This document shows, piece after piece, positions 1 through 64,000 of a DNA stretch of 64,000 nucleotides. A model generated the notes under the pieces. It was not told the DNA's origin. It searched no databases and saw nothing but the letters and a program-made list of their open reading frames with translations. The stretch's first letter is position 1. Every line of letters begins with the position of its first letter. Made by a program: the position numbers and the translations under genes. Origin of the DNA: Streptomyces sp. NBC_00154 (GTDB lineage: Bacteria > Actinomycetota > Actinomycetes > Streptomycetales > Streptomycetaceae); NCBI RefSeq assembly GCF_026342835.1, contig NZ_JAPEMI010000001.1:1618501-1682500 (forward strand), given 5' to 3'.

Positions 1-808
1 CCAGCAGGTGCCAGGCGCCGGAGGCTTCCTGGAACTGGAGGGCGTATTCCGCTTCATTCACGTCACGGCCGGTGACGTGCAGGATGCCGTCGGCCTGCCC
101 GCGGGCCCGCTTGAGGACGAGCGTGGCGTCCGCGGCTCCGGCGATCCCGTTGGTGCCGGAGACCTCGGTGAGGAAGTCCTCGGAGGCCATCTTGCGGACG
201 TGGTGGACCAGGACGACGGCGATGCCGTAGTGGTCCGCAAGCCGCTTCGCGTAGCCGACGGAGACGTAGTCCGCGTCGTAGGCGGACACGCCTTGCGGGG
301 CCTGTCCGCGCATCTTGGCGAACACGTCGATGACGACCATCCGGGCGTCCGGGTTGCGCTCCAGCCACTGCGCGATGGCTTCGCTGCCACCTTGCGGGAA
401 GGGCGGGCATTCAGTCACCAGGGTCAGACCGGCCGGCGCCTTCTGCCCACCGAGCAGCTTGCCCATCCGGGTCTTCAGCCGACGCGGGGTGTCCTCCAGG
501 GCGAGGTAGAGCACCGGGCCGCCATCGACGGGCACGGAGTCGAACGCGTGGCCTCCGGCAGCGACGGACAGACCGAGCCCCAGAGAAAGCCATGACTTGC
601 CAACCTTGGGCGGTCCCGCGAGCAGGCTGACGCCTTCCGCGAGGATGCCGGGCACGGCCCATTTCGGCTCGGGGAACTCCGTGGCCATGAGCTGGTCCGC
701 GGTCCACGCGGTCCGGGGCCGCTCCCGCACTGGGGGCGCCGTGGGGGCGGGCTGCGGACCGCTGGGGACGGAGTACAGGTGCAGCGGTGGAATCGGGGAC
801 GCGTTCAT
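1..808 (-). CDS. RecA/RepA-like AAA ATPase of the AICE (partial, runs off left edge)
   Basis: The visible 269 N-terminal residues start MNASPIPPLHLYSVPSG. A Walker A motif GPPKVGKS lies at residues 65-72, an LEDTP segment at 104-108 and a hydrophobic Walker B-type strand (MVVIDVF) near 157-163. This is the RepA/AAA_25 arrangement of hexameric helicase-like ATPases found beside primases in plasmids and AICEs. The ATG overlaps the TGA of the upstream Prim-Pol gene (ATGA), so the two are translationally coupled. The inferred job is DNA unwinding or priming support during replication of the excised element. The C-terminus lies outside the window. A helicase role is inferred from family and context. 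Confidence 0.8.
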   Translation of the reverse strand, partial: MNASPIPPLHLYSVPSGPQPAPTAPPVRERPRTAWTADQLMATEFPEPKWAVPGILAEGVSLLAGPPKVGKSWLSLGLGLSVAAGGHAFDSVPVDGGPVLYLALEDTPRRLKTRMGKLLGGQKAPAGLTLVTECPPFPQGGSEAIAQWLERNPDARMVVIDVFAKMRGQAPQGVSAYDADYVSVGYAKRLADHYGIAVVLVHHVRKMASEDFLTEVSGTNGIAGAADATLVLKRARGQADGILHVTGRDVNEAEYALQFQEASGAWHLL

Positions 809-1743
809 GCCGCCACCTGCCGGGGCCGGTTGGCTCCGGCCCGCAGACCGGATTCGATAGTGCGCCGCGCTTCGCGCTCGCCCTGCCCGGCCTGCCGAGC
901 GGCGGCGGTGAGCCACTCGGTGACCTCACTGGTGCCCATCTCTCCTCCGGCGACGAGTTGCCCGAGGGCGACCGACGCGATGTAGAGAGCCTTGTTGCGC
1001 CCGCCCTCTCTGGCACGAGTGACGCGCTCCAGCTCGCCGTCGACGGCGGCACGTAGCCACTTGCCGCGCCGGTCCGAGGCGAGGGCTACCGTGATGGGCT
1101 GCTGCGGTGGCAGCGGCGCCGGGCGAAGCTGCTCCACGATCCAGCCGGGCAGCGGCTTCACCACGGCCTCGTGGACGGTGGTGTACGGGACGGGCTTACC
1201 GGTGATGGTGCTACCCGGTGCGACGACGTAGCCGCCGTGCGCGCGGGTGTCGATCTTCCATCCGAGCTTGCCCGCCGTGTTGCGCAGCTCGGCATCGCCC
1301 GGGGCCACGTAGTACAGGTGCATGCCTCCGCTGGGGGTTTTCACGATGTGCGTGGCGGGTGCCATCTCGCAGTAGCCGTCGAACGGCTCGCACATCACCA
1401 GGTCCCCCAGCCCTTCGGGGTCGTGGCGCTCCCACAGCGTCAGCAGGACTGCGAGGCCGTTACTGATGCCGGGGCGGGACCATCCGGCGGGCGGGAGGTC
1501 GTCCGGCCCTTTGGGGGTGTCGAGGTCGACAACGACCAGTTGGGATGGGCCGGTTGCGATGCCGATGTTGTAGGGGGCATGCGACCAGCATCGGGTGATG
1601 CGCTCAGGGTCGGTCGTGGCGCGCTCAGCCCAGTTCCGGATTGCGGGCGGCTTGTCGTCGGGAACGAGCGGGAAGACGTGCCACCCGCGGGCGGCAGCGT
1701 CCAGCGCCGCCGACAGCAGCGCGAGGTTGCGGTCATGCGTCAT
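805..1743 (-). CDS. Bifunctional DNA primase/polymerase (Prim-Pol), AICE replication protein
   Basis: A 312-aa protein beginning MTHDRNLALLSAALDAAARG. It shows the Prim-Pol core: GWHVFPLVPDDKPP (20-33), the metal-binding DLD of VVVDLDTPKG (73-75), SGGMHLYY (138-145) and DTRAHGGYVVAPGS (165-178). Such proteins replace RepSA as the replication initiator/primase in one class of AICE. The ATG at 1743 was chosen because AGGAG lies about 10 nt upstream. A longer open frame upstream has no homology-like character. It is preceded by the leader hairpin at 1766-1823 and followed by the overlapping ATPase gene, so it heads a two-gene replication unit. Confidence is high for family and moderate for exact role. 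Confidence 0.88.
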   Translation of the reverse strand: MTHDRNLALLSAALDAAARGWHVFPLVPDDKPPAIRNWAERATTDPERITRCWSHAPYNIGIATGPSQLVVVDLDTPKGPDDLPPAGWSRPGISNGLAVLLTLWERHDPEGLGDLVMCEPFDGYCEMAPATHIVKTPSGGMHLYYVAPGDAELRNTAGKLGWKIDTRAHGGYVVAPGSTITGKPVPYTTVHEAVVKPLPGWIVEQLRPAPLPPQQPITVALASDRRGKWLRAAVDGELERVTRAREGGRNKALYIASVALGQLVAGGEMGTSEVTEWLTAAARQAGQGEREARRTIESGLRAGANRPRQVAA

Positions 1744-1765
1744 GCTGGTGGTTCTCCTGTTTCTG

Positions 1766-1823
1766 TCGAAGGGACGGAGAGCCGAGGCGGTCGCGGTCTT
1801 GTGGTGAGAGGCGACCGCCTCGG
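1766..1823 (-). repeat. Leader hairpin element, copy 1 (before the Prim-Pol gene)
   Basis: Perfect 13-bp arms at 1782-1794 and 1811-1823 (CCGAGGCGGTCGC and complement) enclose a 16-nt loop. The block TCGAAGGGACGGAGA plus the hairpin is repeated at 8114-8165 with about 90% identity. On the transcribed (minus) strand both copies are followed within 4-7 nt by AGGAG and then an ATG. A shared RNA leader or operator for two operons of the element is inferred. Confidence 0.7.
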
Positions 1824-1829
1824 GCGTAG

Positions 1830-2180
1830 CTACTGGTGTGTGGCCCAGTGGGTGTACTGCTGTCGGACGTAGTGGCGGGGGTCGCAGATGACGGTGGTGT
1901 CGTCCAGATCCATCAGGCGTCGGGCTGCCTGGGTTGCCACCTCGCTCGCGCCGCCCGGGACCCCGGCGCGCTCGTCGTCGAGAGCGATGCGGTCGAGGAC
2001 GGCGGCCTTGCGCAGCCAGAACTCCCGGCCCAGTGCCGTGCCGAACGGCTTGTCGGCCGCGGTCTGCGCGGTCCATCCGATCTCGCGGATGACGCTCGGG
2101 GCGAGCGAGTAGGCGGTCTCCGGTGTCGGCCAGTCGTCCGGTTCCGGGCGGTGCTCGGTGCTCGGGTGCAGCTGCTCCAT
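1830..2180 (-). CDS. Small conserved AICE protein of unknown function (116 aa)
   Basis: 116 residues, starting MEQLHPSTEHRPEPDDWPTP and ending YVRQQYTHWATHQ. No signal peptide or membrane segment is visible. It is acidic at the N-terminus and predicted helical in the middle (TALGREFWLRKAAVLDRIAL). The start codon lies one base after the stop of the upstream membrane-protein gene, so it belongs to the same leftward operon. I do not recognise a family. The position between the spread-type membrane gene and the replication gene suggests a conserved accessory of plasmid maintenance or transfer. It is real rather than a shadow because codon third positions are G/C-rich in this frame and the gene spacing is tight. 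Confidence 0.7.
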   Translation of the reverse strand: MEQLHPSTEHRPEPDDWPTPETAYSLAPSVIREIGWTAQTAADKPFGTALGREFWLRKAAVLDRIALDDERAGVPGGASEVATQAARRLMDLDDTTVICDPRHYVRQQYTHWATHQ

Positions 2181-2181
2181 G

Positions 2182-2793
2182 TCAGTGCTCCTTGGTGATG
2201 TCGATGGCGGGGAGTTCGGGAAGTCCGGCGCGGGTGAGCGCGGCGGGGTCGAAGCCGGGCAGTGCCTCGCGGTGGATGAGGGCTTGGGCCAGCGCGGTGG
2301 CGTACGCGGAGCCTTCGCGAGCGACCTCGATCTGTGCTCCGGCGCGCAGGGCTTCGACACGTTCGGTGTGGGCGTGCTCTTCGCGGCGCACCGTGGTCTG
2401 TCTGTCGTAGGCGACGGTGGCGCGGCGGTCGGTGCGCCAGTACCGGGCAGCGATCCCGTACGCCACGGCGGTGGCCAGGACCCACAGCAGCAGTGGAAGC
2501 GACAGCCCGTCGGCGTATCCGGCGACCCCGGCCAGCGCGAGCCCGCCGGAAGTGGCGAACGCGGTCGCCGCGAGGACGCCGTCACCACCACCGCGCCCGG
2601 CGGCGGCGAAGGCGCCGGCCGTTGCGGCCCCTGCTGCGAGGACGACCATCAACGCGGCGTTGCCGACGGAGTGTTCGGCGCCGTTGGCGTTCCAGATCCG
2701 CCCGAGGATGAGCACGGTGGACGTGGCGACGGCCGGGGCGACCTTCGGGGCCGCGAGCGCGACCCAGTGGTGTTGAACGAGTGGTTCGTTCAT
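2182..2793 (-). CDS. Spread-type membrane protein of the AICE (SpdB-like)
   Basis: 203 residues beginning MNEPLVQHHWVALAAPKVAP. Hydrophobic segments lie at about 20-35, 45-68, 75-90 and 95-112. A soluble, charged C-terminal half follows (RREEHAHTERVEALRAGAQIEV). Small multi-pass proteins downstream of traB in Streptomyces conjugative elements are the Spd proteins needed for intramycelial spreading and pock size. That is the likely role here, by position and topology only. The gene sits in a tight operon with the 62-aa membrane gene upstream and the 116-aa gene downstream. Confidence 0.65.
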   Translation of the reverse strand: MNEPLVQHHWVALAAPKVAPAVATSTVLILGRIWNANGAEHSVGNAALMVVLAAGAATAGAFAAAGRGGGDGVLAATAFATSGGLALAGVAGYADGLSLPLLLWVLATAVAYGIAARYWRTDRRATVAYDRQTTVRREEHAHTERVEALRAGAQIEVAREGSAYATALAQALIHREALPGFDPAALTRAGLPELPAIDITKEH

Positions 2794-2804
2794 GGCGGGG
2801 TCTC

Positions 2805-2993
2805 CTACAGGTCCGGGATGGCGTCGATGACGGCGGTGGTGAGTTCGTTGATGGGTCCGGAGGCGCCGGTGGAGGCGAGGAAGAACCCGAACATGACGGC
2901 GATGAACGCGGAGCCGTAGCCGAGGGTGTTGGAGCGGAGCAGGAAGAACAGGACCAGTCCGAACAGCAGGACCAGGGAGACGGTGACGGCCAC
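2805..2993 (-). CDS. Small membrane protein (62 aa), spread operon
   Basis: Read from a GTG at 2993 preceded by GGAAAGGGG. It gives 62 residues with two hydrophobic helices: VAVTVSLVLLFGLVLFFLL near the start, then AFIAVMFGFFLASTGA. The tail is short (INELTTAVIDAIPDL). The stop lies 11 nt before the next gene. Short two-helix proteins of this kind recur beside traB/spd genes. Function is unknown; spreading or pore assembly is an inference from position. A longer in-frame extension upstream overlaps the zinc-finger gene and has compositionally odd sequence, so it was not used. Confidence 0.6.
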   Translation of the reverse strand: MAVTVSLVLLFGLVLFFLLRSNTLGYGSAFIAVMFGFFLASTGASGPINELTTAVIDAIPDL

Positions 2994-3036
2994 GACGGGC
3001 CCCTTTCCGGTGTGGTGGTGCGGGACGGTTGGCGGG

Positions 3037-3288
3037 TTAGCGGGTGCCGTCGCGGTGGAGGCGGGCGGCGACGTTGTAGAGGTGGCGGCCGACGCGTATC
3101 CGCTTGCCGGTGGCCTTGCAGCGGCGGCAGTCCTTGCCGCGCTTGGTGCGGCCCTTGCGGTCGGTCTTGGTGGCGTGGCCGAAGCCGCGGCACTTGCGGC
3201 AGTTTCCGAAGGGCGAGGCCGCACACAGGGATGCGTAACTGAGGGTGACGAAGAGGAGGAGTGCGCTAGCAAGCAGGGCAGGGGTCAT
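3037..3288 (-). CDS. Small zinc-finger protein with N-terminal hydrophobic segment
   Basis: 83 residues. MTPALLASALLLFVTLSYASL forms an N-terminal membrane or signal segment, followed by a DnaJ-like zinc-finger pair, CRKCRGFGHATKT and CRRCKATGKR, in a strongly basic context (RKGRTKRGKD). This architecture suggests a membrane-tethered nucleic-acid or partner-binding protein. The position directly 3' of traB and of the palindrome cluster at 3328-3418 places it in the transfer module. I recognise the pattern from Streptomyces AICEs but know no assigned function. Confidence 0.7.
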   Translation of the reverse strand: MTPALLASALLLFVTLSYASLCAASPFGNCRKCRGFGHATKTDRKGRTKRGKDCRRCKATGKRIRVGRHLYNVAARLHRDGTR

Positions 3289-3327
3289 GACGGGGCCTCC
3301 GGGCCTGTTTCAGGGGTTCGTGCAGGT

Positions 3328-3418
3328 AGGCCGCTATGCGCTAGTGGCCTGATCAGATGCCAGATGGGCCGCTATCGGGGCTGCTATCGATAGCAGGGTG
3401 TGGCGCTATCGATAGCAG
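3328..3418. repeat. Palindrome cluster 3' of traB (candidate clt / TraB recognition site)
   Basis: The 140-bp gap after the traB stop contains an imperfect hairpin AGGCCGCTA/TAGTGGCCT (3328-3336, 3342-3350) and a half site GCTATCG (3371-3377). It also contains a perfect 16-bp palindrome CTGCTATCGATAGCAG (3381-3396) and a second palindrome GCTATCGATAGC (3405-3416). The two palindrome centres are 22 bp apart, about two helical turns. TraB pumps of Streptomyces plasmids are known to bind short repeats in clt, next to the traB 3' end. The assignment here is by position and structure. Confidence 0.55.
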
Positions 3419-3428
3419 TCCCCACAGG

Positions 3429-5678
3429 TCAGCTCGCGTCCCGATTTCCGTTACGCTCCGCAACCGTCGCGGCGATGTCATCGCGCTTGATGCCGCGCTT
3501 GTTGACGAACTTGCCGTCGATGCGACGGCCCACCTGTCCGGCCGCGATGCCGTACGGCTTGAGTGCTGCGGTCAGGTGCGCGGTCTGCTCCTCACCGGAC
3601 ATGCGAACCCAGTCGCCGTAGCGCTCCGGCCGCAGATCGGCGAGGCGCTCGACCACGGTCTCGTTCCACACCTTCGACTCGTCCGCGGGGATGACCGCGA
3701 GGATGTCCGGCAGCAGCGAGTCCGCGGCGCCCTGACTGGCCTCGAACGTCTCCCCGAGCGCATGCCCGGACAGGGTTCCGGCGGCTTCGCGCAGGCGGCG
3801 GGCCCGCAGGCCGATCACCTCGGCGGCGGGAGCGTCGACGTAGACGGACGAGACGATCCTTGCGTCGGCGCCTTCACCGACGAAGTAGTGGATGCCCTTG
3901 TCCTTCCACGAGAACATCGTGGCCCGGATGCCCCGCTTGTAGCTGGACGTGCCGAGCACCATGTCGTTCTCCAGCTGCCCCATGACCTTCAGGCACCACC
4001 GGGCCGACGCGTTCGCGCTGATCCCGGTCGGCAGAGCCTTCGCGTCCGGGCGCTGCGTGGCGAGCAGCAACACGATGCCGGTGGCGGGGCCGCGCTTGAC
4101 CAGGTCGGTGCAGATCTCTTCGAACTCCCCGCCGTGCTTGGGGTGCTCGAACCACACCTGGCACTCGTCGACCCCGATGACAATCGGGTGCAGCCCGAGC
4201 TTGGGCTTGTTCGCCAGCTCGGACGTCACCTTCGACTCGGGGCTGATGTCCCGCGGCAAGGACCGGATCATCTTGGCCCTACGCCGCAGCTCGGTACGCA
4301 GTTCCCGCAGGTCAGCGAGCGCGTACTCAATGTCCTCATCGTCGTCCCCGGCCCGGTGCCGGTGCGAGACCCGCTCGCCGACGGGGTCGAGGTCGCCGGT
4401 TCCCTTCAGGTCGTAGGTGTGCAGCTCAGCCCGGGTGTCGAGGGCGGCGATGAGCAGGAGCAGACGCAGGAGGAACGTCTTGCCCATGCGCGGGATGGCG
4501 CCGATGACGCCTGCGATGTACATCAAGGTGATGTCGACCCAGCGTCCGCGCTGGTCAGTGCCGAAGGAAACCGGCTTGAACAGGTCCACCGAGCCGCCCT
4601 TGATCAGAGGCCATGCAGGCTTGGTGGCGGTCGACATGTCCTGATCCCCGACCCACAGGACCAGCCGCCCGGTGTGCTCGTCCGGCACCGCTTCGGGCCA
4701 CACGCAGCCCAGCGGGCGGCGCAGACCGGAGGCGAGCTTGTCGCGGCGCTCGATCACATCGGTGACGGTCACGCCGTACGGGAGGTCTCCCTCCGCACGC
4801 CATCCGGGGCCGTCGCGGGTGATCGGGGCGGTGAACGTGAACCCGTCCCGTCCCTTGCTCTGCACCTGGTTGATCGCCGTGATACCCAGCGCCCCGAGCG
4901 CCCGCAGCACGATGTCCGACGTGAGCTTGGGTGCCTTGGTCATCTCAACGGCCCGGGTGATGACCGGGGCGTCGGCCTGCGTGCCGGCCGACCCAAGAGC
5001 GAGTAACACCGCCCCGACCGAAAGGGCTTGGAGCCAGCCGGGGGCGAGGACGTAGATGGCGAGCGCGGCACCCAGCCCGACGAACATAGCCAGCACCGTG
5101 ATCAGGGTCCGCAGCCGGACACGTCCGTCCCGCTGCCGGGAGAGCTTCAGATACTCGGCCGCGTCCTCGCGGCGGACCGAGGCGAGTCGGACCGGCTCGC
5201 CCTCGCGGTCGGCTACCCACCGCATCGTCCCGCCCACGAACTTTGCCGCACCGCGCGGCGACTGGAAGGCGAGCCGGGCCGCGTAGTACGGGGAGCGCAG
5301 CGCGTGGTACCCGGCGAGGTGGCCGTAGTGGCCCGCGGCCCAGCGGGTGGCGGTCTTGAACTCGGTTCCGGAGCGCAGCCACAGCGGGACGATCGCCCTG
5401 CGTTTGGCGCCCATGATGCGGCCCATGAACCCGGGCCCGACTTCCGCTGGGCCGTCGACCATCACGGGCTCGGTCGGGTCGCCCGACCCAGCATCCGACC
5501 CGTTGCCCGACCGCGCGGTGTGTGAGTCGGCCGACCGGTCGGCGGCACGGTCGGCCGACTCGGATCGGGCCGACCGTGCCTTGTCGAGGTCGACCACGTC
5601 GCCGCCCAAGTCGGGTGCGGCGGCCTTCATGTCGGCTTCGAGTCGGTTGAAGAGTTCGCTCTCGTCGTCGTGATTCAC
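3429..5678 (-). CDS. traB: TraB/TraSA-type FtsK-SpoIIIE conjugal DNA translocase
   Basis: 749 residues from GTG 5678, chosen because GGGAAGGA lies 7 nt upstream. The N-terminal 150 residues are soluble. Two membrane helices lie near residues 190-232 (LITVLAMFVGLGAALAIYVL and the following ALSVGAVLLALGSAG). The FtsK motor domain carries Walker A GAIPRMGK (393-400) and Walker B IVIGVDE (499-505). A C-terminal segment (IAAGQVGRRIDGKFVNKRGI) resembles the winged-helix gamma domain that reads clt repeats. Known family members move double-stranded DNA between hyphae as hexamers at the membrane. It is the central gene of the transfer operon. A 13-bp-arm hairpin (5711-5752) precedes it, and candidate clt palindromes follow it. 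Confidence 0.93.
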   Translation of the reverse strand: MNHDDESELFNRLEADMKAAAPDLGGDVVDLDKARSARSESADRAADRSADSHTARSGNGSDAGSGDPTEPVMVDGPAEVGPGFMGRIMGAKRRAIVPLWLRSGTEFKTATRWAAGHYGHLAGYHALRSPYYAARLAFQSPRGAAKFVGGTMRWVADREGEPVRLASVRREDAAEYLKLSRQRDGRVRLRTLITVLAMFVGLGAALAIYVLAPGWLQALSVGAVLLALGSAGTQADAPVITRAVEMTKAPKLTSDIVLRALGALGITAINQVQSKGRDGFTFTAPITRDGPGWRAEGDLPYGVTVTDVIERRDKLASGLRRPLGCVWPEAVPDEHTGRLVLWVGDQDMSTATKPAWPLIKGGSVDLFKPVSFGTDQRGRWVDITLMYIAGVIGAIPRMGKTFLLRLLLLIAALDTRAELHTYDLKGTGDLDPVGERVSHRHRAGDDDEDIEYALADLRELRTELRRRAKMIRSLPRDISPESKVTSELANKPKLGLHPIVIGVDECQVWFEHPKHGGEFEEICTDLVKRGPATGIVLLLATQRPDAKALPTGISANASARWCLKVMGQLENDMVLGTSSYKRGIRATMFSWKDKGIHYFVGEGADARIVSSVYVDAPAAEVIGLRARRLREAAGTLSGHALGETFEASQGAADSLLPDILAVIPADESKVWNETVVERLADLRPERYGDWVRMSGEEQTAHLTAALKPYGIAAGQVGRRIDGKFVNKRGIKRDDIAATVAERNGNRDAS

Positions 5679-5710
5679 TGACAGTCCTTCCCGGACTACA
5701 GGGGTTGGAA

Positions 5711-5752
5711 GGGGTCCGGACGGCGCTTTGGACGGCCTACCGTCCGGACCCC
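5711..5752. other. Perfect 13-bp inverted repeat upstream of traB
   Basis: GGGGTCCGGACGG (5711-5723) and its exact complement CCGTCCGGACCCC (5740-5752) are separated by 16 nt. The repeat lies between the stop of the zinc-binding gene and the traB start, ending 33 nt before that start. It could attenuate or terminate read-through, or hold a protein operator. There is no T tract, so a simple intrinsic terminator is not certain. Confidence 0.6.
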
Positions 5753-5773
5753 GCATGGCGGTTGCTGTGCAGT

Positions 5774-6159
5774 TCAAGCGGCGCGCTGTTCTTCGGGGTA
5801 GGCGCAGCCGGGGCACATGCCGAGCGAGGTCGGGATGCAGTACCCGACATCGGCCCGGCAGGCGGGGCAGGTGCGCCGTGCGGTCATGGCCTTGGCGAGC
5901 GCGGCCCGCTTGGCCGTGGTCATCGGGCGGACCGGCTTGGCCAGCTCGATGCGGTACAGGAACGCGACCGCCACACCTGCCTTACGGCGACGTGAGCGGC
6001 GCATGATCTGTGCGGCGACTGCCTGCCCACCGGGTCGCAGCCCGCGGTCGCGGAGCTGGCGGCGGGTGGCATAGCCGTCCGGGGCCAACTTCCACGGGAA
6101 GGTCGGTATCCCGTGGAAGGCGCCGGTCGGGTCGTAGCACTTGCCGAACGTCGGGGACA

Positions 6160-6160
<1 letters not shown>
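5774..6160 (-). CDS. RRQ-motif zinc-binding protein of AICEs
   Basis: 128 residues starting MSPTFGKCYDPTGAFHGIPT. The hallmark segment ATRRQLRDRGLRPGGQ lies at 31-46, with a basic stretch RRSRRRK after it. A C-terminal zinc site is made of CPAC (98-101), Cys108 and CPGC (116-119). I recognise this as the RRQRL-motif zinc-binding family carried next to traB in Streptomyces integrative elements; its biochemical role is not known to me. The ATG overlaps the TGA of the GGDEF gene (ATGA), so it is co-translated with it. The basic patch and zinc ribbon suggest nucleic-acid binding. Confidence 0.8.
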
Positions 6161-6806
<646 letters not shown>

Positions 6807-6810
<4 letters not shown>

Positions 6811-7808
6811 GCCGCCACCGCCCCGGGGGCGTCACCGTCGTTGTCCTGCTCGGTGTCGACGGCGTGCAGCGGCTGACCGGCCCGCTCGCTCTTGAGCGTG
6901 TCGCGCAGGATGCGGGCGGTGGCCTGGGAGACGTGCACCGCGGCCCGGATCCGGTCCGCGGTCAGCTCCGCGTCCGTCCAACCGGCCGTGGTCGCCCGGG
7001 CCTCGGACAGGATCTCGTCCGGGGTCCGCTTGGTGTTCGCCTTGCCCGCCGTGCGGCGAGTCGGGCGCTTCGCAGACGGCTTGGACTCGGCCGGGGGCTT
7101 GGCCTCGGGCTTCGGGTCCGGGGCGGGCGGTTCTGCCTCGCTCGCGGGGTTGAGCTCCCCGAGCTTGAGCAGCACGCGTTCCGGGCGGGGCGTCTTCGAC
7201 CGCCACAGGCGGCCGTGCCGCTCGCGCAGTGCCGCGCGTGCCAGCAGGCGTTCCCGCTCGCGGGCCAGCGCGTCACCGTAGGAGGTGACCTCCCACAGCG
7301 TCATGCGCCGCCACAGGGCGAACGTCGACAGCGGGGCGAGCAGCCAGCGTGAGGCACGGATCTTGTCCATGCGGCGGCCGGTCACCGCACCGATCCGTAC
7401 CGCGTAGATGTGGGCGGCGATCTCGGAGAACACGACCCACAGGAGCGGCATCGTGCCGTGGGCGACCTTCGCCCATGTCCCTTGGCCAGCCGAGACGTTT
7501 AAGCCACAGGTCACCAGCGTGAGGGCCCAGGGCACGAACCGGACCCAGGCAAGCGCCATGTCCATCCGGATCAGCATCAGGTTCGCCACGGTGAACACCG
7601 GGATCGCCAGATCGATACCGACCGGCAGCATCCACGGCCCGCTGAACCCCCACCGCAGAGCGGCAGCGGACACGGCATCGAACGAGGAGATCAGACCCAG
7701 GGCGCCGACCCCCGCCGCGGCGAGCGCGCCGACCCCGGCCAGGCCCATTTCCGGGCGGGTCAAGGGCGGAACGGCCGGCCGATCCGGCGTCTGCGCAGTG
7801 GTCGTCAT
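6807..7808 (-). CDS. DUF2637 membrane protein of the AICE
   Basis: 333 residues from ATG 7808 (GGAAGG about 10 nt upstream). The N-terminal half has four or five hydrophobic helices (GVGALAAAGVGALGLISSF, MLPVGIDLAIPVFTVANLML, WALTLVTCGLNVSA, MPLLWVVFSEIAAHIYAV), the DUF2637 pattern. The C-terminal half is proline/lysine-rich linker (about 220-265) then a helical segment with a possible HTH-like SQATARILRDTLKSE. DUF2637 proteins are almost always on actinobacterial mobile elements and are linked to plasmid spreading; function is otherwise unknown. It overlaps both neighbours by 4 nt, including its own start with the preceding gene's stop. Confidence 0.82.
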
Positions 7809-8098
7809 GCCGCGGCCGCCTTCCGGGACGGCCGACGACGACCGCACGGCCGCGGTAGCGGGATGACGTTGAACAGTTCCGGCGCGAACGTCTCGATCGC
7901 CTCAGCGGCGACCCGGCTCACGCGGTCGGGGAAATCGGGGTTGTCCGCGAGGATGTCGCGGGCCGCATCCATGCGCGCCGCACGCTCCATCTCGCTCTCG
8001 CCCTCCACCCCGAGCCACAGCTCAACCGGGGTCCCCAGAGCCAGTTCCACAAAGTCGGTGTCCGAGACGACCTCGTGGCCGCCGATGAATGCACGCAT
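7805..8098 (-). CDS. First gene of the leftward transfer operon, unknown small protein (97 aa)
   Basis: 97 residues, MRAFIGGHEVVSDTDFVELA onward, with an acidic helical centre (GEGESEMERAARMDAARDIL) and a basic proline-rich end (LPRPCGRRRPSRKAAAA). No known domain is recognised. The ATG has AGGAG six nt upstream and lies directly behind leader hairpin copy 2 (8114-8165). Its stop overlaps the DUF2637 start. As the first gene behind the GntR operators it is probably the most directly controlled member of the operon. Confidence 0.72.
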   Translation of the reverse strand: MRAFIGGHEVVSDTDFVELALGTPVELWLGVEGESEMERAARMDAARDILADNPDFPDRVSRVAAEAIETFAPELFNVIPLPRPCGRRRPSRKAAAA

Positions 8099-8113
8099 GG
8101 AGCGCTCCTGTAA

Positions 8114-8165
8114 TCGAAGGGACGGAGAACCGGGCGGTCGTGGCCTTGTGGTGAGAGGCGACCGC
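8114..8165 (-). repeat. Leader hairpin element, copy 2 (before the transfer operon)
   Basis: This is a second copy of the element at 1766-1823. It shares TCGAAGGGACGGAGA, the loop CTTGTGGTGAGAGGCGACCG and arms GCGGTCG/CGACCGC (8134-8140, 8159-8165). Several outer stem pairs present in copy 1 are lost here, while the loop is unchanged. AGGAG follows 4 nt after the shared block on the minus strand, then the ATG at 8098. Confidence 0.68.
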
Positions 8166-8270
8166 TCCGCGGGTGAAGCCGTAGTTCCGGCTCCCCTCAG
8201 CCCCGCCCGTACGAGACGGGCAAGGGAGGCAACCGGCCGCAGGCGAAGTGCGCTGCGGAGTGGTTGAAGC

Positions 8271-8286
8271 TGCGCTGTTCAGCGCA
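8271..8286. other. Short inverted repeat in the divergent control region
   Basis: TGCGCTG-TT-CAGCGCA is a 7-bp inverted repeat in the 462-bp non-coding region 8099-8560. That region separates the leftward transfer operon from the rightward GntR gene. Apart from this, the leader element and the CCTAGG operators, I see no gene in the region. Confidence 0.35.
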
Positions 8287-8456
8287 CGGCTCTCGCCGCG
8301 CGCGCCGCCTACTTGGGCCAGGAGAGGCGACGAATCCCGATTCAGTTGTCAAGGAACGAACGCTTCCTTCGAACCCGTTTCACGGGGCCCTCCGGGCGCA
8401 GGCAGTGCGGTTCTCTCGGCTTCACTAGTGCAGGCGAGCCCTGAAGTGTGATCCAA

Positions 8457-8542
8457 ATTGACCTAGGTCAATCACTAAGGAGGAAGTTACCTAGGTCGAT
8501 CTGAGTCGTCAAGGGGAGTGCGAGAACTGAAATTGACCTAGG
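8457..8542. promoter_or_regulatory. Three CCTAGG operators for the GntR/KorSA-like repressor
   Basis: A perfect 16-bp palindrome ATTGACCTAGGTCAAT lies at 8457-8472. Partial copies TTACCTAGGTCGA (8487-8499) and TTGACCTAGGCCGG (8533-8546) follow. The CCTAGG cores are at 8462, 8490 and 8537. The third abuts the -10 of the regulator gene, which fits autorepression. The first two face the leftward transfer operon. KorSA-type GntR proteins are known to repress their own gene and transfer genes. Confidence 0.75.
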
Positions 8543-8547
8543 CCGGT

Positions 8548-8553
8548 TACGCT
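8548..8553 (+). promoter_or_regulatory. Leaderless -10 hexamer of the GntR gene
   Basis: TACGCT ends 7 nt before the ATG at 8561 and there is no Shine-Dalgarno. Transcription would therefore start at or next to the start codon. Confidence 0.6.
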
Positions 8554-8560
8554 CGACCCC

Positions 8561-8947
8561 ATGGAGAAGAGCCCCGGCACACCGCGCCCTACGGCCAAGA
8601 ACATTGCTGCGGAGATCCGCCAGCAGATCGTGAACGGAGACCTCGGCCCCGGCGATCAGTTGCGGGCCGCCCGCGACCTGGCCAAGGAGTATGGGGTGAC
8701 CTTGGTCAAGGTGCAGAACGCTTACCGGGAGCTCAGCGAGGAAGGTCTCGTGTTCTCCCAACAGGGGCGCGGCACCTTCGTGGTCGACCCCTCGCAGCCC
8801 GTCGATGAAGTGCAGCGCGGAGGGTCGGCATTCGTCTCGCTCGCAACGGAGATCAGCGCGATGCACGAGACAATCCGTCAGCTTGGGGAGCGTCTTGAGC
8901 GCCTTGAGCAGATCGTGAATTCCGGTGGGTCAGCACCCGCTCAGTGA
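8561..8947 (+). CDS. GntR-family repressor, KorSA-like transfer regulator
   Basis: 128 residues, MEKSPGTPRPTAKNIAAEIR onward. The GntR winged helix spans about 10-75 (IVNGDLGPGDQLRAARDLAK, YGVTLVKVQNAYRELSEEG, QQGRGTFVV). The short C-terminus is a coiled-coil-like dimer helix (TIRQLGERLERLEQIV) instead of a ligand domain, as in KorSA/KorA of Streptomyces plasmids. It is transcribed away from the transfer operon across a 462-bp control region with three CCTAGG sites. Expected role: keep transfer, pump and replication genes off until mating or excision. The leaderless -10 is noted separately. Confidence 0.85.
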   Translation: MEKSPGTPRPTAKNIAAEIRQQIVNGDLGPGDQLRAARDLAKEYGVTLVKVQNAYRELSEEGLVFSQQGRGTFVVDPSQPVDEVQRGGSAFVSLATEISAMHETIRQLGERLERLEQIVNSGGSAPAQ

Positions 8948-9099
8948 CGACATCGGCCCGCTGGACCAGCAGAGTCGCCTCCATACGCGCCTTGTTGAGA
9001 CTCGCTCTGATCAGGGCGCACTGAGCTGGGGTAAGCCCCGCTCCGCTGCTTTGCTGTTCGAACGTCTCTGACATGCGAGACAGCTTGGGCGCGGAAACA

Positions 9100-9134
9100 A
9101 CGATGGACCCGGACACATTGTCCGGGTCCATCGT
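9100..9134. terminator. Strong hairpin with 16-bp perfect arms between GntR and flavoprotein genes
   Basis: ACGATGGACCCGGACA (9100-9115), loop CAT, and the exact complement (9119-9134), then CTTTGC. It sits between the ends of two convergent genes (stops at 8947 and 9164) and would work in both directions. It contains CCGGACA/TGTCCGG, the same box used in the arrays at 11118 and 14587. Confidence 0.72.
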
Positions 9135-9163
9135 CTTTGCAGATCAGGGGTGTTGACCGTACG

Positions 9164-9742
9164 TCACTCCATAGCTCGATCAACAGCATCTAGTACTGCG
9201 GTCCACGGGAGTTCGCGCCCGGAGGGCGCCTGTCGCGGTTCGTACAGCGGCCACACGTCCGGTCCGTAGACGAGGTGAACTTGCGCTTCGCGCAACACCT
9301 CAAGGTGGCCCTGCCAGGCAGGATGACGGGCGTGGGCCGCACTAACCCGAGGGAAGACCACGACAGGAAGTCCGAGAGTCCCAATGGCTTCGGCCACCTG
9401 CGTCAGCGCCTGATTGTCCGCGATACCCACCGCAAGCTTGGCGACCATGTTCGCGCTGGCAGGAGCGACCACGTAGCAGTCAACGGGCGGGTGCGGCCGT
9501 GCGTCTCCAGGTAGCCGCGTCTCATCCCGCACCGGAAGACCGGTCAGCTTCTCCAGCCGCTCTACCTCGCCACTCATCCGGAGCCAGTGGCCCGCGGTCG
9601 GCGTCAGCGTCACGGCCACCTTCCAGCCGCGTTCCATCGCAGGCTCGACCAGCCCGGTGCCGAGCGCTTCCACTCCGCCGGCCGCCGAACCCACAACGCC
9701 GAGAACTCCGCGCTTCGCCGCTCTCACTGCACCGCCCTGCAT
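9164..9742 (-). CDS. Flavoprotein of the HFCD (phosphopantothenoylcysteine decarboxylase-like) family
   Basis: 192 residues. LGVVGSAAGGVEAL is the N-terminal nucleotide-fold loop. CYVVAPASANMVAKLAVG (FMN-binding Pro-Ala-Ser-Ala-Asn) and IADNQALTQVAEAIG are typical of this family. A usual coaBC is about 400 aa with a synthetase domain, so this is a stand-alone flavoprotein. The start at 9742 overlaps the XRE regulator by 19 nt, so the two are coupled. I recall XRE-plus-flavoprotein pairs as frequent accessory cargo in Streptomyces; the substrate is unknown. Coenzyme A synthesis itself is unlikely to be its role. Confidence 0.78.
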   Translation of the reverse strand: MQGGAVRAAKRGVLGVVGSAAGGVEALGTGLVEPAMERGWKVAVTLTPTAGHWLRMSGEVERLEKLTGLPVRDETRLPGDARPHPPVDCYVVAPASANMVAKLAVGIADNQALTQVAEAIGTLGLPVVVFPRVSAAHARHPAWQGHLEVLREAQVHLVYGPDVWPLYEPRQAPSGRELPWTAVLDAVDRAME

Positions 9743-10959
9743 CGTTGGGCCATCACGAACACCTCGGACGAGCGAGAGCCCGCAGTCATGGGGGACTGCT
9801 TGGTCAGGTCCCGCAGCGTCTCACGCACCCTGGGATTGTTGCGCACCAGCTGCGGCGACGTCCGCTCGGCCGTGCGCAGTTCCGCGAAGGCGTCGTCCCC
9901 GTGTCCCGCGAGCGAGAGCGCCCGGGCGAAGTCGATCCGATGCGAGACGCTGCGCTCTTGCGGCATGTGGTCCACGTTGATCCGGCCGTTCTCCACCACG
10001 TACGCAACGTTGTCGAGATCCAGTTCAATGGACAGCCGGTGCAGCAACACGTTCGTCGGGCCGAAGCCGGTCTGCCAGTAGTTCTCATCCGAGCCGAGGT
10101 CTTCCGCAAGCTCTTCGGCACGGTCCAAGAGTCGGGTAGCCGTCGGACGATCCTGGTGCCGAGCTGCGGCGACAGCCGCCCGCAGGTGAATCATGCCGAG
10201 CAAGCTCAGCGCGGCAGGATCACCCTCCGCCACTCGCGGGGAAAGCCAGGTCGCCGTTGCGTCGCCCAGCTGCATCGCCGCCTCGTAGCGGCCGTTGGCG
10301 AGCAGGGCGTGCGTTCCTGAGCGGGCGGCCGACGCCAGCACGAGCGGGTCATCGGACGCATCTGCCGCCTGCATCGCGCGCTCTGCCGCGAGCCACGAGA
10401 TATCGGACTCCCCAATCTTCGCGAGCGTCGTGGCGGCGAGGTGGTGCGTGCGGGCCGACACCGCCCAGCAGTCGTGGCGATCCTCCTCGCGGCGCGCCGC
10501 GCGATCCTCCAACTCTTGGGCGGTTTGGAGGAGCGCAGGAAGGGCCGCGATCACGCTGCTAAGTCGACCGCCCTGGTAGTCGTTCCACGCGTTCTCGACG
10601 CGCACAGCGGCCTGGGCTGGGGTCGGGAGCTGAGCGCCTGCTTCCGGTCCGAAGAGGAGTCGAGAGAGCCGCCGCGGACTCATGAGCGCGTCGCGGACGG
10701 CCGGCACATCGTCCTGCTGCTTCTCGTCCTCCACAAGCATGGACTGCCCCACCAGGTCGCCGAGGGGGACCCGCAGGATGCGCGCGAGTTCCGCGAGCAT
10801 GTCGATCCGTGGCGGCTTGCGTCGTCCGGTCTCGGCTTTCGCCAGCCAGTCAGTGCTACGGCCGACCAGCCCGGCCAGCACCTCTTGCGTGTATCCGCGG
10901 CGCTTGCGGTAGAACGCGATTCGTTCGCCAATGCTGAGGTGATCTCCAAGACCACGCAT
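9724..10959 (-). CDS. XRE-family regulator with C-terminal TPR-like repeat domain
   Basis: 411 residues from ATG 10959 (GGGAGG about 8 nt upstream). The HTH is at about 8-65 (IGERIAFYRKRRGYTQEVLA, GLVGRSTDWLAKAETGRRKP). It is followed by a long all-helical region with alanine-rich paired helices (ALLQTAQELEDRAARREED, RAMQAADASDDPLVLASAAR, ATRLLDRAEELAEDLGSDE) that reads like tetratricopeptide repeats. This is the common Streptomyces layout where the repeat domain senses a ligand or partner. The gene is the first of a two-gene unit with the flavoprotein. Its upstream region carries a CCCGGAC/GTCCGGG palindrome and the six-box array at 11118-11224, both possible operators. Confidence 0.82.
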   Translation of the reverse strand: MRGLGDHLSIGERIAFYRKRRGYTQEVLAGLVGRSTDWLAKAETGRRKPPRIDMLAELARILRVPLGDLVGQSMLVEDEKQQDDVPAVRDALMSPRRLSRLLFGPEAGAQLPTPAQAAVRVENAWNDYQGGRLSSVIAALPALLQTAQELEDRAARREEDRHDCWAVSARTHHLAATTLAKIGESDISWLAAERAMQAADASDDPLVLASAARSGTHALLANGRYEAAMQLGDATATWLSPRVAEGDPAALSLLGMIHLRAAVAAARHQDRPTATRLLDRAEELAEDLGSDENYWQTGFGPTNVLLHRLSIELDLDNVAYVVENGRINVDHMPQERSVSHRIDFARALSLAGHGDDAFAELRTAERTSPQLVRNNPRVRETLRDLTKQSPMTAGSRSSEVFVMAQRCRAVQ

Positions 10960-11075
10960 GGGGTGTTGCCTCCCGCTGCTGAGTAGGGGCGCCTTCACGG
11001 TACCGACGCGGTGGTGAGCGCGTAAGAGATTCCAACGGTGACCACTGCCAGGGTGTAGCGCTGAACTGAGGAAGA

Positions 11076-11094
11076 CCCGGACGGATTGTCCGGG
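11076..11094. promoter_or_regulatory. CCCGGAC-N5-GTCCGGG palindrome upstream of the XRE gene
   Basis: Seven-base perfect arms at 11076-11082 and 11088-11094 lie 117 bp upstream of the XRE start. The half site matches the boxes in the neighbouring array, so it could be an operator for the same protein. Confidence 0.5.
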
Positions 11095-11117
11095 CCTGCT
11101 GTAACCGTGCTGAATGG

Positions 11118-11224
11118 TGTCCCAGCTGTCCGGCTGTCCGGGCTGGGGCGCTGACCTGCGAGAACCACCCGGACAACCAAAATGAGAGCTGTCCGAGGTG
11201 TCCGGCCACAGACGGCTGCAACAC
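11118..11224. repeat. Six-box TGTCCGG array, copy A
   Basis: TGTCCC at 11118, then TGTCCGG at 11127 and 11135, inverted CCGGACA at 11169, TGTCCGA at 11190 and TGTCCGG at 11199. The array ends with ACAGACGGCTGCAACAC (11208-11224). Copy B at 14587-14692 has the same order and the same spacing, apart from one base between the third and fourth boxes. The array starts 159 bp upstream of the XRE start. The gap 10960-11314 has no gene. Confidence 0.7.
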
Positions 11225-11302
11225 CCCGGGTGCCCCAGGGCAGCTCACGTCCAAAGCCGCTCCGCCGAGCTCAATCGCCAGGTGCCGACGCCCCGCGTTC
11301 AC

Positions 11303-11308
11303 TACGAT
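11303..11308 (+). promoter_or_regulatory. Leaderless -10 hexamer of the PIN-like gene
   Basis: TACGAT ends 6 nt before the GTG at 11315. No Shine-Dalgarno is present. Confidence 0.55.
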
Positions 11309-11314
11309 CTAGGC

Positions 11315-12265
11315 GTGCTCAGACTCCTGATCGATACAAGCGTTTGGCTAGATATAGCGAAGCGGCGTGACGGCCAGCGCATCATCGTCCCGCTGCGCGT
11401 TCTAAAGCATCAGAGCAAACTAGAAATCCTGGCCCCGTCACTCATCCTGGCCGAGTTTGAAAGAAATCGACCTCGCGCCGAAGAAGCAGTCAGCAATAGT
11501 ATTCGCGACCGCTTCAGGGCACTTCAGAAGGACCTGCAGGACTACGGCGATAGTCAAGCCGGTGAATGGGTTTCCGAGATGGTCCATCAGATCCCCTACG
11601 TGAGTGCCCGATCCCTGCAAAACTTCGCCGAAATATCTGCTCTCCTGCAGACCGGCACCATCATCGAGCCGAATCAGCGCCACTACGAAGCAGTTGTCCG
11701 ACGCGGGCTCGACAAGCGGGCCCCGTTGCATCTCAACAAGAACAGCGTCGCAGATGCTCTGCTAATCGAGCTATATGCATCAACGGTCAGCGCACCCAAC
11801 TCGGGGACCAGCGTATTCGCCACGTCCAACTATCAGGACTTCTCTTTTCCCAACAGAGATCGCCGAGATCCGCATCCCGACCTGGCATCGCTATTCTCGA
11901 AAAACTCTATTTATGCGTACTCAGCGGAGGGCCTGGTAACCGTACTCACGGAAAAACTCGGCGAGGACTATACCGAGCTAGCGGAGGAGGTCGACTTCCT
12001 TCAAGAAGACACTAGATCGCTTCTAGAGATACTTGAAGCGCAGGAGGAGTACTTTGATCGAATCTGGTACACGCGGAGTATAGCCAGGAGGGCCGAGAAA
12101 CCAAGTGAAGAGGATCTCGGGAAGCTCGCGCGCGAAAGGATAGAGAAAAAATATGGCGCAGAGACCCTATTGCCAGCAGACGATTGGGAATACGGCTTCT
12201 TGAACGGCAAGCTCTCAGCGCTGCGTTGGGTTCTGGGGAGTGAGTGGGACTTCCTAGACACTTAG
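11315..12265 (+). CDS. PIN-like ribonuclease domain protein (DUF4935 type)
   Basis: 316 residues from GTG 11315. The PIN acidic residues are recognisable: Asp7 in LRLLIDTSVWLD, Glu47 in PSLILAEFERNR, Asp147 in NSVADALLIELYAS, and a C-terminal FATSNYQDF (Asp175). The remainder (about 200-316) is helical and charged, with many Glu/Lys/Arg. PIN domains are metal-dependent RNases. DUF4935-type members are often stand-alone, without a paired small antitoxin, and none is visible here. GC is visibly lower than in flanking genes, which suggests recent acquisition. It is divergent from the XRE gene, with array A between them, so it may share that control. Confidence 0.72.
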   Translation: MLRLLIDTSVWLDIAKRRDGQRIIVPLRVLKHQSKLEILAPSLILAEFERNRPRAEEAVSNSIRDRFRALQKDLQDYGDSQAGEWVSEMVHQIPYVSARSLQNFAEISALLQTGTIIEPNQRHYEAVVRRGLDKRAPLHLNKNSVADALLIELYASTVSAPNSGTSVFATSNYQDFSFPNRDRRDPHPDLASLFSKNSIYAYSAEGLVTVLTEKLGEDYTELAEEVDFLQEDTRSLLEILEAQEEYFDRIWYTRSIARRAEKPSEEDLGKLARERIEKKYGAETLLPADDWEYGFLNGKLSALRWVLGSEWDFLDT

Positions 12266-12327
12266 AAATGAAGCCGGAGTCCGAGCGTAGTTCAGGCTAT
12301 AGGTGTGCGAGATCGAGCGAGGGTGCC

Positions 12328-12352
12328 GCGGGGCGATCAACATTTACCCCGC
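12328..12352. terminator. Hairpin between convergent cargo genes
   Basis: GCGGGG (12328-12333) pairs with CCCCGC (12347-12352) across a 13-nt loop, midway between the stops at 12265 and 12373. It is a plausible weak two-way terminator with no T tract. Confidence 0.4.
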
Positions 12353-12372
12353 AAGTAGGCGCACAACCCGAC

Positions 12373-13035
12373 TCACCCACCTCGCCCCCATCGTGATTTC
12401 TTCTTTACACGATTAGAACCACCACTAATGCTTTCACTGTTCGAGGCTAGCGCTGAGAGACTTGCGCGCACCCCAATCCATTCTCCGACGAACGGATCGG
12501 CCAGAACCGCTTCCGTAGCCTCTTGTCGGAAATGGTGGTATCCGCTCCTCAGTACTGCCAGATCTTGCAGGTCGCTACGTTCAGTCAGACCGGTATGTTC
12601 ATCACCAGAGTATCTATCCACGAGGTCCTGCGGTAGCCGAAAGTCCGTGATGAGCAGAAAATACTGCATGGATAGGAGGTCCATCGCGCGATGCCAGGCA
12701 CACTTTGCTCGATTGGTTGCAAAGTACGCATCCAGTCGATCCTGAATCACCTCTGCGCAAATGCGTGACGCATTATACCTTCTATCCAAATCCTTTCGAT
12801 ATTTCTCCTTCTCGTCTGATGTGGCGGAAAAATACCTGGTCGCTCGAGCAAAGCGCAGGGTCTCGTTGTACAGGGTGCTCGCCGTCTCTGTCATCTCACG
12901 AATCAGCTCATGCCGCAAAGACCATTGCTCCTTTCGGAGTTGGGCCCTGCGGGCAATCCATGCCGCAACTAACCCCAGAATTACCGCCGAAAGTACGGGC
13001 CCTGTCGCTTGCGTGGCGATTTTCTGCCATTCCAC
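12373..13035 (-). CDS. Unknown membrane-anchored protein with long helical cytoplasmic part
   Basis: 220 residues from GTG 13035, preferred over ATG 13065 because GAGAGG lies 5 nt upstream of it. One N-terminal membrane helix (GPVLSAVILGLVAAWIARRA) follows eight residues and is followed by a basic flank, so the bulk should be cytoplasmic. The rest is helical and charged (LRHELIREMTETASTLYNET, EKEKYRKDLDRRYNASRICA). It has no recognised catalytic motif and ends in a basic tail (RVKKKSRWGRGG). I do not recognise the family. It lies between the PIN gene (convergent) and the pentapeptide protein (same strand). Confidence 0.65.
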   Translation of the reverse strand: MEWQKIATQATGPVLSAVILGLVAAWIARRAQLRKEQWSLRHELIREMTETASTLYNETLRFARATRYFSATSDEKEKYRKDLDRRYNASRICAEVIQDRLDAYFATNRAKCAWHRAMDLLSMQYFLLITDFRLPQDLVDRYSGDEHTGLTERSDLQDLAVLRSGYHHFRQEATEAVLADPFVGEWIGVRASLSALASNSESISGGSNRVKKKSRWGRGG

Positions 13036-13279
13036 ACGTGATCCTCTCGATAAAATTTGATACATAGAGGCATACCGTGCTCACGGCAGGTTGTAACGCC
13101 GCGAGCACGGGCACAAGCTGGCCGCGATCGTCCCTGGGGCGCCCGGCGCGCAGCGCTGGGACGAGGAGGAACGCGGCACAGCAGGCACTGGGCACGTTCT
13201 CATGGGGGCATGGGATGCACAGGCAGCTGCAACAGTGCGGGGCGCAGCTGTCGGCGGTTCAGACACACTCAATTACGTC

Positions 13280-14434
13280 TCAGCGCGAGTCAGCTGAGGT
13301 CGAGCCCTCGAAGGCTTTAATTCGAGGATCATCCGCCATCTCCACTGGAAGCTTGGAGTGCCTGTCCAGTTTGGCAAGGAGGATCTGCTCGACGCTTACC
13401 ACGGCCGATCCCAAATCTGCACCACACAAGATGGCATCGGTCAGGTTCGTCTCGCCTCGGTGGGGAGCATCAGGAAAGAGCGCCAGATCGCGTAGATCAG
13501 CGTCCTTTAGGCAGGCTCCTGTTAGATCTGCATCAGTGAGGTCCGCGCTCCCTAGCCTGGCGCTTGTGAGGTCAGCGTCCTTCAGCTTCGCTTGACTGAG
13601 CTCCGCTTCCCTCGCCCAAGCTCGGGTGAGGTTCGCCCCCTCAAGCCATGCGTGTGTCAGATTCACTCTCCATAGTCGTGAATCGCTGAGATCCACTTCT
13701 AGCAGGCCCGACGAGGTGAGATCGGCTCCTCCGAGATCCACGTTGCTGAGATCCGCTCCTTTGAGTCTCACCCTGGTCAAGTGGAGGTCGCTCAGATCGA
13801 TAATCCTCTTGGACCCTCCGGACTCTACGTGTGCACGGAAAGTAGGACGCGTAAGAGCAGTCAGCGCAGCCTGGACGTCTGCGTCCGGCTCTCTTGGCAG
13901 CTCAGGAGACCGCGTCGGCGTTGCGACACGATTGCGTGCGGACCGGCGGGCGGCGGTGAGTCGACCACGTTTTCCAGCCTCCCCTCGTTTCGCGGCACGG
14001 GGTGCTCGTTCCCGAATAAAAGCGACCAGGACCTGCGCTGCGTGAGTGGCCTGGTCAGGAGCGTCGTGCACGATCTGCTCCAGCGCCAGAACGCCCCCGA
14101 TACGCACATACATCTGGTCGGATCCAAGACGTTCCAACGCCTTGGTGAAGCGATCAGTCACCTGACCACGCCGTGTCAGCCGGTAGTTGAACGCCGTGAA
14201 CAGAAGCGCAATGGCAGCCCCAAGGGCGGCGGCCACTTGGACGAGCGCCAACCTAAGTTGCCCCAGTGCCGCTGAGCGGGCCGCACCATCCATGCCCCTC
14301 CAATCCGGCCCCGATATCCACTCGACCAGCACCCGGGTCAAGGGGGTAAACACCATCGCCAGGACGCCCACCACTGCGGCCGCAGCCAGTCCAGCCAGCC
14401 TTGCGCCTCTTGGGCGCTTCCAGTTCACCCGCAT
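13280..14434 (-). CDS. Membrane-anchored pentapeptide-repeat protein
   Basis: 384 residues from ATG 14434. Two N-terminal membrane helices (LAAAAVVGVLAMVFTPLTRV and VQVAAALGAAIALLFTAFNY) are followed by a conserved-looking segment TDRFTKALERLGSDQMYVRI GGVLALE, usual for actinobacterial proteins of this kind. The pentapeptide A(D/N)LXX repeats run from about residue 200 to 345 (GADLSNVDLGGADLTSSG, ADLTDADLTGACLKDADL). These fold as a right-handed quadrilateral helix used for protein binding. The membrane-linked actinobacterial type has no assigned function. It starts 153 bp from array copy B, matching the XRE gene and array A. Confidence 0.85.
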   Translation of the reverse strand: MRVNWKRPRGARLAGLAAAAVVGVLAMVFTPLTRVLVEWISGPDWRGMDGAARSAALGQLRLALVQVAAALGAAIALLFTAFNYRLTRRGQVTDRFTKALERLGSDQMYVRIGGVLALEQIVHDAPDQATHAAQVLVAFIRERAPRAAKRGEAGKRGRLTAARRSARNRVATPTRSPELPREPDADVQAALTALTRPTFRAHVESGGSKRIIDLSDLHLTRVRLKGADLSNVDLGGADLTSSGLLEVDLSDSRLWRVNLTHAWLEGANLTRAWAREAELSQAKLKDADLTSARLGSADLTDADLTGACLKDADLRDLALFPDAPHRGETNLTDAILCGADLGSAVVSVEQILLAKLDRHSKLPVEMADDPRIKAFEGSTSADSR

Positions 14435-14586
14435 GGCCCACACCCTTTCGGTATGCGAGCCCGCCCACAACAAGCCTGAAGCACGATGGGTGCCCCCCCT
14501 CCAACACCTAGCGGCCTTCCGCCCCGAGATCAGCACCGACCGCCCTCGCGAGTCGGCCGGCCAAGCCCAGCTGAGGTCGCTGTGGG

Positions 14587-14692
14587 TGTCCCCACTGTCC
14601 GGCTGTCCGGTTAGGCCCGTGACCAGTGAAAACGAGCCGGACAGGTGTAGGCGACGCTGTCCGGGCTGTCCGGTTACAGACGGCTGCAACAC
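14587..14692. repeat. Six-box TGTCCGG array, copy B
   Basis: TGTCCC at 14587, TGTCCGG at 14596 and 14604, inverted CCGGACA at 14637, TGTCCGG at 14658 and 14667. The array ends with ACAGACGGCTGCAACAC (14676-14692). Offsets from the first box are 0, 9, 17, 50, 71, 80, against 0, 9, 17, 51, 72, 81 in copy A. The sequence between boxes is only partly alike, so the boxes themselves seem to be conserved. It lies in the 606-bp gene-free region 14435-15040. Confidence 0.7.
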
Positions 14693-14706
14693 AGCACGTG
14701 TTGCAG
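14684..14706. other. CTGCAACAC hairpin at the end of array B
   Basis: CTGCAACAC (14684-14692) pairs exactly with GTGTTGCAG (14698-14706) over a 5-nt loop. GACGG/CCCGTC outside it can extend the stem. The left arm is the conserved terminal motif of the array; copy A lacks the right arm. Confidence 0.5.
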
Positions 14707-14899
14707 CCCGTCGGCGAAGCCGACCCTGGTAGGTCGCAGGCGCCGGAGGCGACTTCCTTCTGTCGGTTGTGCACTCAGCTGAGTGTCTAACTGCGCTGCA
14801 ACGGCGACGTACTGACGCGAACAGCCACGGAAGTTCAGGAACCATCGTGCGAGGTCAGCGAGGGCCTGCCCCGGCCACAACCTGTTGATCGAATTGCTT

Positions 14900-14919
14900 C
14901 TGGACGAAGGGTCGTCCAG
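14900..14919. terminator. Small hairpin in the gap before the 15041 gene
   Basis: CTGGACGA (14900-14907), loop AGGG, TCGTCCAG (14912-14919). No T tract follows. It may be a structured leader or a weak terminator. Confidence 0.35.
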
Positions 14920-15040
14920 CGCCAACCTCTGTCACATCCAGCTGCCAGCGACCACCGCTTTGGCCGGATCGCTCCCTTGTGGACGATTCATGCGCCTGTC
15001 AAACAGTTGATAGGCGAACAAGCGGGGGAGGGAGCGCTGC

Positions 15041-15667
15041 ATGGCTGCGTCGGGTGAGAGTTGGGCCAGGCCTTCGGATTGGGCGGTGAAGCGGTTTGGG
15101 GAGCGGGCCGGCAGGCTCGCTGCCGCGGTTCCGGTGCAGCTGGCTCGAGCTCACGCGCAGGCTCATGCCACTCACCTCGCGGCCGGGTTGAAGAAGCGAA
15201 GTCCCTACGGCTCCACCCTCGCGGAGGCGGTGCGAGAGAAGCTGGCGGACACGGCACGGGAGCTGGACGAGCCCGTGCGGGACGTGCGTGGCTACGAGTA
15301 TGCGGTGATCAACGATCACGCGCTCTTCCCCTTTAGATACGCAGACAGGCCGAGGCCTCTTGATCGCGCTCGGTTGCCGTCCAACGCCTCCCCTACGCGC
15401 CGTCGGCTGTTCCGGGCACACGGGCCGCAGCCGCCGGAGGGGCTGTTCGACCTCGACGACGACCTGACAACGGAGGAGTACCTAGAGCTACACGAAGTGT
15501 TTGAGGAACTGGGAGCTTCCACGAAACTTGTCTGCGTCTTCTTCACAGCTGACGTGGAAAACGGCATCCACGTCACCCATTGGGGAGAGGCCCACCTGGA
15601 ACCTGACCGCACCTTCACGTGGCCCTACAGCGAACAGCTCCCAGTCGCTCCCCAGCCGCTTGAGTGA
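15041..15667 (+). CDS. Unknown protein at the AICE right end (208 aa)
   Basis: 208 residues, MAASGESWARPSDWAVKRFG onward, with a good Shine-Dalgarno (GGGGGAGGGAG, 6-8 nt upstream). There is no membrane segment. A His-rich helix (LARAHAQAHATHLAAGLKKR) lies near 34-53. An acidic C-terminal half (DLDDDLTTEEYLELHEVFEE) leads to a predicted strand-rich end (TKLVCVFFTADVENGIHVTH). I recognise no family or catalytic site. It is the last gene before the attachment site, on the opposite strand to the other cargo genes apart from the PIN gene. Its lower GC fits acquired DNA. Confidence 0.68.
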   Translation: MAASGESWARPSDWAVKRFGERAGRLAAAVPVQLARAHAQAHATHLAAGLKKRSPYGSTLAEAVREKLADTARELDEPVRDVRGYEYAVINDHALFPFRYADRPRPLDRARLPSNASPTRRRLFRAHGPQPPEGLFDLDDDLTTEEYLELHEVFEELGASTKLVCVFFTADVENGIHVTHWGEAHLEPDRTFTWPYSEQLPVAPQPLE

Positions 15668-15878
15668 CGGCTCAGGGCAAGCCTGACCTGCGTCGCAGCG
15701 GCGAACAAAAAGACTCTCCTGGGCCGTGCAAGGGCGCCGGCAGCGACCGACAGTCGGCCCCTGGTCAAGCGCCCACCCAAGTTGCTTCGAGACGAAGCGG
15801 TCGAGAGTCTCGGTCGGCGACCACGAGTGAGTAGCGAGTGAGCTAGCTGCCGGTCTAAGCCCGGTCAAGCGTTCTCGC

Positions 15879-15956
15879 AGCTCAGATGGATAGCCGGGCC
15901 TCATAGAGCTACGCCCTCCGGAGCCGGGTGCGCAGGTTCGAATCCTGCCGGGGGCA
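15879..15956 (+). other. attR: truncated tRNA-Arg(CCG) 3' half, right end of the AICE
   Basis: From 15916 the sequence is a normal tRNA-Arg(CCG) 3' half: anticodon loop CTCCGGA (15916-15922), T arm GCAGG-TTCGAAT-CCTGC (15932-15948), acceptor strand CGGGGGC (15949-15955) and discriminator A. The 5' half cannot fold: the anticodon 5' arm does not pair and there is no GCCCCCG acceptor strand upstream. A D-arm-like piece AGCTCAGATGGATAG (15879-15893) is present but separated by 13 nt. The intact tRNA should be at the integrase end, left of the window. AICEs are known to use tRNA 3' ends as attB. Confidence 0.82.
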
Positions 15957-15965
15957 CTTCCGGAT

Positions 15966-16007
15966 AGACCCTCTGACCAGCGGAAACGCTGAGCAGAGGG
16001 TCTTTTT
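15966..16007 (+). terminator. Rho-independent terminator of the tRNA-Arg locus
   Basis: AGACCCTCTG (15966-15975) pairs with CAGAGGGTCT (15994-16003). A nested CAGCG-GAAA-CGCTG stem-loop lies inside, and a TTTTT run follows. This is the native downstream terminator of the tRNA gene, left on the chromosomal side of the junction. Confidence 0.88.
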
Positions 16008-16478
16008 CATGCCGTTTTCCTGTCATTGGATCCTGCGGACGGCGGCCAGTGCGCTGTGCACCCCGAGGCCCCCTGGGCGGGCACGGCCGTCAGCGAGCGG
16101 GACACGCAGCCATTCGGCGTCACGCCCGAACAACAGCCGCCCTCACCAACCGCTCCGGTTACGGCCGGAACGGGCCCCGCCGGCTCTCCTGCCGGGGGCA
16201 CTGCAGTTCGGGGGCCAAGCAGGCTCTCTGATCAGGCATGACGCCGGATCGGAGGGCCTGCTGTCGGATACGGGCCGGGCACCGGGTTCCGTCGGGTGGT
16301 CCGGTGGGTCGACGATGACCTTCCGCTTCACCGCACCCACGACCGCGCATCGGCGGTGGAGTGCTGGGTATCGGGTTCGGAGAGACGATGGAGGGACCGC
16401 AGCGAGGCGGAAGGAGCAGCTACGGGCTGGGCCGGACGGAACTGCCGCCGTGGAGGCGAGCGGAAGGGGTGCCCGGGG
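16008..16478. other. Gene-free chromosomal region after the attachment site
   Basis: About 470 bp without a supported gene. Open frames here have no start context or protein character. It holds only the 16-bp tRNA-end repeat at 16187-16202 and presumably the promoter of the phosphatase gene at 16479. Confidence 0.6.
16187..16202 (+). repeat. Second copy of the tRNA-Arg 3'-end 16-mer
   Basis: TCCTGCCGGGGGCACT is identical to the last 16 bp of the attachment core (15943-15958), in the same orientation, 244 bp away. It could be a relic of another integration event or chance in GC-rich DNA. Confidence 0.5.
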
Positions 16479-18593
16479 ATGAGTACGACCGATGCGTTCC
16501 TGGCCGGGCCGGGCCGGCCAGGTGCGGCATCCGCGCCGAGCGGGCTGCTGGATTTGCTGAGCCTGGCTGCGGTGGTACTCGATGACAGTGGGCGGATCGT
16601 CTTCTGGAGCCCGCAGGCGGAGGAGCTGTTCGGGTATACCGCCGAGGAGGCCCTGGGGACGTTCGCGGGCCGGCTGCTGGTGGAGGAACGGCACCTGGAG
16701 ACGGTGATCGAGCTGTTCGCCCGGGTGATGCAGAGCGGGCAGCGCTGGTCGGGGAGTTTCCCGGTCCTGCACCGGGACGGCAGCACGCGGCTGGTGGAAT
16801 TTCGCAACATGCGGCTGCAGGACGACCGCGGAGGCTACTACGCGCTGGGCATTGCCACGGACCAGGCGACGCTGCAGCGCGTGGAGCGGGATCTGGCACT
16901 GTCCATACGGCTGGTCTCCCAGTCCCCCATCGGCCTGGGGGTCATGGACACCGAACTGCGGTACGTGCTGGTCAACCCGGTGCTGGCGCGCGTCGACGGC
17001 CTGCCCGCCGACGAGCAGGTCGGGCGCGCCGTCAGCGAGGCGCTGCCCTTCGCGAACGAGGATTCCATCGAGTCGGACATGCGCCGGGTCCTGGCCACCG
17101 GCATCCCGCTGCTGGACCGGTTCGTCGTCGGCCGTACCCCGGACGAATCCGACCAGGACCATGCCTGGTCGGTGTCCTTCTACCGGCTGGAGGACCCTGG
17201 CGGGCAGGTGCTCGGACTCGCCACCTCGGTGGTGGACGTCACCGAACAGCACCGGGCGGCTACCGACGCCGCCCGGGCACGGCACCGGCTGGCGCTGGTC
17301 GCCGACGCGTCGGTCCGGGTCGGCACCACCCTCGATCTGGGACAGACCGCCCGGGAGTTGGCCGAGGTCTGTGTGCCACAGGTGGCCGACGTGGCCACGG
17401 TGGATGTACTGGACAGCATCCTGCACGGCCACCGCAGCAGCGGGGGTGCGGTCGGCGCGGCACGGTTCAGGGCACTGGCGGTGGCGTCGGCCCACCCCAC
17501 CATGGCCACTCACGCCGTCGATCCCACCGGCGACTACGCCCAGTACGACGCCAACCGTCTGATCACCCAGTGCGTCAACACCCGCCGGCCCGTCCTCAAG
17601 ACCGATGTGACGGGCCAGGATCTGCGCCGCGTCGCCCGGGACGACGAATGCGCGGCGCTGCTGGCGGCAGCCGGAGTGCACTCCTACCTCGCGGTGCCGC
17701 TGATCGCCCGTGGCGAGGTGATCGGCGCCGTGGGCCTCATGCGCGCCGACAACCCGAGGCCCTTCGACGAGGACGACGTCGTCCTGGCCGGGGAGCTGGC
17801 TGCCCGCGCGGCGGTATGCATCGACAACGCACGCCTGTTCCAGAGCCAGCGGCACGCCGCCCTGACCCTCCAGCGCAGCCTGCTGCCCGAACGGCCGGCC
17901 GACCAACCCGGTCTGAAGATCGCCACCCGCTACCAGCCCGCGGGCGCCACCAGTGAGATCGGCGGCGACTGGTTCGACGTCATCCCACTGGCCGACGACA
18001 AGACCGCCCTGGTCATCGGCGATGTCATGGGCAGCGGTATCGACGCCGCCGCCACCATGGGCCAGCTGCGCACCTCCACCCGCACGCTGACACAGCTCGA
18101 CCTCGATCCCGACCACGTCCTGCACTATCTCGACCGGGCCACCGCCGGCATCGAACACACCATCGCCACCTGTGCCTACGCCGTGTTCAACCCCCGCAAC
18201 GGCACGTGCGACATCTCGCTGGCCGGGCACCTGCCGCCGGTCCTCATGCGACCGGGTCGCACCCCCGAACTGCTCGACCTGCCCACCGGCGCTCCGCTCG
18301 GCGTGGGCGGGGTCCCGTTCAGTACCACCCGCCTCGGCCTCGCCCCCGGTGACCAGCTGGTCCTGTACACGGATGGCCTGGTCGAGACCCGCGACCAGGC
18401 CATCGACGATCGGCTGGATCTCCTGCTGTCGCTGCTCGCGGGTCCGCACCGCGATCTTGAGGAGACCTGCGACCTGCTCCTGCGGGCGCTGCGCCGGCCC
18501 GGCGACCACGATGACGTGGCCCTGCTCATCGCCCGGCTGCCTGCCGCGGAGCCCGGAGACCCTCAGCCCACCGGCAACCCCGGCGCCGGGTAG
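16479..18593 (+). CDS. PAS-GAF-PP2C phosphatase (SpoIIE/RsbU type)
   Basis: 704 residues from ATG 16479 (GGAAGGGG upstream). Domains in order: PAS at about 25-130 (LAAVVLDDSGRIVFWSPQAE), a second PAS near 135-260 (QSPIGLGVMDTELRYVLVNP), GAF near 285-450 (LDLGQTARELAEVCVPQVAD) and the SpoIIE/PP2C domain from about 470 (LQRSLLPERPADQPGLKIAT, EIGGDWFDVIPLADDK, VIGDVMGSGIDAAATM, DDVALLIARLP). The metal-binding aspartates of GGDWFD and GDVMG are present. Such enzymes dephosphorylate anti-anti-sigma factors in sigma-B-like switches of streptomycetes. There is no partner gene nearby. It converges on glyA with a 31-nt overlap of coding ends. Confidence 0.88.
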   Translation: MSTTDAFLAGPGRPGAASAPSGLLDLLSLAAVVLDDSGRIVFWSPQAEELFGYTAEEALGTFAGRLLVEERHLETVIELFARVMQSGQRWSGSFPVLHRDGSTRLVEFRNMRLQDDRGGYYALGIATDQATLQRVERDLALSIRLVSQSPIGLGVMDTELRYVLVNPVLARVDGLPADEQVGRAVSEALPFANEDSIESDMRRVLATGIPLLDRFVVGRTPDESDQDHAWSVSFYRLEDPGGQVLGLATSVVDVTEQHRAATDAARARHRLALVADASVRVGTTLDLGQTARELAEVCVPQVADVATVDVLDSILHGHRSSGGAVGAARFRALAVASAHPTMATHAVDPTGDYAQYDANRLITQCVNTRRPVLKTDVTGQDLRRVARDDECAALLAAAGVHSYLAVPLIARGEVIGAVGLMRADNPRPFDEDDVVLAGELAARAAVCIDNARLFQSQRHAALTLQRSLLPERPADQPGLKIATRYQPAGATSEIGGDWFDVIPLADDKTALVIGDVMGSGIDAAATMGQLRTSTRTLTQLDLDPDHVLHYLDRATAGIEHTIATCAYAVFNPRNGTCDISLAGHLPPVLMRPGRTPELLDLPTGAPLGVGGVPFSTTRLGLAPGDQLVLYTDGLVETRDQAIDDRLDLLLSLLAGPHRDLEETCDLLLRALRRPGDHDDVALLIARLPAAEPGDPQPTGNPGAG

Positions 18594-19837
18594 GCGTCCA
18601 TCAGGTTCTTCACGTCGGCGCGCACCTTGGTGACCGTCGCCTCGTCGTCCGTACGCACCGCCTCCACCACCCGGGCGATCCACTCCGCGACCGTGCCCAT
18701 CTCGGATGCGGGGATCCCGCGAGAGGTCAGGGCCGGGGTGCCGATGCGGATGCCGGACGGGTCGAAGGGCTTGCGGGGGTCGTAGGGGACCGCGTTGTAG
18801 TTGACGACGATCCCCGCCCGGTCCAGGGCCTTCGCCGCGATCTTGCCGGGCACGTCCTTGCCGGTGAGGTCGATCAGCAGAAGGTGGTTGTCCGTGCCGC
18901 CGGAGACCAGGTCGAAGCCCCGGGACGCCAGCTCCTCGCCGAGGGCGCGGGCGTTGGCGACCACCTGGTGGGCGTAGGCACTGAAGTCGGTGGTTGCGGC
19001 TTCCTTGAGCGCTACTGCGATCGCTGCCGTCGTCTGGTTGTGCGGGCCGCCCTGGAGGCCGGGGAAGACGGCGCGGTCGATGGCACGGGCGTGTTCCGCC
19101 CGGCTCAGCAGCATCGCGCCGCGCGGGCCGCGCAGCGTCTTGTGGGTGGTGGTGGAGACCACGTCGGCGTGCGGGGCGGGTGAGGGGTGGGCGCCGCCCG
19201 CGATCAGGCCGGCGATGTGGGCGATGTCGGCGACCAGGACCGCGCCGACCTCATGGGCGATCTCGGCGAAGCCGGCGAAGTCGATCGTCCGGGGTACGGC
19301 GGTGCCGCCGCAGAAGATCACCTTGGGGCGCTCGGCGCGGGCCAGGTCGCGGACCTCGTCCAGGTCGATCCGGCCCGTGTCGCGCCGGACGCCGTACTGC
19401 ACCCCGCGGAACCAGGTGCCGGTCGCCGAGACGCCCCAGCCGTGCGTGAGGTGACCACCCATCGGCAGCGACATGCCGAGCACGGTGTCACCGGGCTGGA
19501 GGAACGCCAGGTACACGGCGAGGTTGGCGGGCGAGCCGGAGTACGGCTGCACATTGGCGTGGTCCATGCGGAAGAGGGACGTGGCCCGTTCGACGGCCAC
19601 CGTCTCCACCTGGTCGATGATCTGCTGGCCTTCGTAGTACCGCTTGCCGGGGTAGCCCTCGGAGTACTTGTTCTGGAGGACCGTGCCGGACGCCTCCAGA
19701 ACCGCTGCGGAGACGTAGTTCTCACTGGGGATCAGGCGCAGGGTGTCGGCCTGCAGCTGCTCCTCCGCGGTGATGAGGGCGGCGAGCTCCGGGTCGGCGG
19801 CGGTAAGGGCGGGGCGGTGGTTCTCGGGTGTCGTCAC
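18563..19837 (-). CDS. glyA: Serine hydroxymethyltransferase
   Basis: 424 residues, PLP fold type I, interconverting serine and glycine with transfer of a one-carbon unit to tetrahydrofolate. Family signatures: RLIPSENYVSAAVLEASGT, NKYSEGYPGKRYYEGQQIID, the PLP lysine in STTTHKTLRGPRGAML, and GLQGGPHNQTTAAIAVALKE. GTG 19837 is taken as start because GGGAG lies 6 nt upstream. An ATG 24 nt further up is possible but has no ribosome site. It is monocistronic. The ~170-nt leader upstream holds two perfect hairpins, annotated separately. Length is normal for the family. Confidence 0.95.
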   Translation of the reverse strand: MTTPENHRPALTAADPELAALITAEEQLQADTLRLIPSENYVSAAVLEASGTVLQNKYSEGYPGKRYYEGQQIIDQVETVAVERATSLFRMDHANVQPYSGSPANLAVYLAFLQPGDTVLGMSLPMGGHLTHGWGVSATGTWFRGVQYGVRRDTGRIDLDEVRDLARAERPKVIFCGGTAVPRTIDFAGFAEIAHEVGAVLVADIAHIAGLIAGGAHPSPAPHADVVSTTTHKTLRGPRGAMLLSRAEHARAIDRAVFPGLQGGPHNQTTAAIAVALKEAATTDFSAYAHQVVANARALGEELASRGFDLVSGGTDNHLLLIDLTGKDVPGKIAAKALDRAGIVVNYNAVPYDPRKPFDPSGIRIGTPALTSRGIPASEMGTVAEWIARVVEAVRTDDEATVTKVRADVKNLMDAYPAPGLPVG

Positions 19838-19913
19838 AGGGTTCTCCCGGGTCTGGCGCATTGCTGCGGCGTGGACCCGGATGCCCAGGCGGACGGCTCT
19901 CCGGCGGTGACGC

Positions 19914-19980
19914 CTCCGGGCAGGCCCGGAGTGTGCCGCTTCCTCGTGGTCGATTCCACGGAGCACCCCTGCCGGGGTGC
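19914..19980 (-). promoter_or_regulatory. Structured 5' leader of glyA
   Basis: Two perfect hairpins: CTCCGGGC-AG-GCCCGGAG (19914-19931) and GCACCCC-TGCC-GGGGTGC (19963-19980). A TAAACT hexamer on the minus strand (20002-20007) could be the -10. The sequence does not match the glycine riboswitch consensus as I remember it. Whether it is a regulatory RNA is open. Confidence 0.45.
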
Positions 19981-20134
19981 GCGCCAGTCGCGGCGTCTCG
20001 AAGTTTACCGACGGATGACGGATCCGGGGCGGATTCGGGGCGAATACGCCCGATTGACATGGTTCGTGGCGGCGAGGATGGTGGTGAAGCCGGGCGCGGT
20101 CAGGGGTGTCGTGCCCAACGGTTGGGGGGCCGGG

Positions 20135-21760
20135 ATGAGTTGGGACGATCAGGTTTTCCGACCGGGCTCGGTTCCTCCCGTACCGCCACCGCCTTCCCGG
20201 CCGCCCACCGTGGGGCCGCCGCCACCGGGCGCCGCGCTGCGTGCCGTGGCCGCCGGGTTGCTCAATCTCACCGGTCTCGGACTCGGCCATGTCCTGACGG
20301 GACGGTGGTTCAGAGCCGTTCTGTGCTGAGTGGCGACGGGTGTGCTGCTGCTCGTGGCGCTCCCCGCCGATCCCGGCGGCGTGGCCACGGGTCCGGTCGT
20401 CGGGTATGTGCTCGTGCTGGTGGCGGCCACCGTGGACGGGGCGCGGATCGCGCGGCGTACCGCTGTCGGCGGGTCGTGGCGGCCGGTGGCGGCGGCCGGG
20501 GTCGGACTGGTGCTGCTGGCGGCGCCGGCGGGCGGCATGGTGCTCTACGGCTCCGCGCAGGACGAGGCGGTCGAACAGATGCTGCTCGACCGGCTGGGCG
20601 AGAGCGACCGGACCGTGCGGGCCGCCTCGGGCCGGACCTTCGATGCCGCCCGGGCCGACTACCGTTCCGCCCTTGCCGTCTACCGCGATCTCGGTGAGGA
20701 GCATGCGGGGTCGAGGGCGGGGAAGCTCGTGCCGGGGCGGCTGAACGCGTACTACGAGGCGGTCGCCGCTCCGTACCGGCAGGGCAGGTACTGCGAGGCC
20801 GTGGCGCCGCTGACGTATCTGCGGACCGTGCCCGATTCGATCGACCCGAAGCTGCTGGGCGACCTCGCCGGCTGGCCCGACGGTCCGCTGGCCACCTCGC
20901 TGTACGCGTGCGGGGTGTCGAAGCTGGGTGGCTCGGCCGTGGGGTCGTCGGGTGGCGAGCTGGCCGAGCTGCTGCGTACGTTCCCCGGCTCGGCGCAGGC
21001 CGGGAAGGTGGGTCCGGCGGTCTCCGAGAAGATCGCAGAGCAGGCCCGGGCGGTGAGCGGGAGCAGGCCCTGCCCGGCCACCGAGACGCTGCGCGGGCTC
21101 CGGGCGAGCGTGGCGTCGATGCCGGAGGAGTCGGTCTCCGCCCGGGCCGGGGAGGCCGACCGGGGGATCCGGAACGGCATGTACGCCTGCGGGGTGGACC
21201 AGTTCCAGAACAAGCAGTTCACCGAGGCGCGGAAGACCCTGACGGAGTTCGCCACCACTTACGAGAAGGACAGGCGCAGGGCTCGGGCCCGGGACATCGC
21301 CATCGCCGCGGAGATCGCCGACGACCGGCCGGCGGCGGGCAAGCGGCTGCCGCCGGCCGGACGTCCGGGCGGGTCCCGGATGGAACTCGTCATCAGCAAC
21401 GACGCCCCGAGCGGTGTCGAGATCCTCTACACCGGCCCGGTCACCGGCCGCGTCACGCTCAAGGCGTGCGGCAGTTGCAAGCGGTACGGGACGGAGGCGT
21501 CCGGGTCGGTGCTCGCCTGCAAGGCCGGCGGCAGGAGCTATCCGGAGGTGCGGTTGCGGCTTCCGGCGGGCGAGTACCACTTCCTGTACAAGCACGGCAC
21601 GGGCGCGAGCGCGAACGTCGACAGCTACTCGTCCGGGTCGCGCATCAAGCCCGGCTACACATACACGAGTTGTACGTACGTCGTTGAGAGTGCGTACGGG
21701 CTCGGCCTGCCCTCACCGTCCGATCCGATCACCTTTTCTCCCGCGCCCTCTTCTCGGTGA
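20135..21760 (+). pseudogene. Secreted/membrane TPR-like protein gene with one in-frame stop
   Basis: A 541-codon frame opens at ATG 20135 (MSWDDQVFRPGSVPPVPPPP), with a proline-rich start and a hydrophobic LTGLGLGHVLTGRWFRAVLC. It then hits TGA at 20327-20329 and continues in the same frame with VATGVLLLVALPADPGGVAT, membrane helices and a long helical ectodomain. The C-terminal beta domain contains CGSCKRYGTEASG. A Trp codon TGG at that position would restore a continuous transmembrane helix, so a single G-to-A change explains it. The GTG right after the stop has no ribosome site. TTGACA (20054-20059) may belong to its promoter. Confidence 0.72.
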
Positions 21761-21845
21761 ACCGGTCGTCGATACCGGGACGGTCGGATCCGGACAGGCG
21801 CATTCCTTCCCTTATCGACCTGAACTGCCCGTTTCTCAGCGCCTC

Positions 21846-21933
21846 TTGACAGTTTCTTGGTGAATGCATGCCCCTTACGTAAAGGGTTCCTCGCCAGAGT
21901 GACGGATTACATGTGCGCATCATCCGGCACATG
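21846..21933 (+). promoter_or_regulatory. Candidate promoter/operator region of the sedolisin gene
   Basis: TTGACA (21846-21851), a near-palindrome CCCTTACGTAAAGGG (21872-21886) and an inverted repeat CATGTGC-N10-GCACATG (21910-21916, 21927-21933) lie in the 208-bp gap before the ATG at 21969. Which of these is used is not decidable by eye. Confidence 0.4.
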
Positions 21934-21968
21934 CTCCACACGCGAAGAACCACATCGCAGGGGGTTAC

Positions 21969-23912
21969 ATGAGAATCAGCCGCGCCAGACGTCGCGCCGG
22001 GCTGAGCATGGCAGCGACACTGCCGCTGCTCGCCGGTGCACTCGCCCTCGGCATACCGTCCGCCAGTGCGGACTCCGCGCCCGGCGGGCGCGACGCACTG
22101 CAGGGCACCAAGCCGGCCTGGGCGACCGCCCAGGCCGATCAGGGTGCCACGGCCGACAGCGGCAAGGTGAGTGTCCGGGTCCATCTGGCCGGGCGGGACG
22201 CGCAGGGTCTGGCCGCCTACGCCGCCGCCGTATCCGACCCGCACTCCTCCTCGTACGGGAAGTATCTGAGCGCCGAGGAGGCACAGGCCCGGTTCGGGGC
22301 GACCCAGCAGCAGATCGACCAGGTCAGCCAGTGGCTGAAGTCGAACGGTCTGACCGTCACCGGTGCCAACCAGCACTACGTCTCCGCCACCGGCGATGTC
22401 GCCGCGGCCGAGAAGGCGTTCAGCACCCAGCTGCGCAACTACCGCAAGGGCAGCCGGAGCTATCGCGCCCCGTCCTCGACGGCCTCCGTGCCGGCCGGGC
22501 TGAGCGACTCGGTCCTGGCGGTCTCCGGTCTGGACAACGCGCCGCACAAGTCGAGCCACGACGAGACGCTGCCGCCGCCGGACGCGGTGTTCCGCAACGC
22601 GGGCCCCTTCTCCTCGTACTTCGGCTCGAGGACCGCGGAGTCGCTGCCGAGCGCGTACGGGACCAAGGTGCCGTACGCGGTCAAGGGCTACACCGGCAAG
22701 CAGCTGCGTGCCGCGTACGGTGCGGGCAGCTGGACCGGCAAGGGCGTGACCGTCGCGATCACCGACGCGTACGCCTCGCCGACCATCGCCAAGGACGCCT
22801 CCGAATACGCCAGGCGCAACGGTGACGCCCCGTACCGCAGCGGGCAGCTCCGCCAGGTGCTGCCGGCCGACTACACGAAGACCGAGGAGTGCGGGGCGTC
22901 CGGCTGGTACGGCGAGGAGACCCTCGACGTCGAGGCCGTGCACGCCGTCGCGCCCGCCGCGGACATCGTGTACGTGGGCGGCGCCTCCTGCTACGACGCC
23001 GACCTGCTGGACTCGCTCAACAAGATCGTCGACCACCGGCTGGCCGACATCGTCTCCAACTCCTGGGGCGACATCGAGGCCAACGAGACCCCGGACGTCG
23101 CGGCCGCGTACGACCAGGTGTTCAAGATGGGCGCGGTCGAGGGCATCGGCTTCTACTTCTCCTCCGGTGACGCGGGCGACAACGTCGCGTCCACCGGCAC
23201 GAAGCAGATCGACGTCCCGTCCAACTCCGCCTGGGTGACGTCGGTCGGCGGCACCTCGCTGGCCGTCGGCAAGCACGACGCGTACCAGTGGGAGACCGGC
23301 TGGGGCACGCTGAAGGCGTCCCTCGCGGCCGACGGCAAGAGCTGGACCGGCTTCCCCGGCGCCTACACCTCGGGTGCGGGCGGTGGCACCAGCTCGACCG
23401 TGAAGCAGCCGTCCTACCAGCGTGGGATCGTCCCGGACGCGCTCGCGCAGGCGAACGGCAAGCGCCGGATGCGTACCGCCCCGGACATCGCGGCGGTCGC
23501 CGACCCGAACACCGGCTTCCTGGTCGGCCAGACCCAGACGCTGCCCGACGGCTCGCTCGGCTACGACGAGTACCGCATCGGCGGTACGTCACTGGCGGCC
23601 CCGGTCATCGCGGGCGTCCAGGCCCTCGCGCAGCAGGCCCAGCACGGCCGGCCGCTCGGCTTCGCCAACCCGGCGATCTATGCCCGGTACGGCTCGACGA
23701 CGTACCACGACGTCACCGACCACCCGCTGGGCGCAGGCCGTGACCTCGCGGTGGCCCGGGTCGACTTCGCCAACGGCTTCGACGCGGCGGACGGTCTGCT
23801 GACGTCGGTGCGGAGCCTCGGCAAGGACGCCTCACTCAAGGCGGTCAAGGGATACGACGACGTGACGGGTGTCGGGACTCCGGCGGCCGGCTACATCAAC
23901 TCGTACCGCTGA
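21969..23912 (+). CDS. Secreted sedolisin-family (S53) serine-carboxyl protease
   Basis: 647 residues. A Sec signal peptide (MRISRARRRAGLSMAATLPL with hydrophobic core to about 30, cleavage near ASA-DS) is followed by a pro-kumamolisin activation domain (about 60-200). The catalytic domain carries Glu316 and Asp320 in GEETLD, oxyanion Asp401 in SSGDAGD and nucleophile Ser541 in GGTSLAAP. The C-terminal calcium-site segment DVTGVGTPAAGYINS is complete. S53 enzymes are acid-active extracellular endopeptidases or tripeptidyl peptidases. AGGGGG lies upstream of the ATG. A strong terminator follows, so it is a single-gene unit. Confidence 0.93.
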   Translation: MRISRARRRAGLSMAATLPLLAGALALGIPSASADSAPGGRDALQGTKPAWATAQADQGATADSGKVSVRVHLAGRDAQGLAAYAAAVSDPHSSSYGKYLSAEEAQARFGATQQQIDQVSQWLKSNGLTVTGANQHYVSATGDVAAAEKAFSTQLRNYRKGSRSYRAPSSTASVPAGLSDSVLAVSGLDNAPHKSSHDETLPPPDAVFRNAGPFSSYFGSRTAESLPSAYGTKVPYAVKGYTGKQLRAAYGAGSWTGKGVTVAITDAYASPTIAKDASEYARRNGDAPYRSGQLRQVLPADYTKTEECGASGWYGEETLDVEAVHAVAPAADIVYVGGASCYDADLLDSLNKIVDHRLADIVSNSWGDIEANETPDVAAAYDQVFKMGAVEGIGFYFSSGDAGDNVASTGTKQIDVPSNSAWVTSVGGTSLAVGKHDAYQWETGWGTLKASLAADGKSWTGFPGAYTSGAGGGTSSTVKQPSYQRGIVPDALAQANGKRRMRTAPDIAAVADPNTGFLVGQTQTLPDGSLGYDEYRIGGTSLAAPVIAGVQALAQQAQHGRPLGFANPAIYARYGSTTYHDVTDHPLGAGRDLAVARVDFANGFDAADGLLTSVRSLGKDASLKAVKGYDDVTGVGTPAAGYINSYR

Positions 23913-23937
23913 CACCGACGCACAGGATCGACGTGTA

Positions 23938-23967
23938 GCTGCCCCGGGGCTTCGGCCCCGGGGCAGC
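23938..23967. terminator. Terminator after the sedolisin gene
   Basis: GCTGCCCCGGGGC, a TTCG tetraloop, and the exact complement. The 13-bp perfect stem lies 26 nt after the stop codon and has no T tract, as is common in Streptomyces. Confidence 0.82.
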
Positions 23968-24116
23968 AGTGTGTGCGGGCCGACCTCAACTGATGCACTC
24001 CGGCGCAGAGGTCGTGATCACGCCGCTGACACCCTTCTGCCCCGCCTGTCGGCGCCCAGCGCCCGGAGGCGGGGTGCGGTATCCGTTCCCAGTGACCAGC
24101 CGCTGCGGGACAGCCC

Positions 24117-26804
24117 TCAGAGGCTGTCCGTGGCCCCGGGCAGCGGCTGCTGCGCCCAGATGACCTTGCCTTCAGGGGTGTACCGCGTGCCCCAGTGCTC
24201 GGCGATCTGCGAGACGAGAAACAGCCCGCGGCCTCCCTCGTCCATCGTCGCCGCGTACCTCAGATGGGGTGAGGTGCTGCTGCCGTCGGACACCTCGCAG
24301 ATCAGGCTGCGGTCGCGCAGGAGCCGCACCCGGATCGGTGCGGAGGCGTGGCGGATGGCGTTGGTGATCAGCTCGCTGAGTACCAGCTCCGTGGTGAACG
24401 CCAGCTCCGACAGGTCCCAGTCGTCGAGCTTCTCGGCGACGGCGGCGCGTATCCCGGCCACGGCGGCCGGCTCGAGCGGAACGTCCCATTCGGCGATCTG
24501 GTCGGCGGAGAGCGCGCAGGTGCGGGCGATGAGCAGTGCCACGTCGTCCTTGGCCTGGGTGGGAAGGAGCGCGTCGAGCACCGCCCGGCAGTGTTCTTCC
24601 GGCGATCGGCCGGCATGGGCCAGGGCCTGGCGGAGCAGCTCCATCCCCACATCGATGTCCCGGGTGCGGTCCTCGATCAGCCCGTCGGTGTAGAGGACCA
24701 GCTGAGCACCCACGGCCAGATCCAGCTCGGCCGTCTTGAACGGCATGCCGCCGAGCCCCAACGGTGGCCCGGCAGGAAGGTCGGGGAACTCCACTCTGCC
24801 GTCGGGGTGGACCAGCGCGGGGAGGTGATGACCGGCGCGGGCCATGGTGCAGTGCCGGGAGACTGGATCGTAGATCGCATACAGGCAGGTCGCTCCCACG
24901 ACCCCGGCGCCGACGTCCGTGCTCCCCTCTTCCCTGTCGATGCGGTCGACGAGGTCGTCGAGGTGGCCGAGGAGCTCATCGGGCGGCAGGTCGAGCGTGG
25001 AGAAGTTGTGCACCGCGGTGCGGAGCCGCCCCATGGTTGCGGCGGCATGCAGTCCATGGCCGACGACATCCCCGACGACCAGGGCGACGCGGTTGCCCGA
25101 CAGCGGGATCACATCGAACCAGTCACCGCTGACTCCCGACTGTGCGGGCAGATAGCGGTGGGCGACATCCAGGGCGTTCTGTTCGGGCAGGGCGCGCGGC
25201 AGCAGGCTGCGCTGCAACATCGCCGCCAGGGCGTGTTCGCGGGCGTACCGGCGGGCATTGTCGATGCTGACCGCGGCGCGGGCGACCAGTTCCTCGGCGA
25301 GTGACCGGTCCTCCTCGTCGAACGTCCCGGCCTCCCGCGAGCGCCAGAAGTTGGCCATGCCGAGAACCACGCCCCGTGCCTGCAGCGGTGTCGTGAGGAG
25401 TGAGTGGATTCCGTACGCGATGACGTCGTCCGTGCGTTCCGGGTCCTGAGCACGCCAGCCGGGTGCGGAGGACAGGTCGGGCACCACCACCGACCGGCCG
25501 GTGGCGAATCCGCGCGCCTGGGGCGTGGAGGGAAGGAAGGTGATGAGCTCGCCGCGCGGGTAGAGGGGGTGGTCGTTCCGGATACCGCTGACAGCGACGC
25601 GGCACATGTCGGCGGCCGCGCCGGTCGGCTCCTCCCCGAGCAGGACGGCGTTGGCGAGGTCGACGGTGACGAAGTCCGCGAAACGGGGAACGGCCATCTC
25701 GGCCAGTTCCTCGGCCGTGCGCGCCACGTCCAGGGTGGTGCCGATGCCCAGCCCGGCGTCGTACAGCAGCCTGAGGCGTTCGTTCGCCGCGTCCACCTTG
25801 CCCGACAGCGCCAGGAGCTGGGTGGAGTCGCGCAGGGTCGCCACCGTTCCCAGAGAGCCTCCGTTGTGGTCCGTGCGCCGCTGGTTCACCACCAGCATTC
25901 GGTCCCCGGCCAAGTACACCTCGTCCGTGGCCACGCGGCCGGAGACAAGCAGCTCCGCCGTGGCCGGGTCGAGGCTCTCCAGTTCATCGACCCGGCGTCC
26001 CTGGGCATCCGGCGGCAGATCAAGCAGCCGTTCGGCCTCGTCGTTCGCCAGCAGCAGCCGACCGTCGCGTCCGACGATGAGCACCCCTTCGCGGACGGAG
26101 TGCAGCACCGCGTCATGGTGCTCGTACATGCGTGTCATCTGGGCGGGATCGAGCCCGTGGGTCTGCCTGCGCAGCCGTTTGGCCACCAGTGCGGCCCCGC
26201 CCGTGGCCAGGGCGAGCGCGGCGGCACCGCTGGCAAAGATGACCACCAGCTGCCTGCTGACCGTGTTGGCGACGTTCTTGACCCTGAGACCTGCGGACAC
26301 CAGGCCCACGACCGAGTGGTCGGGAGCCTTGACGGGGACAATCGCCTGGACCTCATGGCCGAGGGGTCCTTGGACGTCTTCCACGTGGACCTGACCCGCC
26401 AGCGAGGGTTCGATGTTGCCGACGAACTTCTTCCCGATGAGCTCCGGGCGGGGGTGTGTGTAGCGAATCCCGTGGGTGTCCGTCACCACGATGAAGTCGA
26501 CCCCGGCCAGTTTCCGCGCCTCCTCGGTGAGCGGCTGCAGCACCTTCGAGGGATCGGGGGATCTCAGCGCATCCACCATCCCCGGAGCGTGTGCGAACGA
26601 CTCCGCTGCCGCCACCGAACGGCGCTCCGCCTCGATCTCGGCGTCGTGAAACGATTGGAGGACCAGCGCAAGGACCGCGCCCGCCACGAGCAGGACAATG
26701 ACCACCGCCTGCAGGACGAACACCTGCCGGGCTACGCTTCGCGGACGCCTGCCGCTCAGTGACCGAACCGATCTGCTCCGGGATCGGTCGGAATGGTCGA
26801 CCAT
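24117..26804 (-). CDS. Sensor-PAS-GAF-PP2C phosphatase with C-terminal RsbW-like kinase domain
   Basis: 895 residues from ATG 26804. An N-terminal membrane helix (AVVIVLLVAGAVLALVLQSF) is followed by an extracytoplasmic cache-type sensor (about 45-165, VVTDTHGIRYTHPRPELIGK) and a second helix (QLVVIFASGAAALALATGGA). Then come PAS (VLHSVREGVLIVGRDGRLLL), GAF, and SpoIIE PP2C (GVSGDWFDVIPLSGNRVALV, GDVVGHGLHAAATMGRL). It ends in a GHKL ATPase of the anti-sigma type (LVLSELITNAIRHASAPIRV, DEGGRGLFLV). Phosphatase and kinase in one chain suggests it sets both arms of an anti-sigma switch from an external signal. An upstream TTG (26831) is less likely. Confidence 0.87.
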   Translation of the reverse strand: MVDHSDRSRSRSVRSLSGRRPRSVARQVFVLQAVVIVLLVAGAVLALVLQSFHDAEIEAERRSVAAAESFAHAPGMVDALRSPDPSKVLQPLTEEARKLAGVDFIVVTDTHGIRYTHPRPELIGKKFVGNIEPSLAGQVHVEDVQGPLGHEVQAIVPVKAPDHSVVGLVSAGLRVKNVANTVSRQLVVIFASGAAALALATGGAALVAKRLRRQTHGLDPAQMTRMYEHHDAVLHSVREGVLIVGRDGRLLLANDEAERLLDLPPDAQGRRVDELESLDPATAELLVSGRVATDEVYLAGDRMLVVNQRRTDHNGGSLGTVATLRDSTQLLALSGKVDAANERLRLLYDAGLGIGTTLDVARTAEELAEMAVPRFADFVTVDLANAVLLGEEPTGAAADMCRVAVSGIRNDHPLYPRGELITFLPSTPQARGFATGRSVVVPDLSSAPGWRAQDPERTDDVIAYGIHSLLTTPLQARGVVLGMANFWRSREAGTFDEEDRSLAEELVARAAVSIDNARRYAREHALAAMLQRSLLPRALPEQNALDVAHRYLPAQSGVSGDWFDVIPLSGNRVALVVGDVVGHGLHAAATMGRLRTAVHNFSTLDLPPDELLGHLDDLVDRIDREEGSTDVGAGVVGATCLYAIYDPVSRHCTMARAGHHLPALVHPDGRVEFPDLPAGPPLGLGGMPFKTAELDLAVGAQLVLYTDGLIEDRTRDIDVGMELLRQALAHAGRSPEEHCRAVLDALLPTQAKDDVALLIARTCALSADQIAEWDVPLEPAAVAGIRAAVAEKLDDWDLSELAFTTELVLSELITNAIRHASAPIRVRLLRDRSLICEVSDGSSTSPHLRYAATMDEGGRGLFLVSQIAEHWGTRYTPEGKVIWAQQPLPGATDSL

Positions 26805-26877
26805 GGCGCCATTTCTAACACTTTCCAGCAATGCATGCCCATTGGGTCACTCTCGTCCGATTTTCATCGACCAACCG

Positions 26878-27963
26878 TCAGGCCGAGGCGCGCTTCTTGG
26901 AGGATGCCTTCCTGGCCACCGGCTTCGTGCCCGTTGCCGACTTCGCTGTCTTTGCCGCCGTGTTCGCCGTCGTCTTCTTCGTGGCCGACTTCGTAGCCGA
27001 CCGTGCGGTGGTCTTCTTGGCGGGGGTTCTGCCCGGCGTCGTCTTCTTCGCGGCGGCCTTCCGGCCGGTGCTCGCTGCCGTGGAGGCAGCTTTCTTCTTT
27101 GCCCCCGTTCCCCCGCTCTTCTTGCGTCCGGCGAGCGAGGTGACCTTCGCGACCGGGGCGCCCTCTCCCTCTTCCGGCTCCTCACCGCGGGCTTCCTTCG
27201 CCGCCCGGACGCTGTTTTCCAGCGCCGCGATCAGGTCGATCACCTTGCCGCCGCCGTGCTCGTCGGAGGCGGCGGGCTGCAACGCCTCGCCGGAGGCCTT
27301 CGAGGCGATGAGGGTCTCCACCGCCTCGCGGTAGTCGTCGTGGAGCGTGTCCATGTCGACCTCGCCGAGGGTGGCCATCAGCGCGTCGGCCAGATCGAGT
27401 TCGGCGTCACGGACCGTGACGTCGGCCTCCGGGGCCACTCCGTCGGTGGCCCGGATCTCATCGGGCCAGAGCAGGCCGTGCATGGCGATCACGTCGTCGA
27501 CCACGCGCAGCATGCCGAGCCGTTCACGGCCGCGCAGTGCGTACTTGGCGACCGCGACCTTCTGGCTCCGCTTCAGGGCCTCGCGCAGCAGTGTGTACGG
27601 CTTGGCCGCCGGCACTCCGTTGGCGGAGAGGTAGTACGCCGCGTCCATCTGGAGCGGGTCGATCTCGGTGGCGGGCACGAATGCGACGATCTCGATCGTC
27701 TTGGCGGTGGGAAGCGGGAGCGAGGCCAGGTCCTCGTCGGTGATCGGGATCATCGTGCCGTCGGCATCCTCGTACGCCTTGCCGATCTCGGCGGTCGTCA
27801 CCTCCTGCTCGTCGAGTTCGCAGACCTTCCGGTAGCGGATCCGGCCGCCGTCGGCGAGGTGGATCTGACGGAAGGAGATCGAGTGGCTCTCAGTGGCATT
27901 GACCAGCTTGATCGGGATGCTGACCAGCCCGAAGGAGATCGCGCCGTTCCAAATGGACCTCAC
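26878..27963 (-). CDS. ku: Ku homodimer DNA end-binding protein of bacterial NHEJ
   Basis: 361 residues from GTG 27963. The Ku core MRSIWNGAISFGLVSIPIKL, FRQIHLADGGRIRYRKVCE, QMDAAYYLS and LDLADALMATLGEVDMDTLH spans about 1-265. An unusually long Lys/Ala/Thr tail (from about 275, repeats such as AAKKTTPGRTPAKKTTARSA) resembles histone H1 and is known in actinobacterial Ku to help DNA retention. It binds double-strand ends and recruits LigD. It is divergent from the polymerase gene at 28054 with a 90-bp shared control region. Ku core length is normal; the tail is the notable feature. Confidence 0.95.
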   Translation of the reverse strand: MRSIWNGAISFGLVSIPIKLVNATESHSISFRQIHLADGGRIRYRKVCELDEQEVTTAEIGKAYEDADGTMIPITDEDLASLPLPTAKTIEIVAFVPATEIDPLQMDAAYYLSANGVPAAKPYTLLREALKRSQKVAVAKYALRGRERLGMLRVVDDVIAMHGLLWPDEIRATDGVAPEADVTVRDAELDLADALMATLGEVDMDTLHDDYREAVETLIASKASGEALQPAASDEHGGGKVIDLIAALENSVRAAKEARGEEPEEGEGAPVAKVTSLAGRKKSGGTGAKKKAASTAASTGRKAAAKKTTPGRTPAKKTTARSATKSATKKTTANTAAKTAKSATGTKPVARKASSKKRASA

Positions 27964-28032
27964 CGTTCACCCCTGTGTCCCTGGAGATTTCGACAGGTAT
28001 CGATAGATGGCGATTGATTCCTTAAGATCCCG

Positions 28033-28046
28033 GAATCATGTGATTC
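28033..28046. promoter_or_regulatory. Inverted repeat GAATCA-TG-TGATTC in the ku / ligD intergenic region
   Basis: Six-base perfect arms lie 8 nt before the polymerase ATG, within the promoter region shared by the divergent NHEJ genes. It could be a repressor site; no matching regulator is nearby. Confidence 0.45.
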
Positions 28047-28053
28047 TTATCGT

Positions 28054-28950
28054 ATGACGCCGATCACGAAGGTGGAGGGGCGGCGCCTGGCGCTCAGCAA
28101 CCTCGACAAGGTGCTGTATCCGGCCACCGGGACCACCAAGGGCGAGGTGCTCCACTACTACGCGGTCACGGCGGCCGACGCCCTGCTCACGCATCTGCAC
28201 AACCGGCCGGTCTCCTTCCTGCGCTATCCGGACGGGCCGGACGGGCAACGCTTCTTCACCAAGAACCCGCCGCCCGGTACCCCGTCCTGGGTACGGATCG
28301 CCGAGGTGCCGCGGCATGCGGCACAGCAGAACCGGCAGGTGGTCGTACAGGACTTGGCGTCGCTGATGTGGGCCGCAAACCTGGTGGTGGAGTTCCATAC
28401 GCCGCAGTGGCAGGCCGATGCTCCGGGGATCGCCGACCGGATGGTGTTCGACCTCGATCCCGGAGCTCCGGCGACCGTCGTGGAGTGCTGCCGGGTGGCG
28501 CTGTGGCTGCGTGAGCGGCTGGCGGCGGACGGGTTGCCCGCGTACGGGAAGACCTCGGGGTCGAAGGGGCTGCATCTCCTCGTACCGCTGGAGCCGGCTC
28601 CCGCCGATCGGGTGTCGGCGTACGCGAAACGGCTGGCGGTGGAGGCGGAGCGGGATCTTCCGGACCTGGTGGTGCACCGGATGACGCGGGCGCTGCGGCC
28701 GGGGAAGGTGTTCGTCGACTTCAGTCAGAACGCGGCGGCGAAAACCACCGCCACCCCGTACACCCTGCGCGCCGGGGCCGAGCCGACCGCCTCCGCGCCC
28801 GTCACCTGGGCGGAGATCGAGGACTGTCGGACCCCCGCCGAGCTGGTATTTCTGGCCGCCGACATGGCCGGGCGGCTGGAGCGGTACGGGGATCTGCTCG
28901 GCCCGCTGCTCGATCCGGACCGGGCCCGGCCGCTGCCTGCCGCTCCCTGA
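28054..28950 (+). CDS. ligD: LigD-type stand-alone NHEJ polymerase/primase domain protein
   Basis: 298 residues of the LigD polymerase (AEP primase) family. Motifs: LSNLDKVLYPATGTTKGEVL, the catalytic DLD of MVFDLDPG, GKTSGSKGLHLLVPL, and FVDFSQNAAAKTTATPYTLR. It fills gaps with ribonucleotides at Ku-bound ends. There is no ligase or nuclease domain on this chain; Streptomyces are known to encode these separately. The divergent ku gene makes it the NHEJ operon pair. No Shine-Dalgarno is obvious, and TATCGT abuts the ATG. Confidence 0.92.
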   Translation: MTPITKVEGRRLALSNLDKVLYPATGTTKGEVLHYYAVTAADALLTHLHNRPVSFLRYPDGPDGQRFFTKNPPPGTPSWVRIAEVPRHAAQQNRQVVVQDLASLMWAANLVVEFHTPQWQADAPGIADRMVFDLDPGAPATVVECCRVALWLRERLAADGLPAYGKTSGSKGLHLLVPLEPAPADRVSAYAKRLAVEAERDLPDLVVHRMTRALRPGKVFVDFSQNAAAKTTATPYTLRAGAEPTASAPVTWAEIEDCRTPAELVFLAADMAGRLERYGDLLGPLLDPDRARPLPAAP

Positions 28951-29100
28951 GCCGAGTCCGTCGGGGCCCGTTCAGGGCCATGCTGCCTGCCCTTGGCGGC
29001 CGTGCGGGCAAAAGGCTGCATGTGGCGGGTGGATTGTCCGGGCCGTGGTGCACACTCTGCGCAGACACTGCTTCGTGAGGTCGCGTGGGGAGGCGATGGC

Positions 29101-31275
29101 GTGTTCGCAGGGATCGACGAGGTCGACTGGGCCTCGATGGAGCATGCGTACGGGCCTGCCGATGATGTGCCCGGGCTGCTGCGGGGGCTGGCGTCCGCCG
29201 ATGCGGCGGAGCGCGAGGGAGCGCTGGACGGCATGTACGGGGCCGTGCACCACCAGGGCGATGTGTACGCCTGTACGCTTGCCTGCATTCCGTTTCTCTT
29301 CGAGCTGGTCGCGGATCCGGGGATCCAGGACCGGGGCAGCATCGTCGAGCTGCTCACCAGCATCGGTGGCATCGATCTGGACGAGGACGACGAGGAAGAG
29401 CTCGACGAGGAGGAGATCGAGGGCGCGGCGAACTACGCGATGGCGGCCACCGCCGTCACCGCGGGCGCCGGGGTGTTCTTCGAGCTGATCTCCGACGAGG
29501 ACCCGGGGGTGCGGCTCGCCGCACCGCTGGCGCTCGCCACACTGCACGGCCACCCGGTGCGGGTCCTCGCCCTGCTGCGGGAGCGGCTGCCGGTGGAGCC
29601 GGACGAGGAGGTGCGGCTCGCGCTCGTGGAGGCCGCCGGGCGCGTCGCGCTGCGGCACCGCCCGCTGGCCGGGCAGGCGGCTGACTGGCTGAGCCGGCTC
29701 GCCGCGGAGTCGTACGCCCCGGGACTTCGGCTGGCCGCCCTCGCCCAGCTGGCCCGGTGTGCGCCGGAAGCACTGCCGGGTGATGTCGTACGGGTGGTGG
29801 CGGGACTGCTGCGCCGACTGCGCGCGGCACCGGCGGGCGCAGCCGACGGGGAGGACGGGACCAACGGGGCGGACGAGGCGGATCCGGTGGTCATCGCCGG
29901 GCCGGGCGACGATCCGGGTCCGGCCGCCGATGCCGCCGAGGAGCGAGGCGCGCCGGTGACCCTGGTGGGGCAGTTGCGGGCGCTGTCCGCCGCCGAGTCC
30001 GCAGGGCGTACCGCCCCCTGGACGGCGGATCTGCTGCGGACACTGCACGTCGGGCTCGACGACCGGGTCGCGGACCGGACGGCGCTGCTGACCGATCAGC
30101 TGCGCAGCCCCGACCTCCGGCAGCGGATCGACGCCGTGCGGATGAGCTCCGGGCTGATACGGGCCTGGCGGGGCTCGTACGAGGAGCTGGTCCGGCTCGT
30201 GGGCGAACAGCTCGCCTCCCCGGAGCCGAAACTGGCCGAGGCCGCCTCGCATGTGCTGGAAGAGCTCTTCGGGCTCGCCGCACCGGCCGCGGACGCGCTG
30301 GCGGCGCGGGTGGCGGCGGACCCCGGGGCCTGGGTGAAGGAGTGGGCGAGCGGACCGCCGGGGCTCGGCAGCGCGGTGAAGGCACTGGCCCGGCTGGGTG
30401 ACGCCCGGGCCCTGCCCGCGCTGGCCGCCGCCCTGGAGCGTCCCGAGGTGCCGCACGACGTGGGTTTCGCCATCGGGTATCTAGGGCCGGCTGCGGCACC
30501 GCTGGCCGGGGTGCTGCGCCGCAGGCTCGGCGAGGTCGCTCTCGACGAGGGGGCGTACGACCGGGCGAATCCGCTGCTCTGCGGGCTGACCGCGCTGCGG
30601 GCGGGCGAGGCTGCGCCGGAGGTGCTGCGAGTGCTGCGCGGTGCGCCGGAGTATCGCGGGGAGTGGTTGCGGACGTCGGCGCTGCGGGCGCTCGGCTCGT
30701 TCGGTCCCGCAGCGCACTGCGCCGTACCGGAGTTGCGGGCGCTGATTCGCCGCCCCGGGACCGCGGCGGCGACGGAGGCGGCGCAGGCGCTGTGGGCGGT
30801 CGACGGGGACGCGGAGGCCGTGCTGCCGGTGCTGATCGAGGGGCTTCGGGCCGAGCATGCGCACGAGCGGAGGTCGGCGGTGACCGCGCTGGGCGGGCTG
30901 GGGGCCCGGGCGGAAGCGGCAGCGCCACGGCTGCGGGCACTGCTGTCGCACGACGAGCTGTGGCTGCGGGTGGACGCGGCGATCGCGTTGTGGGAGGTGT
31001 CCGGCCGGGCCGAGGAGTCCGTGCCGGTCATGCTGGCTGCCTGGGAGAAGAATCGTCATGTCAGGGTCCGGGTGACCGAATGCCTGGCGCGGATGGGTGC
31101 TGCTGGTGCAGGGTCGGATGCGGCACACGTTCTGCGTGCCGAACTCGCCTCCGTGCGCCGTCACAACGCGATGGACGGCGGGTACGGCAGCCACGACACA
31201 TACGAGGACGAAAAGCTGCTGGCGCTCTGCCGGCAAGCGCTTCCGGGGAACACGGGGAAAGGGCCCACAACGTGA
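29101..31275 (+). CDS. HEAT/PBS-lyase-type repeat protein
   Basis: 724 residues from GTG 29101 (GGGGAGG, 7 nt spacing). An N-terminal VFAGIDEVDWASMEHAYGPA is followed by about twelve alpha-helical repeats (RLAAPLALATLHGHPVRVLA, ALPALAAALERPEVPHDVGF, SAVTALGGLGARAEAAAPRL). An acidic loop (DEDDEEELDEEEIEG) lies near 95. Such solenoids act as protein scaffolds; no catalytic residues are seen. The coding end overlaps the zinc-ribbon gene (GTGA), so the two are coupled. It is a common conserved gene of unknown function in Streptomyces. Confidence 0.85.
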   Translation: MFAGIDEVDWASMEHAYGPADDVPGLLRGLASADAAEREGALDGMYGAVHHQGDVYACTLACIPFLFELVADPGIQDRGSIVELLTSIGGIDLDEDDEEELDEEEIEGAANYAMAATAVTAGAGVFFELISDEDPGVRLAAPLALATLHGHPVRVLALLRERLPVEPDEEVRLALVEAAGRVALRHRPLAGQAADWLSRLAAESYAPGLRLAALAQLARCAPEALPGDVVRVVAGLLRRLRAAPAGAADGEDGTNGADEADPVVIAGPGDDPGPAADAAEERGAPVTLVGQLRALSAAESAGRTAPWTADLLRTLHVGLDDRVADRTALLTDQLRSPDLRQRIDAVRMSSGLIRAWRGSYEELVRLVGEQLASPEPKLAEAASHVLEELFGLAAPAADALAARVAADPGAWVKEWASGPPGLGSAVKALARLGDARALPALAAALERPEVPHDVGFAIGYLGPAAAPLAGVLRRRLGEVALDEGAYDRANPLLCGLTALRAGEAAPEVLRVLRGAPEYRGEWLRTSALRALGSFGPAAHCAVPELRALIRRPGTAAATEAAQALWAVDGDAEAVLPVLIEGLRAEHAHERRSAVTALGGLGARAEAAAPRLRALLSHDELWLRVDAAIALWEVSGRAEESVPVMLAAWEKNRHVRVRVTECLARMGAAGAGSDAAHVLRAELASVRRHNAMDGGYGSHDTYEDEKLLALCRQALPGNTGKGPTT

Positions 31276-31589
31276 TCATCTTTGGTACGCGAGGCTATCT
31301 CTATCAACTGGCCGTTCTGACGCTGGTCTGCGGCTGGTGCGGCAACCCGGCCGCGCACACGCTGCGCAAGCGGGTCACGAAGTTCACGCTGTTCTTCGTG
31401 CCGCTGTTCCCGTTCTCGACCAAGTACGCGACGCAGTGCACGTTCTGCGGCGGGGAGCAGAAGATCCCGAAGGAGCAGGCCGAGCAGCTGCTGGCGCAGC
31501 ACGTGGCGGCGCAGGACGGCAACCCCTTCGGGCAGGCACAGCAGCAGCCGGGGTACGCGCAGGACGGGCAGAACCCCTACCAGCACTGA
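31272..31589 (+). CDS. Small zinc-ribbon protein (105 aa)
   Basis: 105 residues from GTG 31272, overlapping the HEAT gene by 4 nt. Two Cys pairs, CGWCGNPAAHTL and CTFCGGEQ, form a zinc ribbon. A hydrophobic FTLFFVPLFPFSTKYA between them makes a loop or membrane-dipping segment. The Gln/Pro-rich end (GQAQQQPGYAQDGQNPYQH) is disordered. This is the known actinobacterial zinc-ribbon family with unknown role, possibly acting with the HEAT scaffold. Confidence 0.82.
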   Translation: MIIFGTRGYLYQLAVLTLVCGWCGNPAAHTLRKRVTKFTLFFVPLFPFSTKYATQCTFCGGEQKIPKEQAEQLLAQHVAAQDGNPFGQAQQQPGYAQDGQNPYQH

Positions 31590-31702
31590 ACAACTGCCTC
31601 TTCACCGGCAGCAAGAAGACATAAGGGACTTCCTTCCGAATAAGGTCGACGGATCACGGGTTTGCGGACTCATGGACCGGACGACCGGGAAGGGAGCGAG
31701 CG

Positions 31703-32467
31703 ATGTGCCCGCCCCGCCGGGTGACGCGCCGCGCGACGGCGGCCCTCGTGGCCGCCGTCGGCGCCGCGCTGCTGGCCGGCTGCGGCACCGACGGCGGCCG
31801 GCTGCAGAGCGCCGGACCGGCCCCGACCGCCATCGGGCCCGCCCGGCTCTGGCCCCAGCTGCCGCCCGCCTCCGCCGCCCCGTACGACTACGGCGAGGGC
31901 GCGACGGCGCGCATCCCCGGAATCACGGTCCCGCACGACGATGTGCGCGCGCTGGACCCGATCGCCGTGGTGCAGGCCGACCTGAAGGCCACCACCAGCC
32001 GGTCCAGCGGTTCGGACGAACTCCCCGCCGACACGGTCCGGAGGATCACCGCGTGCGGCACCGCACCCGCCGCCTGCCCGGTCCTGCAGCCGTACTACCG
32101 CGATCTGACGGGCGCGGGCAGGGACGACATGGTGCTCGGCGTGCGGCGCAGCGACGGGCAGCTCTCCGTCCGGGTCTACATGGCGCACGCGGGCGCGCTG
32201 ACCCGGATCATGGCCGTCTCGGACGCCGTGATCAGCGTGGAGCTGGCCGGCCGGGATGTGATCATGCGGGTGCCGTCGGCGATCACCGGCTACGAGTACC
32301 GGACGGTCTGGTCCTGGGACGACCAGCAGCACGCGATGCTGCCGACGCAGGACGAGATCCTGCGGAAGCCCCCGGAGGCGGAATCCAGCGGCCGGCCGAG
32401 CGCGGAGCCCAGTCCTGCGCCGACCGTGACGTCGCCGTCGCCCGCCGTCTCCGAGGGGCGACGATGA
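31703..32467 (+). CDS. Secreted lipoprotein upstream of a sensor kinase (CseA-like)
   Basis: 254 residues. A signal peptide with lipobox LLAGC (Cys about 27) is followed by a folded domain (PIAVVQADLKATTSRSSGSD, YYRDLTGAGRDDMVLGVRRS, AISVELAGRDVIMRV in related order) and a disordered Pro/Ser end. GAAGGGAG lies upstream of the ATG. Its TGA overlaps the kinase ATG, so it is translated with the kinase. This mirrors the S. coelicolor cse cluster, where lipoprotein CseA modulates the CseC envelope-stress kinase. The analogy is by layout only. Confidence 0.8.
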   Translation: MCPPRRVTRRATAALVAAVGAALLAGCGTDGGRLQSAGPAPTAIGPARLWPQLPPASAAPYDYGEGATARIPGITVPHDDVRALDPIAVVQADLKATTSRSSGSDELPADTVRRITACGTAPAACPVLQPYYRDLTGAGRDDMVLGVRRSDGQLSVRVYMAHAGALTRIMAVSDAVISVELAGRDVIMRVPSAITGYEYRTVWSWDDQQHAMLPTQDEILRKPPEAESSGRPSAEPSPAPTVTSPSPAVSEGRR

Positions 32468-33837
32468 GGCGACGGAGACTGCGTACGCCCGCCTGGACCG
32501 CGACGCTCACCTGGAAGGCCGCGGTGTTCATCACCGTGATGTGCTGCGCCCTCGCCGCACTGCTCGGCGTACTGGTGCACACCGCGGTGACCCGGGAGAC
32601 CGTCAGCGAGGCCCGCGACAAGGCGCTCGCCCGGCTGGGGGACGCGACCAGGGCGTACGAGGCGGGCGAGGCGCTCCCGCCGGATTCCGGTATCGACCCG
32701 GCCGGACTGCCCGCCCCCCTGCGCGACCTGGCCGTGAGTGGGCGTCGGGGCACCGTCGTCGCCGACGCCCACGGCCGGGCGGCCATGTGGGCCGCCGGCC
32801 CGGCCGACGGCCGGGCGCTCGCCACCGAGATCGACTACAGCATGAGCGCCCACACCATCGACCGCCTCGACCGGGCGATCGTCGGCTCCTCGCTGCTGGC
32901 GATCGCCGTGACGCTGCTGGTCGGCGCCTTCGCCGTCACCAGGGTCACCCGGCGGCTGCACCAGACCGCCCGGGTGGCCCGCCGGATCAGTGCGGGCGAT
33001 CTCGACGCCCGCGTCGACGACCCCTGTACGGCGGACCCTGCGCGCCCGCAGGACGAGGTGGCGATCGTCGCCGGTGCACTGGACACGATGGCGTCCACGC
33101 TCCAGCGCAAACTGCTGGCCGAACAGCGTTTCACCGCCGATGTGGCGCACGAGCTGCGCACCCCGCTGACCGGTCTCTCGGCCGCCGCCGAGCTGCTGCC
33201 GGCCGGCCGGCCGGCCGAGCTGGTGCAGGACCGGGTCCGCACCATGCGGGCGCTGACGGAGGATCTGCTGGAGATCTCCCGGCTGGACGCCCGTACCGAG
33301 GAGGTCGATCTCGCCGTGCACGAACTGGCGCCGCTGGCAGAACGGGTCGTGCGCGCGTCGGGGACGGAGACCGAGATCCGCGTCATAGGAGCGGAAGCCG
33401 CCAGCGGGGTGCGGAACGTGCAGGTCGAGACGGACAAGCGGCGGCTCGAACGGGTCCTCGGCAATCTGATCTCCAACGCGCACAAGCACGGCCGCCCGCC
33501 GGTGGTCCTGACGGTCGACGGGCCGGTGGTGACCGTACGCGATCACGGCCCGGGCTTCCCGGACTATCTGCTGACCGGCGGTCCGCAGCGGTTCCGGACC
33601 GAGGGCGGCGGCAAGGGCCACGGGCTCGGACTGACCATCGCCGCCGGTCAGTCGGCCGCCATCGGCGCCGAACTCGTCCTCGGCAATGCGGAGGACGGCG
33701 GGGCGGAGGCGCGGCTGACGCTCCCGGAGTACGTGCAGTTCGACGAAGACGAACCGGCCGGCCAGGACGGCGACGACGACGGCAGCCGGTCCGGCGGCGA
33801 CAGGCCGACCGGCGACGGCCAGGCCGAAGCGACATAA
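32464..33837 (+). CDS. Membrane sensor histidine kinase without adjacent response regulator
   Basis: 457 residues. Membrane helix AVFITVMCCALAALLGVLVH, an extracytoplasmic sensor of about 115 residues, then a second helix (IVGSSLLAIAVTLLVGAFAV). HAMP (RLHQTARVARRISAGDLDAR) follows, then the HisKA box FTADVAHELRTPLTGLSAAA and HATPase with N box RVLGNLISNAHKHG, VRDHGPGFP and GKGHGLGLTIAAG. It has a long acidic disordered C-terminus. All catalytic motifs are present. No response regulator lies on either side, which is unusual for this kinase type. Genes for SEDS and PBP follow, so cell-wall sensing is a fair guess. Confidence 0.88.
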   Translation: MRRRRLRTPAWTATLTWKAAVFITVMCCALAALLGVLVHTAVTRETVSEARDKALARLGDATRAYEAGEALPPDSGIDPAGLPAPLRDLAVSGRRGTVVADAHGRAAMWAAGPADGRALATEIDYSMSAHTIDRLDRAIVGSSLLAIAVTLLVGAFAVTRVTRRLHQTARVARRISAGDLDARVDDPCTADPARPQDEVAIVAGALDTMASTLQRKLLAEQRFTADVAHELRTPLTGLSAAAELLPAGRPAELVQDRVRTMRALTEDLLEISRLDARTEEVDLAVHELAPLAERVVRASGTETEIRVIGAEAASGVRNVQVETDKRRLERVLGNLISNAHKHGRPPVVLTVDGPVVTVRDHGPGFPDYLLTGGPQRFRTEGGGKGHGLGLTIAAGQSAAIGAELVLGNAEDGGAEARLTLPEYVQFDEDEPAGQDGDDDGSRSGGDRPTGDGQAEAT

Positions 33838-33860
33838 GGGAAATAAGGTCCACCTCTTGC

Positions 33861-33866
33861 TACGTT
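33861..33866 (+). promoter_or_regulatory. Leaderless -10 hexamer of the SEDS gene
   Basis: TACGTT ends 7 nt before ATG 33874, with no Shine-Dalgarno. The repeated pair ATAAGGG / AATAAGGTC lies just upstream (33834-33850) and also precedes the lipoprotein gene. Confidence 0.55.
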
Positions 33867-33873
33867 GCGGGGC

Positions 33874-35253
33874 ATGACCGCAACGAGGCCGGACGCACCC
33901 CCGCCCGAGCTACGCCTGCCCAAGCGGCGCGGAGTGGAACTCTCGCTCCTCATCGGGGCCGTCCTCATCTCCGTCTACGGCTACGCGGCCGTCGGTCTCG
34001 CGCGCAACGACGCGGTCCCGCCCGATGTCGCCGGTTACGGCGCCGGCCTGGGACTGCTCGCCCTCCTCGCCCATCTCGCCGTCCGCTTCCGGGCCCCGTT
34101 CGCCGATCCGCTGCTGCTCCCCATCGCTGTCCTGCTCAACGGTCTCGGCCTGGTGCTGATCTACCGGCTCGATCTGGAGACGCCCAAGGACCAGGCCGCA
34201 CCCACCCAGCTGATCTGGTCGACGCTCGGTGTCGCGCTCTTCACCGTGGTCGTCGTCTTCCTCCGCGACTACCGGGTGCTGCAGCGGTACGCGTACCTCT
34301 CCGTCGCCACCGCCCTCGTCCTGATGATCGTGCCGATCTTCTTCCCCGCCGTGAACGGCGCCAAGATCTGGATCCGGGTCGGCGGATTCTCCTTCCAGCC
34401 CGGCGAGTTCGCCAAGATTCTGCTCGCCGTCTTCTTCGCTGCGTATCTCGCCGCGAACCGCAATGCCCTCGCCTACACCGGCCGCAAGATCTGGCGGCTC
34501 CAGCTCCCCACCGGCCGCGTGCTCGGCCCGATCGTGGCGATCTGGCTGCTCAGCGTCTGCGTGCTGGTCCTCGAACGCGATCTGGGCACCTCGCTCCTCT
34601 TCTTCGGCCTCTTCGTGATCATGCTGTACGTGGCGACCGGCCGGACCGGCTGGATCGCGGTGGGACTGCTGCTCGCCGCCGTCGGCGCCTTCGTCGTCGG
34701 CTCCTTCGAACCGCATGTGCACAGCCGGGTGGAGGACTGGCTCGATCCGTTCGCCACCATCGCCGCGGGCCGCGGGCCCAGCCAGCTCGCCCAGTCGCTG
34801 TTCGCGTTCGCCGCGGGCGGGATGCTCGGCGCCGGGCTCGGTCTGGGCCACTCCATCCTCATCGGCTTCGCCGCCAAGTCCGACTTCATCCTGGCCACAG
34901 CGGGCGAGGAGCTCGGACTGTCCGGGCTGACCGCGGTCTTCCTGCTGTACGCGCTGCTGGTAGCCCGCGGCTACCGGGCCGGCCTCGCCCTGCGCGACCC
35001 CTTCGGACGGCTGCTGTCGATCGGGCTCGCCTCGATCCTGGCCCTCCAGGTGTTCGTGATCGCGGGGGGCGTGATGGGGCTGATCCCGCTGACGGGCATG
35101 GCGATGCCGTTCCTCGCCCAGGGCGGTTCGTCCGTCGTCACCAACTGGATCATCGTGGCGCTGCTCATCCGCGTCAGCGACGTCGCCCGCAGACCCCACC
35201 CCGACCAGGTGGAGACCGGGGTCATCGCACCGATCGCGGAGGACCGGTCGTGA
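33874..35253 (+). CDS. FtsW/RodA/SpoVE (SEDS) peptidoglycan glycosyltransferase
   Basis: 459 residues, about ten membrane helices (LSLLIGAVLISVYGYAAVGL, FAKILLAVFFAAYLAANRNA and others). The signatures QPGEFAKI, VLERDLGTSLLFFG, GLGLGHS and LTGMAMPFLAQGGSSVVTNW are typical of SEDS polymerases. It polymerises lipid II together with a class B PBP. The next gene is exactly that partner, overlapping by GTGA. It is one of several SEDS paralogues usual in Streptomyces; which developmental stage it serves cannot be read here. Confidence 0.93.
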   Translation: MTATRPDAPPPELRLPKRRGVELSLLIGAVLISVYGYAAVGLARNDAVPPDVAGYGAGLGLLALLAHLAVRFRAPFADPLLLPIAVLLNGLGLVLIYRLDLETPKDQAAPTQLIWSTLGVALFTVVVVFLRDYRVLQRYAYLSVATALVLMIVPIFFPAVNGAKIWIRVGGFSFQPGEFAKILLAVFFAAYLAANRNALAYTGRKIWRLQLPTGRVLGPIVAIWLLSVCVLVLERDLGTSLLFFGLFVIMLYVATGRTGWIAVGLLLAAVGAFVVGSFEPHVHSRVEDWLDPFATIAAGRGPSQLAQSLFAFAAGGMLGAGLGLGHSILIGFAAKSDFILATAGEELGLSGLTAVFLLYALLVARGYRAGLALRDPFGRLLSIGLASILALQVFVIAGGVMGLIPLTGMAMPFLAQGGSSVVTNWIIVALLIRVSDVARRPHPDQVETGVIAPIAEDRS

Positions 35254-36707
35254 TCCGCTACATCCGGCGGGCCGCCGCGTTCTGTCTGCTGCTGCTCATG
35301 GCGCTCCTGCTGAACGCCGCCCGCATCCAGGTCTTCCAGGCCGACGAACTGAACGACAACCCCGCCAACCGCCGCCGGACGATCGTCCGTTACGACCAGC
35401 CGCGCGGCGACATCATGGTCGGCAAGAGGTCCGTCACCGGTTCCCGGAACACCGGCGAGCAGCTCAGCTACGAGCGTACGTACACCAACGGCCCCTTGTA
35501 CGCGCCGGTGACCGGCTACGCATCGCAGACGTACGGCACGACGCTGATCGAGAACGCCGAGGACGGCATCCTCTCCGGCACCGACCCGATGCTCGCCCCG
35601 GTCCCCCTGTGGAACGAGATCACTCGCAGCCAGCAGCCCGCCGGCAACGTCGTCACCACCATCAAGGACTCGATGCAGCGCGCCGCGTACGACGGGCTGG
35701 GCAGCCGGCGGGGCGCGGTCGCCGCCCTCGAGCCGTCGACCGGCAAGATCCTGGCGCTGGTCTCGACCCCCTCGTACGATCCGGGACGGCTCTCCGGCAC
35801 GGGTTCGTCGGTCACCGACGCCTGGCGGCAGCTCAACGCGGCGAAGAGCCAGCCGATGCTGAACCGGGCGATCCGGCAGACCTATCCACCGGGTTCCACT
35901 TTCAAGATCGTGACGGCGGCGGCCGCGCTCGACGCGGACGTGGTCACGGACCCGAACGCCTACACCGACACCCCGTCCCCCTATGTGCTGCCCGGGACCA
36001 GCACCACGCTCCCCAACGAGGCGAGCGGCTGTGAGGAGGCGTCGCTCGCCGAGGCGATCCGGGTGTCGTGCAACACCGTGATGGCCCATCTTGGGGTGCA
36101 GGTGGGGCTGGACGGGATGGTGGAAGCGGTACGGAAGTTCGGCTTCAACGACACCGGGCTGAAGATCCCGTCCGGGGTGGCGAAGAGCAACTTCGACACC
36201 GATATGAGCGACGACCAGCTGGCCCTGTCGTCGATCGGACAGTACGACACGACGGCGACTCCCCTGCAGATGGCGATGGTGGCGTCGGCCGTGGCGAACG
36301 GCGGCGAGCTCAAGTACCCGTATCTGGTGGACCGTACGACCACCAAGAGCGGCACCACCGTCCGTCAGAACAACACGCGCTCGTACCACCGGGCGATGAG
36401 TCCGCGTACGGCGACGCAGCTGCAGCGGATGATGGTCGACGTCGTGGAGCAGGGCACCGGGTCCAACGGTGCGATCTACGGGGTGACGGTGGGCGGCAAG
36501 ACCGGCACGGCGCAGCACGGCATCGACAACACGGGCATGCCGTACGCCTGGTTCATCTCCTGGGCCGAGTCCCCGGACTCGGGGCAGCCGACGGTCGCGG
36601 TCGCGGTCGTCGTCGAGGACGCCGCCGCGAAGCGGGCGGACATCAGCGGGGGCGGCAGCGCGGCGCCGATCGCCAGGTCCGTCATGGAGGCGGCACTGCG
36701 GGGCTGA
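35250..36707 (+). CDS. Class B penicillin-binding protein, transpeptidase partner of the SEDS protein
   Basis: 485 residues from GTG 35250. N-terminal membrane helix (AAAFCLLLLMALLLNAARIQ), a PBP dimer region (about 30-150), then the transpeptidase domain with nucleophile motif STFK in YPPGSTFKIVTAAAA, SCN in RVSCNTVMAHLG and KTG in GGKTGTAQHG. It cross-links peptidoglycan outside the membrane. Translationally coupled to the SEDS gene. The hairpin-like GTCGCACGG/CCGTGCGAC after the stop (36716-36724, 36759-36767) may end the unit. Confidence 0.93.
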   Translation: MIRYIRRAAAFCLLLLMALLLNAARIQVFQADELNDNPANRRRTIVRYDQPRGDIMVGKRSVTGSRNTGEQLSYERTYTNGPLYAPVTGYASQTYGTTLIENAEDGILSGTDPMLAPVPLWNEITRSQQPAGNVVTTIKDSMQRAAYDGLGSRRGAVAALEPSTGKILALVSTPSYDPGRLSGTGSSVTDAWRQLNAAKSQPMLNRAIRQTYPPGSTFKIVTAAAALDADVVTDPNAYTDTPSPYVLPGTSTTLPNEASGCEEASLAEAIRVSCNTVMAHLGVQVGLDGMVEAVRKFGFNDTGLKIPSGVAKSNFDTDMSDDQLALSSIGQYDTTATPLQMAMVASAVANGGELKYPYLVDRTTTKSGTTVRQNNTRSYHRAMSPRTATQLQRMMVDVVEQGTGSNGAIYGVTVGGKTGTAQHGIDNTGMPYAWFISWAESPDSGQPTVAVAVVVEDAAAKRADISGGGSAAPIARSVMEAALRG

Positions 36708-36715
36708 CGGCACGG

Positions 36716-36767
36716 GTCGCACGGTTCGGATCCGGGTCGTCCCGCGGCGCGGAACGATCCGTGCGAC
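36716..36767. terminator. Inverted repeat after the PBP gene
   Basis: GTCGCACGG (36716-36724) and its complement (36759-36767) flank a 34-nt GC-rich interior that can fold further. There is no T tract. Weak support as a terminator. Confidence 0.4.
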
Positions 36768-36782
36768 GCGGAGCACCCTGAT

Positions 36783-36788
36783 TACTGT
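36783..36788 (+). promoter_or_regulatory. Leaderless -10 hexamer of the DUF3291 gene
   Basis: TACTGT ends 6 nt before ATG 36795, with no ribosome site. Confidence 0.5.
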
Positions 36789-36794
36789 GCGGTC

Positions 36795-37274
36795 ATGACA
36801 TCCCTCGCGCCGCAGCCCGGCCACGAACTCGCCCAGGTGAACGTCGCCCGGCTCAGATTCCCATTGGACTCCCCCGAGTTGAAGGACTTCGTCGATGCTC
36901 TCGATCCGGTCAACGCGGTCGCCGACCGAGCCGCCGGCTTCATCTGGCGGCTCCGGAGCGAGACCGGGAACGCCACCGACGTACCGGTCTTCGGCGACTC
37001 CTGGCTGATCGTGAACATGTCGGTGTGGCGGGACACGGACGCACTGACGGCCTTCATGTACCAGGGGCAGCACCGCGATCTCCTTGCCCGGCGCCGTGTG
37101 TGGTTCGAACGGGTGGCGGAGGCGATGACCGCGCTCTGGTGGGTGCCGGCGGGTGAGCGCCCGACGGTGCAGGACGCCGAGGAGCGTCTGCGCCATCTGC
37201 GTGAGCACGGTCCGACGGAGCGGGCGTTCACCCTGCGGACCGGCTTCCCGGCCCCGCCCGCCGCCGCGGGCTGA
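36795..37274 (+). CDS. DUF3291-family protein
   Basis: 159 residues, ELAQVNVARLRFPLDSPELK onward. The family pattern FVDALDPVNAVADRAAGFIW, LIVNMSVWRDTDALTAFMYQ, HRDLLARRRVWFE and ALWWVPAGERPTVQDAEERL is complete. DUF3291 proteins are small cytosolic dimeric alpha/beta-barrel-like proteins with monooxygenase-type folds; the substrate is unknown. The gene ends directly against the convergent membrane-protein gene (37274/37275), with no room for a separate terminator. Confidence 0.85.
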   Translation: MTSLAPQPGHELAQVNVARLRFPLDSPELKDFVDALDPVNAVADRAAGFIWRLRSETGNATDVPVFGDSWLIVNMSVWRDTDALTAFMYQGQHRDLLARRRVWFERVAEAMTALWWVPAGERPTVQDAEERLRHLREHGPTERAFTLRTGFPAPPAAAG

Positions 37275-38090
37275 TCAGCCGATCGGCCTGCGCGACTCGG
37301 CCCTGACCTCGGCCGTGTCCGCCGCCGCCTGCTCCAGGTCCACGCTCTTCGGGTCCTGGACCGCGGTCTTGGGAGTGACCAGGCCGACGAAGGCCGCCGT
37401 GTTGTCGTCGCCCCAGGCGCACATGGGGATGGTGCTGGTCACTCCGGCGTCCTTCGACGTCACGACCTGACAGGCCACCGTGATGTCGTATCCGTCGGGC
37501 GTGAACTCCCTGGCGGGTACGACGACGGTCATGCCCTTCTCTCCCGCGGCCCCCTCCAGGATCTTGTCCCGGGTGAACTCGGGCATCCTGATCCGGCCCC
37601 ACATACCGGAGATGACCAGAACGCCGCCCTCGGCGGAGGTGTACTGGGTGACGACGGCCTTCACATCACGGACGCTGGGGTCAGGGACCTCCTCGACCTC
37701 CTTGCCGTCGGTCGACGACGTGTCCTCGGCTAGCGTGTACTCCTCGTCCAGCAACTTCTTCGGCACGGTGAGCCGGTACTCGGCCTCGGGGAAGCCACCC
37801 ACGACCGACTTGCCGGCTCCGACCAGCTGGAAGGCGGTGTAGCCGAGGGCGCCGACCGCCACCAGTGCGGCGGCCGCGATCCCGATGACCATGCCGGTCC
37901 GCTTCTTCTTCGGCGGCTGAGCACCGGGCGGGCCGGACATCCCCGGCTGCCCCCACGGCCCCTGCGGCGGCCCCTGCGGCGGCAGTTGCTGCTGCGGATA
38001 GCCGTACGGGGGCTGCTGGGCATACGGGTTGTGCTGCGGGGGCCGGGGCGGCCCGTACGGGCCCTGCGGCGGCTGCGGCGGCATGGTCAT
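37275..38090 (-). CDS. Proline-rich membrane-anchored protein with extracytoplasmic domain
   Basis: 271 residues from ATG 38090. Residues 1-65 are a Pro/Gln/Gly/Tyr-rich cytoplasmic tail (GPYGPPRPPQHNPYAQQPPY). A KKKR stop-transfer then precedes one membrane helix (TGMVIGIAAAALVAVGALGY). The outer domain (about 95-271) is strand-rich with two cysteines (ITVACQVVTSK, PMCAWGDDNT) that may form a disulfide. This is a common Streptomyces architecture of unknown function. The start was chosen because TAACTT lies 7 nt upstream (leaderless). Confidence 0.8.
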   Translation of the reverse strand: MTMPPQPPQGPYGPPRPPQHNPYAQQPPYGYPQQQLPPQGPPQGPWGQPGMSGPPGAQPPKKKRTGMVIGIAAAALVAVGALGYTAFQLVGAGKSVVGGFPEAEYRLTVPKKLLDEEYTLAEDTSSTDGKEVEEVPDPSVRDVKAVVTQYTSAEGGVLVISGMWGRIRMPEFTRDKILEGAAGEKGMTVVVPAREFTPDGYDITVACQVVTSKDAGVTSTIPMCAWGDDNTAAFVGLVTPKTAVQDPKSVDLEQAAADTAEVRAESRRPIG

Positions 38091-38097
38091 GGCACCC

Positions 38098-38103
38098 AAG
38101 TTA
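38098..38103 (-). promoter_or_regulatory. Leaderless -10 hexamer of the proline-rich membrane protein gene
   Basis: TAACTT on the minus strand ends 7 nt before ATG 38090. Confidence 0.5.
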
Positions 38104-38144
38104 CGTCACGCGTGCGAACGCCGATTCGACACAGGGTGGCCGTC

Positions 38145-39029
38145 TCAACTCAACGGCTCACGACTGCGCAGCCACTGGGCCGGCACGCCGTCGACCCCGG
38201 TGGCCGCGGCGACGACCCCGCCGGTGATGGCGCAGGTCGTGTCGACGTCGCCGAAGCCCTCGGCGGTGGCCCAGAGGGCCGCTTCCAGATCGCCCGGATG
38301 CCGGGCCGCGGTCCACAGGGCGAACGGGACCGTGTCGTCGGCCCGGATGCGCTGCCCGTTGCCGAGCAGATCGGCCGCCTTCCACGGCTCGGTGGTGAAC
38401 GGCACGGCTGCGGCGCGCCGGATCCCGTCCCGTACCGATCCTTCGGGTGTCCGGTCCCCGACCGCCGTCAACGTGAACCCACCCCGCACCTGCAGTGCCG
38501 CGGCGACGGCCACGGCCACCGCGCCCGCGATGCCCTGCGGGTGGGCGTGGGTGACCTCGGCCGACAACTGCGCCTGCCGGGCGGCATGGTCGAGGTCCGC
38601 GTGGAACCGGGCGCCGAGCGGTGCGACCCGCATGGCGGCGCCGTTGCCGAGGCTGCCGCCCTCGAACAGGTCGGGCGCGAGGCTGCGCCAGTCGGCCGGT
38701 GCCGTGAGCAGCTCGGGCAGCAGGATGTGCATGCCGTGGCCGTAACCGCGTGCCGGATCGATGTCGTACGTGAGGGCGAAGCAGGCGGCGAGCCGGTCCT
38801 GGTCCACCTCGCCGTGCTCGTCGAGGACACGCTGCAGGGCGCGGGCCATGGCCGTGTCGTCGGTCCAGTGCCAGACCGGTTCAGCGGGTGTGCGACGGGC
38901 GCGGATCTCGTTGCGGGCCTGCCGGGGCGGGCGGAAGAGCGGGAACCATCGCTCCCCGAACGCATCACCGAGTGACAGTCCTTCAAGGCTTCGGCGGGCG
39001 GCCGCCAGGTCTGCGCGCGGGGGCGTCAT
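38145..39029 (-). CDS. ADP-ribosylglycohydrolase (DraG/ARH family)
   Basis: 294 residues from ATG 39029 (AGGA 8 nt upstream; ATG 39038 is an alternative). Family motifs: GLSLGDAFGERW, the metal-binding WTDDTAMARALQ, GYGHGM, FEGGSLGNGAAMRVAPLG, THAHPQGIAGAVAVAVA and the C-terminal GDVDTTCAITGGVVAA. Such enzymes remove ADP-ribose from proteins or small molecules using two magnesium ions held by the Asp residues, which are present. It stands alone; no ADP-ribosyltransferase is visible nearby. The 39030-39263 gap upstream has no gene. Confidence 0.9.
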   Translation of the reverse strand: MTPPRADLAAARRSLEGLSLGDAFGERWFPLFRPPRQARNEIRARRTPAEPVWHWTDDTAMARALQRVLDEHGEVDQDRLAACFALTYDIDPARGYGHGMHILLPELLTAPADWRSLAPDLFEGGSLGNGAAMRVAPLGARFHADLDHAARQAQLSAEVTHAHPQGIAGAVAVAVAAALQVRGGFTLTAVGDRTPEGSVRDGIRRAAAVPFTTEPWKAADLLGNGQRIRADDTVPFALWTAARHPGDLEAALWATAEGFGDVDTTCAITGGVVAAATGVDGVPAQWLRSREPLS

Positions 39030-39263
39030 GAGGGTCATCCTGGCGCCCGGGGCAGCGGGTGTACATCCCTTATTGACGCGTACGGGCAGCGCCCGGCCCG
39101 GGATCTCGCGGAACTGTGCCACGGCTCCCGTGCGTCACCGCCGAGGGCGTCGCGGCGACGCACGCCGCACTGCCGGAGGAGCCGGTACGGGTGGCGGAGC
39201 CGGTGGGCGGTTCCGCGGCCGGTCTCCGGGCGCCGGCCGCTGAAGAACCTCGTGGCGGACCGC

Positions 39264-40367
39264 CTACGCCGCACCGTCCGCCATCGCGTCCTCGACCTCC
39301 GCCACCCGGGCCTGTTCCTCCGCCGCGAACCGGTCGCGGTCCAACTGCTCGGCGATCTCCTCGTCCTGGGCCATCAGCAGGTCCAGGTTGGAGTCGCCGA
39401 GCTCGAAGACGCCCATGTCGACGTAGGCCTTCTGGAGCCGTTCGCCCCACAGTCCTATGTCCTTGACGCACGGCACTATCCGGCTGAACAGCAGCTTGCG
39501 GAAGAGCTGCAGATACTCCGAGTGCTCGGAGAGCTCCTTGGCCTCCTGCTTGCCCACGCCGAAGTTCTGCAGCACCTCGACGCCGCTGAGCCGGTCCCGC
39601 ATCAGGTAGCAGCCCTCGATGACGAACTCCTCGCGTTCGCGCAGTTCGGCGTCGCTCAGCTGCTTGTAGTAGTCGCGCAGCGCCATCCGCCCGAAGGCGA
39701 CATGGCGGGCCTCGTCCTGCATGACGTACGCGAGGATCTGCTTGGGCAAGGGCTTGGTCGTGGTGTCGCGGATCATGCCGAAGGCGGCAAGGGCGAGCCC
39801 CTCGATGAGGACCTGCATGCCGAGGTACGGCATGTCCCAGCGCGAGTCGCGCAGGGTGTCGCCCAGCAGGCCCTGCAGGTTGTCGTTGACCGGGTAGAGC
39901 ATCCCGACCTTCTCGTGCAGGAACCGTCCGTATATCTCCGCGTGCCGGGCCTCGTCCATGGTCTGGGTCGCGGAGTAGAACTTCGCGTCCAGATCGGGGA
40001 CCGACTCCACGATCCTGGCCGCACAGATCATGGCGCCCTGCTCACCATGGAGGAACTGGCTGAACTGCCAGGAGGTGTAGTGCTTGCGCAGCTCGCCCCG
40101 GTCCTTCTCGGTCATCTTCGCCCAGTGCGGCGTGCCGTACAGCGTGAGCGCCTCGTCCGGGGTGCCGAGCGGGTCGGTGGGGTCGACCTCCAGGCTCCAG
40201 TCGATGCGCTTGTTGCCGTCCCACTGCTTGTCCTTGCCCTTTTGGTAAAGGGCGAGAAGGCGCTCGCGGCCGTCGTCGTACTCCCAGCTGAAGCGGGCGG
40301 CGCCGGAGGCGGGCACCTGCCACAGCGGTTCCTCGGGGGCGGTGGTGTAGAGGTCGTGTGTCGACAC
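39264..40367 (-). CDS. Ferritin-like diiron oxygenase-type protein
   Basis: 367 residues from GTG 40367, chosen for the strong AAGGAG 6-7 nt upstream; a GTG at 40433 would extend it. The four-helix-bundle iron ligands are visible as two E-x-x-H sites: MDEARHAEIYGRFLHEK and VMQDEARHVAFGRMALRDYY, with partner Glu in FLHGEQGAMICA and VLIEGLALAAFG. It is related to ribonucleotide-reductase-R2-like/AurF-type oxygenases rather than ferritin storage. Divergently arranged with the AurF-like gene at 40546. Substrate unknown. Confidence 0.85.
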   Translation of the reverse strand: MSTHDLYTTAPEEPLWQVPASGAARFSWEYDDGRERLLALYQKGKDKQWDGNKRIDWSLEVDPTDPLGTPDEALTLYGTPHWAKMTEKDRGELRKHYTSWQFSQFLHGEQGAMICAARIVESVPDLDAKFYSATQTMDEARHAEIYGRFLHEKVGMLYPVNDNLQGLLGDTLRDSRWDMPYLGMQVLIEGLALAAFGMIRDTTTKPLPKQILAYVMQDEARHVAFGRMALRDYYKQLSDAELREREEFVIEGCYLMRDRLSGVEVLQNFGVGKQEAKELSEHSEYLQLFRKLLFSRIVPCVKDIGLWGERLQKAYVDMGVFELGDSNLDLLMAQDEEIAEQLDRDRFAAEEQARVAEVEDAMADGAA

Positions 40368-40545
40368 GGACGGCTCCTTCGCCTCGCATGGTTCGATAAG
40401 TTCCGTGGCGGTTACGTCAGTTGGCAGGTTCACACGTTGGTAGACGCCGGGTCAACAAGTCGTGCGCAAGGGATTGACGGCCTTGCTGACAAGCAGTCTC
40501 ATAAGAAGTGACCGCCGGTAACCCATGTGTGAGGTGCCCTCAGCC

Positions 40546-41481
40546 ATGACGACAGTGACCGAACGCGACGTGCAGACGCTTCGCGACGCACTCGGCCCGC
40601 TCCGGGACCGTGAGCAGATTGCCGAACGCCTCCTGGAGTCCTCGGCCAAGCACTCCTTCGACCCGGACACCGAGCTCGACTGGGATGCGGCCGTCGAGGA
40701 CGGCAAGTGGTTCTGGCCGCCCGAGCTCGTCTCGCTCTACGACACCCCGCTGTGGCGGAAGATGTCCGAGGAGCAGCGGATGGACCTGGCCCGGCACGAG
40801 GCGGCGTCGCTGGCCTCGCTCGGCATCTGGTTCGAGATCATCCTGATGCAGCTGCTGGTCCGGCACATCTACGACAAGCCCGTGACCAGCAACCATGTCC
40901 GCTACGCGCTCACCGAGATAGCCGACGAGTGCCGGCACTCGATGATGTTCGGCCGCATGATCCAGTGGGGCCGGGCGCCCAACTACCCCGTACCCCGCGT
41001 CTATCACAACCTCGCGCGGGTGCTGAAGACCGTGTCCACCACGCCGGGATCGTTCGCCGCGACCCTGCTCGGTGAGGAGATCCTCGACTGGATGCAGCGG
41101 CTGACATTCCCGGACGAGCGCGTCCAGACGCTGGTGCGCGGCGTGACCCGGATCCATGTGGTCGAGGAGGCACGGCATGTCCGGTACGCCCGCGAGGAGC
41201 TGCGCCGGCAGATGGTCACCGCACCGCGCTGGGAGCGCGAGTTCACCCGGCTGAGCTGCGGAGAGGCGGCGCGCGTCTTCTCCGTCTGCTTCGTCAACCC
41301 GCAGGTGTACGAGAACGTCGGCCTGGACCGCCGCGAGGCCGTCGCCCAGGTGAGGGCGAGCGGCCACCGGACGGAGGTCATGCAGACGGGCGCGAAGCGG
41401 CTGACGGACTTCCTCGACGACATCGGTGTGCTGAACGGGGTCGGGCGCCGGCTGTGGAAGAGCTCGGGCCTGCTGGCCTGA
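40546..41481 (+). CDS. AurF-like diiron oxygenase
   Basis: 311 residues from ATG 40546 (GAGGTG 9 nt upstream; ATG 40525 is an alternative). Diiron ligands: E in LGIWFEIILMQLLVRHIYDK, ALTEIADECRHSMMFGRMIQ, and IHVVEEARHVRYAREELRRQ. This fits the p-aminobenzoate N-oxygenase AurF family, which oxidises aryl amines to nitro compounds in antibiotic pathways. Many homologues have no known substrate. Shares a 178-bp promoter region with the second diiron gene, and a TetR gene follows 40 nt behind. Confidence 0.87.
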   Translation: MTTVTERDVQTLRDALGPLRDREQIAERLLESSAKHSFDPDTELDWDAAVEDGKWFWPPELVSLYDTPLWRKMSEEQRMDLARHEAASLASLGIWFEIILMQLLVRHIYDKPVTSNHVRYALTEIADECRHSMMFGRMIQWGRAPNYPVPRVYHNLARVLKTVSTTPGSFAATLLGEEILDWMQRLTFPDERVQTLVRGVTRIHVVEEARHVRYAREELRRQMVTAPRWEREFTRLSCGEAARVFSVCFVNPQVYENVGLDRREAVAQVRASGHRTEVMQTGAKRLTDFLDDIGVLNGVGRRLWKSSGLLA

Positions 41482-41508
41482 CCCGGCTCCTCCACCGAGG
41501 GAACGGCT

Positions 41509-41514
41509 TACGCT
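41509..41514 (+). promoter_or_regulatory. Leaderless -10 hexamer of the TetR gene
   Basis: TACGCT ends 7 nt before ATG 41522, and lies after the end of the AurF-like gene. The regulator therefore appears to have its own promoter. Confidence 0.55.
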
Positions 41515-41521
41515 TCGAGGT

Positions 41522-42274
41522 ATGACCTCCGCTGCCGCAGCCCCGCCGAACCGCGCGTACCAAAGGCTCAGCGTCGAGGAGCGCCGCACGCAGCTCCTCG
41601 GTGCGGCCCTCACCCTCTTCGCGCACCGGGCCCCCGACGAGGTCTCGCTCGACGAGGTCGCGGCGGTCGCCGGAGTCTCCCGTCCTCTCGTCTACCGCTA
41701 CTTCCCCGGCGGACGGCAGCAGTTGTACGAGGCTGCGCTCCGGTCCGCCGCCGACGAACTGGAGCTGTGCTTCACCGAACCGCCCGTGGGCCCGCCCACC
41801 GAACGGGTGGCGCGGGTGCTCGACCGCTATCTCGCGTTCGTCGACGAGCACGACGCCGGGTTCAGTGCGCTGCTGCGCGGTGGCAGCGTCGCGGAGACGT
41901 CCCGGACGACAGCGATCGTCGACGAGGTGCGACGGGCGGCGGCCGAACAGATCCTTCTCCACCTCGGCCGCGGAGACACGCGGGCACCGGGCCCCCGGCT
42001 GCGGATGATGGTGCGGACCTGGATCGCAGCCGTCGAGGCGGCCTCCCTGATCTGGCTGGACGAGGAGAAGCAGCCCCCGGCGGACGATCTGCGCGCCTGG
42101 CTGGTCGACCAGTTGATCACCCTGCTCGCAGCCACCGCGGCCACGGACCGGGAGACGGCGGCCGTGGTGGCGGAGCTGCTGCCGCTGGAGACCGCCGACG
42201 GCCCGGCCGGGCGGCTGGCCGCCCGACTCGTCCCGGTGGTCGCCGAAGCGGCGCACCTGCTGCCACCGGACTGA
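41522..42274 (+). CDS. TetR-family regulator
   Basis: 250 residues. The HTH lies at about 18-65 (VEERRTQLLGAALTLFAHRA, VSLDEVAAVAGVSRPLVYRY, FPGGRQQLYEAALRSAADEL), the usual TetR DNA-binding signature. The rest is an all-helical ligand/dimer domain. Because it follows the diiron genes it may control them, but no clear palindrome links the two. Confidence 0.88.
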   Translation: MTSAAAAPPNRAYQRLSVEERRTQLLGAALTLFAHRAPDEVSLDEVAAVAGVSRPLVYRYFPGGRQQLYEAALRSAADELELCFTEPPVGPPTERVARVLDRYLAFVDEHDAGFSALLRGGSVAETSRTTAIVDEVRRAAAEQILLHLGRGDTRAPGPRLRMMVRTWIAAVEAASLIWLDEEKQPPADDLRAWLVDQLITLLAATAATDRETAAVVAELLPLETADGPAGRLAARLVPVVAEAAHLLPPD

Positions 42275-42296
42275 GTGCCGGAACACGCCCCTGGGT

Positions 42297-42302
42297 CAGA
42301 CT
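42297..42302 (+). promoter_or_regulatory. Leaderless -10 hexamer of the small 42310 gene
   Basis: CAGACT ends 7 nt before GTG 42310. The same hexamer is used before 52841. Confidence 0.45.
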
Positions 42303-42309
42303 GGGGGGC

Positions 42310-42576
42310 GTGAGAAGCGAGAACACCACCTTCAGAGGCGGCCCGCTGGACGGGCGGGTCCTGCCCGTCCTCGTCGGCGCGACCGGCCATCCGCCCAAGT
42401 GGTACGAGGTCCCGGTGCCGGATGCCGACGGCGGACCGGCCACCGTGTACACATACCGGCGGGTCCCGGCCGGATACTCCAAGCGGCTGGGTGTGCAGCG
42501 CGGCTGGGTGTACGAGTACGCCCCGGAGGGCCGCGAACGCCACACTCCCAAGTGGCCCTGGTCGAAACCGAACTGA
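42310..42576 (+). CDS. Small conserved protein of unknown function (88 aa)
   Basis: 88 residues from GTG 42310: NTTFRGGPLDGRVLPVLVGA, YEVPVPDADGGPATVYTYRR and KRLGVQRGWVYEYAPEGRER. The FRGGPLDG start and alternating strand pattern suggest a small beta-rich cytosolic fold. I know this pattern from actinobacteria but no function. It is separated from the pseudokinase gene by 84 nt on the same strand. Confidence 0.75.
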   Translation: MRSENTTFRGGPLDGRVLPVLVGATGHPPKWYEVPVPDADGGPATVYTYRRVPAGYSKRLGVQRGWVYEYAPEGRERHTPKWPWSKPN

Positions 42577-42660
42577 CCCGCGCGCATCCCGGCTGCGCGC
42601 ACCGGAACCTCTAAGATCGACGGATCCATGGTCACGAGAACGGTCACAAGGGGGTGCGCC

Positions 42661-45315
42661 ATGGAGGCGCTGCGTCAGGACGATCCACGCCGCTTCGGTC
42701 CGTACACCGTGGTGGCGCGGTTCCGCGAGACCGCGAGCGCCGTGCAGTACCTCGCGCATGACGCGGCCCTCGACGACACCGTCGTGATCACCGCGGCCCG
42801 CCCCGAACTCGCCGCGCTCCCTGCCTTCCGCCGCCGCTTCGAGGCGGAGACACGCACGGCGGACCGGCTGGCGGGTGGCTGGGTCCAGCCAAAGATCGTC
42901 ACCCGTGCGGCAGAACACGCGGACGAGGACGCAGACGGACCCGCGGACGGGCAGCTGTGGACGGCCGTGGCGTACGTACCGGCGCTGACGCTCGCCGAGG
43001 CGATCGACTTCGCGGGCCCGCTCCCCGAGCGTGCCGTGCGGATACTGGGCGCGGGCATCGCCGAAACCCTCTCCCGGGTGCATGCCACCGGGGCCGTACT
43101 GGAAGGGCTCGCCCCCAGGACGGTGCTGCTGGCCGAGGACGGGCCCCGGCTCACCGCCTTCGGCCCCCTGAGCGCGGCGGCCGACGCGGAGGCCCGGTCG
43201 GGCGGGCAGCTGTCCGTACGGCTCGGCTATCTCACCCCGGAACAGATCGAGGGCAAGGAGGCCGGACCTGCCTCCGACCTCTTCGTGCTGGGGCTGCTGC
43301 TGGCGTACGCGGCGACCGGGACGACCCCGCTCGCCGACGGACCGGCGGCGGAGGCCGCCGAACGGATCGCCCGTACCGAACCGGAACTGGACGCGGTTCC
43401 GGAAGAATTGCGCGGCCTGATCGCGCGCTGCCTTGCCAAGGACCCGGCCGACCGGCCGACCGCGGGCACGGTGGCGGCGGAACTGGCACTGGAGGGTGCG
43501 GCGGGCCTGGCCAAGGGCGGCTGGCTGCCGGATCCGCTGACACGGGCGATCATGGAACAGGCCGGACAGGTACGAAAGTTGGCGACGGATCCGGATGACG
43601 GTCCGGCCGACGCCGCCACCGGCACCCCCGTCGACTCGCCGACCCACGGTCTGCTCGGCCACGACTCTGCCGACGCGGCCCCCGAGGCCCTGCCCGACAC
43701 CCCCGCGACCAGGGACGACGACGTCCGGACCACCCGCATCGGCAGCGTCGGCAGCCCCCGTGCGCCGGAGCCCGACCGGCCGACCACCCAGCTGTCCATC
43801 CCGCGTGAGCGCAGCGGGCCTCCGGCCGAGCTGCCCACCGGCCTGCCGCCCGTCGCACCGCTCGTGCCGCGGCCTCTTCCCGCTCCCACGACGCCGGCCG
43901 CCCCCGCATCGACCACCCCGACAACAACCCCCACCGCTCCCCTTCCCTCTCCTCCCCCTGCCGGTCCGGTCAGCGCTCCCGCTCCCGCAGTCCCCTCCCT
44001 CGACCGTCGCACGCTGCTCGTCGGTGGCGTTGCCGGTGCCGCCGGACTCGTCGTCGGGGGCGGAGCGGTGCTCGCCTTCGGCTCCGGCAGTCCCGAGGAC
44101 CAGGACGACGCCAAACCCGCCCCCGCCCCCACGCGCCTCACCGTGGCCGGGCTGCCGCCGCAGCCGCGTTGGGTGTACACGCATCCCGACGCCGAGCCCG
44201 CGCCGCTCACCGCCGCACTCTGGCTCGACCGGCTGCTCGTCCTGACCGGCGACACGCAGGCCGTCGGGATCGATCTGCGCTCCGGCCGCCGCGTCTGGGA
44301 GTGTGCGGACGGAGCCAAGGGGCAGGCGGCCCTGCCCGCCGGCGAGGATCTCTGCTTCATCGCCGGGCCGTCCGAGTTCCTCTGGCTGTCAGCCAAGAAC
44401 GGACAGGTCACGCACCGGGTGGCGTACGAGGACGGGTTCAAGGACGCGCCGCATCTGACGGTGTCGGACATCGTCGGCCAGTCCGGGCCGGTCATCTGGT
44501 TCACCGGCTCCCACAAGGTCACCGTGAAGGCCAAGAAGCCGAAGAAGGGCAAGAAGCCCGGTAAGGACACCCAGGCCGTCGTGTCGTTCCTCTTCGCGTA
44601 CGACGTCGTGCAGCGCAAGGAGGTGTGGCGGACCTCCGTACCCACCGGACGTGAATCGGCCGCCCCCGCCTACCGGTTGATCACCGTCCGGCCGGACGAC
44701 GTCGTCGTACGTCAGAAGAGTGCGACGCTCACTCCGGGAGACGTCAAGGCCGCCAAGGGCAAGGCGGTCTTCCGCGGCTTCGACCGCGAGAGCGGGAAGC
44801 TGCTGTGGACCAGGTCGTTCGGCAGGGTCGGGCCGGACGGGGCGGCCGTCGGCGACGACAAGGGGCTGCTCTACGCGGCGGTGGGCGACGATCTCCAGAC
44901 GTTCGAGATGCCCGGGGGCAAGCCTGAGTGGACCCTGAACGGCAGCGCGGGCTCCGTGTTCGGGACCCCGGTGCCGGCCGGAACGCTCCTGCACACCACC
45001 AACGGCAACCAGGAAGTCGGCGCGGTCGACCGGGCCACCGGAAAGCTGCACTGGCGACGGTCCACTGAGGCGACGCCCGGCGGCGCCGCGCCCGCCGTCA
45101 CCGTCAGCCTCTCCGGCAAGACCCTGCTGGCGGCCGGAGGGGCGCAGGTCACCGCGTTCGCGGCGGCGGACGGGCGGCGGCTGTGGAAGTTCCAGGACAT
45201 CGGGGTGCAGGATCCGAAGGGGGCCACGGTCACCGCTCCGTACCGGGTGCTGGCGTTCGGGAAGACCGCCGTGGTCCAACGCGAGCGGATCTTCTACGCG
45301 TTCCCGGTGGCGTGA
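42661..45315 (+). CDS. Serine/threonine pseudokinase fused to an extracytoplasmic PQQ-type beta-propeller
   Basis: 884 residues from ATG 42661 (AAGGGGG upstream). Residues about 10-285 have the kinase fold outline (FGPYTVVARFRETASAVQYL, LGYLTPEQIEGKEAGPASDL, RCLAKDPADRPTAGTV). The VAIK lysine is replaced (VVITAARPE), HRDxKPxN reads EGLAPRTVL and DFG reads AFG. All three catalytic residues are therefore missing. A 170-residue Pro/Thr linker and a membrane helix (TLLVGGVAGAAGLVVGGGAV) lead to an outer WD/PQQ propeller (WVYTHPDAEPAPLTAALWLD, GFDRESGKLLWTRSFG). Related active Streptomyces kinases have the same layout. Confidence 0.88.
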   Translation: MEALRQDDPRRFGPYTVVARFRETASAVQYLAHDAALDDTVVITAARPELAALPAFRRRFEAETRTADRLAGGWVQPKIVTRAAEHADEDADGPADGQLWTAVAYVPALTLAEAIDFAGPLPERAVRILGAGIAETLSRVHATGAVLEGLAPRTVLLAEDGPRLTAFGPLSAAADAEARSGGQLSVRLGYLTPEQIEGKEAGPASDLFVLGLLLAYAATGTTPLADGPAAEAAERIARTEPELDAVPEELRGLIARCLAKDPADRPTAGTVAAELALEGAAGLAKGGWLPDPLTRAIMEQAGQVRKLATDPDDGPADAATGTPVDSPTHGLLGHDSADAAPEALPDTPATRDDDVRTTRIGSVGSPRAPEPDRPTTQLSIPRERSGPPAELPTGLPPVAPLVPRPLPAPTTPAAPASTTPTTTPTAPLPSPPPAGPVSAPAPAVPSLDRRTLLVGGVAGAAGLVVGGGAVLAFGSGSPEDQDDAKPAPAPTRLTVAGLPPQPRWVYTHPDAEPAPLTAALWLDRLLVLTGDTQAVGIDLRSGRRVWECADGAKGQAALPAGEDLCFIAGPSEFLWLSAKNGQVTHRVAYEDGFKDAPHLTVSDIVGQSGPVIWFTGSHKVTVKAKKPKKGKKPGKDTQAVVSFLFAYDVVQRKEVWRTSVPTGRESAAPAYRLITVRPDDVVVRQKSATLTPGDVKAAKGKAVFRGFDRESGKLLWTRSFGRVGPDGAAVGDDKGLLYAAVGDDLQTFEMPGGKPEWTLNGSAGSVFGTPVPAGTLLHTTNGNQEVGAVDRATGKLHWRRSTEATPGGAAPAVTVSLSGKTLLAAGGAQVTAFAAADGRRLWKFQDIGVQDPKGATVTAPYRVLAFGKTAVVQRERIFYAFPVA

Positions 45316-45341
45316 ACCCGCAGGACACCCGCCTTCCGGGG

Positions 45342-45371
45342 GAACCCCGCGGCCGCCACGGCACGGGGTTC
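45342..45371. terminator. Terminator after the pseudokinase gene
   Basis: GAACCCCG (45342-45349) pairs with CGGGGTTC (45364-45371), followed by TTG. It lies 26 nt after the stop. Confidence 0.65.
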
Positions 45372-45461
45372 TTGCATCGCCCGGCACCCGGTGACCGTAT
45401 GGATGTGTTGCGCTCACTCATGGGGTAGTCCCAGGATCGCCCCGTCATCGGAGGTGATCCC

Positions 45462-46634
45462 GTGTCAGGCACGGTCCTGCGCACCGTCTGCTCTGCGGCG
45501 CTCGCCGCCCTCGTCCTGGCCTCCCCCGCCGTTGCCGCCCCCGTGGAACCGGACCCCGGGCCCTCGGGCGTGGCCACCGGCAAGGGCCCCGACTCCACCA
45601 AGAGCATCGCCGAGCTGCTGACCGAGCTGCGCACGCTGTACCGGCAGGCGGAGGAGGCCACGGAGACGTACAACGGGACCGTGGCCGAGCTGAAGAAACG
45701 GACCACCGAGGCGAAACGGCTCGATTCCGCCCTCTCCGCGGCCAGGCTCGCACTGGCCAGCAGCCACGACGAAGCGGGGCGGCTGGCCCGCGAGCAGTAC
45801 CAGGGGCGGTCCGACTTCTCCTCGTACGCACAGCTGCTGCTGGCCCGCGATCCCGAGCACGCCCTGGACCAGGGGCATGTGATCCAACGGGTGTCCGCCG
45901 ACCGGGCCGCGACCGTGAAGCGGCTCACCGGCGCCGCGAAACACGCCGACGGCCTGGCCACCGAATCCCGCAAGGTACGGGACAGACAGCGGGTGCTGGC
46001 GGCGCGGCAGAAGAAGCAGCGGGACACGGTGCGGGCGCGACTGCGAAACGTCGAGAAGCTGCTGGCCACCCTCTCCGCCGAAAGGATCGCCCAGATGTCC
46101 CGGCTGGAGCAGCAGGCCACGGAAAAAGCCCAGGGCGCGCTGGTCGCCTCGGGAGCCCTGTCCTCGTCCCGGCAGCCGTCCGAGGAGGGCGGCGAGGCGG
46201 TGAAGTACGCGATCGGGCAGGTCGGCAAGCCGTATGTGTGGGGTGCGGAAGGACCGGGCTCGTTCGACTGTTCCGGGCTCACCTCACGGGCCTGGGCCAC
46301 CGCGGGCCGGCCCATCCCGCGAACCTCGCAGGAACAGTGGCAGCGGCTGCGGAAGGTGCCGCTGAAAGCGCTGCGCCCGGGTGATCTGGTGATCTACTTC
46401 CCGAAGGCCACGCACGTGGCGCTGTACATCGGCAGCGGTCTGGTGGTGCAGGCGCCCCGTCCGGGGACCCGGGTGAAGGTCTCACCGGTGGCGTCGAACC
46501 CGCTGCTCGGCGCCGTGCGGCCGGACCCGGAGAACGCATCGCTGCGCACGTACGAGCGGCCGGAGCTGCCCCGGGATGCGTCGGACGGCCCGGACACGGG
46601 GTACAGCTCGTCGTCCGTCCCCACCGACGCGTAG
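45462..46634 (+). CDS. Secreted NlpC/P60 cell-wall hydrolase with coiled-coil N-terminus
   Basis: 390 residues from GTG 45462, with GGAGGTGAT at ideal spacing. Signal peptide (LRTVCSAALAALVLASPAVA), a long coiled coil (about 45-230), and an NlpC/P60 domain with catalytic Cys in GSFDCSGLTSRAWATAG and His in KATHVALYIGSGLVVQAP. Family members cleave D-Glu-mDAP bonds in peptidoglycan. The coiled coil may bind a regulator such as an FtsX-type partner. Single-gene unit. Confidence 0.92.
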   Translation: MSGTVLRTVCSAALAALVLASPAVAAPVEPDPGPSGVATGKGPDSTKSIAELLTELRTLYRQAEEATETYNGTVAELKKRTTEAKRLDSALSAARLALASSHDEAGRLAREQYQGRSDFSSYAQLLLARDPEHALDQGHVIQRVSADRAATVKRLTGAAKHADGLATESRKVRDRQRVLAARQKKQRDTVRARLRNVEKLLATLSAERIAQMSRLEQQATEKAQGALVASGALSSSRQPSEEGGEAVKYAIGQVGKPYVWGAEGPGSFDCSGLTSRAWATAGRPIPRTSQEQWQRLRKVPLKALRPGDLVIYFPKATHVALYIGSGLVVQAPRPGTRVKVSPVASNPLLGAVRPDPENASLRTYERPELPRDASDGPDTGYSSSSVPTDA

Positions 46635-46734
46635 CGCAAGCTCCCGCGAGCCACCCTGGCCGGGCCGCCCGTGGGCCGTCCGAAGGCGGCCCACAGGCAC
46701 CGATGTTCACCAACGCTGACCAGTACTTTGCAGG

Positions 46735-47982
46735 TCAGGCGGCGGATGCGGCCCCGGAGACCTGGGCCAGGTACGCGTTCGTCTTCTCCGGGTCGAAGAA
46801 GAAGTTGTCGAAGTCCGCCGGGTTGTCGAACCCGTTGGCGAAGCGGTCGGCGACCGGCTGGAGCTGGCCGGCGGCGCCGATCAGGTTCAGCACGTGCTCC
46901 GGCGGTACGCCGAGCATGGCGTTCGTCCACTTCACGACGTGCTGCGCGGTGTCCCAGTAGCGGTCGAAGGTGGACTGCATCCAGTCCGCGTCGAACGGAC
47001 GGTCGCCGTGCTCGATGATCGACCGGAGGTACGCGTCGGCGCACTTGGAGGCCGAGTTGGAGCCCTGGCCGGTGATCGGGTCGTTGGCGACGACCACGTC
47101 CGCCACGCCGAGCACCAGACCGCCGCCGGGCAGCCGGCCGATCGGCTTGCGGACGGTCGGGGCGTAACGGCCCGCCAGGGTGCCGTTGGCGTCCGTCAGT
47201 TCGACCTTGGTGGCACGGGCGTACTCCCACGGCGTGAACTGCTCCATGAGTTCCAGCGTCTTCGCGAGGTGCTCGGAGGGGTCCTTGATGCCCTGGAACA
47301 CGTCCAGCGGGCCGCCCGGGATGCCTTCCCAGAACAGGATGTCGGCGCGGCCGGACGTGGTCAGGGTCGGCATCACGAAGAGCTCGCCGACGCCCGGGAC
47401 CAGGTTGCAGCGGACCGCGTCGAACTCGGGGTGCTCGGGGCGCGGGCCCATGCCGTGGACGTACGCGACGGCCAGTGCGCGCTGCGGGGCGTCGAACGGC
47501 GAACGGGACGCGTCCCGGCCGAACATGGAGACCAGCTCGCCCTTGCCCGCGGAGACCATCACCAGGTCGTAGGTGCGGGAGAAGTAGTCGAGGTCGGAGA
47601 CGGCCGCACCGTGGATGACGAGCTGTCCGCCGCGTTGGGCGAACGTCTCCATCCAGCCGGCCATCTTCACGCGCTGGTCGACGGACTGGGCGAAGCCGTC
47701 CAGCTTGCCGACCCAGTCGATGGCGCGCGAGGAGTCGGGGGCGGCGACCGAGACACCGAGGCCCTCGATGCGCGGGGCCTGGGACTCCCAGAAGTTGAGC
47801 TGGAGGTCGCGCTCGTGCTGCAGCGCCGTGTCGAACATGCACTGCGTCGACATGACCCGGCCGGACCGGATCTCGTCGGCCGTGCGGTTGGACATCAGGG
47901 TGACTTCGTACCCACTGGACTGCAGTCCGAGGGCGAGCTGGAGACCGGACTGGCCGGCTCCGACTATGAGTATCTTCCGCAT
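46735..47982 (-). CDS. Styrene-monooxygenase-like FAD oxygenase (StyA family)
   Basis: 415 residues. N-terminal FAD motif ILIVGAGQSGLQLALGLQSS, a StyA-type substrate domain (RVMSTQCMFDTALQHERDLQ, FWESQAPRIEGLGVSVAAPD) and the second FAD segment VADVVVANDPITGQGSNSAS. StyA needs a separate reductase to supply FADH2; none is adjacent. GGAG lies upstream of the ATG. It starts 43 nt after the conservon GTPase stop on the same strand, so it is probably the fifth gene of that operon, in the place where other conservons carry a P450. Confidence 0.9.
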   Translation of the reverse strand: MRKILIVGAGQSGLQLALGLQSSGYEVTLMSNRTADEIRSGRVMSTQCMFDTALQHERDLQLNFWESQAPRIEGLGVSVAAPDSSRAIDWVGKLDGFAQSVDQRVKMAGWMETFAQRGGQLVIHGAAVSDLDYFSRTYDLVMVSAGKGELVSMFGRDASRSPFDAPQRALAVAYVHGMGPRPEHPEFDAVRCNLVPGVGELFVMPTLTTSGRADILFWEGIPGGPLDVFQGIKDPSEHLAKTLELMEQFTPWEYARATKVELTDANGTLAGRYAPTVRKPIGRLPGGGLVLGVADVVVANDPITGQGSNSASKCADAYLRSIIEHGDRPFDADWMQSTFDRYWDTAQHVVKWTNAMLGVPPEHVLNLIGAAGQLQPVADRFANGFDNPADFDNFFFDPEKTNAYLAQVSGAASAA

Positions 47983-48025
47983 CGCGGTTCTCCGTTACTT
48001 CTACGTGTACGTGCGCGTGTTGTGT

Positions 48026-48676
48026 CTAAGCGGGTGTGGCGTCAAGAGCGTGGCCCACAAGGGCCAGCAGCGACTCGACGACCGTGATCCTGTTACGCGC
48101 ATCCATGATCACAACGGGTACGTGCAGGGGTATGGTCAGGGCCTCCCTGACGTCCTCCGGCTCGAATCCGGGTGTTCCCTCGAAGTGGTTGACGGCCACG
48201 ATGTACGGCAGTCCGCAGCTCTCGAAGTAGTCGAGCGCGGGAAAGCAGTCGGAGAGCCGCCGGGTGTCGGCGAGCACGACCGCCCCGATCGCGCCGCGCA
48301 CCAGGTCGTCCCACATGAACCAGAAGCGCTGCTGTCCGGGCGTGCCGAACACGTACAGCACGAGGTCGTCGTCGAGGGTGAGACGGCCGAAGTCCATCGC
48401 GACGGTCGTGGTGACCTTGTCGGGCGTCGCGGTGAGGTCGTCGGTCTCCTCGCTGGCCTGGGTCATCAACGCTTCGGTCTGCAGGGGGGTGATCTCGGAG
48501 ACCGATCCCACGAAGGTCGTCTTGCCGACGCCGAACCCGCCCGCGACCACTATCTTCGTGGCTATGGGGGCCCTGGTGTGGTCCAGCTGCCATGCCTGCA
48601 GTGACTCTTCGGTCTGGCTCTCCGGTCCCGGCTGACGCGGGGCGGAGAGCAGCGAGTCAGAGACGGCGGAGTCCAT
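48026..48676 (-). CDS. cvnD: Conservon small GTPase (CvnD)
   Basis: 216 residues. GTPase motifs: P-loop VVAGGFGVGKTTFVGSVSEI, G3 VFGTPGQQRFWFMWDDLVRG and a modified G4 VNHFEG, as in MglA-like prokaryotic Ras-type proteins. The start overlaps the DUF742 gene by 20 nt. Fourth member of a conservon, which is thought to form a membrane-associated G-protein-like signalling complex in Streptomyces. Confidence 0.94.
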   Translation of the reverse strand: MDSAVSDSLLSAPRQPGPESQTEESLQAWQLDHTRAPIATKIVVAGGFGVGKTTFVGSVSEITPLQTEALMTQASEETDDLTATPDKVTTTVAMDFGRLTLDDDLVLYVFGTPGQQRFWFMWDDLVRGAIGAVVLADTRRLSDCFPALDYFESCGLPYIVAVNHFEGTPGFEPEDVREALTIPLHVPVVIMDARNRITVVESLLALVGHALDATPA

Positions 48677-49067
48677 TCAGCACCCTTTCGAGCAGTGCGC
48701 GGTCGGGCTGGCCGGTGCCGTGACCGGTCCCGTACACACGGATCTTTCCCTGGTCGGCCAAGTCGCTGAGCAGCACTCGGACCACGCCGAGCGGCATCTT
48801 CAACAGGGCCGAGATCTCCGCGACCGTACGCATGCGGCGGCAGATTTCGACAATGGCCTGGAGCTCCGGCATCACACGCGTGGTGAGGCTGCCGTTGGTG
48901 AGCTCGCGGCGCTCCTCGGGCGCTTCCAGCGCGGCCACGAATGTCTCGACGAGGAGGACGTGACCGAAGCGGGTGCGGCCGCCGGTGAGCGAGTACGGGC
49001 GGACCCGGGCAGGCCGGCGGTCGGAACCGCGGACGGGGAGCCTGCGGGCGGGTTCAGCAGCGGGCAT
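48657..49067 (-). CDS. cvnC: Conservon DUF742 protein (CvnC)
   Basis: 136 residues from ATG 49067; the GTG three bases upstream is equally possible. PYSLTGGRTRFGHVLLVETF, MPELQAIVEICRRMRTVAEI, SALLKMPLGVVRVLLSDLAD and the C-terminal LERVLNGLRRL are classic DUF742. It contains a winged-helix-like segment and is thought to bridge the sensor complex and GTPase. The start overlaps the roadblock stop (TGATG). Confidence 0.94.
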   Translation of the reverse strand: MPAAEPARRLPVRGSDRRPARVRPYSLTGGRTRFGHVLLVETFVAALEAPEERRELTNGSLTTRVMPELQAIVEICRRMRTVAEISALLKMPLGVVRVLLSDLADQGKIRVYGTGHGTGQPDRALLERVLNGLRRL

Positions 49068-49546
49068 CACTGGGCGCTCTCCATCGATTTGCGCAGTTCA
49101 CTGCGGAGTTCGGGGGTGAGTACATGTCCGGCACGGCCGACGAAAAGCGCCATGTGGTACGCGATGACGCTCATGTCGCAGTCGGGTGTGGCGTGCACGC
49201 CGAGCAGGGATCCGTCGCTGATCGACATGATGAAGACGCTGCCCTCGTCCATGGCGACCATGGTCTGCTTGACGCCACCGCCGTCCATCAGCTTCGCGGC
49301 GCCGATGGTGAGGGAGCCGATGCCGGAGACGATGGTCGCGAGGTCGGCGCTGGAGCCCCTGGGGCCGTCCTGCCGGCCCGTCGCTCTGGCTGCGTGGTGG
49401 CCGGGGTCGGAGGAGAGCAGCATCAGTCCGTCGGACGAGACGACCGTGACCGAGTGGACCCCTGGCACCTCCTCGACGAGATTGCTCAGCAACCAGTGAA
49501 GGTTCCGGGCCTCGGTACTCAGCCCGAATGTGCTGGGCGCAGTCAA
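49067..49546 (-). CDS. cvnB: Conservon roadblock/LC7 protein (CvnB)
   Basis: 159 residues from TTG 49546, with GGAGG at 7 nt, overlapping the sensor stop as TTGA. Roadblock signature: ARNLHWLLSNLVEEVPGVHS, VTVVSSDGLMLLSSDP, ATIVSGIGSLTIGAAKLMDG and VFIMSISDGSLLGVHATPDC. Roadblock domains act as GAPs or scaffolds for the small GTPase. The rare TTG start is supported by the strong ribosome site and the coupling overlap. Confidence 0.94.
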   Translation of the reverse strand: MTAPSTFGLSTEARNLHWLLSNLVEEVPGVHSVTVVSSDGLMLLSSDPGHHAARATGRQDGPRGSSADLATIVSGIGSLTIGAAKLMDGGGVKQTMVAMDEGSVFIMSISDGSLLGVHATPDCDMSVIAYHMALFVGRAGHVLTPELRSELRKSMESAQ

Positions 49547-52503
49547 CTGCGTGCCTCCTCGACTGTGTCCCCCGTGTCATCGATTCGACCGCCGGAACGG
49601 TCTGCCAGCTCGGTGTGGTCGGTCTGTGCGGTGCGTTCGCTCCGGTCGACGTCGAGGGCAGGGCCGGCGCCGGCGGCACTGCCGACGCCTTCGGCGATCT
49701 CCGCCTCGACATCGCGGCGGCCGTCCTTCGCGCCCTGATGGAAGCCGCCGAGGCGACGGCGCAGCGCTTCCTTGTCCAGGCTGCCCTTGCGCTCGGTGGC
49801 AGGGGCGGCGGCGGGCTTCACGACCTTGGGGGTGCGCTTGGGCAGCCCCTTGTCGGTGATGCGTTCGCCCTGCGGCTGCGGCTGTGGTTCCGGCTGCCGG
49901 GGGCCGGGAAAGGCCTCCGCGACGGTGGTGACGGCCGGGACGGGAGCGGTGAAGGGCTCCTGGTTCTCGTCCGCGGTGCGCTCGTGCCGGTCGGGGCCGA
50001 TGGCGTACGGGTCGGACGCCATCGGGGCCGCGGGGGCCGGCGGGGCCGCCCGGAACTCCGGGACCTCGGGGAGCCGGACCTGCATCGTGGTCTCGGCCTC
50101 TGTCTCGGCGGCGAGCGGCTCAGGTGCGGGCGACTCGGCTGCGACCGGCTCGGTTGCGACCGGAGCCGGCGCGGGCACCGGTTCTGTGCCGGGCTCCGCT
50201 CCCGCGTCGCGGATCGACTGCTCGGCCGCGGCGATCAGCGGGTCACCGGGCAGTGCGAGCGTCCGGCCCGGCAGGGAGTTGGAGTTGGCCTCGGCGACCG
50301 ATCCCGGCAGGTTCAGCGCGGGCGCGTCCCCCGGCACCCGCACCGGCGGCGGGGTGGCGGTCGGCGGCGCCTTCGGCAGCAGCGCCTGCGGCAGCACGAC
50401 GACCGCCGTCACGCCGCTGCCCTTCTGCTCGCGCAGCTGGACCCGCACTCCGTGGCGCGCCGCCAGCAGCGACGTCACCTGGAGTCCGAGCCCCGCTCCG
50501 TCCGCGCCCTGCCGGCCCGCCTCGAACGAGGACGCGTCGGCCAGCCGGGCGTTGAGCTCGCCCATGCGTACGGACGACATCCCGATGCCCTCGTCCTGAA
50601 CCGAGAGCATCACCTCGCCGGACTCCAGCAGCCAGCCGGACAGCTGGACATGGGAGTCGGGCGGCGAGAAGGAGGTCGCGTTCTCCAGGATCTCGGCGAC
50701 CAGGTGGCTGAGGTCGTCGGCTGCGAAGCCGGCGATCTGGGCGTGCGGTGGCAGCGACTGGATGGTGACCCGCTCGTACCGCTCGATCTCACTGACGGCC
50801 GCCCGCAGGACGTCGACCAGCGGGATCGGGCCGGCGTGACCGTGGCCGTGCTCGGCGCCCGCGAGGACCAGCATGTTCTCGCTGTGGCGGCGCATGACCG
50901 TGGCCATGTGGTCGAGCTTGAAGAGGGTGGCGAGCCGCTCCGGGTCCTGCTCGCGCTCCTCCAGGCTCTCGATGACGCCGAGCTGGCGCTCGACGAGGCC
51001 GAGGGTGCGCAGCGACAGGTTGACGAAGGTGTGGTGGACCGTGTTCTTCAGCTGCTCCAGCTGGGCGGCCAGGTCGGCCGTGCGGACCTGGAGTTCGGCG
51101 CGCTGGAGGGACAGGGCCTCGTGTCCGGCGACGAGCTCGCCGCGCTCCTTCTCCAGGTTCGCGAACCGGCCGTTGAACTCGTGGAGCAGCCCCTGCAGCT
51201 TGCCGTGCAGCGTGTTGAGGTTCCGTACGACCTGGGCGAACTCGTCGTTGCGGCCGGTGTAGCGGACCGGCTCGGCGGTGCCCGGCTCCGCGGCGAGGCG
51301 GGCGGCTCCGATCCGCAGAACGGCGAGCGGCTGGGTGAGCGTGCGGGCCACGGCGGTGGAGACGCCGACAGCGATCAGCAGACAGCCGCCGAGCAGCGCG
51401 ATGTGCAGTTCGAGCGCGGTGACGTCGTCGTCGCGCAGCTGCTCCAGTCGCTGGATCCGGGCGGTGCCGAGTGCGGACTCGACGCTGCGCATCCGGTCGA
51501 TGCGGGCGGAGAGTGACGCCTCGACCTTCTTCCGGTTGGCCTGCTGGTCGGAGTCCGACAGCTCGGGGCGGTCGGTGAGCGCGGCGAGGTACTTCTCCGC
51601 GCTGTTGACCTCGGGCCCGGTGACGGTGGAGGAGAGCTTCTCGCGGGCGGTGGAGCCCGCCGCCTGGTCGAAGTCTGCGAGCGCGGCGAGCTCGCGGACC
51701 CTGGCCTGCTGGGCGGCTGCGCTCAGCTCGTCACGGTTACGGTCGTCCTCGCTCGGGCCCTCGTCCTGGGGCTGCACGGGCAGCCCGGTGAACGGGTCGA
51801 TCTGCGGGGTGGTGGCCACTTCGCGGGGCACCGACAGCGCGGCGATCAGCAGCCCACGGGTGGCGGAGGCCTGCTCTGCCGCCTGGCCCAGGGCAAGGGG
51901 CGCACGGGTGGCCTCGGCGGCGCGCGGCGGCGTCTTCTCGGCCAGTTCGTCGGCGAGGTCCTGCAGCTTGGCGATGACCTCGGAGTACGCCTGGTGGGCC
52001 GCGAGCGCCGAGCCCTTGCCGGTGAGCGCGGTGCGGCGCAGCGAGGGGATCGTGGAGAGGTCGCGGCGCAGCGCGGCCGGGGCCGTGTCGCGGATCTCGT
52101 CGATCTGCTGGTCGACGCGGGCGCTGCGGCTGCTGGGTCCGTCGCTCTTCGGGCCGGACTTCTCGGCCCGGCCGCTCGCGATGTAGGCGGTGACCTCGTC
52201 GCGCTCGTCCGCGAGGGCGTGCGCGAGCGCCACCGCCTGCTGATTCAGCTCGGCGAGCGTGACCAACCGCTGGGACTCGGTCAGTTCGGAGGAGGCGCCG
52301 AGCGCTGCGGGCGCACCCGCGGCGATGACGGTGATACCGACGACCGCGACGCCGGCGACCAGCCGGCTGCGTACGCGTACGGTGCGCCGGGTGGGCTCAC
52401 CTTCGGCCGGCGGCAGAGGTGTCGCCCCGGAACCGCTTCGCTTGCTGCCCTTGCTCCGAGGCCGCTTCTTCTGCACCGGTGCTCGCAATCTTGACTCGTC
52501 CAC
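49543..52503 (-). CDS. cvnA: Conservon membrane sensor kinase-like protein (CvnA)
   Basis: 986 residues from GTG 52503 (other starts nearby possible). N-terminal helix VAGVAVVGITVIAAGAPAAL, an extracytoplasmic nitrate-sensor-like helical domain (about 80-365), a second helix (HIALLGGCLLIAVGVSTAVA) and a HAMP-like segment. A coiled coil leads to an ATPase domain with N box VAEILENATSFSPPDSHVQL, DEGIGMS and GAGLGLQV. The phosphorylatable His box is not canonical, as usual for CvnA. The disordered C-terminal third ends near residue 986. First gene of the four- or five-gene operon. Confidence 0.92.
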   Translation of the reverse strand: MDESRLRAPVQKKRPRSKGSKRSGSGATPLPPAEGEPTRRTVRVRSRLVAGVAVVGITVIAAGAPAALGASSELTESQRLVTLAELNQQAVALAHALADERDEVTAYIASGRAEKSGPKSDGPSSRSARVDQQIDEIRDTAPAALRRDLSTIPSLRRTALTGKGSALAAHQAYSEVIAKLQDLADELAEKTPPRAAEATRAPLALGQAAEQASATRGLLIAALSVPREVATTPQIDPFTGLPVQPQDEGPSEDDRNRDELSAAAQQARVRELAALADFDQAAGSTAREKLSSTVTGPEVNSAEKYLAALTDRPELSDSDQQANRKKVEASLSARIDRMRSVESALGTARIQRLEQLRDDDVTALELHIALLGGCLLIAVGVSTAVARTLTQPLAVLRIGAARLAAEPGTAEPVRYTGRNDEFAQVVRNLNTLHGKLQGLLHEFNGRFANLEKERGELVAGHEALSLQRAELQVRTADLAAQLEQLKNTVHHTFVNLSLRTLGLVERQLGVIESLEEREQDPERLATLFKLDHMATVMRRHSENMLVLAGAEHGHGHAGPIPLVDVLRAAVSEIERYERVTIQSLPPHAQIAGFAADDLSHLVAEILENATSFSPPDSHVQLSGWLLESGEVMLSVQDEGIGMSSVRMGELNARLADASSFEAGRQGADGAGLGLQVTSLLAARHGVRVQLREQKGSGVTAVVVLPQALLPKAPPTATPPPVRVPGDAPALNLPGSVAEANSNSLPGRTLALPGDPLIAAAEQSIRDAGAEPGTEPVPAPAPVATEPVAAESPAPEPLAAETEAETTMQVRLPEVPEFRAAPPAPAAPMASDPYAIGPDRHERTADENQEPFTAPVPAVTTVAEAFPGPRQPEPQPQPQGERITDKGLPKRTPKVVKPAAAPATERKGSLDKEALRRRLGGFHQGAKDGRRDVEAEIAEGVGSAAGAGPALDVDRSERTAQTDHTELADRSGGRIDDTGDTVEEARS

Positions 52504-52828
52504 CCTTGAAGCAGAGGTGACGTTCGGTCACATGGAACGGCGCCCCGACCCCTGGTACGGCTTCTGACCATTCCAGTGCTTTTGAGAGGGGGGCGCGCAT
52601 CAACCGCTCCGCCACCTGAACGAGTGAACATCACTCCAGAGTTGACGAACAAGTCTCCCCACACGCGTCGTCGCGCACACCCGCGCCCCGGGCTGGAACT
52701 TCCGCGCAGGCTTTGGCAGGATGCCCGCCCGCACGCCGCTCGGAGCCGTTCCTTCCGCTCAAGAGGCAGGGCTGACCTGCTCGTACGGTCCAACGACGCA
52801 CTCGTGCAGGGTCGGTGAAGGCGTCGTG

Positions 52829-52834
52829 CAGACT
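52829..52834 (+). promoter_or_regulatory. Leaderless -10 hexamer of the PP2C-like gene
   Basis: CAGACT ends 6 nt before ATG 52841, with no Shine-Dalgarno. Confidence 0.45.
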
Positions 52835-52840
52835 TGCCGT

Positions 52841-53626
52841 ATGCGTATCGAACTCGCCACCGTCCCCGGTAGTCCCGGGCGCCCCAACGAGGACTGGGCA
52901 GCCACCGCGCTTCCCGCCTCCGGCCAGGGCGGGACGCTGGTCCTGCTCGACGGCGTCACTCCGCCGCAGGGGAACGACGGTTGTGTGCACTCCGTCCCGT
53001 GGTTCACCGCTCGACTGGGCGCCTCCCTGGTCGAACTGTCGGGTTCGCGGCGGGATCTGCCCCTCATGGAGGTCCTCGCCGAGTCCATCCGGCGCACCGC
53101 CGACACGCATCGTTCCTCCTGTGACCTTTCTCACGTACGTACGCCGCAGGCGACCGTCGTGATGGTGCGCTGGGACGAACACGAGATCGAACACCTGGTG
53201 CTCTCCGACTCGGTGCTGCTGTTCGAGTCGACGGACGGCTCGGTACGCGCACTGCTCGACGACCGGCTCGACCGGCTGCCACCGGGATCCCTGGCCACCG
53301 AGGCGATCGCCGACGCACAGGTACGCAACAAGGAGGGCGGATTCTTCACCGCTGCCGCCGACCCCTCGGTGGCGGCCCGCGCGGTGACCGGGCGGACGCC
53401 GCGCGCCGAGGTGCGGGCGCTGGCCGCACTGACGGACGGGGCGAGCCGCTGGACCGACATGTTCCGCGAAGGGGACTGGGCAGCCTGCCTCGGGGTGCTC
53501 CACAAGGAGGGCACACAGGGGCTGATCGACCGGGTCAGGGCGCTGGAGGACGCGGACACGGAGCGCACGTATCTGCGGCGCAGCAAGACGCACGACGACG
53601 CCACGGCGGTCTACGCAGTGCTGTAG
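52841..53626 (+). CDS. PP2C-like phosphatase-domain protein
   Basis: 261 residues, MRIELATVPGSPGRPNEDWA onward. RPNEDWA and LVLLDGVTPPQ correspond to the first metal-binding motifs of PP2C. VLSDSVLLFESTDGSVRALL, ALTDGASRWTDMF and KTHDDATAVYAVL match the later strand and DD motifs. The Asp of VLLDG and of the final HDD are present, so activity is plausible. Homologues in Streptomyces are annotated as phosphatase/integrase-like proteins with unknown target. Transcribed away from the conservon. Confidence 0.8.
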   Translation: MRIELATVPGSPGRPNEDWAATALPASGQGGTLVLLDGVTPPQGNDGCVHSVPWFTARLGASLVELSGSRRDLPLMEVLAESIRRTADTHRSSCDLSHVRTPQATVVMVRWDEHEIEHLVLSDSVLLFESTDGSVRALLDDRLDRLPPGSLATEAIADAQVRNKEGGFFTAAADPSVAARAVTGRTPRAEVRALAALTDGASRWTDMFREGDWAACLGVLHKEGTQGLIDRVRALEDADTERTYLRRSKTHDDATAVYAVL

Positions 53627-53759
53627 GTCACCCGGGTACGGGGTCGGCCGGGAGCGCGGAGGGTGCTCCCGTGTGGACGGTTTCCACAGGGCAGAGGTCC
53701 GGGAGCGCCCGGGAATGCCGGGCCGGTCCAGGCACCGGCCGGGTCGGGCCCGGCTCGTG

Positions 53760-54257
53760 TCATTCCTCGGCGCGGGTGTTCAAGTGGTGCAGCAGCCGGG
53801 CCAGTTCCGCCACCTCGGCCCGGTCCCAGTCGGCGAGCTTGCGTACGTACCGCTCGCGGCGGGCGTCGCGGACGCTGCGGTAACGCGCGAGTCCCTCGTC
53901 GGTGAGATGGACGAGGAAGGCCCGCCCGTCGGCCGGATCGGGCTCGCGCGCCACCAGTCCGAGGTTCTCCAGGGCGCGCAGTTGACGGCTCATGGTCGCC
54001 TTGCCGACCCCGAAGTACGCTGCGAGATCGGTGGCCCGCTGCTGCCCCGCCGACTCCAGCTGCACGAGGAGTCCGTACGCCGCGGACTCCAGTTCGGGGT
54101 GGACCTCGCGCGCCATTTCGCCGGAGCTCGACCGCGCCCGACGCAGGAACACGGCCAACTCCCGCTCCAGCGCCAGGAATACGTGGTCCACACCAGTCGC
54201 CCCGGTCGCGCCGGGTTCACTGCCGCTTTCGCTCCCGTGCACGTCAACACCCCTCAT
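53760..54257 (-). CDS. MarR-family regulator
   Basis: 165 residues. The winged helix is ATDLAAYFGVGKATMSRQLR, ALENLGLVAREPDPADGRAF and VHLTDEGLARY, with dimer helices at both ends. AGGAAAG lies upstream of the ATG. The perfect TGAAAG-N3-CTTTCA palindrome 16 nt upstream is the likely autoregulatory site. Faces the lysozyme gene divergently. Confidence 0.88.
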   Translation of the reverse strand: MRGVDVHGSESGSEPGATGATGVDHVFLALERELAVFLRRARSSSGEMAREVHPELESAAYGLLVQLESAGQQRATDLAAYFGVGKATMSRQLRALENLGLVAREPDPADGRAFLVHLTDEGLARYRSVRDARRERYVRKLADWDRAEVAELARLLHHLNTRAEE

Positions 54258-54272
54258 GAGCTTTCCTGCCGC

Positions 54273-54287
54273 TGAAAGTTTCTTTCA
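54273..54287. promoter_or_regulatory. MarR operator TGAAAG-TTT-CTTTCA
   Basis: Perfect 6-bp arms with a 3-bp spacer immediately upstream of the MarR start, a typical size for a MarR dimer site. Confidence 0.6.
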
Positions 54288-54482
54288 CTGCTGGTCATCG
54301 CCGCAGCTCCGCCAGTATTTCGCAGGCGTAGACCAACGGCACCGCCCAGGCCCCCTTCCGCCGCGCGGGTCTACGTGCGTAGCGTCATTCCTGGCATGTT
54401 CACACCATTACATGTCACAGGGGTGCGCCGAGCCGCTCCCCTGGGTCGGCAGATCCCCCCACCGAGACCTCGGAGGCACGCA

Positions 54483-55331
54483 ATGCCCGTGCACAGATCC
54501 GGATCCGGAACGACCCGCCGCTCGCGCTTCGCGGCGATGGGAACTCTTCTCGCAGCACTCTCGCTTCTGCTCACCCTGCCCGGCGCGGCCACCGCGGCCG
54601 ACTCCCCCACCGCCACCACCACGCCCGCCCGCGGGTCGGCCACGATGGGCATGGGCGTCGTCGCCCATGACGGCCAGGGCGGCCTGCCGCGTGACACGCG
54701 CGCCGTGCAGACCGAAGGCGTGGACGTCAGCAGCCACCAGGGCAACGTCGACTGGGCGACCCTCTGGAACAGCGGTGTCCGGTGGGCCTACACCAAGGCC
54801 ACCGAAGGCACGTACTACACGAACCCCTACTTCGCCCAGCAGTACAACGGCTCGTACAACGTCGGCATGATCCGGGGCGCGTACCACTTCGCCACCCCGG
54901 ACACCACGAGCGGCGCGACCCAGGCCAACTACTTCGTGGACCACGGGGGCGGCTGGTCGCCGGACGGCAAGACCTTGCCCGGCGTCCTCGACATCGAGTG
55001 GAACCCGTACGGCGACCAGTGCTACGGCAAGACCGCGGCCGCCATGGTCTCCTGGATCCGCGACTTCGTGAACACGTACAAGTCACGCACCGGCCGCGAC
55101 GCGGTCATCTACACCGCGACCAGCTGGTGGCAGGCCTGCACCGGCAACAACGCGGGCTTCGCCACCACCAACCCGCTCTGGGTGGCCCGCTACAACACCA
55201 CCGTCGGTGAACTCCCGGCCGGCTGGAGCTACTACACCATCTGGCAGTACACGTCGTCCGGCCCGTACGTCGGCGACCACAACCACTTCAACGGCGCCCT
55301 CGACCGCGTACAGGCACTCGCCAACGGCTGA
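54483..55331 (+). CDS. Secreted GH25 lysozyme (muramidase)
   Basis: 282 residues from ATG 54483 (GGAGG, 6 nt). Signal peptide (FAAMGTLLAALSLLLTLPGA, cleavage near ATA-AD), then the GH25 barrel: GVDVSSHQGNVDWATLWNSG (catalytic Asp at the start), WAYTKATEGTYYTNPYF, GAYHFATPD, the LDIEWNPYG acid pair and IWQYTSSGPYVGDHNHF. It hydrolyses beta-1,4 links in peptidoglycan. No cell-wall-binding repeat is present. Flanked by terminators on the 3' side. Confidence 0.94.
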   Translation: MPVHRSGSGTTRRSRFAAMGTLLAALSLLLTLPGAATAADSPTATTTPARGSATMGMGVVAHDGQGGLPRDTRAVQTEGVDVSSHQGNVDWATLWNSGVRWAYTKATEGTYYTNPYFAQQYNGSYNVGMIRGAYHFATPDTTSGATQANYFVDHGGGWSPDGKTLPGVLDIEWNPYGDQCYGKTAAAMVSWIRDFVNTYKSRTGRDAVIYTATSWWQACTGNNAGFATTNPLWVARYNTTVGELPAGWSYYTIWQYTSSGPYVGDHNHFNGALDRVQALANG

Positions 55332-55347
55332 GTCCCGCCCCGCCGGG

Positions 55348-55374
55348 CCCCGGTGACGCACCCCGTCACCGGGG
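55348..55374 (+). terminator. Terminator after the GH25 gene
   Basis: CCCCGGTGACG, 5-nt loop, CGTCACCGGGG; 16 nt after the stop. Confidence 0.8.
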
Positions 55375-55442
55375 TCCGGACCGCCCCTGAGCACGGCCCG
55401 CGACCGGCTGCCCGGAAATCGCGGATACCAGGGATACGCGGA

Positions 55443-55477
55443 ACGGCCCGCACCGCCCTCTCGGGGGTGCGGGCCGT
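55443..55477 (-). terminator. Terminator after lon
   Basis: ACGGCCCGCACC (55443-55454) and its exact complement (55466-55477) flank an 11-nt loop, between the convergent ends of lon and the lysozyme gene. Confidence 0.78.
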
Positions 55478-55522
55478 CCGACCGGCCGCGCACGTCATGC
55501 CACGCCCGTCACGCCATGGCGC

Positions 55523-57943
55523 TCACGCCGCGGCCGGGATCCTCTCCTCCGCCCTGGCCGAAGCCGGGGCGAGAGCGATCTCCAGCACCTGACGTACATC
55601 CGTCACCGGGTAGACCTCCAACTTGTCGAGGACCTCGGCCGGGACGTCGTCCAGATCGGCCTCGTTCCGCTTCGGGATCACCACGGTGGTGATTCCGGCG
55701 CGGTGAGCGGCCAGCAGCTTCTGCTTCAGGCCGCCGATCGGCAGCACCCGTCCGGTCAGCGACACCTCGCCGGTCATCGCCACATCCGTACGGACCAGCC
55801 GCCCGGAGAGCAGCGAGGCCAGTGCCGTCGTCATCGTGATACCGGCGCTGGGGCCGTCCTTGGGGACCGCGCCCGCCGGGAAGTGGATGTGCGCTCCCCG
55901 GTCCTTGAGATCGGCGACCGGCAGTTCCAGTTCGGCGCCGTGCGACCGCAGGAAGCTGAGCGCGATCTGCGCGGACTCCTTCATGACGTCGCCGAGCTGG
56001 CCGGTCAGGGTCAGTCCCGCAGCACCCGTCTCCGGATCTGCCAGCGACGCCTCGACGAACAGCACGTCTCCGCCGGCGCCGGTCACCGCGAGTCCGGTCG
56101 CCACGCCCGGCACCGCGGTGCGGCGCTCGGCCGGGTCCTGGGCGGACTCGGGAACATGGTGCGGCCGTCCGACGAGACCCCGCAGGTCCTCGTCGGTGAC
56201 GGTGAACGGGAGCTCCCGGTCGCCCAGCTCGTGCTGGGCCGCGACCTTGCGGAGCAGCCGGGCGACGGCCCGTTCGAGGTTGCGTACGCCCGCCTCGCGG
56301 GTGTACTCGCCGGCCAGCTTGCGCAGCGCCGACTCGTCGAGGGTCACCTCGTCCTTCTCCAGACCGGCCCGCTCCAGCTGGCGCGGCAGCAGGTGGTCCC
56401 GGGCGATGACGACCTTCTCGTCCTCGGTGTAGCCGTCGAGCCTGACCAGCTCCATGCGGTCGAGCAGCGCCTCCGGAATGGCTTCCAGGACATTGGCGGT
56501 GGCCAGGAAGACCACGTCGCTGAGGTCGAGCTCGACCTCCAGGTAGTGGTCACGGAAGGTGTGGTTCTGCGCCGGGTCGAGCACTTCGAGGAGCGCCGCG
56601 GCCGGGTCGCCGCGGAAGTCGGAGCCGACCTTGTCGATCTCGTCGAGCAGGACGACCGGGTTCATGGAACCGGCCTCCTTGACGGCGCGGACGATGCGTC
56701 CGGGAAGCGCACCGACATACGTACGCCGATGGCCGCGGATCTCCGCCTCGTCCCGCACACCGCCGAGCGCGACACGGACGAACTTGCGCCCCATGGCGTG
56801 CGCGACGCTCTCGCCGAGGGACGTCTTGCCGACGCCGGGAGGCCCGACGAGGGCCAGCACCGCACCACCGCGGCGCCCGCCGACGACCCCGAGACCGCGG
56901 TCGGCGCGGCGCTTGCGCACGGCGAGGTACTCGGTGATCCGCTCCTTCACGTCCTCCAGGCCCGCGTGCTCGGCGTCGAGGATCTCCTTGGCGGCGCGGA
57001 TGTCGTACGCGTCCTCGGTGCGCTCGTTCCACGGCAGTTCGAGGACGGTGTCCAGCCAGGTGCGGATCCAGGAACCCTCGGGGCTCTGGTCGGAGGAGCG
57101 CTCCAGCTTGTCGACCTCCTTGAGCGCGGCCTCACGGACGTGCTCGGGAAGATCGGCGGCTTCGACGCGTGCCCGGTAGTCGTCGGACTCGCCCTCCGGG
57201 TCACCGTTGAGCTCGGACAGCTCCTTGCGTACGGCTTCGAGCTGGCGCCGCAGCAGGAACTCGCGCTGCTGCTTGTCGACACCCTCCTGGACATCCTTCG
57301 CGATGGACTCGGCGACGTCCTGTTCGGCGAGGTGCTCGCCGAGCCACTGGATGGCGAGCTTCAGCCGGGCAACCGCGTCGGCGGTCTCCAGGAGCTGCAC
57401 CTTCTGGGTGGTCGTGAGGAAGGGTGAGTAACCGGAATTGTCGGCGAGGGCCGAGATGTCGTCGATCTGCTGGACCCGGTCCACTACCTGCCAGGCGCCG
57501 CGCTTCTTCAGCCAGCTGGTGGCCAGGGCCTTGTACTCCTTGACCAGCTCGGCGGCGACACCGGGAAGCGGCTCGGGGACGGACACGTCCACGCGTGTCC
57601 CCTCCACCCAGAGCGCGGCCCCGGGTCCGGTGGTCCCGGCGCCGATCCTCACCCGGTCACGGCCGCGGATGAGCGCACCGGGGTCGCCGTCGGAGAGCCG
57701 GCCGACCTGCTCGACGGTACCGAGCACACCCGTTCCGGTGTACGTCCCGTCGATCCGCGGCACGAGCAGCACCTCGGGCTTGCCGCCACCCGGCCGGACG
57801 GCTGCCTGCGCGGCCTCCACGGCGGCCCGCACATCGGTGTCGGACAGGTCGAGAGGAACCACCATTCCGGGCAGCACGACCTCGTCGTCGAGCGGCAGCA
57901 CAGGCAGGGTCAGCGGAGTGACCGCGTTGGGCTCATTAGCCAT
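55523..57943 (-). CDS. lon: ATP-dependent Lon protease
   Basis: 806 residues from ATG 57943, with AAGGGGAG 3 nt upstream. LAN substrate domain (about 1-195, LTLPVLPLDDEVVLPGMVVP), coiled middle, AAA module with Walker A GPPGVGKT (367-374), and a protease domain with catalytic Ser about 699 in PKDGPSAGIT and Lys about 740 in PIGGLKQKLLAA. It degrades misfolded proteins in the cytosol. In Streptomyces lon is known to be under HspR control, and a matching HAIR operator is present at 57966-57984. Single gene between terminators and the divergent remnant region. Confidence 0.96.
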   Translation of the reverse strand: MANEPNAVTPLTLPVLPLDDEVVLPGMVVPLDLSDTDVRAAVEAAQAAVRPGGGKPEVLLVPRIDGTYTGTGVLGTVEQVGRLSDGDPGALIRGRDRVRIGAGTTGPGAALWVEGTRVDVSVPEPLPGVAAELVKEYKALATSWLKKRGAWQVVDRVQQIDDISALADNSGYSPFLTTTQKVQLLETADAVARLKLAIQWLGEHLAEQDVAESIAKDVQEGVDKQQREFLLRRQLEAVRKELSELNGDPEGESDDYRARVEAADLPEHVREAALKEVDKLERSSDQSPEGSWIRTWLDTVLELPWNERTEDAYDIRAAKEILDAEHAGLEDVKERITEYLAVRKRRADRGLGVVGGRRGGAVLALVGPPGVGKTSLGESVAHAMGRKFVRVALGGVRDEAEIRGHRRTYVGALPGRIVRAVKEAGSMNPVVLLDEIDKVGSDFRGDPAAALLEVLDPAQNHTFRDHYLEVELDLSDVVFLATANVLEAIPEALLDRMELVRLDGYTEDEKVVIARDHLLPRQLERAGLEKDEVTLDESALRKLAGEYTREAGVRNLERAVARLLRKVAAQHELGDRELPFTVTDEDLRGLVGRPHHVPESAQDPAERRTAVPGVATGLAVTGAGGDVLFVEASLADPETGAAGLTLTGQLGDVMKESAQIALSFLRSHGAELELPVADLKDRGAHIHFPAGAVPKDGPSAGITMTTALASLLSGRLVRTDVAMTGEVSLTGRVLPIGGLKQKLLAAHRAGITTVVIPKRNEADLDDVPAEVLDKLEVYPVTDVRQVLEIALAPASARAEERIPAAA

Positions 57944-57965
57944 GATCTCCCCTTCGGCATTCAAG

Positions 57966-57984
57966 TTGAGCTATGCAGGCTCAA
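57966..57984. promoter_or_regulatory. HAIR-type HspR operator upstream of lon
   Basis: TTGAGC-N7-GCTCAA, against the known HAIR consensus CTTGAGT-N7-ACTCAAG: five of six bases per arm and the exact 7-bp spacing agree. It starts 23 nt upstream of the lon ATG. Confidence 0.72.
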
Positions 57985-58105
57985 TGCTCCTGAGCGACGT
58001 TATGTTCCCGGGGCTGTGTTCGCTCTCAGCGATCTTCCTGATGCTTCCCCCGCCACCTGCGAAATCCGTTCGCGACTGCCTTGCGCACGGCGGGAGAGTG
58101 CCCGC

Positions 58106-58429
58106 ATGGGTGACACACGCGTGGGCGACAGGGGCCTGGCCGAGGACGGGACGATCAGACGTGAAGGCTCGCAGAGCCGCGTACCGGCAACGTTCGCCCC
58201 CATGGTCGAGGCGGCCCGCTCCCGGATCACCGATGCGTTCGACGCCGCGCAGTTGCACAGCGCCTACCTCTACCGCAGCATCCCGCGGGGCACGGCCATT
58301 CCCGGCGTCTCCGACCTGGACCTGCTGGTCGCTCTGCACGCCGAACCGACCGAGTCCGACCGGGCCGCCGCCCGGGCAGGGCACCTGCCGCAGATCAACC
58401 GGCGAGGCATCGCCGTCCGATACCGATAG
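58106..58429 (+). pseudogene. Truncated nucleotidyltransferase-domain gene
   Basis: 107 residues, with GGGAG upstream of ATG 58106. DAAQLHSAYLYRSIPRGTAI and PGVSDLDLLVALHAEPT match the nucleotidyltransferase core G-S-x-A-R-G...D-L-D, but the first glycine-serine is degraded (YRSIPRG). The chain stops shortly after the metal site, where a normal protein continues for about 150 residues. It is either a short antitoxin-like MNT or, more likely, a remnant. Confidence 0.55.
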
Positions 58430-58444
58430 AGGGGACTGAGGCTG

Positions 58445-58588
58445 ATGCGCCCCTCGGGGGAGAACGGGACCGGCGATGACGACGCGCTGTTGCGCGCCGT
58501 CGCACATGGGGATGCGGCAGCTCTCGCCACGCTCTACGGCCGACTTGCCGACCGACGCTTCGCCCGGCTGAGCCGCCGGTGTGCGCAC
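58445..58588 (+). pseudogene. N-terminal fragment of an ECF sigma factor
   Basis: From ATG 58445 (GAGGGGACTGAGG upstream), DDDALLRAVAHGDAAALATL and YGRLADRRFARLSRRC resemble the start of sigma region 2. After about 47 residues the frame loses all protein character, and no region 4 is found. The end coordinate is approximate. Confidence 0.45.
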
Positions 58589-58799
58589 GTACGCGGCCGA
58601 CCGCGGTCCGCCCCTCCCGCGGGCCGTCTCGGACGGCTGCTTCCTGATCTCGATCGCCCTGGTCGGTTTCGTCGTCGGCCGGCTGTCCCCGTGGCGGCTG
58701 ACCGCACCGGTTCCGGCGTTCTGCACGTACGTCGGGGCGGCGCACCTGGCCGGGGCGGCGCTCCTGGTGGTGCGCGGCGCACGGCCGGAGCCCCGGTGA
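58581..58799 (+). CDS. Short hypothetical membrane protein, possibly a fragment
   Basis: 72 residues from GTG 58581 with no ribosome site. Two hydrophobic helices (GCFLISIALVGFVVGRL and FCTYVGAAHLAGAALLVVRG). It overlaps the end of the sigma-like remnant and may be the tail of a deleted membrane gene. Confidence 0.35.
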   Translation: MRTYAADRGPPLPRAVSDGCFLISIALVGFVVGRLSPWRLTAPVPAFCTYVGAAHLAGAALLVVRGARPEPR

Positions 58800-58909
58800 C
58801 CACACCTTTCGACTCCTCGCGCCCCACCCGGATCCACCGATTTTGGCCCCGCCCGCGCCGTCCGACGAGGATGGTGGAATCCATCCGCCGCCTACCGGAG
58901 ACCGAGGAC

Positions 58910-59602
58910 ATGCCGACCGCCGACCGCCGCACCGCTCACAGCTCCGTCACACTCGACCGCCGCGAGGGACCGTACGGGGAGGTCGTCCTGCGGGAGCGGG
59001 GGGACGACTTCGAGATCATCGCCAACGGGTGCTTTCTGATGGACACCGCGGACGGGCGCTCCGAACGGCTGTTGATCGATGCCGCACTCGCCGCACTGCC
59101 CGCCGGGCGGACGGATCCGGCAGTGCTCGTCGGAGGGCTCGGGGTCGGCTTCTCGCTGGCGCACGCCGCCGCCGAGCCGCGCTGGGGGCGAATCGCGGTG
59201 GTCGAGCGGGAACAGGCGATCATCGATTGGCACCTGGACGGGCCGCTGGATCGGATCTCCGCTGCGGCGCTCGCCGATCCGCGGACGGCGATCCTGGCGA
59301 CGGATCTCGTCACATATCTGCATACGACTACGGACCGTTACGACGCGTTGTGTCTGGACATCGACAACGGACCGGACTGGACCGTCACCGAGGACAACGG
59401 AAGTCTCTACTCCGCTTCCGGCCTGGCGGACTGCTGGGAACGGCTCAATCCGGGTGGGGTGCTGGCGGTGTGGTCCGCGCAGCCGTCCGCCGCCTTCGAA
59501 CAGGCCCTGCAGAATGCCGGATTCAGTGGGGTAAGGACGGAAGAGGTGCATGTTGCCCGTGGTGTGCCCGACGTGGTTCATCTCGCACTTCGGGACGGCT
59601 GA
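58910..59602 (+). CDS. Spermidine-synthase-like methyltransferase-fold protein
   Basis: 230 residues from ATG 58910 (GGAGACCGAGGA upstream; ATG 58871 possible). RREGPYGEVVLRERGDDFEI, ANGCFLMDTADGRSERLLID, VLVGGLGVGFSLAHAA (nucleotide-binding glycine loop), IAVVEREQAIIDWH and LCLDIDNGPDW follow the spermidine synthase order. The Asp pair that binds putrescine is not clearly conserved, so a true aminopropyl transfer role is uncertain. Conserved singleton in streptomycetes. Confidence 0.82.
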   Translation: MPTADRRTAHSSVTLDRREGPYGEVVLRERGDDFEIIANGCFLMDTADGRSERLLIDAALAALPAGRTDPAVLVGGLGVGFSLAHAAAEPRWGRIAVVEREQAIIDWHLDGPLDRISAAALADPRTAILATDLVTYLHTTTDRYDALCLDIDNGPDWTVTEDNGSLYSASGLADCWERLNPGGVLAVWSAQPSAAFEQALQNAGFSGVRTEEVHVARGVPDVVHLALRDG

Positions 59603-59623
59603 GGTTCCCCCGCCGGGTATCCG

Positions 59624-59645
59624 GGCCCCTGGACGCCCGGGGGCC
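59624..59645. terminator. Hairpin after the spermidine-synthase-like gene
   Basis: GGCCCC (59624-59629) pairs with GGGGCC (59640-59645) across 10 nt, 21 nt after the stop. No T tract. Confidence 0.5.
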
Positions 59646-59837
59646 AAGCGTCACAAGACAGACACTCCGCCGCCTGCTTGCGTCCAACCCGTTCCCGTGC
59701 CGTTACACCCTGCGTAGCCGGGAACAGTCTGCTGGCTTTACGCTGCTGAGCGGCAAACGGGATCACCCACGAAATTCACAAGCGAAGACCGTGCGTCCGG
59801 GGGAATGACCCCCGCGAGAACGGGCAGGGGCGGGGCG

Positions 59838-60575
59838 ATGGAACAGACACACACCACCCACAACGGTGTCGCGGCCACCCCGGGCGCGCAGCGCCGGGTG
59901 CTGGTGGTCGAGGACGACGCGACGATCGTCGACGCCATTTCCGCACGCCTGCGGGCCGAGGGCTTTCTGGTGCAGACCGCGCTCGACGGCCCCGCGGCCG
60001 TCGACGCGGCCGAGGCCTGGCAGCCCGACCTGATGGTGCTCGACATCATGCTTCCGGGCTTCGACGGCCTGGAAGTCTGCCGCCGGGTTCAGGCCACACG
60101 GCCGGTGCCGGTGCTGATGCTGACCGCCCGGGACGACGAGACCGACATGCTCGTCGGCCTCGGCGTCGGCGCCGACGACTACATGACCAAGCCGTTCTCC
60201 ATGCGTGAACTGGCGGCCCGGGTACATGTCCTGCTGCGCCGGGTCGAGCGCGCGGCGCTGGCCGCGGTGACGCCGCGCAGCGGCATCCTGCGCCTCGGCG
60301 AGCTGGAGATCGATCACGCCCAGCGCCGGGTCCGGGTGCGCGCGGAGGACGTCCACCTGACGCCGACCGAGTTCGACCTGCTGGTCTGCCTGGCGAACAC
60401 GCCGCGCGCGGTGCTCTCCCGGGAGCAGCTGCTCGCGGAGGTCTGGGACTGGGCGGACGCTTCCGGTACCCGCACCGTCGACAGCCACATCAAGGCACTG
60501 CGCCGGAAGATCGGCGCGGAGCGGATCCGAACCGTGCACGGTGTCGGTTACGCCCTGGAGACCCCGGCGCCATGA
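59838..60575 (+). CDS. OmpR/PhoB-type response regulator
   Basis: 245 residues from ATG 59838. The receiver domain has acidic pocket VLVVEDDAT, phospho-Asp in LMVLDIMLPGFDGLEVC, MLTARDD and YMTKPFS (Lys). The winged-helix effector has LRLGELEIDHAQRRVRV, LTPTEFDLLVCLANTPRAVL and SGTRTVDSHIKALRRKIG. ATG of the kinase overlaps its stop (ATGA), so the pair is co-translated. Confidence 0.93.
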   Translation: MEQTHTTHNGVAATPGAQRRVLVVEDDATIVDAISARLRAEGFLVQTALDGPAAVDAAEAWQPDLMVLDIMLPGFDGLEVCRRVQATRPVPVLMLTARDDETDMLVGLGVGADDYMTKPFSMRELAARVHVLLRRVERAALAAVTPRSGILRLGELEIDHAQRRVRVRAEDVHLTPTEFDLLVCLANTPRAVLSREQLLAEVWDWADASGTRTVDSHIKALRRKIGAERIRTVHGVGYALETPAP

Positions 60576-61648
60576 CCCGGCCCGGCTCCGGACTGCGCCC
60601 TTTCTCGATCAAGGCCAAGCTGGGCACGCTGGTCGTGGTCTCGGTGTTCATCACGACCGGGCTGCTGATGGTGGCGGTGCGCACCAGGACCGAGCTGCGG
60701 TTCATCACAGTGTTCTCGGTGATCGCGACGCTGCTGATCACCCAGTTCGTGGCGCACGGGCTGACGGCGCCGCTGGACGAGATGACGAGGGTGGCCCGGT
60801 CGATCTCGCACGGCGACTACACCCGACGGGTGCGGGGCGCGGACCGGCGGGACGAGCTCGGTGATCTGGCCCAGACGATCAACCTCATGGCGGACGATCT
60901 GGAGGCCGTGGACCTGCACCGCAAGGAGCTGGTGGCCAATGTCTCGCATGAGCTGCGCACTCCCATCGCGGCGCTGAGAGCCGTCCTGGAGAACGTCGTG
61001 GACGGGGTCTCCGCCGCTGATCCGGAAACCATGCGCACGGCGCTGAAACAGACGGAGCGGCTCGGCAGGCTGGTGGAGACGCTGCTGGACCTGTCCCGGC
61101 TGGACAACGGGGTGGTCACCCTCAAGGCCCGCCGTTTCGAGGTGTGGCCGTATCTCTCGGGCGTACTGAAGGAAGCGAACCTCGCCGCCTCGCACCGCAG
61201 GCTGTCCTCCGGCTCCGGGAACCACACCCGCACGGACGTACATCTGCATCTGGACGTGTCGCCGCCCGAGCTGACCGCGCACGCGGACGCGGAGCGGCTC
61301 CACCAGGTGGTGGCCAATCTGATCGACAACGCGGTCAAGCACAGCCCACCGCACGGCCGGGTCACGGTGCGGGCACGGCGCGGCGCGCTGCCGGAGTCGC
61401 TGGATCTCGAGGTCGTGGACGAGGGTCCGGGCATTCCGGAGTCCGAGCGGCACCGGGTCTTCGAGCGTTTCAACCGTGGCAAGGTGGCGTCCCCGCACGG
61501 TCCGGGCAGTGACGGCGGTACGGGCCTGGGCCTGGCGATCGCCCGTTGGGCCGTGGATCTGCACGGCGGTCGCATCGGAGTGGCCGAATCGGCTCGCGGC
61601 TGCCGGATCCAGGTCACCCTTCCGGGGATCTCTCAACCACGCAATTGA
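60572..61648 (+). CDS. Sensor histidine kinase, partner of the 59838 response regulator
   Basis: 358 residues. Membrane helix AKLGTLVVVSVFITTGLLMV, almost no outer sensor loop (about 15 residues), then a second helix (FITVFSVIATLLITQFVAHG). HAMP (EMTRVARSISHGDYTRRVRG), HisKA LVANVSHELRTPIAALRAVL, and HATPase with LHQVVANLIDNAVKHSPPHG, VVDEGPGIPESER and GGTGLGLAIARWAV. The very small outer part means it senses within or at the membrane, like intramembrane-sensing kinases. Confidence 0.93.
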   Translation: MTRPGSGLRPFSIKAKLGTLVVVSVFITTGLLMVAVRTRTELRFITVFSVIATLLITQFVAHGLTAPLDEMTRVARSISHGDYTRRVRGADRRDELGDLAQTINLMADDLEAVDLHRKELVANVSHELRTPIAALRAVLENVVDGVSAADPETMRTALKQTERLGRLVETLLDLSRLDNGVVTLKARRFEVWPYLSGVLKEANLAASHRRLSSGSGNHTRTDVHLHLDVSPPELTAHADAERLHQVVANLIDNAVKHSPPHGRVTVRARRGALPESLDLEVVDEGPGIPESERHRVFERFNRGKVASPHGPGSDGGTGLGLAIARWAVDLHGGRIGVAESARGCRIQVTLPGISQPRN

Positions 61649-61907
61649 CGTGGGCCCCGAACCGGAAGGGCACGTTCTACGCGTCGTCCCACGAGGGGAT
61701 ATGGTCCACGTGGCCGTAGCCACGGCCACGCGTACCCGGAGTGAAGCGGAACCACGCTTGTTTCCCGCCATTTCCAGCGCCGAAACCCGCTCTTTGATGT
61801 GACTTGCACGACGAAGACCGGCCCGGTCTGCATGGAACGGTCAAGGAGGCGTAGCCTTGATTTCCGCTGTCCATCACCTTGTGAAGCGGAAGAGGGCGGT
61901 TGCCGCC

Positions 61908-64000
61908 GTGTCGTCTCAGTCCCCCAGTAACTCGAGCATCTCGACCGACCAAGCCAGCCCGGGTGCAAACCCGGCTGCCGCTTTCGGCCCCAATGAGTGG
62001 CTCGTCGACGAGATCTACCAGCAGTACCTCCAGGATCCCAATTCGGTCGATCGCGCCTGGTGGGACTTCTTCGCCGACTACAAGCCGGGTACGTCCGGCA
62101 CGGCGGACAAGCCCGTTCCCGGCGCCGCAGCCGCGGGGGCTGCGGTAACTCCGGCCCCGGCTGCCACCGCACCGGCGCAGACCGACCACGCCGCACCGGC
62201 CGCTCCGGCGCAGCCCGTGGCCCAGGCTCCGGCTCCGGCCGCCGCACCCGCCGCTCCGGCGGCGCCCGCGGTTGCCGCACCCGCTGCCCCGGCCGCTCCG
62301 GCCGCTCCGGCGAAGGCCGCGCCCGCGGCACCCGCCGCACCGGCAGCCGCGAAGGCCCCCGCCAAGGCGGCCCCGGCCACCGCGGCGGCCGAGGGCCCCG
62401 AGTACGTGACGCTGCGCGGTCCGTCCGCCGCCGTTGCGAAGAACATGAACGCCTCGCTGGAGCTGCCGACGGCCACGTCCGTCCGCGCCGTCCCGGTGAA
62501 GCTGCTCTTCGACAACCGCATCGTCATCAACAACCACCTCAAGCGCGCCCGCGGCGGGAAGATCTCCTTCACGCACCTCATCGGGTACGCGATGGTGCAG
62601 GCCCTCAAGGCCATGCCGTCGATGAACTACTCCTTCGCGGAGAAGGACGGCAAGCCGACCCTGGTCAAGCCGGAGCACGTCAACCTCGGTCTGGCCATCG
62701 ACCTGGTGAAGCCGAACGGCGACCGCCAGCTGGTCGTCGCGGCCATCAAGAAGGCCGAGACGCTCAACTTCTTCGAGTTCTGGCAGGCGTACGAGGACAT
62801 CGTCCGCCGCGCCCGCATCGGCAAGCTCGGCATGGACGACTTCACCGGAGTCACCGCCTCGCTGACCAACCCCGGCGGCATCGGCACCGTCCACTCGGTG
62901 CCCCGCCTGATGCCCGGCCAGGGCCTCATCATGGGTGTCGGCGCGATGGACTACCCGGCGGAGTTCCAGGGCACCTCCCAGGACACCCTGAACAAGCTGG
63001 GCATCTCGAAGGTCATGACGCTGACCTCGACGTACGACCACCGGGTCATCCAGGGCGCCGCCTCCGGCGAGTTCCTGCGGATCCTGGCCCAGCTGCTGCT
63101 CGGCGAGAACGAGTTCTACGACGAGATCTTCAAGGCGCTGCGCATCCCCTACGAGCCGGTCCGCTGGCTCAAGGACATCGACGCCTCGCACGACGACGAC
63201 GTCACCAAGGCCGCGCGGGTCTTCGAGCTGATCCACTCCTACCGGGTCCGCGGTCACGTCATGGCCGACACCGACCCGCTGGAGTACCGCCAGCGCAAGC
63301 ACCCCGACCTGGACATCACCGAGCACGGCCTCACCCTGTGGGACCTGGAGCGGGACTTCGCGGTCGGCGGTTTCGCCGGCAAGACGATGATGAAGCTCCG
63401 CGACATCCTCGGTGTGCTGCGTGAGTCGTACTGCCGCACCACCGGCATCGAGTTCATGCACATCCAGGACCCGAAGCAGCGCAAGTGGCTCCAGGACCGG
63501 GTGGAGCGTCCGCGCCCGAAGCCGGAGCGCGAGGAGCAGCTGCGGATCCTGCGCCGCCTCAACGCCGCCGAGGCGTTCGAGACGTTCCTGCAGACCAAGT
63601 ACGTCGGCCAGAAGCGGTTCTCGCTGGAGGGCGGCGAGTCCGTCATCCCGCTGCTCGACGCCGTCATCGACTCCGCAGCCGAGGCCCGCCTCGACGAGGT
63701 CGTCATCGGCATGGCCCACCGCGGCCGGCTGAACGTCCTGGCGAACATCGTCGGCAAGTCGTACGCGCAGATCTTCCGGGAGTTCGAGGGCAACCTCGAC
63801 CCGCGGTCGATGCACGGCTCCGGCGACGTGAAGTACCACCTGGGCGCCGAGGGCACCTTCACCGGCCTGGACGGCGAGCAGATCAAGGTCTCGCTGGCCG
63901 CCAACCCCTCGCACCTGGAGGCGGTCGACCCGGTCCTGGAAGGCATCGCCCGCGCCAAGCAGGACATCATCAACAAGGGCGGCACGGACTTCACGGTCCT
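61908..64000 (+). CDS. kgd: Multifunctional 2-oxoglutarate dehydrogenase E1/E2 (Kgd/SucA), partial
   Basis: The visible 697 residues begin at GTG 61908. [20 protein letters not shown] is the N-terminal E1 segment. An Ala/Pro-rich linker (about 75-160) replaces a lipoyl domain. The acyltransferase E2 catalytic domain (about 165-400; active-site region [20 protein letters not shown]) is followed by the thiamine-dependent E1 core ([50 protein letters not shown]). This fusion is specific to actinobacteria and drives the TCA step from 2-oxoglutarate to succinyl-CoA. A TTG at 61857 in the same frame with a better Shine-Dalgarno would add 17 residues. The C-terminus is outside the window. Confidence 0.95.

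Follow-up and report, generated by a model that had tools for sequence, protein, structure and literature searches.

The window, the whole 64,000-nt stretch of Streptomyces sp. NBC_00154 DNA that was analysed, starts inside an actinomycete integrative and conjugative element (AICE; Table 1). The integrase, Rep and FtsK/SpoIIIE-like Tra genes that define such an element are recognisable from the genes alone, the integrase gene lying just beyond the window edge with a PF00589 match (26.0 bits) slightly below the cut-off of 27.1. Replication modules of the Prim-Pol, RepAM or RepPP kind have been described in AICEs (PMC3218068), and the element in the window belongs to that class and has the same kinds of gene modules. 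Pfam gives no match for its FtsK-like translocase at E ≤ 0.001. At this threshold neither Pfam nor NCBIfam nor PHROG matches the 97-aa protein, whose small gene comes first, ahead of the transfer genes; the structure model of this protein, of low confidence (mean pLDDT 72.2), has no PDB match at E ≤ 0.001. Other element genes on the minus strand encode an AAA ATPase, small proteins, a DUF2637 protein and, among the transfer genes, a GGDEF protein; a GGDEF profile match is present in 38 of the 81 leader loci. A motif centred on CCTAGG (TTGACCTAGGTCAA and variants) occurs three times at 8458-8544, between the GntR-type gene and the second leader copy; judging by their sequence, these are probable operators.

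Table 1. Element genes and leader features in the window (positions in the window)
Feature	Position	Strand	Evidence or remark
Prim-Pol gene (PF09250)	805..1743	-	E 3.2e-43
AGGAG ribosome-binding site of Prim-Pol gene	1754..1758	-	sequence
Leader copy 1	1766..1823	-	covariance model match 1824-1762, 85.6 bits (copy is in model)
Copy 1 pyrimidine-rich box	1780-1766	-	3' of hairpin in mRNA
Copy 1 hairpin	stem (+ strand numbering) 1782-1794 with 1811-1823, loop 1795-1810	-	sequence
Co-directional open frame upstream of copy 1	1830..2180	-	
FtsK/TraB-like DNA translocase	3429..5678	-	phrog_1358 E 3.1e-22; weak NCBIfam TraB match
GGDEF (diguanylate cyclase-type) protein	6160-6810	-	
97-aa protein (MRxYIGGHQ...ELALGTP...)	7805..8098	-	conserved element family
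AGGAG ribosome-binding site of the gene for the 97-aa protein	8105..8109	-	sequence
Leader copy 2	8114..8169	-	covariance model match 8171-8110, 63.2 bits (copy is in model)
Copy 2 box	8128-8114	-	sequence
Copy 2 hairpin	7-bp core 8134-8140 with 8159-8165, loop 8141-8158	-	sequence
Divergent GntR-type regulator (PF00392)	8561..8947	+	Pfam

An earlier note on this DNA had pointed to one block standing both before the Prim-Pol gene and before the first transfer-side gene, and it placed both copies correctly. The identity of the two, put there at about 90%, is 92% over 53 nt (blastn against the own genome, query positions 18-70, E 2.3e-14), and the 10.4-Mb genome contains no further strong blastn match to copy 1 (next E 0.249). 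On the coding strand, which is the minus strand, the order at both copies is hairpin, pyrimidine-rich box, AGGAG and ATG. The CTCCGTCCCTTCGA box, which had been taken for a 5' box, therefore stands 3' of the hairpin in the mRNA. The start codon follows the block after 22 nt in copy 1 (ATG 1743-1741) and 15 nt in copy 2 (ATG 8098-8096), the two ends of the range proposed for AGGAG and ATG. The stems are also as proposed, perfect in copy 1 (13 bp, enclosing 16 nt) and shorter in copy 2, where perfect pairing is confined to a 7-bp core. The covariance model also detects a third, more divergent leader elsewhere in this genome (C2:3228204; L313 6205-6264), where a second element carries it before another Prim-Pol gene. 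The variable loop base is G in this leader and A in the element of the window.

The RNA folding z-score is -5.07 for copy 1 and -0.88 for copy 2, and on the opposite (+) strand it is -5.31 and 0.42, respectively. Copy 2 is unconvincing by energy, so the evidence for the structure is comparative. Sequestration of the Shine-Dalgarno sequence by the 3' box was considered and dropped: the box pairs with GGAGA in the copy 1 fold, but the ribosome-binding site is invariant, so that such pairing is not provable. Copy 1 is intercistronic, since only 6 nt separate its stem from the stop codon of the upstream frame. This position would suit a hairpin that acts passively on its mRNA, as an end-stabiliser, processing site or attenuator. 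Neither copy looks like an intrinsic terminator, however, as neither is among the three terminator-like sites in 1600-9200 and no T run is present at either.

The leader represents a sizeable RNA family of bacteria that is missing from Rfam 15 and is carried by AICEs of Streptomyces and sister genera. Copy 1 has blastn matches in 42 of 246 Streptomyces genomes, a count that exceeds that of real leaders, since nine of the 48 stretches fetched around such matches (L167-L175) are false, with no nhmmer leader and no element proteins. The block is found by nhmmer in 39 of the 48, in 33 of them as two or more copies spaced 0.3-8.7 kb from each other and in six as a single copy. Most of these stretches have one copy before a Prim-Pol or other replication-side gene and another before a homologue of the 97-aa protein. 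A search of other AICEs had been suggested in the earlier note, and related elements do carry the block at the same two gene positions. A first covariance model, built from 59 copies, matches 28 of 150 genomes sampled from the family, which represent 7 of its 17 genera in the sample; in a sample of the class it matches 8 of 394, every one a Streptomyces. A broader model has matches in 107 of 199 Streptomyces genomes and, for the phylum, in 7 of 396, again in Streptomyces only. Among the 20 weak matches checked by eye at the end of those listed from the search of 199 Streptomyces genomes, 18 precede an apparent Prim-Pol, methyltransferase or other element gene, as judged by its N-terminus; the exceptions, L430 and L432, have no convincing gene, and L434 and L435 are near-identical. 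A protein search with Prim-Pol gives a match in 45 of 81 genomes. The best 30 of these loci include 21 with a leader at E ≤ 0.02 by the first covariance model and 23 at E ≤ 1e-4 by the second, which several of the loci had trained, and the leader is absent from the examined stretch in seven.

Rfam 15 has no match at the leaders of the window, nor at E ≤ 5 at the leader in four other loci (L178, L201, L206 and L196). The sole match at gathering score in the window is an NLPC-P60 cis-regulatory RNA (RF03033, 67.4 bits) at 45366-45455. Searched with blastn at E ≤ 0.01, plasmid and phage collections contain nothing that matches copy 1. A 15-nt pattern occurs in 90 stretches of viral contigs, and chance matches are expected for a pattern so short. 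Three of the 80 pattern stretches listed lie outside Actinomycetota (L228, L272 and L277); they have neither a hairpin nor a model match below E 0.2 and were put down to chance. A literature search of titles and the beginnings of abstracts, with most subscription journals outside its scope, yielded no description of such a leader. To our knowledge, there is no earlier case in which AICE replication and conjugation are controlled at the level of RNA. The terms "hairpin", "untranslated" and "inverted repeat" occur 0 times in the main text of the paper on AICEs with such replication modules (PMC3218068).

In the family consensus, an outer stem (about 13 bp) is followed by an internal loop and then by an inner stem of 3 bp, which carries a loop of the form C-N-C-C-A(-C)-A with six or seven nucleotides (CGCCAA or CACCACA). 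The loop is the most conserved part and is nearly fixed, with A, G or U at the variable base N. In 59 sequences found and aligned without reference to structure (59 of 63 non-redundant copies, two of L164 and one each of L141 and L159 being omitted, and also L148), both partners have changed in 10 of the 16 pairs. Sliding the partners in this alignment lowers the proportion of paired cells from 91.6% to at most 56.4%. In an alignment of 147 distinct copies that is fitted to the model, 15 of 16 pairs have changes on both sides, with 94.8% of cells paired versus 82.0% after shuffling and 253 cells changed on both sides versus 47. The stem is wholly rebuilt in L129 (CGGGGCGGTCGC) and L380 (GGGCGGCCCC). 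The earlier note had contrasted a conserved loop with a weakened stem. The first half of this stands, since the loop is conserved and is matched within elements (see below), but in the family as a whole the stem is kept by compensatory changes.

The inner stem is not complete in all copies. Among 150 aligned copies (of 152 matches, from 100 chosen sources, with near-duplicates, loci without a match and 5 of 20 weak-match loci omitted), all three inner pairs are present in 97, two in 41 and one or none in nine, and the loop is unrecognisable in three. The 97 complete inner stems are UCU/AGA (74), UCA/UGA (9), UUC/GAA (4), UGU/ACA (2), UCU/AGG (4) and UCU/GGA (4), and their loops include CGCCAA in 71 copies and CACCACA in 13. 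On the coding strand, G-U cells outnumber A-C cells by 47 to 21 in 54 distinct hairpins (p 0.002, nominal because the rows are related), which argues for an RNA of that strand rather than a palindrome in the DNA.

Copies of the leader stand immediately ahead of ribosome-binding sites. Among replication-side leaders with a CAGCATG-like start, and with a 13-bp arm assumed, 54 of 60 have the hairpin 36-39 nt from the start codon; ahead of the 97-aa gene the distance to the ATG is 23-39 nt (34 copies). The replication genes behind the leaders encode Prim-Pol (PF09250), DUF3631/RepAM (PF12307) or DnaB-like proteins with DUF3987 (PF00772/PF13148). Other genes in this position encode cytosine methylases (PF00145), another methyltransferase that is below its Pfam cut-off, and DUF4097, RapZ C-terminal domain and DUF6284 proteins. 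In six elements (L325, L331, L333, L343, L354 and L358) the leader stands directly before the FtsK-like transfer gene, for which the Pfam FtsK_SpoIIIE match is below the cut-off in L325 and L343. The leader marks the replication and transfer operons whatever first gene they have. The first nine or so codons are common to several unrelated first genes, so the leader and the start region seem to travel as a cassette.

Such placement bears on whether the hairpin might act as DNA. As single-stranded DNA it could be a priming or origin site for Prim-Pol or other replication proteins, since it adjoins the Prim-Pol gene and usually occurs more than once per element in the same orientation. This is very unlikely, as the distance to the start codons is fixed, copies precede unrelated genes (methylases, FtsK-like, DUF4097 and RapZ_C), the leader is kept in elements that have DUF3631 or DnaB-like proteins instead, and the G-U bias is that of the coding strand.

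GGCGA[GT] occurs inside the coding sequence, at about +22 to +27, behind replication-side leaders such as those of L137 and L150, and it is found in two reading frames. GGCGAG in codons 8-10 is complementary to the loop CUCGCC, and pairing of the two would form a pseudoknot over the start site. Counted among leaders with the same CAGCATG-like start, 34 of 80 on the replication side have the motif at a distance of 21 or 22 nt downstream from the A of the ATG, compared with 8 of 560 background windows. It is missing from the other 46, however, and GGCGAG is unchanged where the loop is CUCACC, CUCUCC or CACGCC. The pseudoknot was rejected for this lack of covariation, and we regard it as scarcely credible.

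The loops are matched within elements. In 46 of the 48 elements that have at least two aligned copies, some of these elements being close relatives, the base N is the same in all aligned copies, with 18.3 expected and a maximum of 31 in 5000 shuffles. The exceptions are L330 and L155, the second match in L155 looking spurious, and a few copies were not parsed in this comparison (e.g. the ones that precede the FtsK-like gene in L343 and in L358). Where an element has a copy on each side (26 elements, from 31 pairs less one chance pairing, L340, and four duplicates, with the methylase-side copy of L129 used as its replication-side copy), N is identical in all 26 and the loop class is the same in 25 (6.7 expected). 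Compared over the apical 12 nt, a copy is more similar to its partner in the element than to the corresponding partner in the nearest relative, chosen by the 97-aa protein, in 20 elements versus 2 with four ties; for the stems the figures are 13 versus 4 with nine ties. The stems of the two copies often differ while the loop is the same, for example in L144 and L344. Both copies of L148 (6778-6837 and 13681-13738) have an inverted loop core, GGTCTTT(T)GCCGAGAGA, with the usual box, ribosome-binding site and gene; this is the only such inversion in the loci scanned.

A passive hairpin with no trans reader would owe this sharing of loops to gene conversion, and the somewhat greater likeness of stems within elements, like the intercistronic position of copy 1, agrees with that. 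It is an unlikely reading, since conservation is highest in the loop and copies that share a loop often have different stems. Gene conversion limited to a dozen bases is the less likely source of the matching, to which gene conversion or shared ancestry, only partly controlled in these comparisons, may partly contribute. The matching is best accounted for by a shared trans reader.

An antisense RNA is one candidate for such a reader. Transcribed from the opposite strand of one leader, in the manner of plasmid countertranscript RNAs, it would present a loop that kisses the loop of its own leader and that of the other. It would account for identical loops on differing stems and for the failure of any protein clearly to track the loop class, and the symmetric pairing of sense and antisense strands would accommodate the inverted loop in both L148 copies. 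We consider it possible but doubtful. Most of the loop is invariant, unlike the diversified loops of antisense systems, the G-U over A-C bias favours the sense strand, and no sigma-70-like promoter is seen on either strand of 1600-9200 in a simple scan that covers Streptomyces promoters poorly. Complementary third sites, apart from the leaders, are not clearly enriched in 66 elements, with a best score of 9.20 versus 9.06 (109 of 2000 shuffles as high) and 40 of 100 matched sites versus 33.3 expected. Host RNAs were scanned in the own genome for type G loops only. The one exact complementary site, CTTTGGCGAGAGG, lies inside a leader, and seven sites have one mismatch, compared with 10 exact and 13 one-mismatch sites for the reversed control.

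No element protein family among those tested clearly predicts the loop class by similarity. Correct predictions number 32 of 59 for Tra (22.1 in shuffles; 7 of 500 shuffles as high), 29 of 59 for Prim-Pol (22.1), 23 of 46 for the RRQRL protein (16.2), 22 of 47 for the DUF2637 protein (14.6), 20 of 45 for an 83-aa protein (15.3), 27 of 59 for the integrase (23.8) and 20 of 52 for GntR (17.8). The scores above the shuffled values, that of Tra being the highest, could be explained by relatedness alone, since the shuffles ignore ancestry. The 97-aa protein reached 0.68 (majority class 0.48) with frames that included the leader itself; read from the start codon it predicts 15 of 41 versus 11.8 (98 of 500 shuffles as high), and it was rejected as the reader. 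The RapZ C-terminal domain is RNA-binding in E. coli RapZ, and L141 encodes a protein with this domain after its third leader copy (5344-5724). Such proteins are present in only 4 of 81 loci, and this candidate too was discarded. The proposal of the earlier note that the loop is read by a shared factor thus has a mixed outcome: the matching of loops within elements fits it, but the scans found no clear antisense locus and no protein that clearly tracks the loop type.

We favour, as the probable reading, a cis-acting mRNA leader whose loop is recognised in trans by a factor specific to the element, through which replication and transfer are gated as one. The leader, of about 55 nt and 15-22 nt before the start codon, would fold into an outer stem, internal loop, inner stem and loop. 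One trans-acting factor of the element would recognise the loop in every copy and would control expression of the replication operon and the transfer genes jointly, most likely at translation initiation, and each element would have its specificity encoded in the loop type (A, G or U at N). The sequences show the structure (through covariation), the strand bias, the placement and spacing, the extent of the family and the matching of loops; we infer that the leader is transcribed, that translation is the controlled step and what kind of molecule the reader is, and the factor may repress or activate. The factor is more likely to be an RNA-binding protein than an antisense RNA. Invariance over most of the loop is the reason for placing the protein first; the antisense RNA comes second since it would account for the matching, and for the inverted L148 loops, with no additional gene. 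The L148 loops, inverted in both copies, count against the favoured reading, being hard to reconcile with a protein that reads sequence, as do the 53 of 150 copies with an incomplete set of the three inner pairs and the weakness of copy 2 by energy.

CopA/CopT and Inc RNA are antisense-controlled leaders of plasmid replication, with a hairpin upstream of the rep gene and a loop that bears the specificity. Like them, the AICE leader has a hairpin just upstream of a replication gene. Unlike them, it also stands before transfer genes and its loop is nearly invariant, and here an antisense RNA is hypothetical. The MS2 coat operator and the leaders of ribosomal protein operons are operator hairpins bound by proteins. 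The AICE hairpin resembles these in having a fixed loop, a free stem and an internal loop close to the ribosome-binding site, but the putative operator would be common to several operons of one mobile element. The control of AICEs that we know of so far is transcriptional. GntR/KorSA-type regulation, e.g. by SCO3932, likewise acts on AICE genes, and a GntR-type gene is divergent from copy 2 in the window; that regulator is a DNA-binding protein at promoters, whereas the AICE leader is an RNA structure at the ribosome-binding site (PMC8584621).

The replication and transfer operons of one AICE bear the same loop allele, and we suggest, tentatively, that the loop, read by one factor encoded by the element, serves as a portable RNA "address label", a code of specificity and perhaps of incompatibility. 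A leader RNA shared by these operons, if true, would explain how replication of the element and transfer of its DNA start jointly. Loop swaps between elements would then be a directly testable handle on AICE compatibility.
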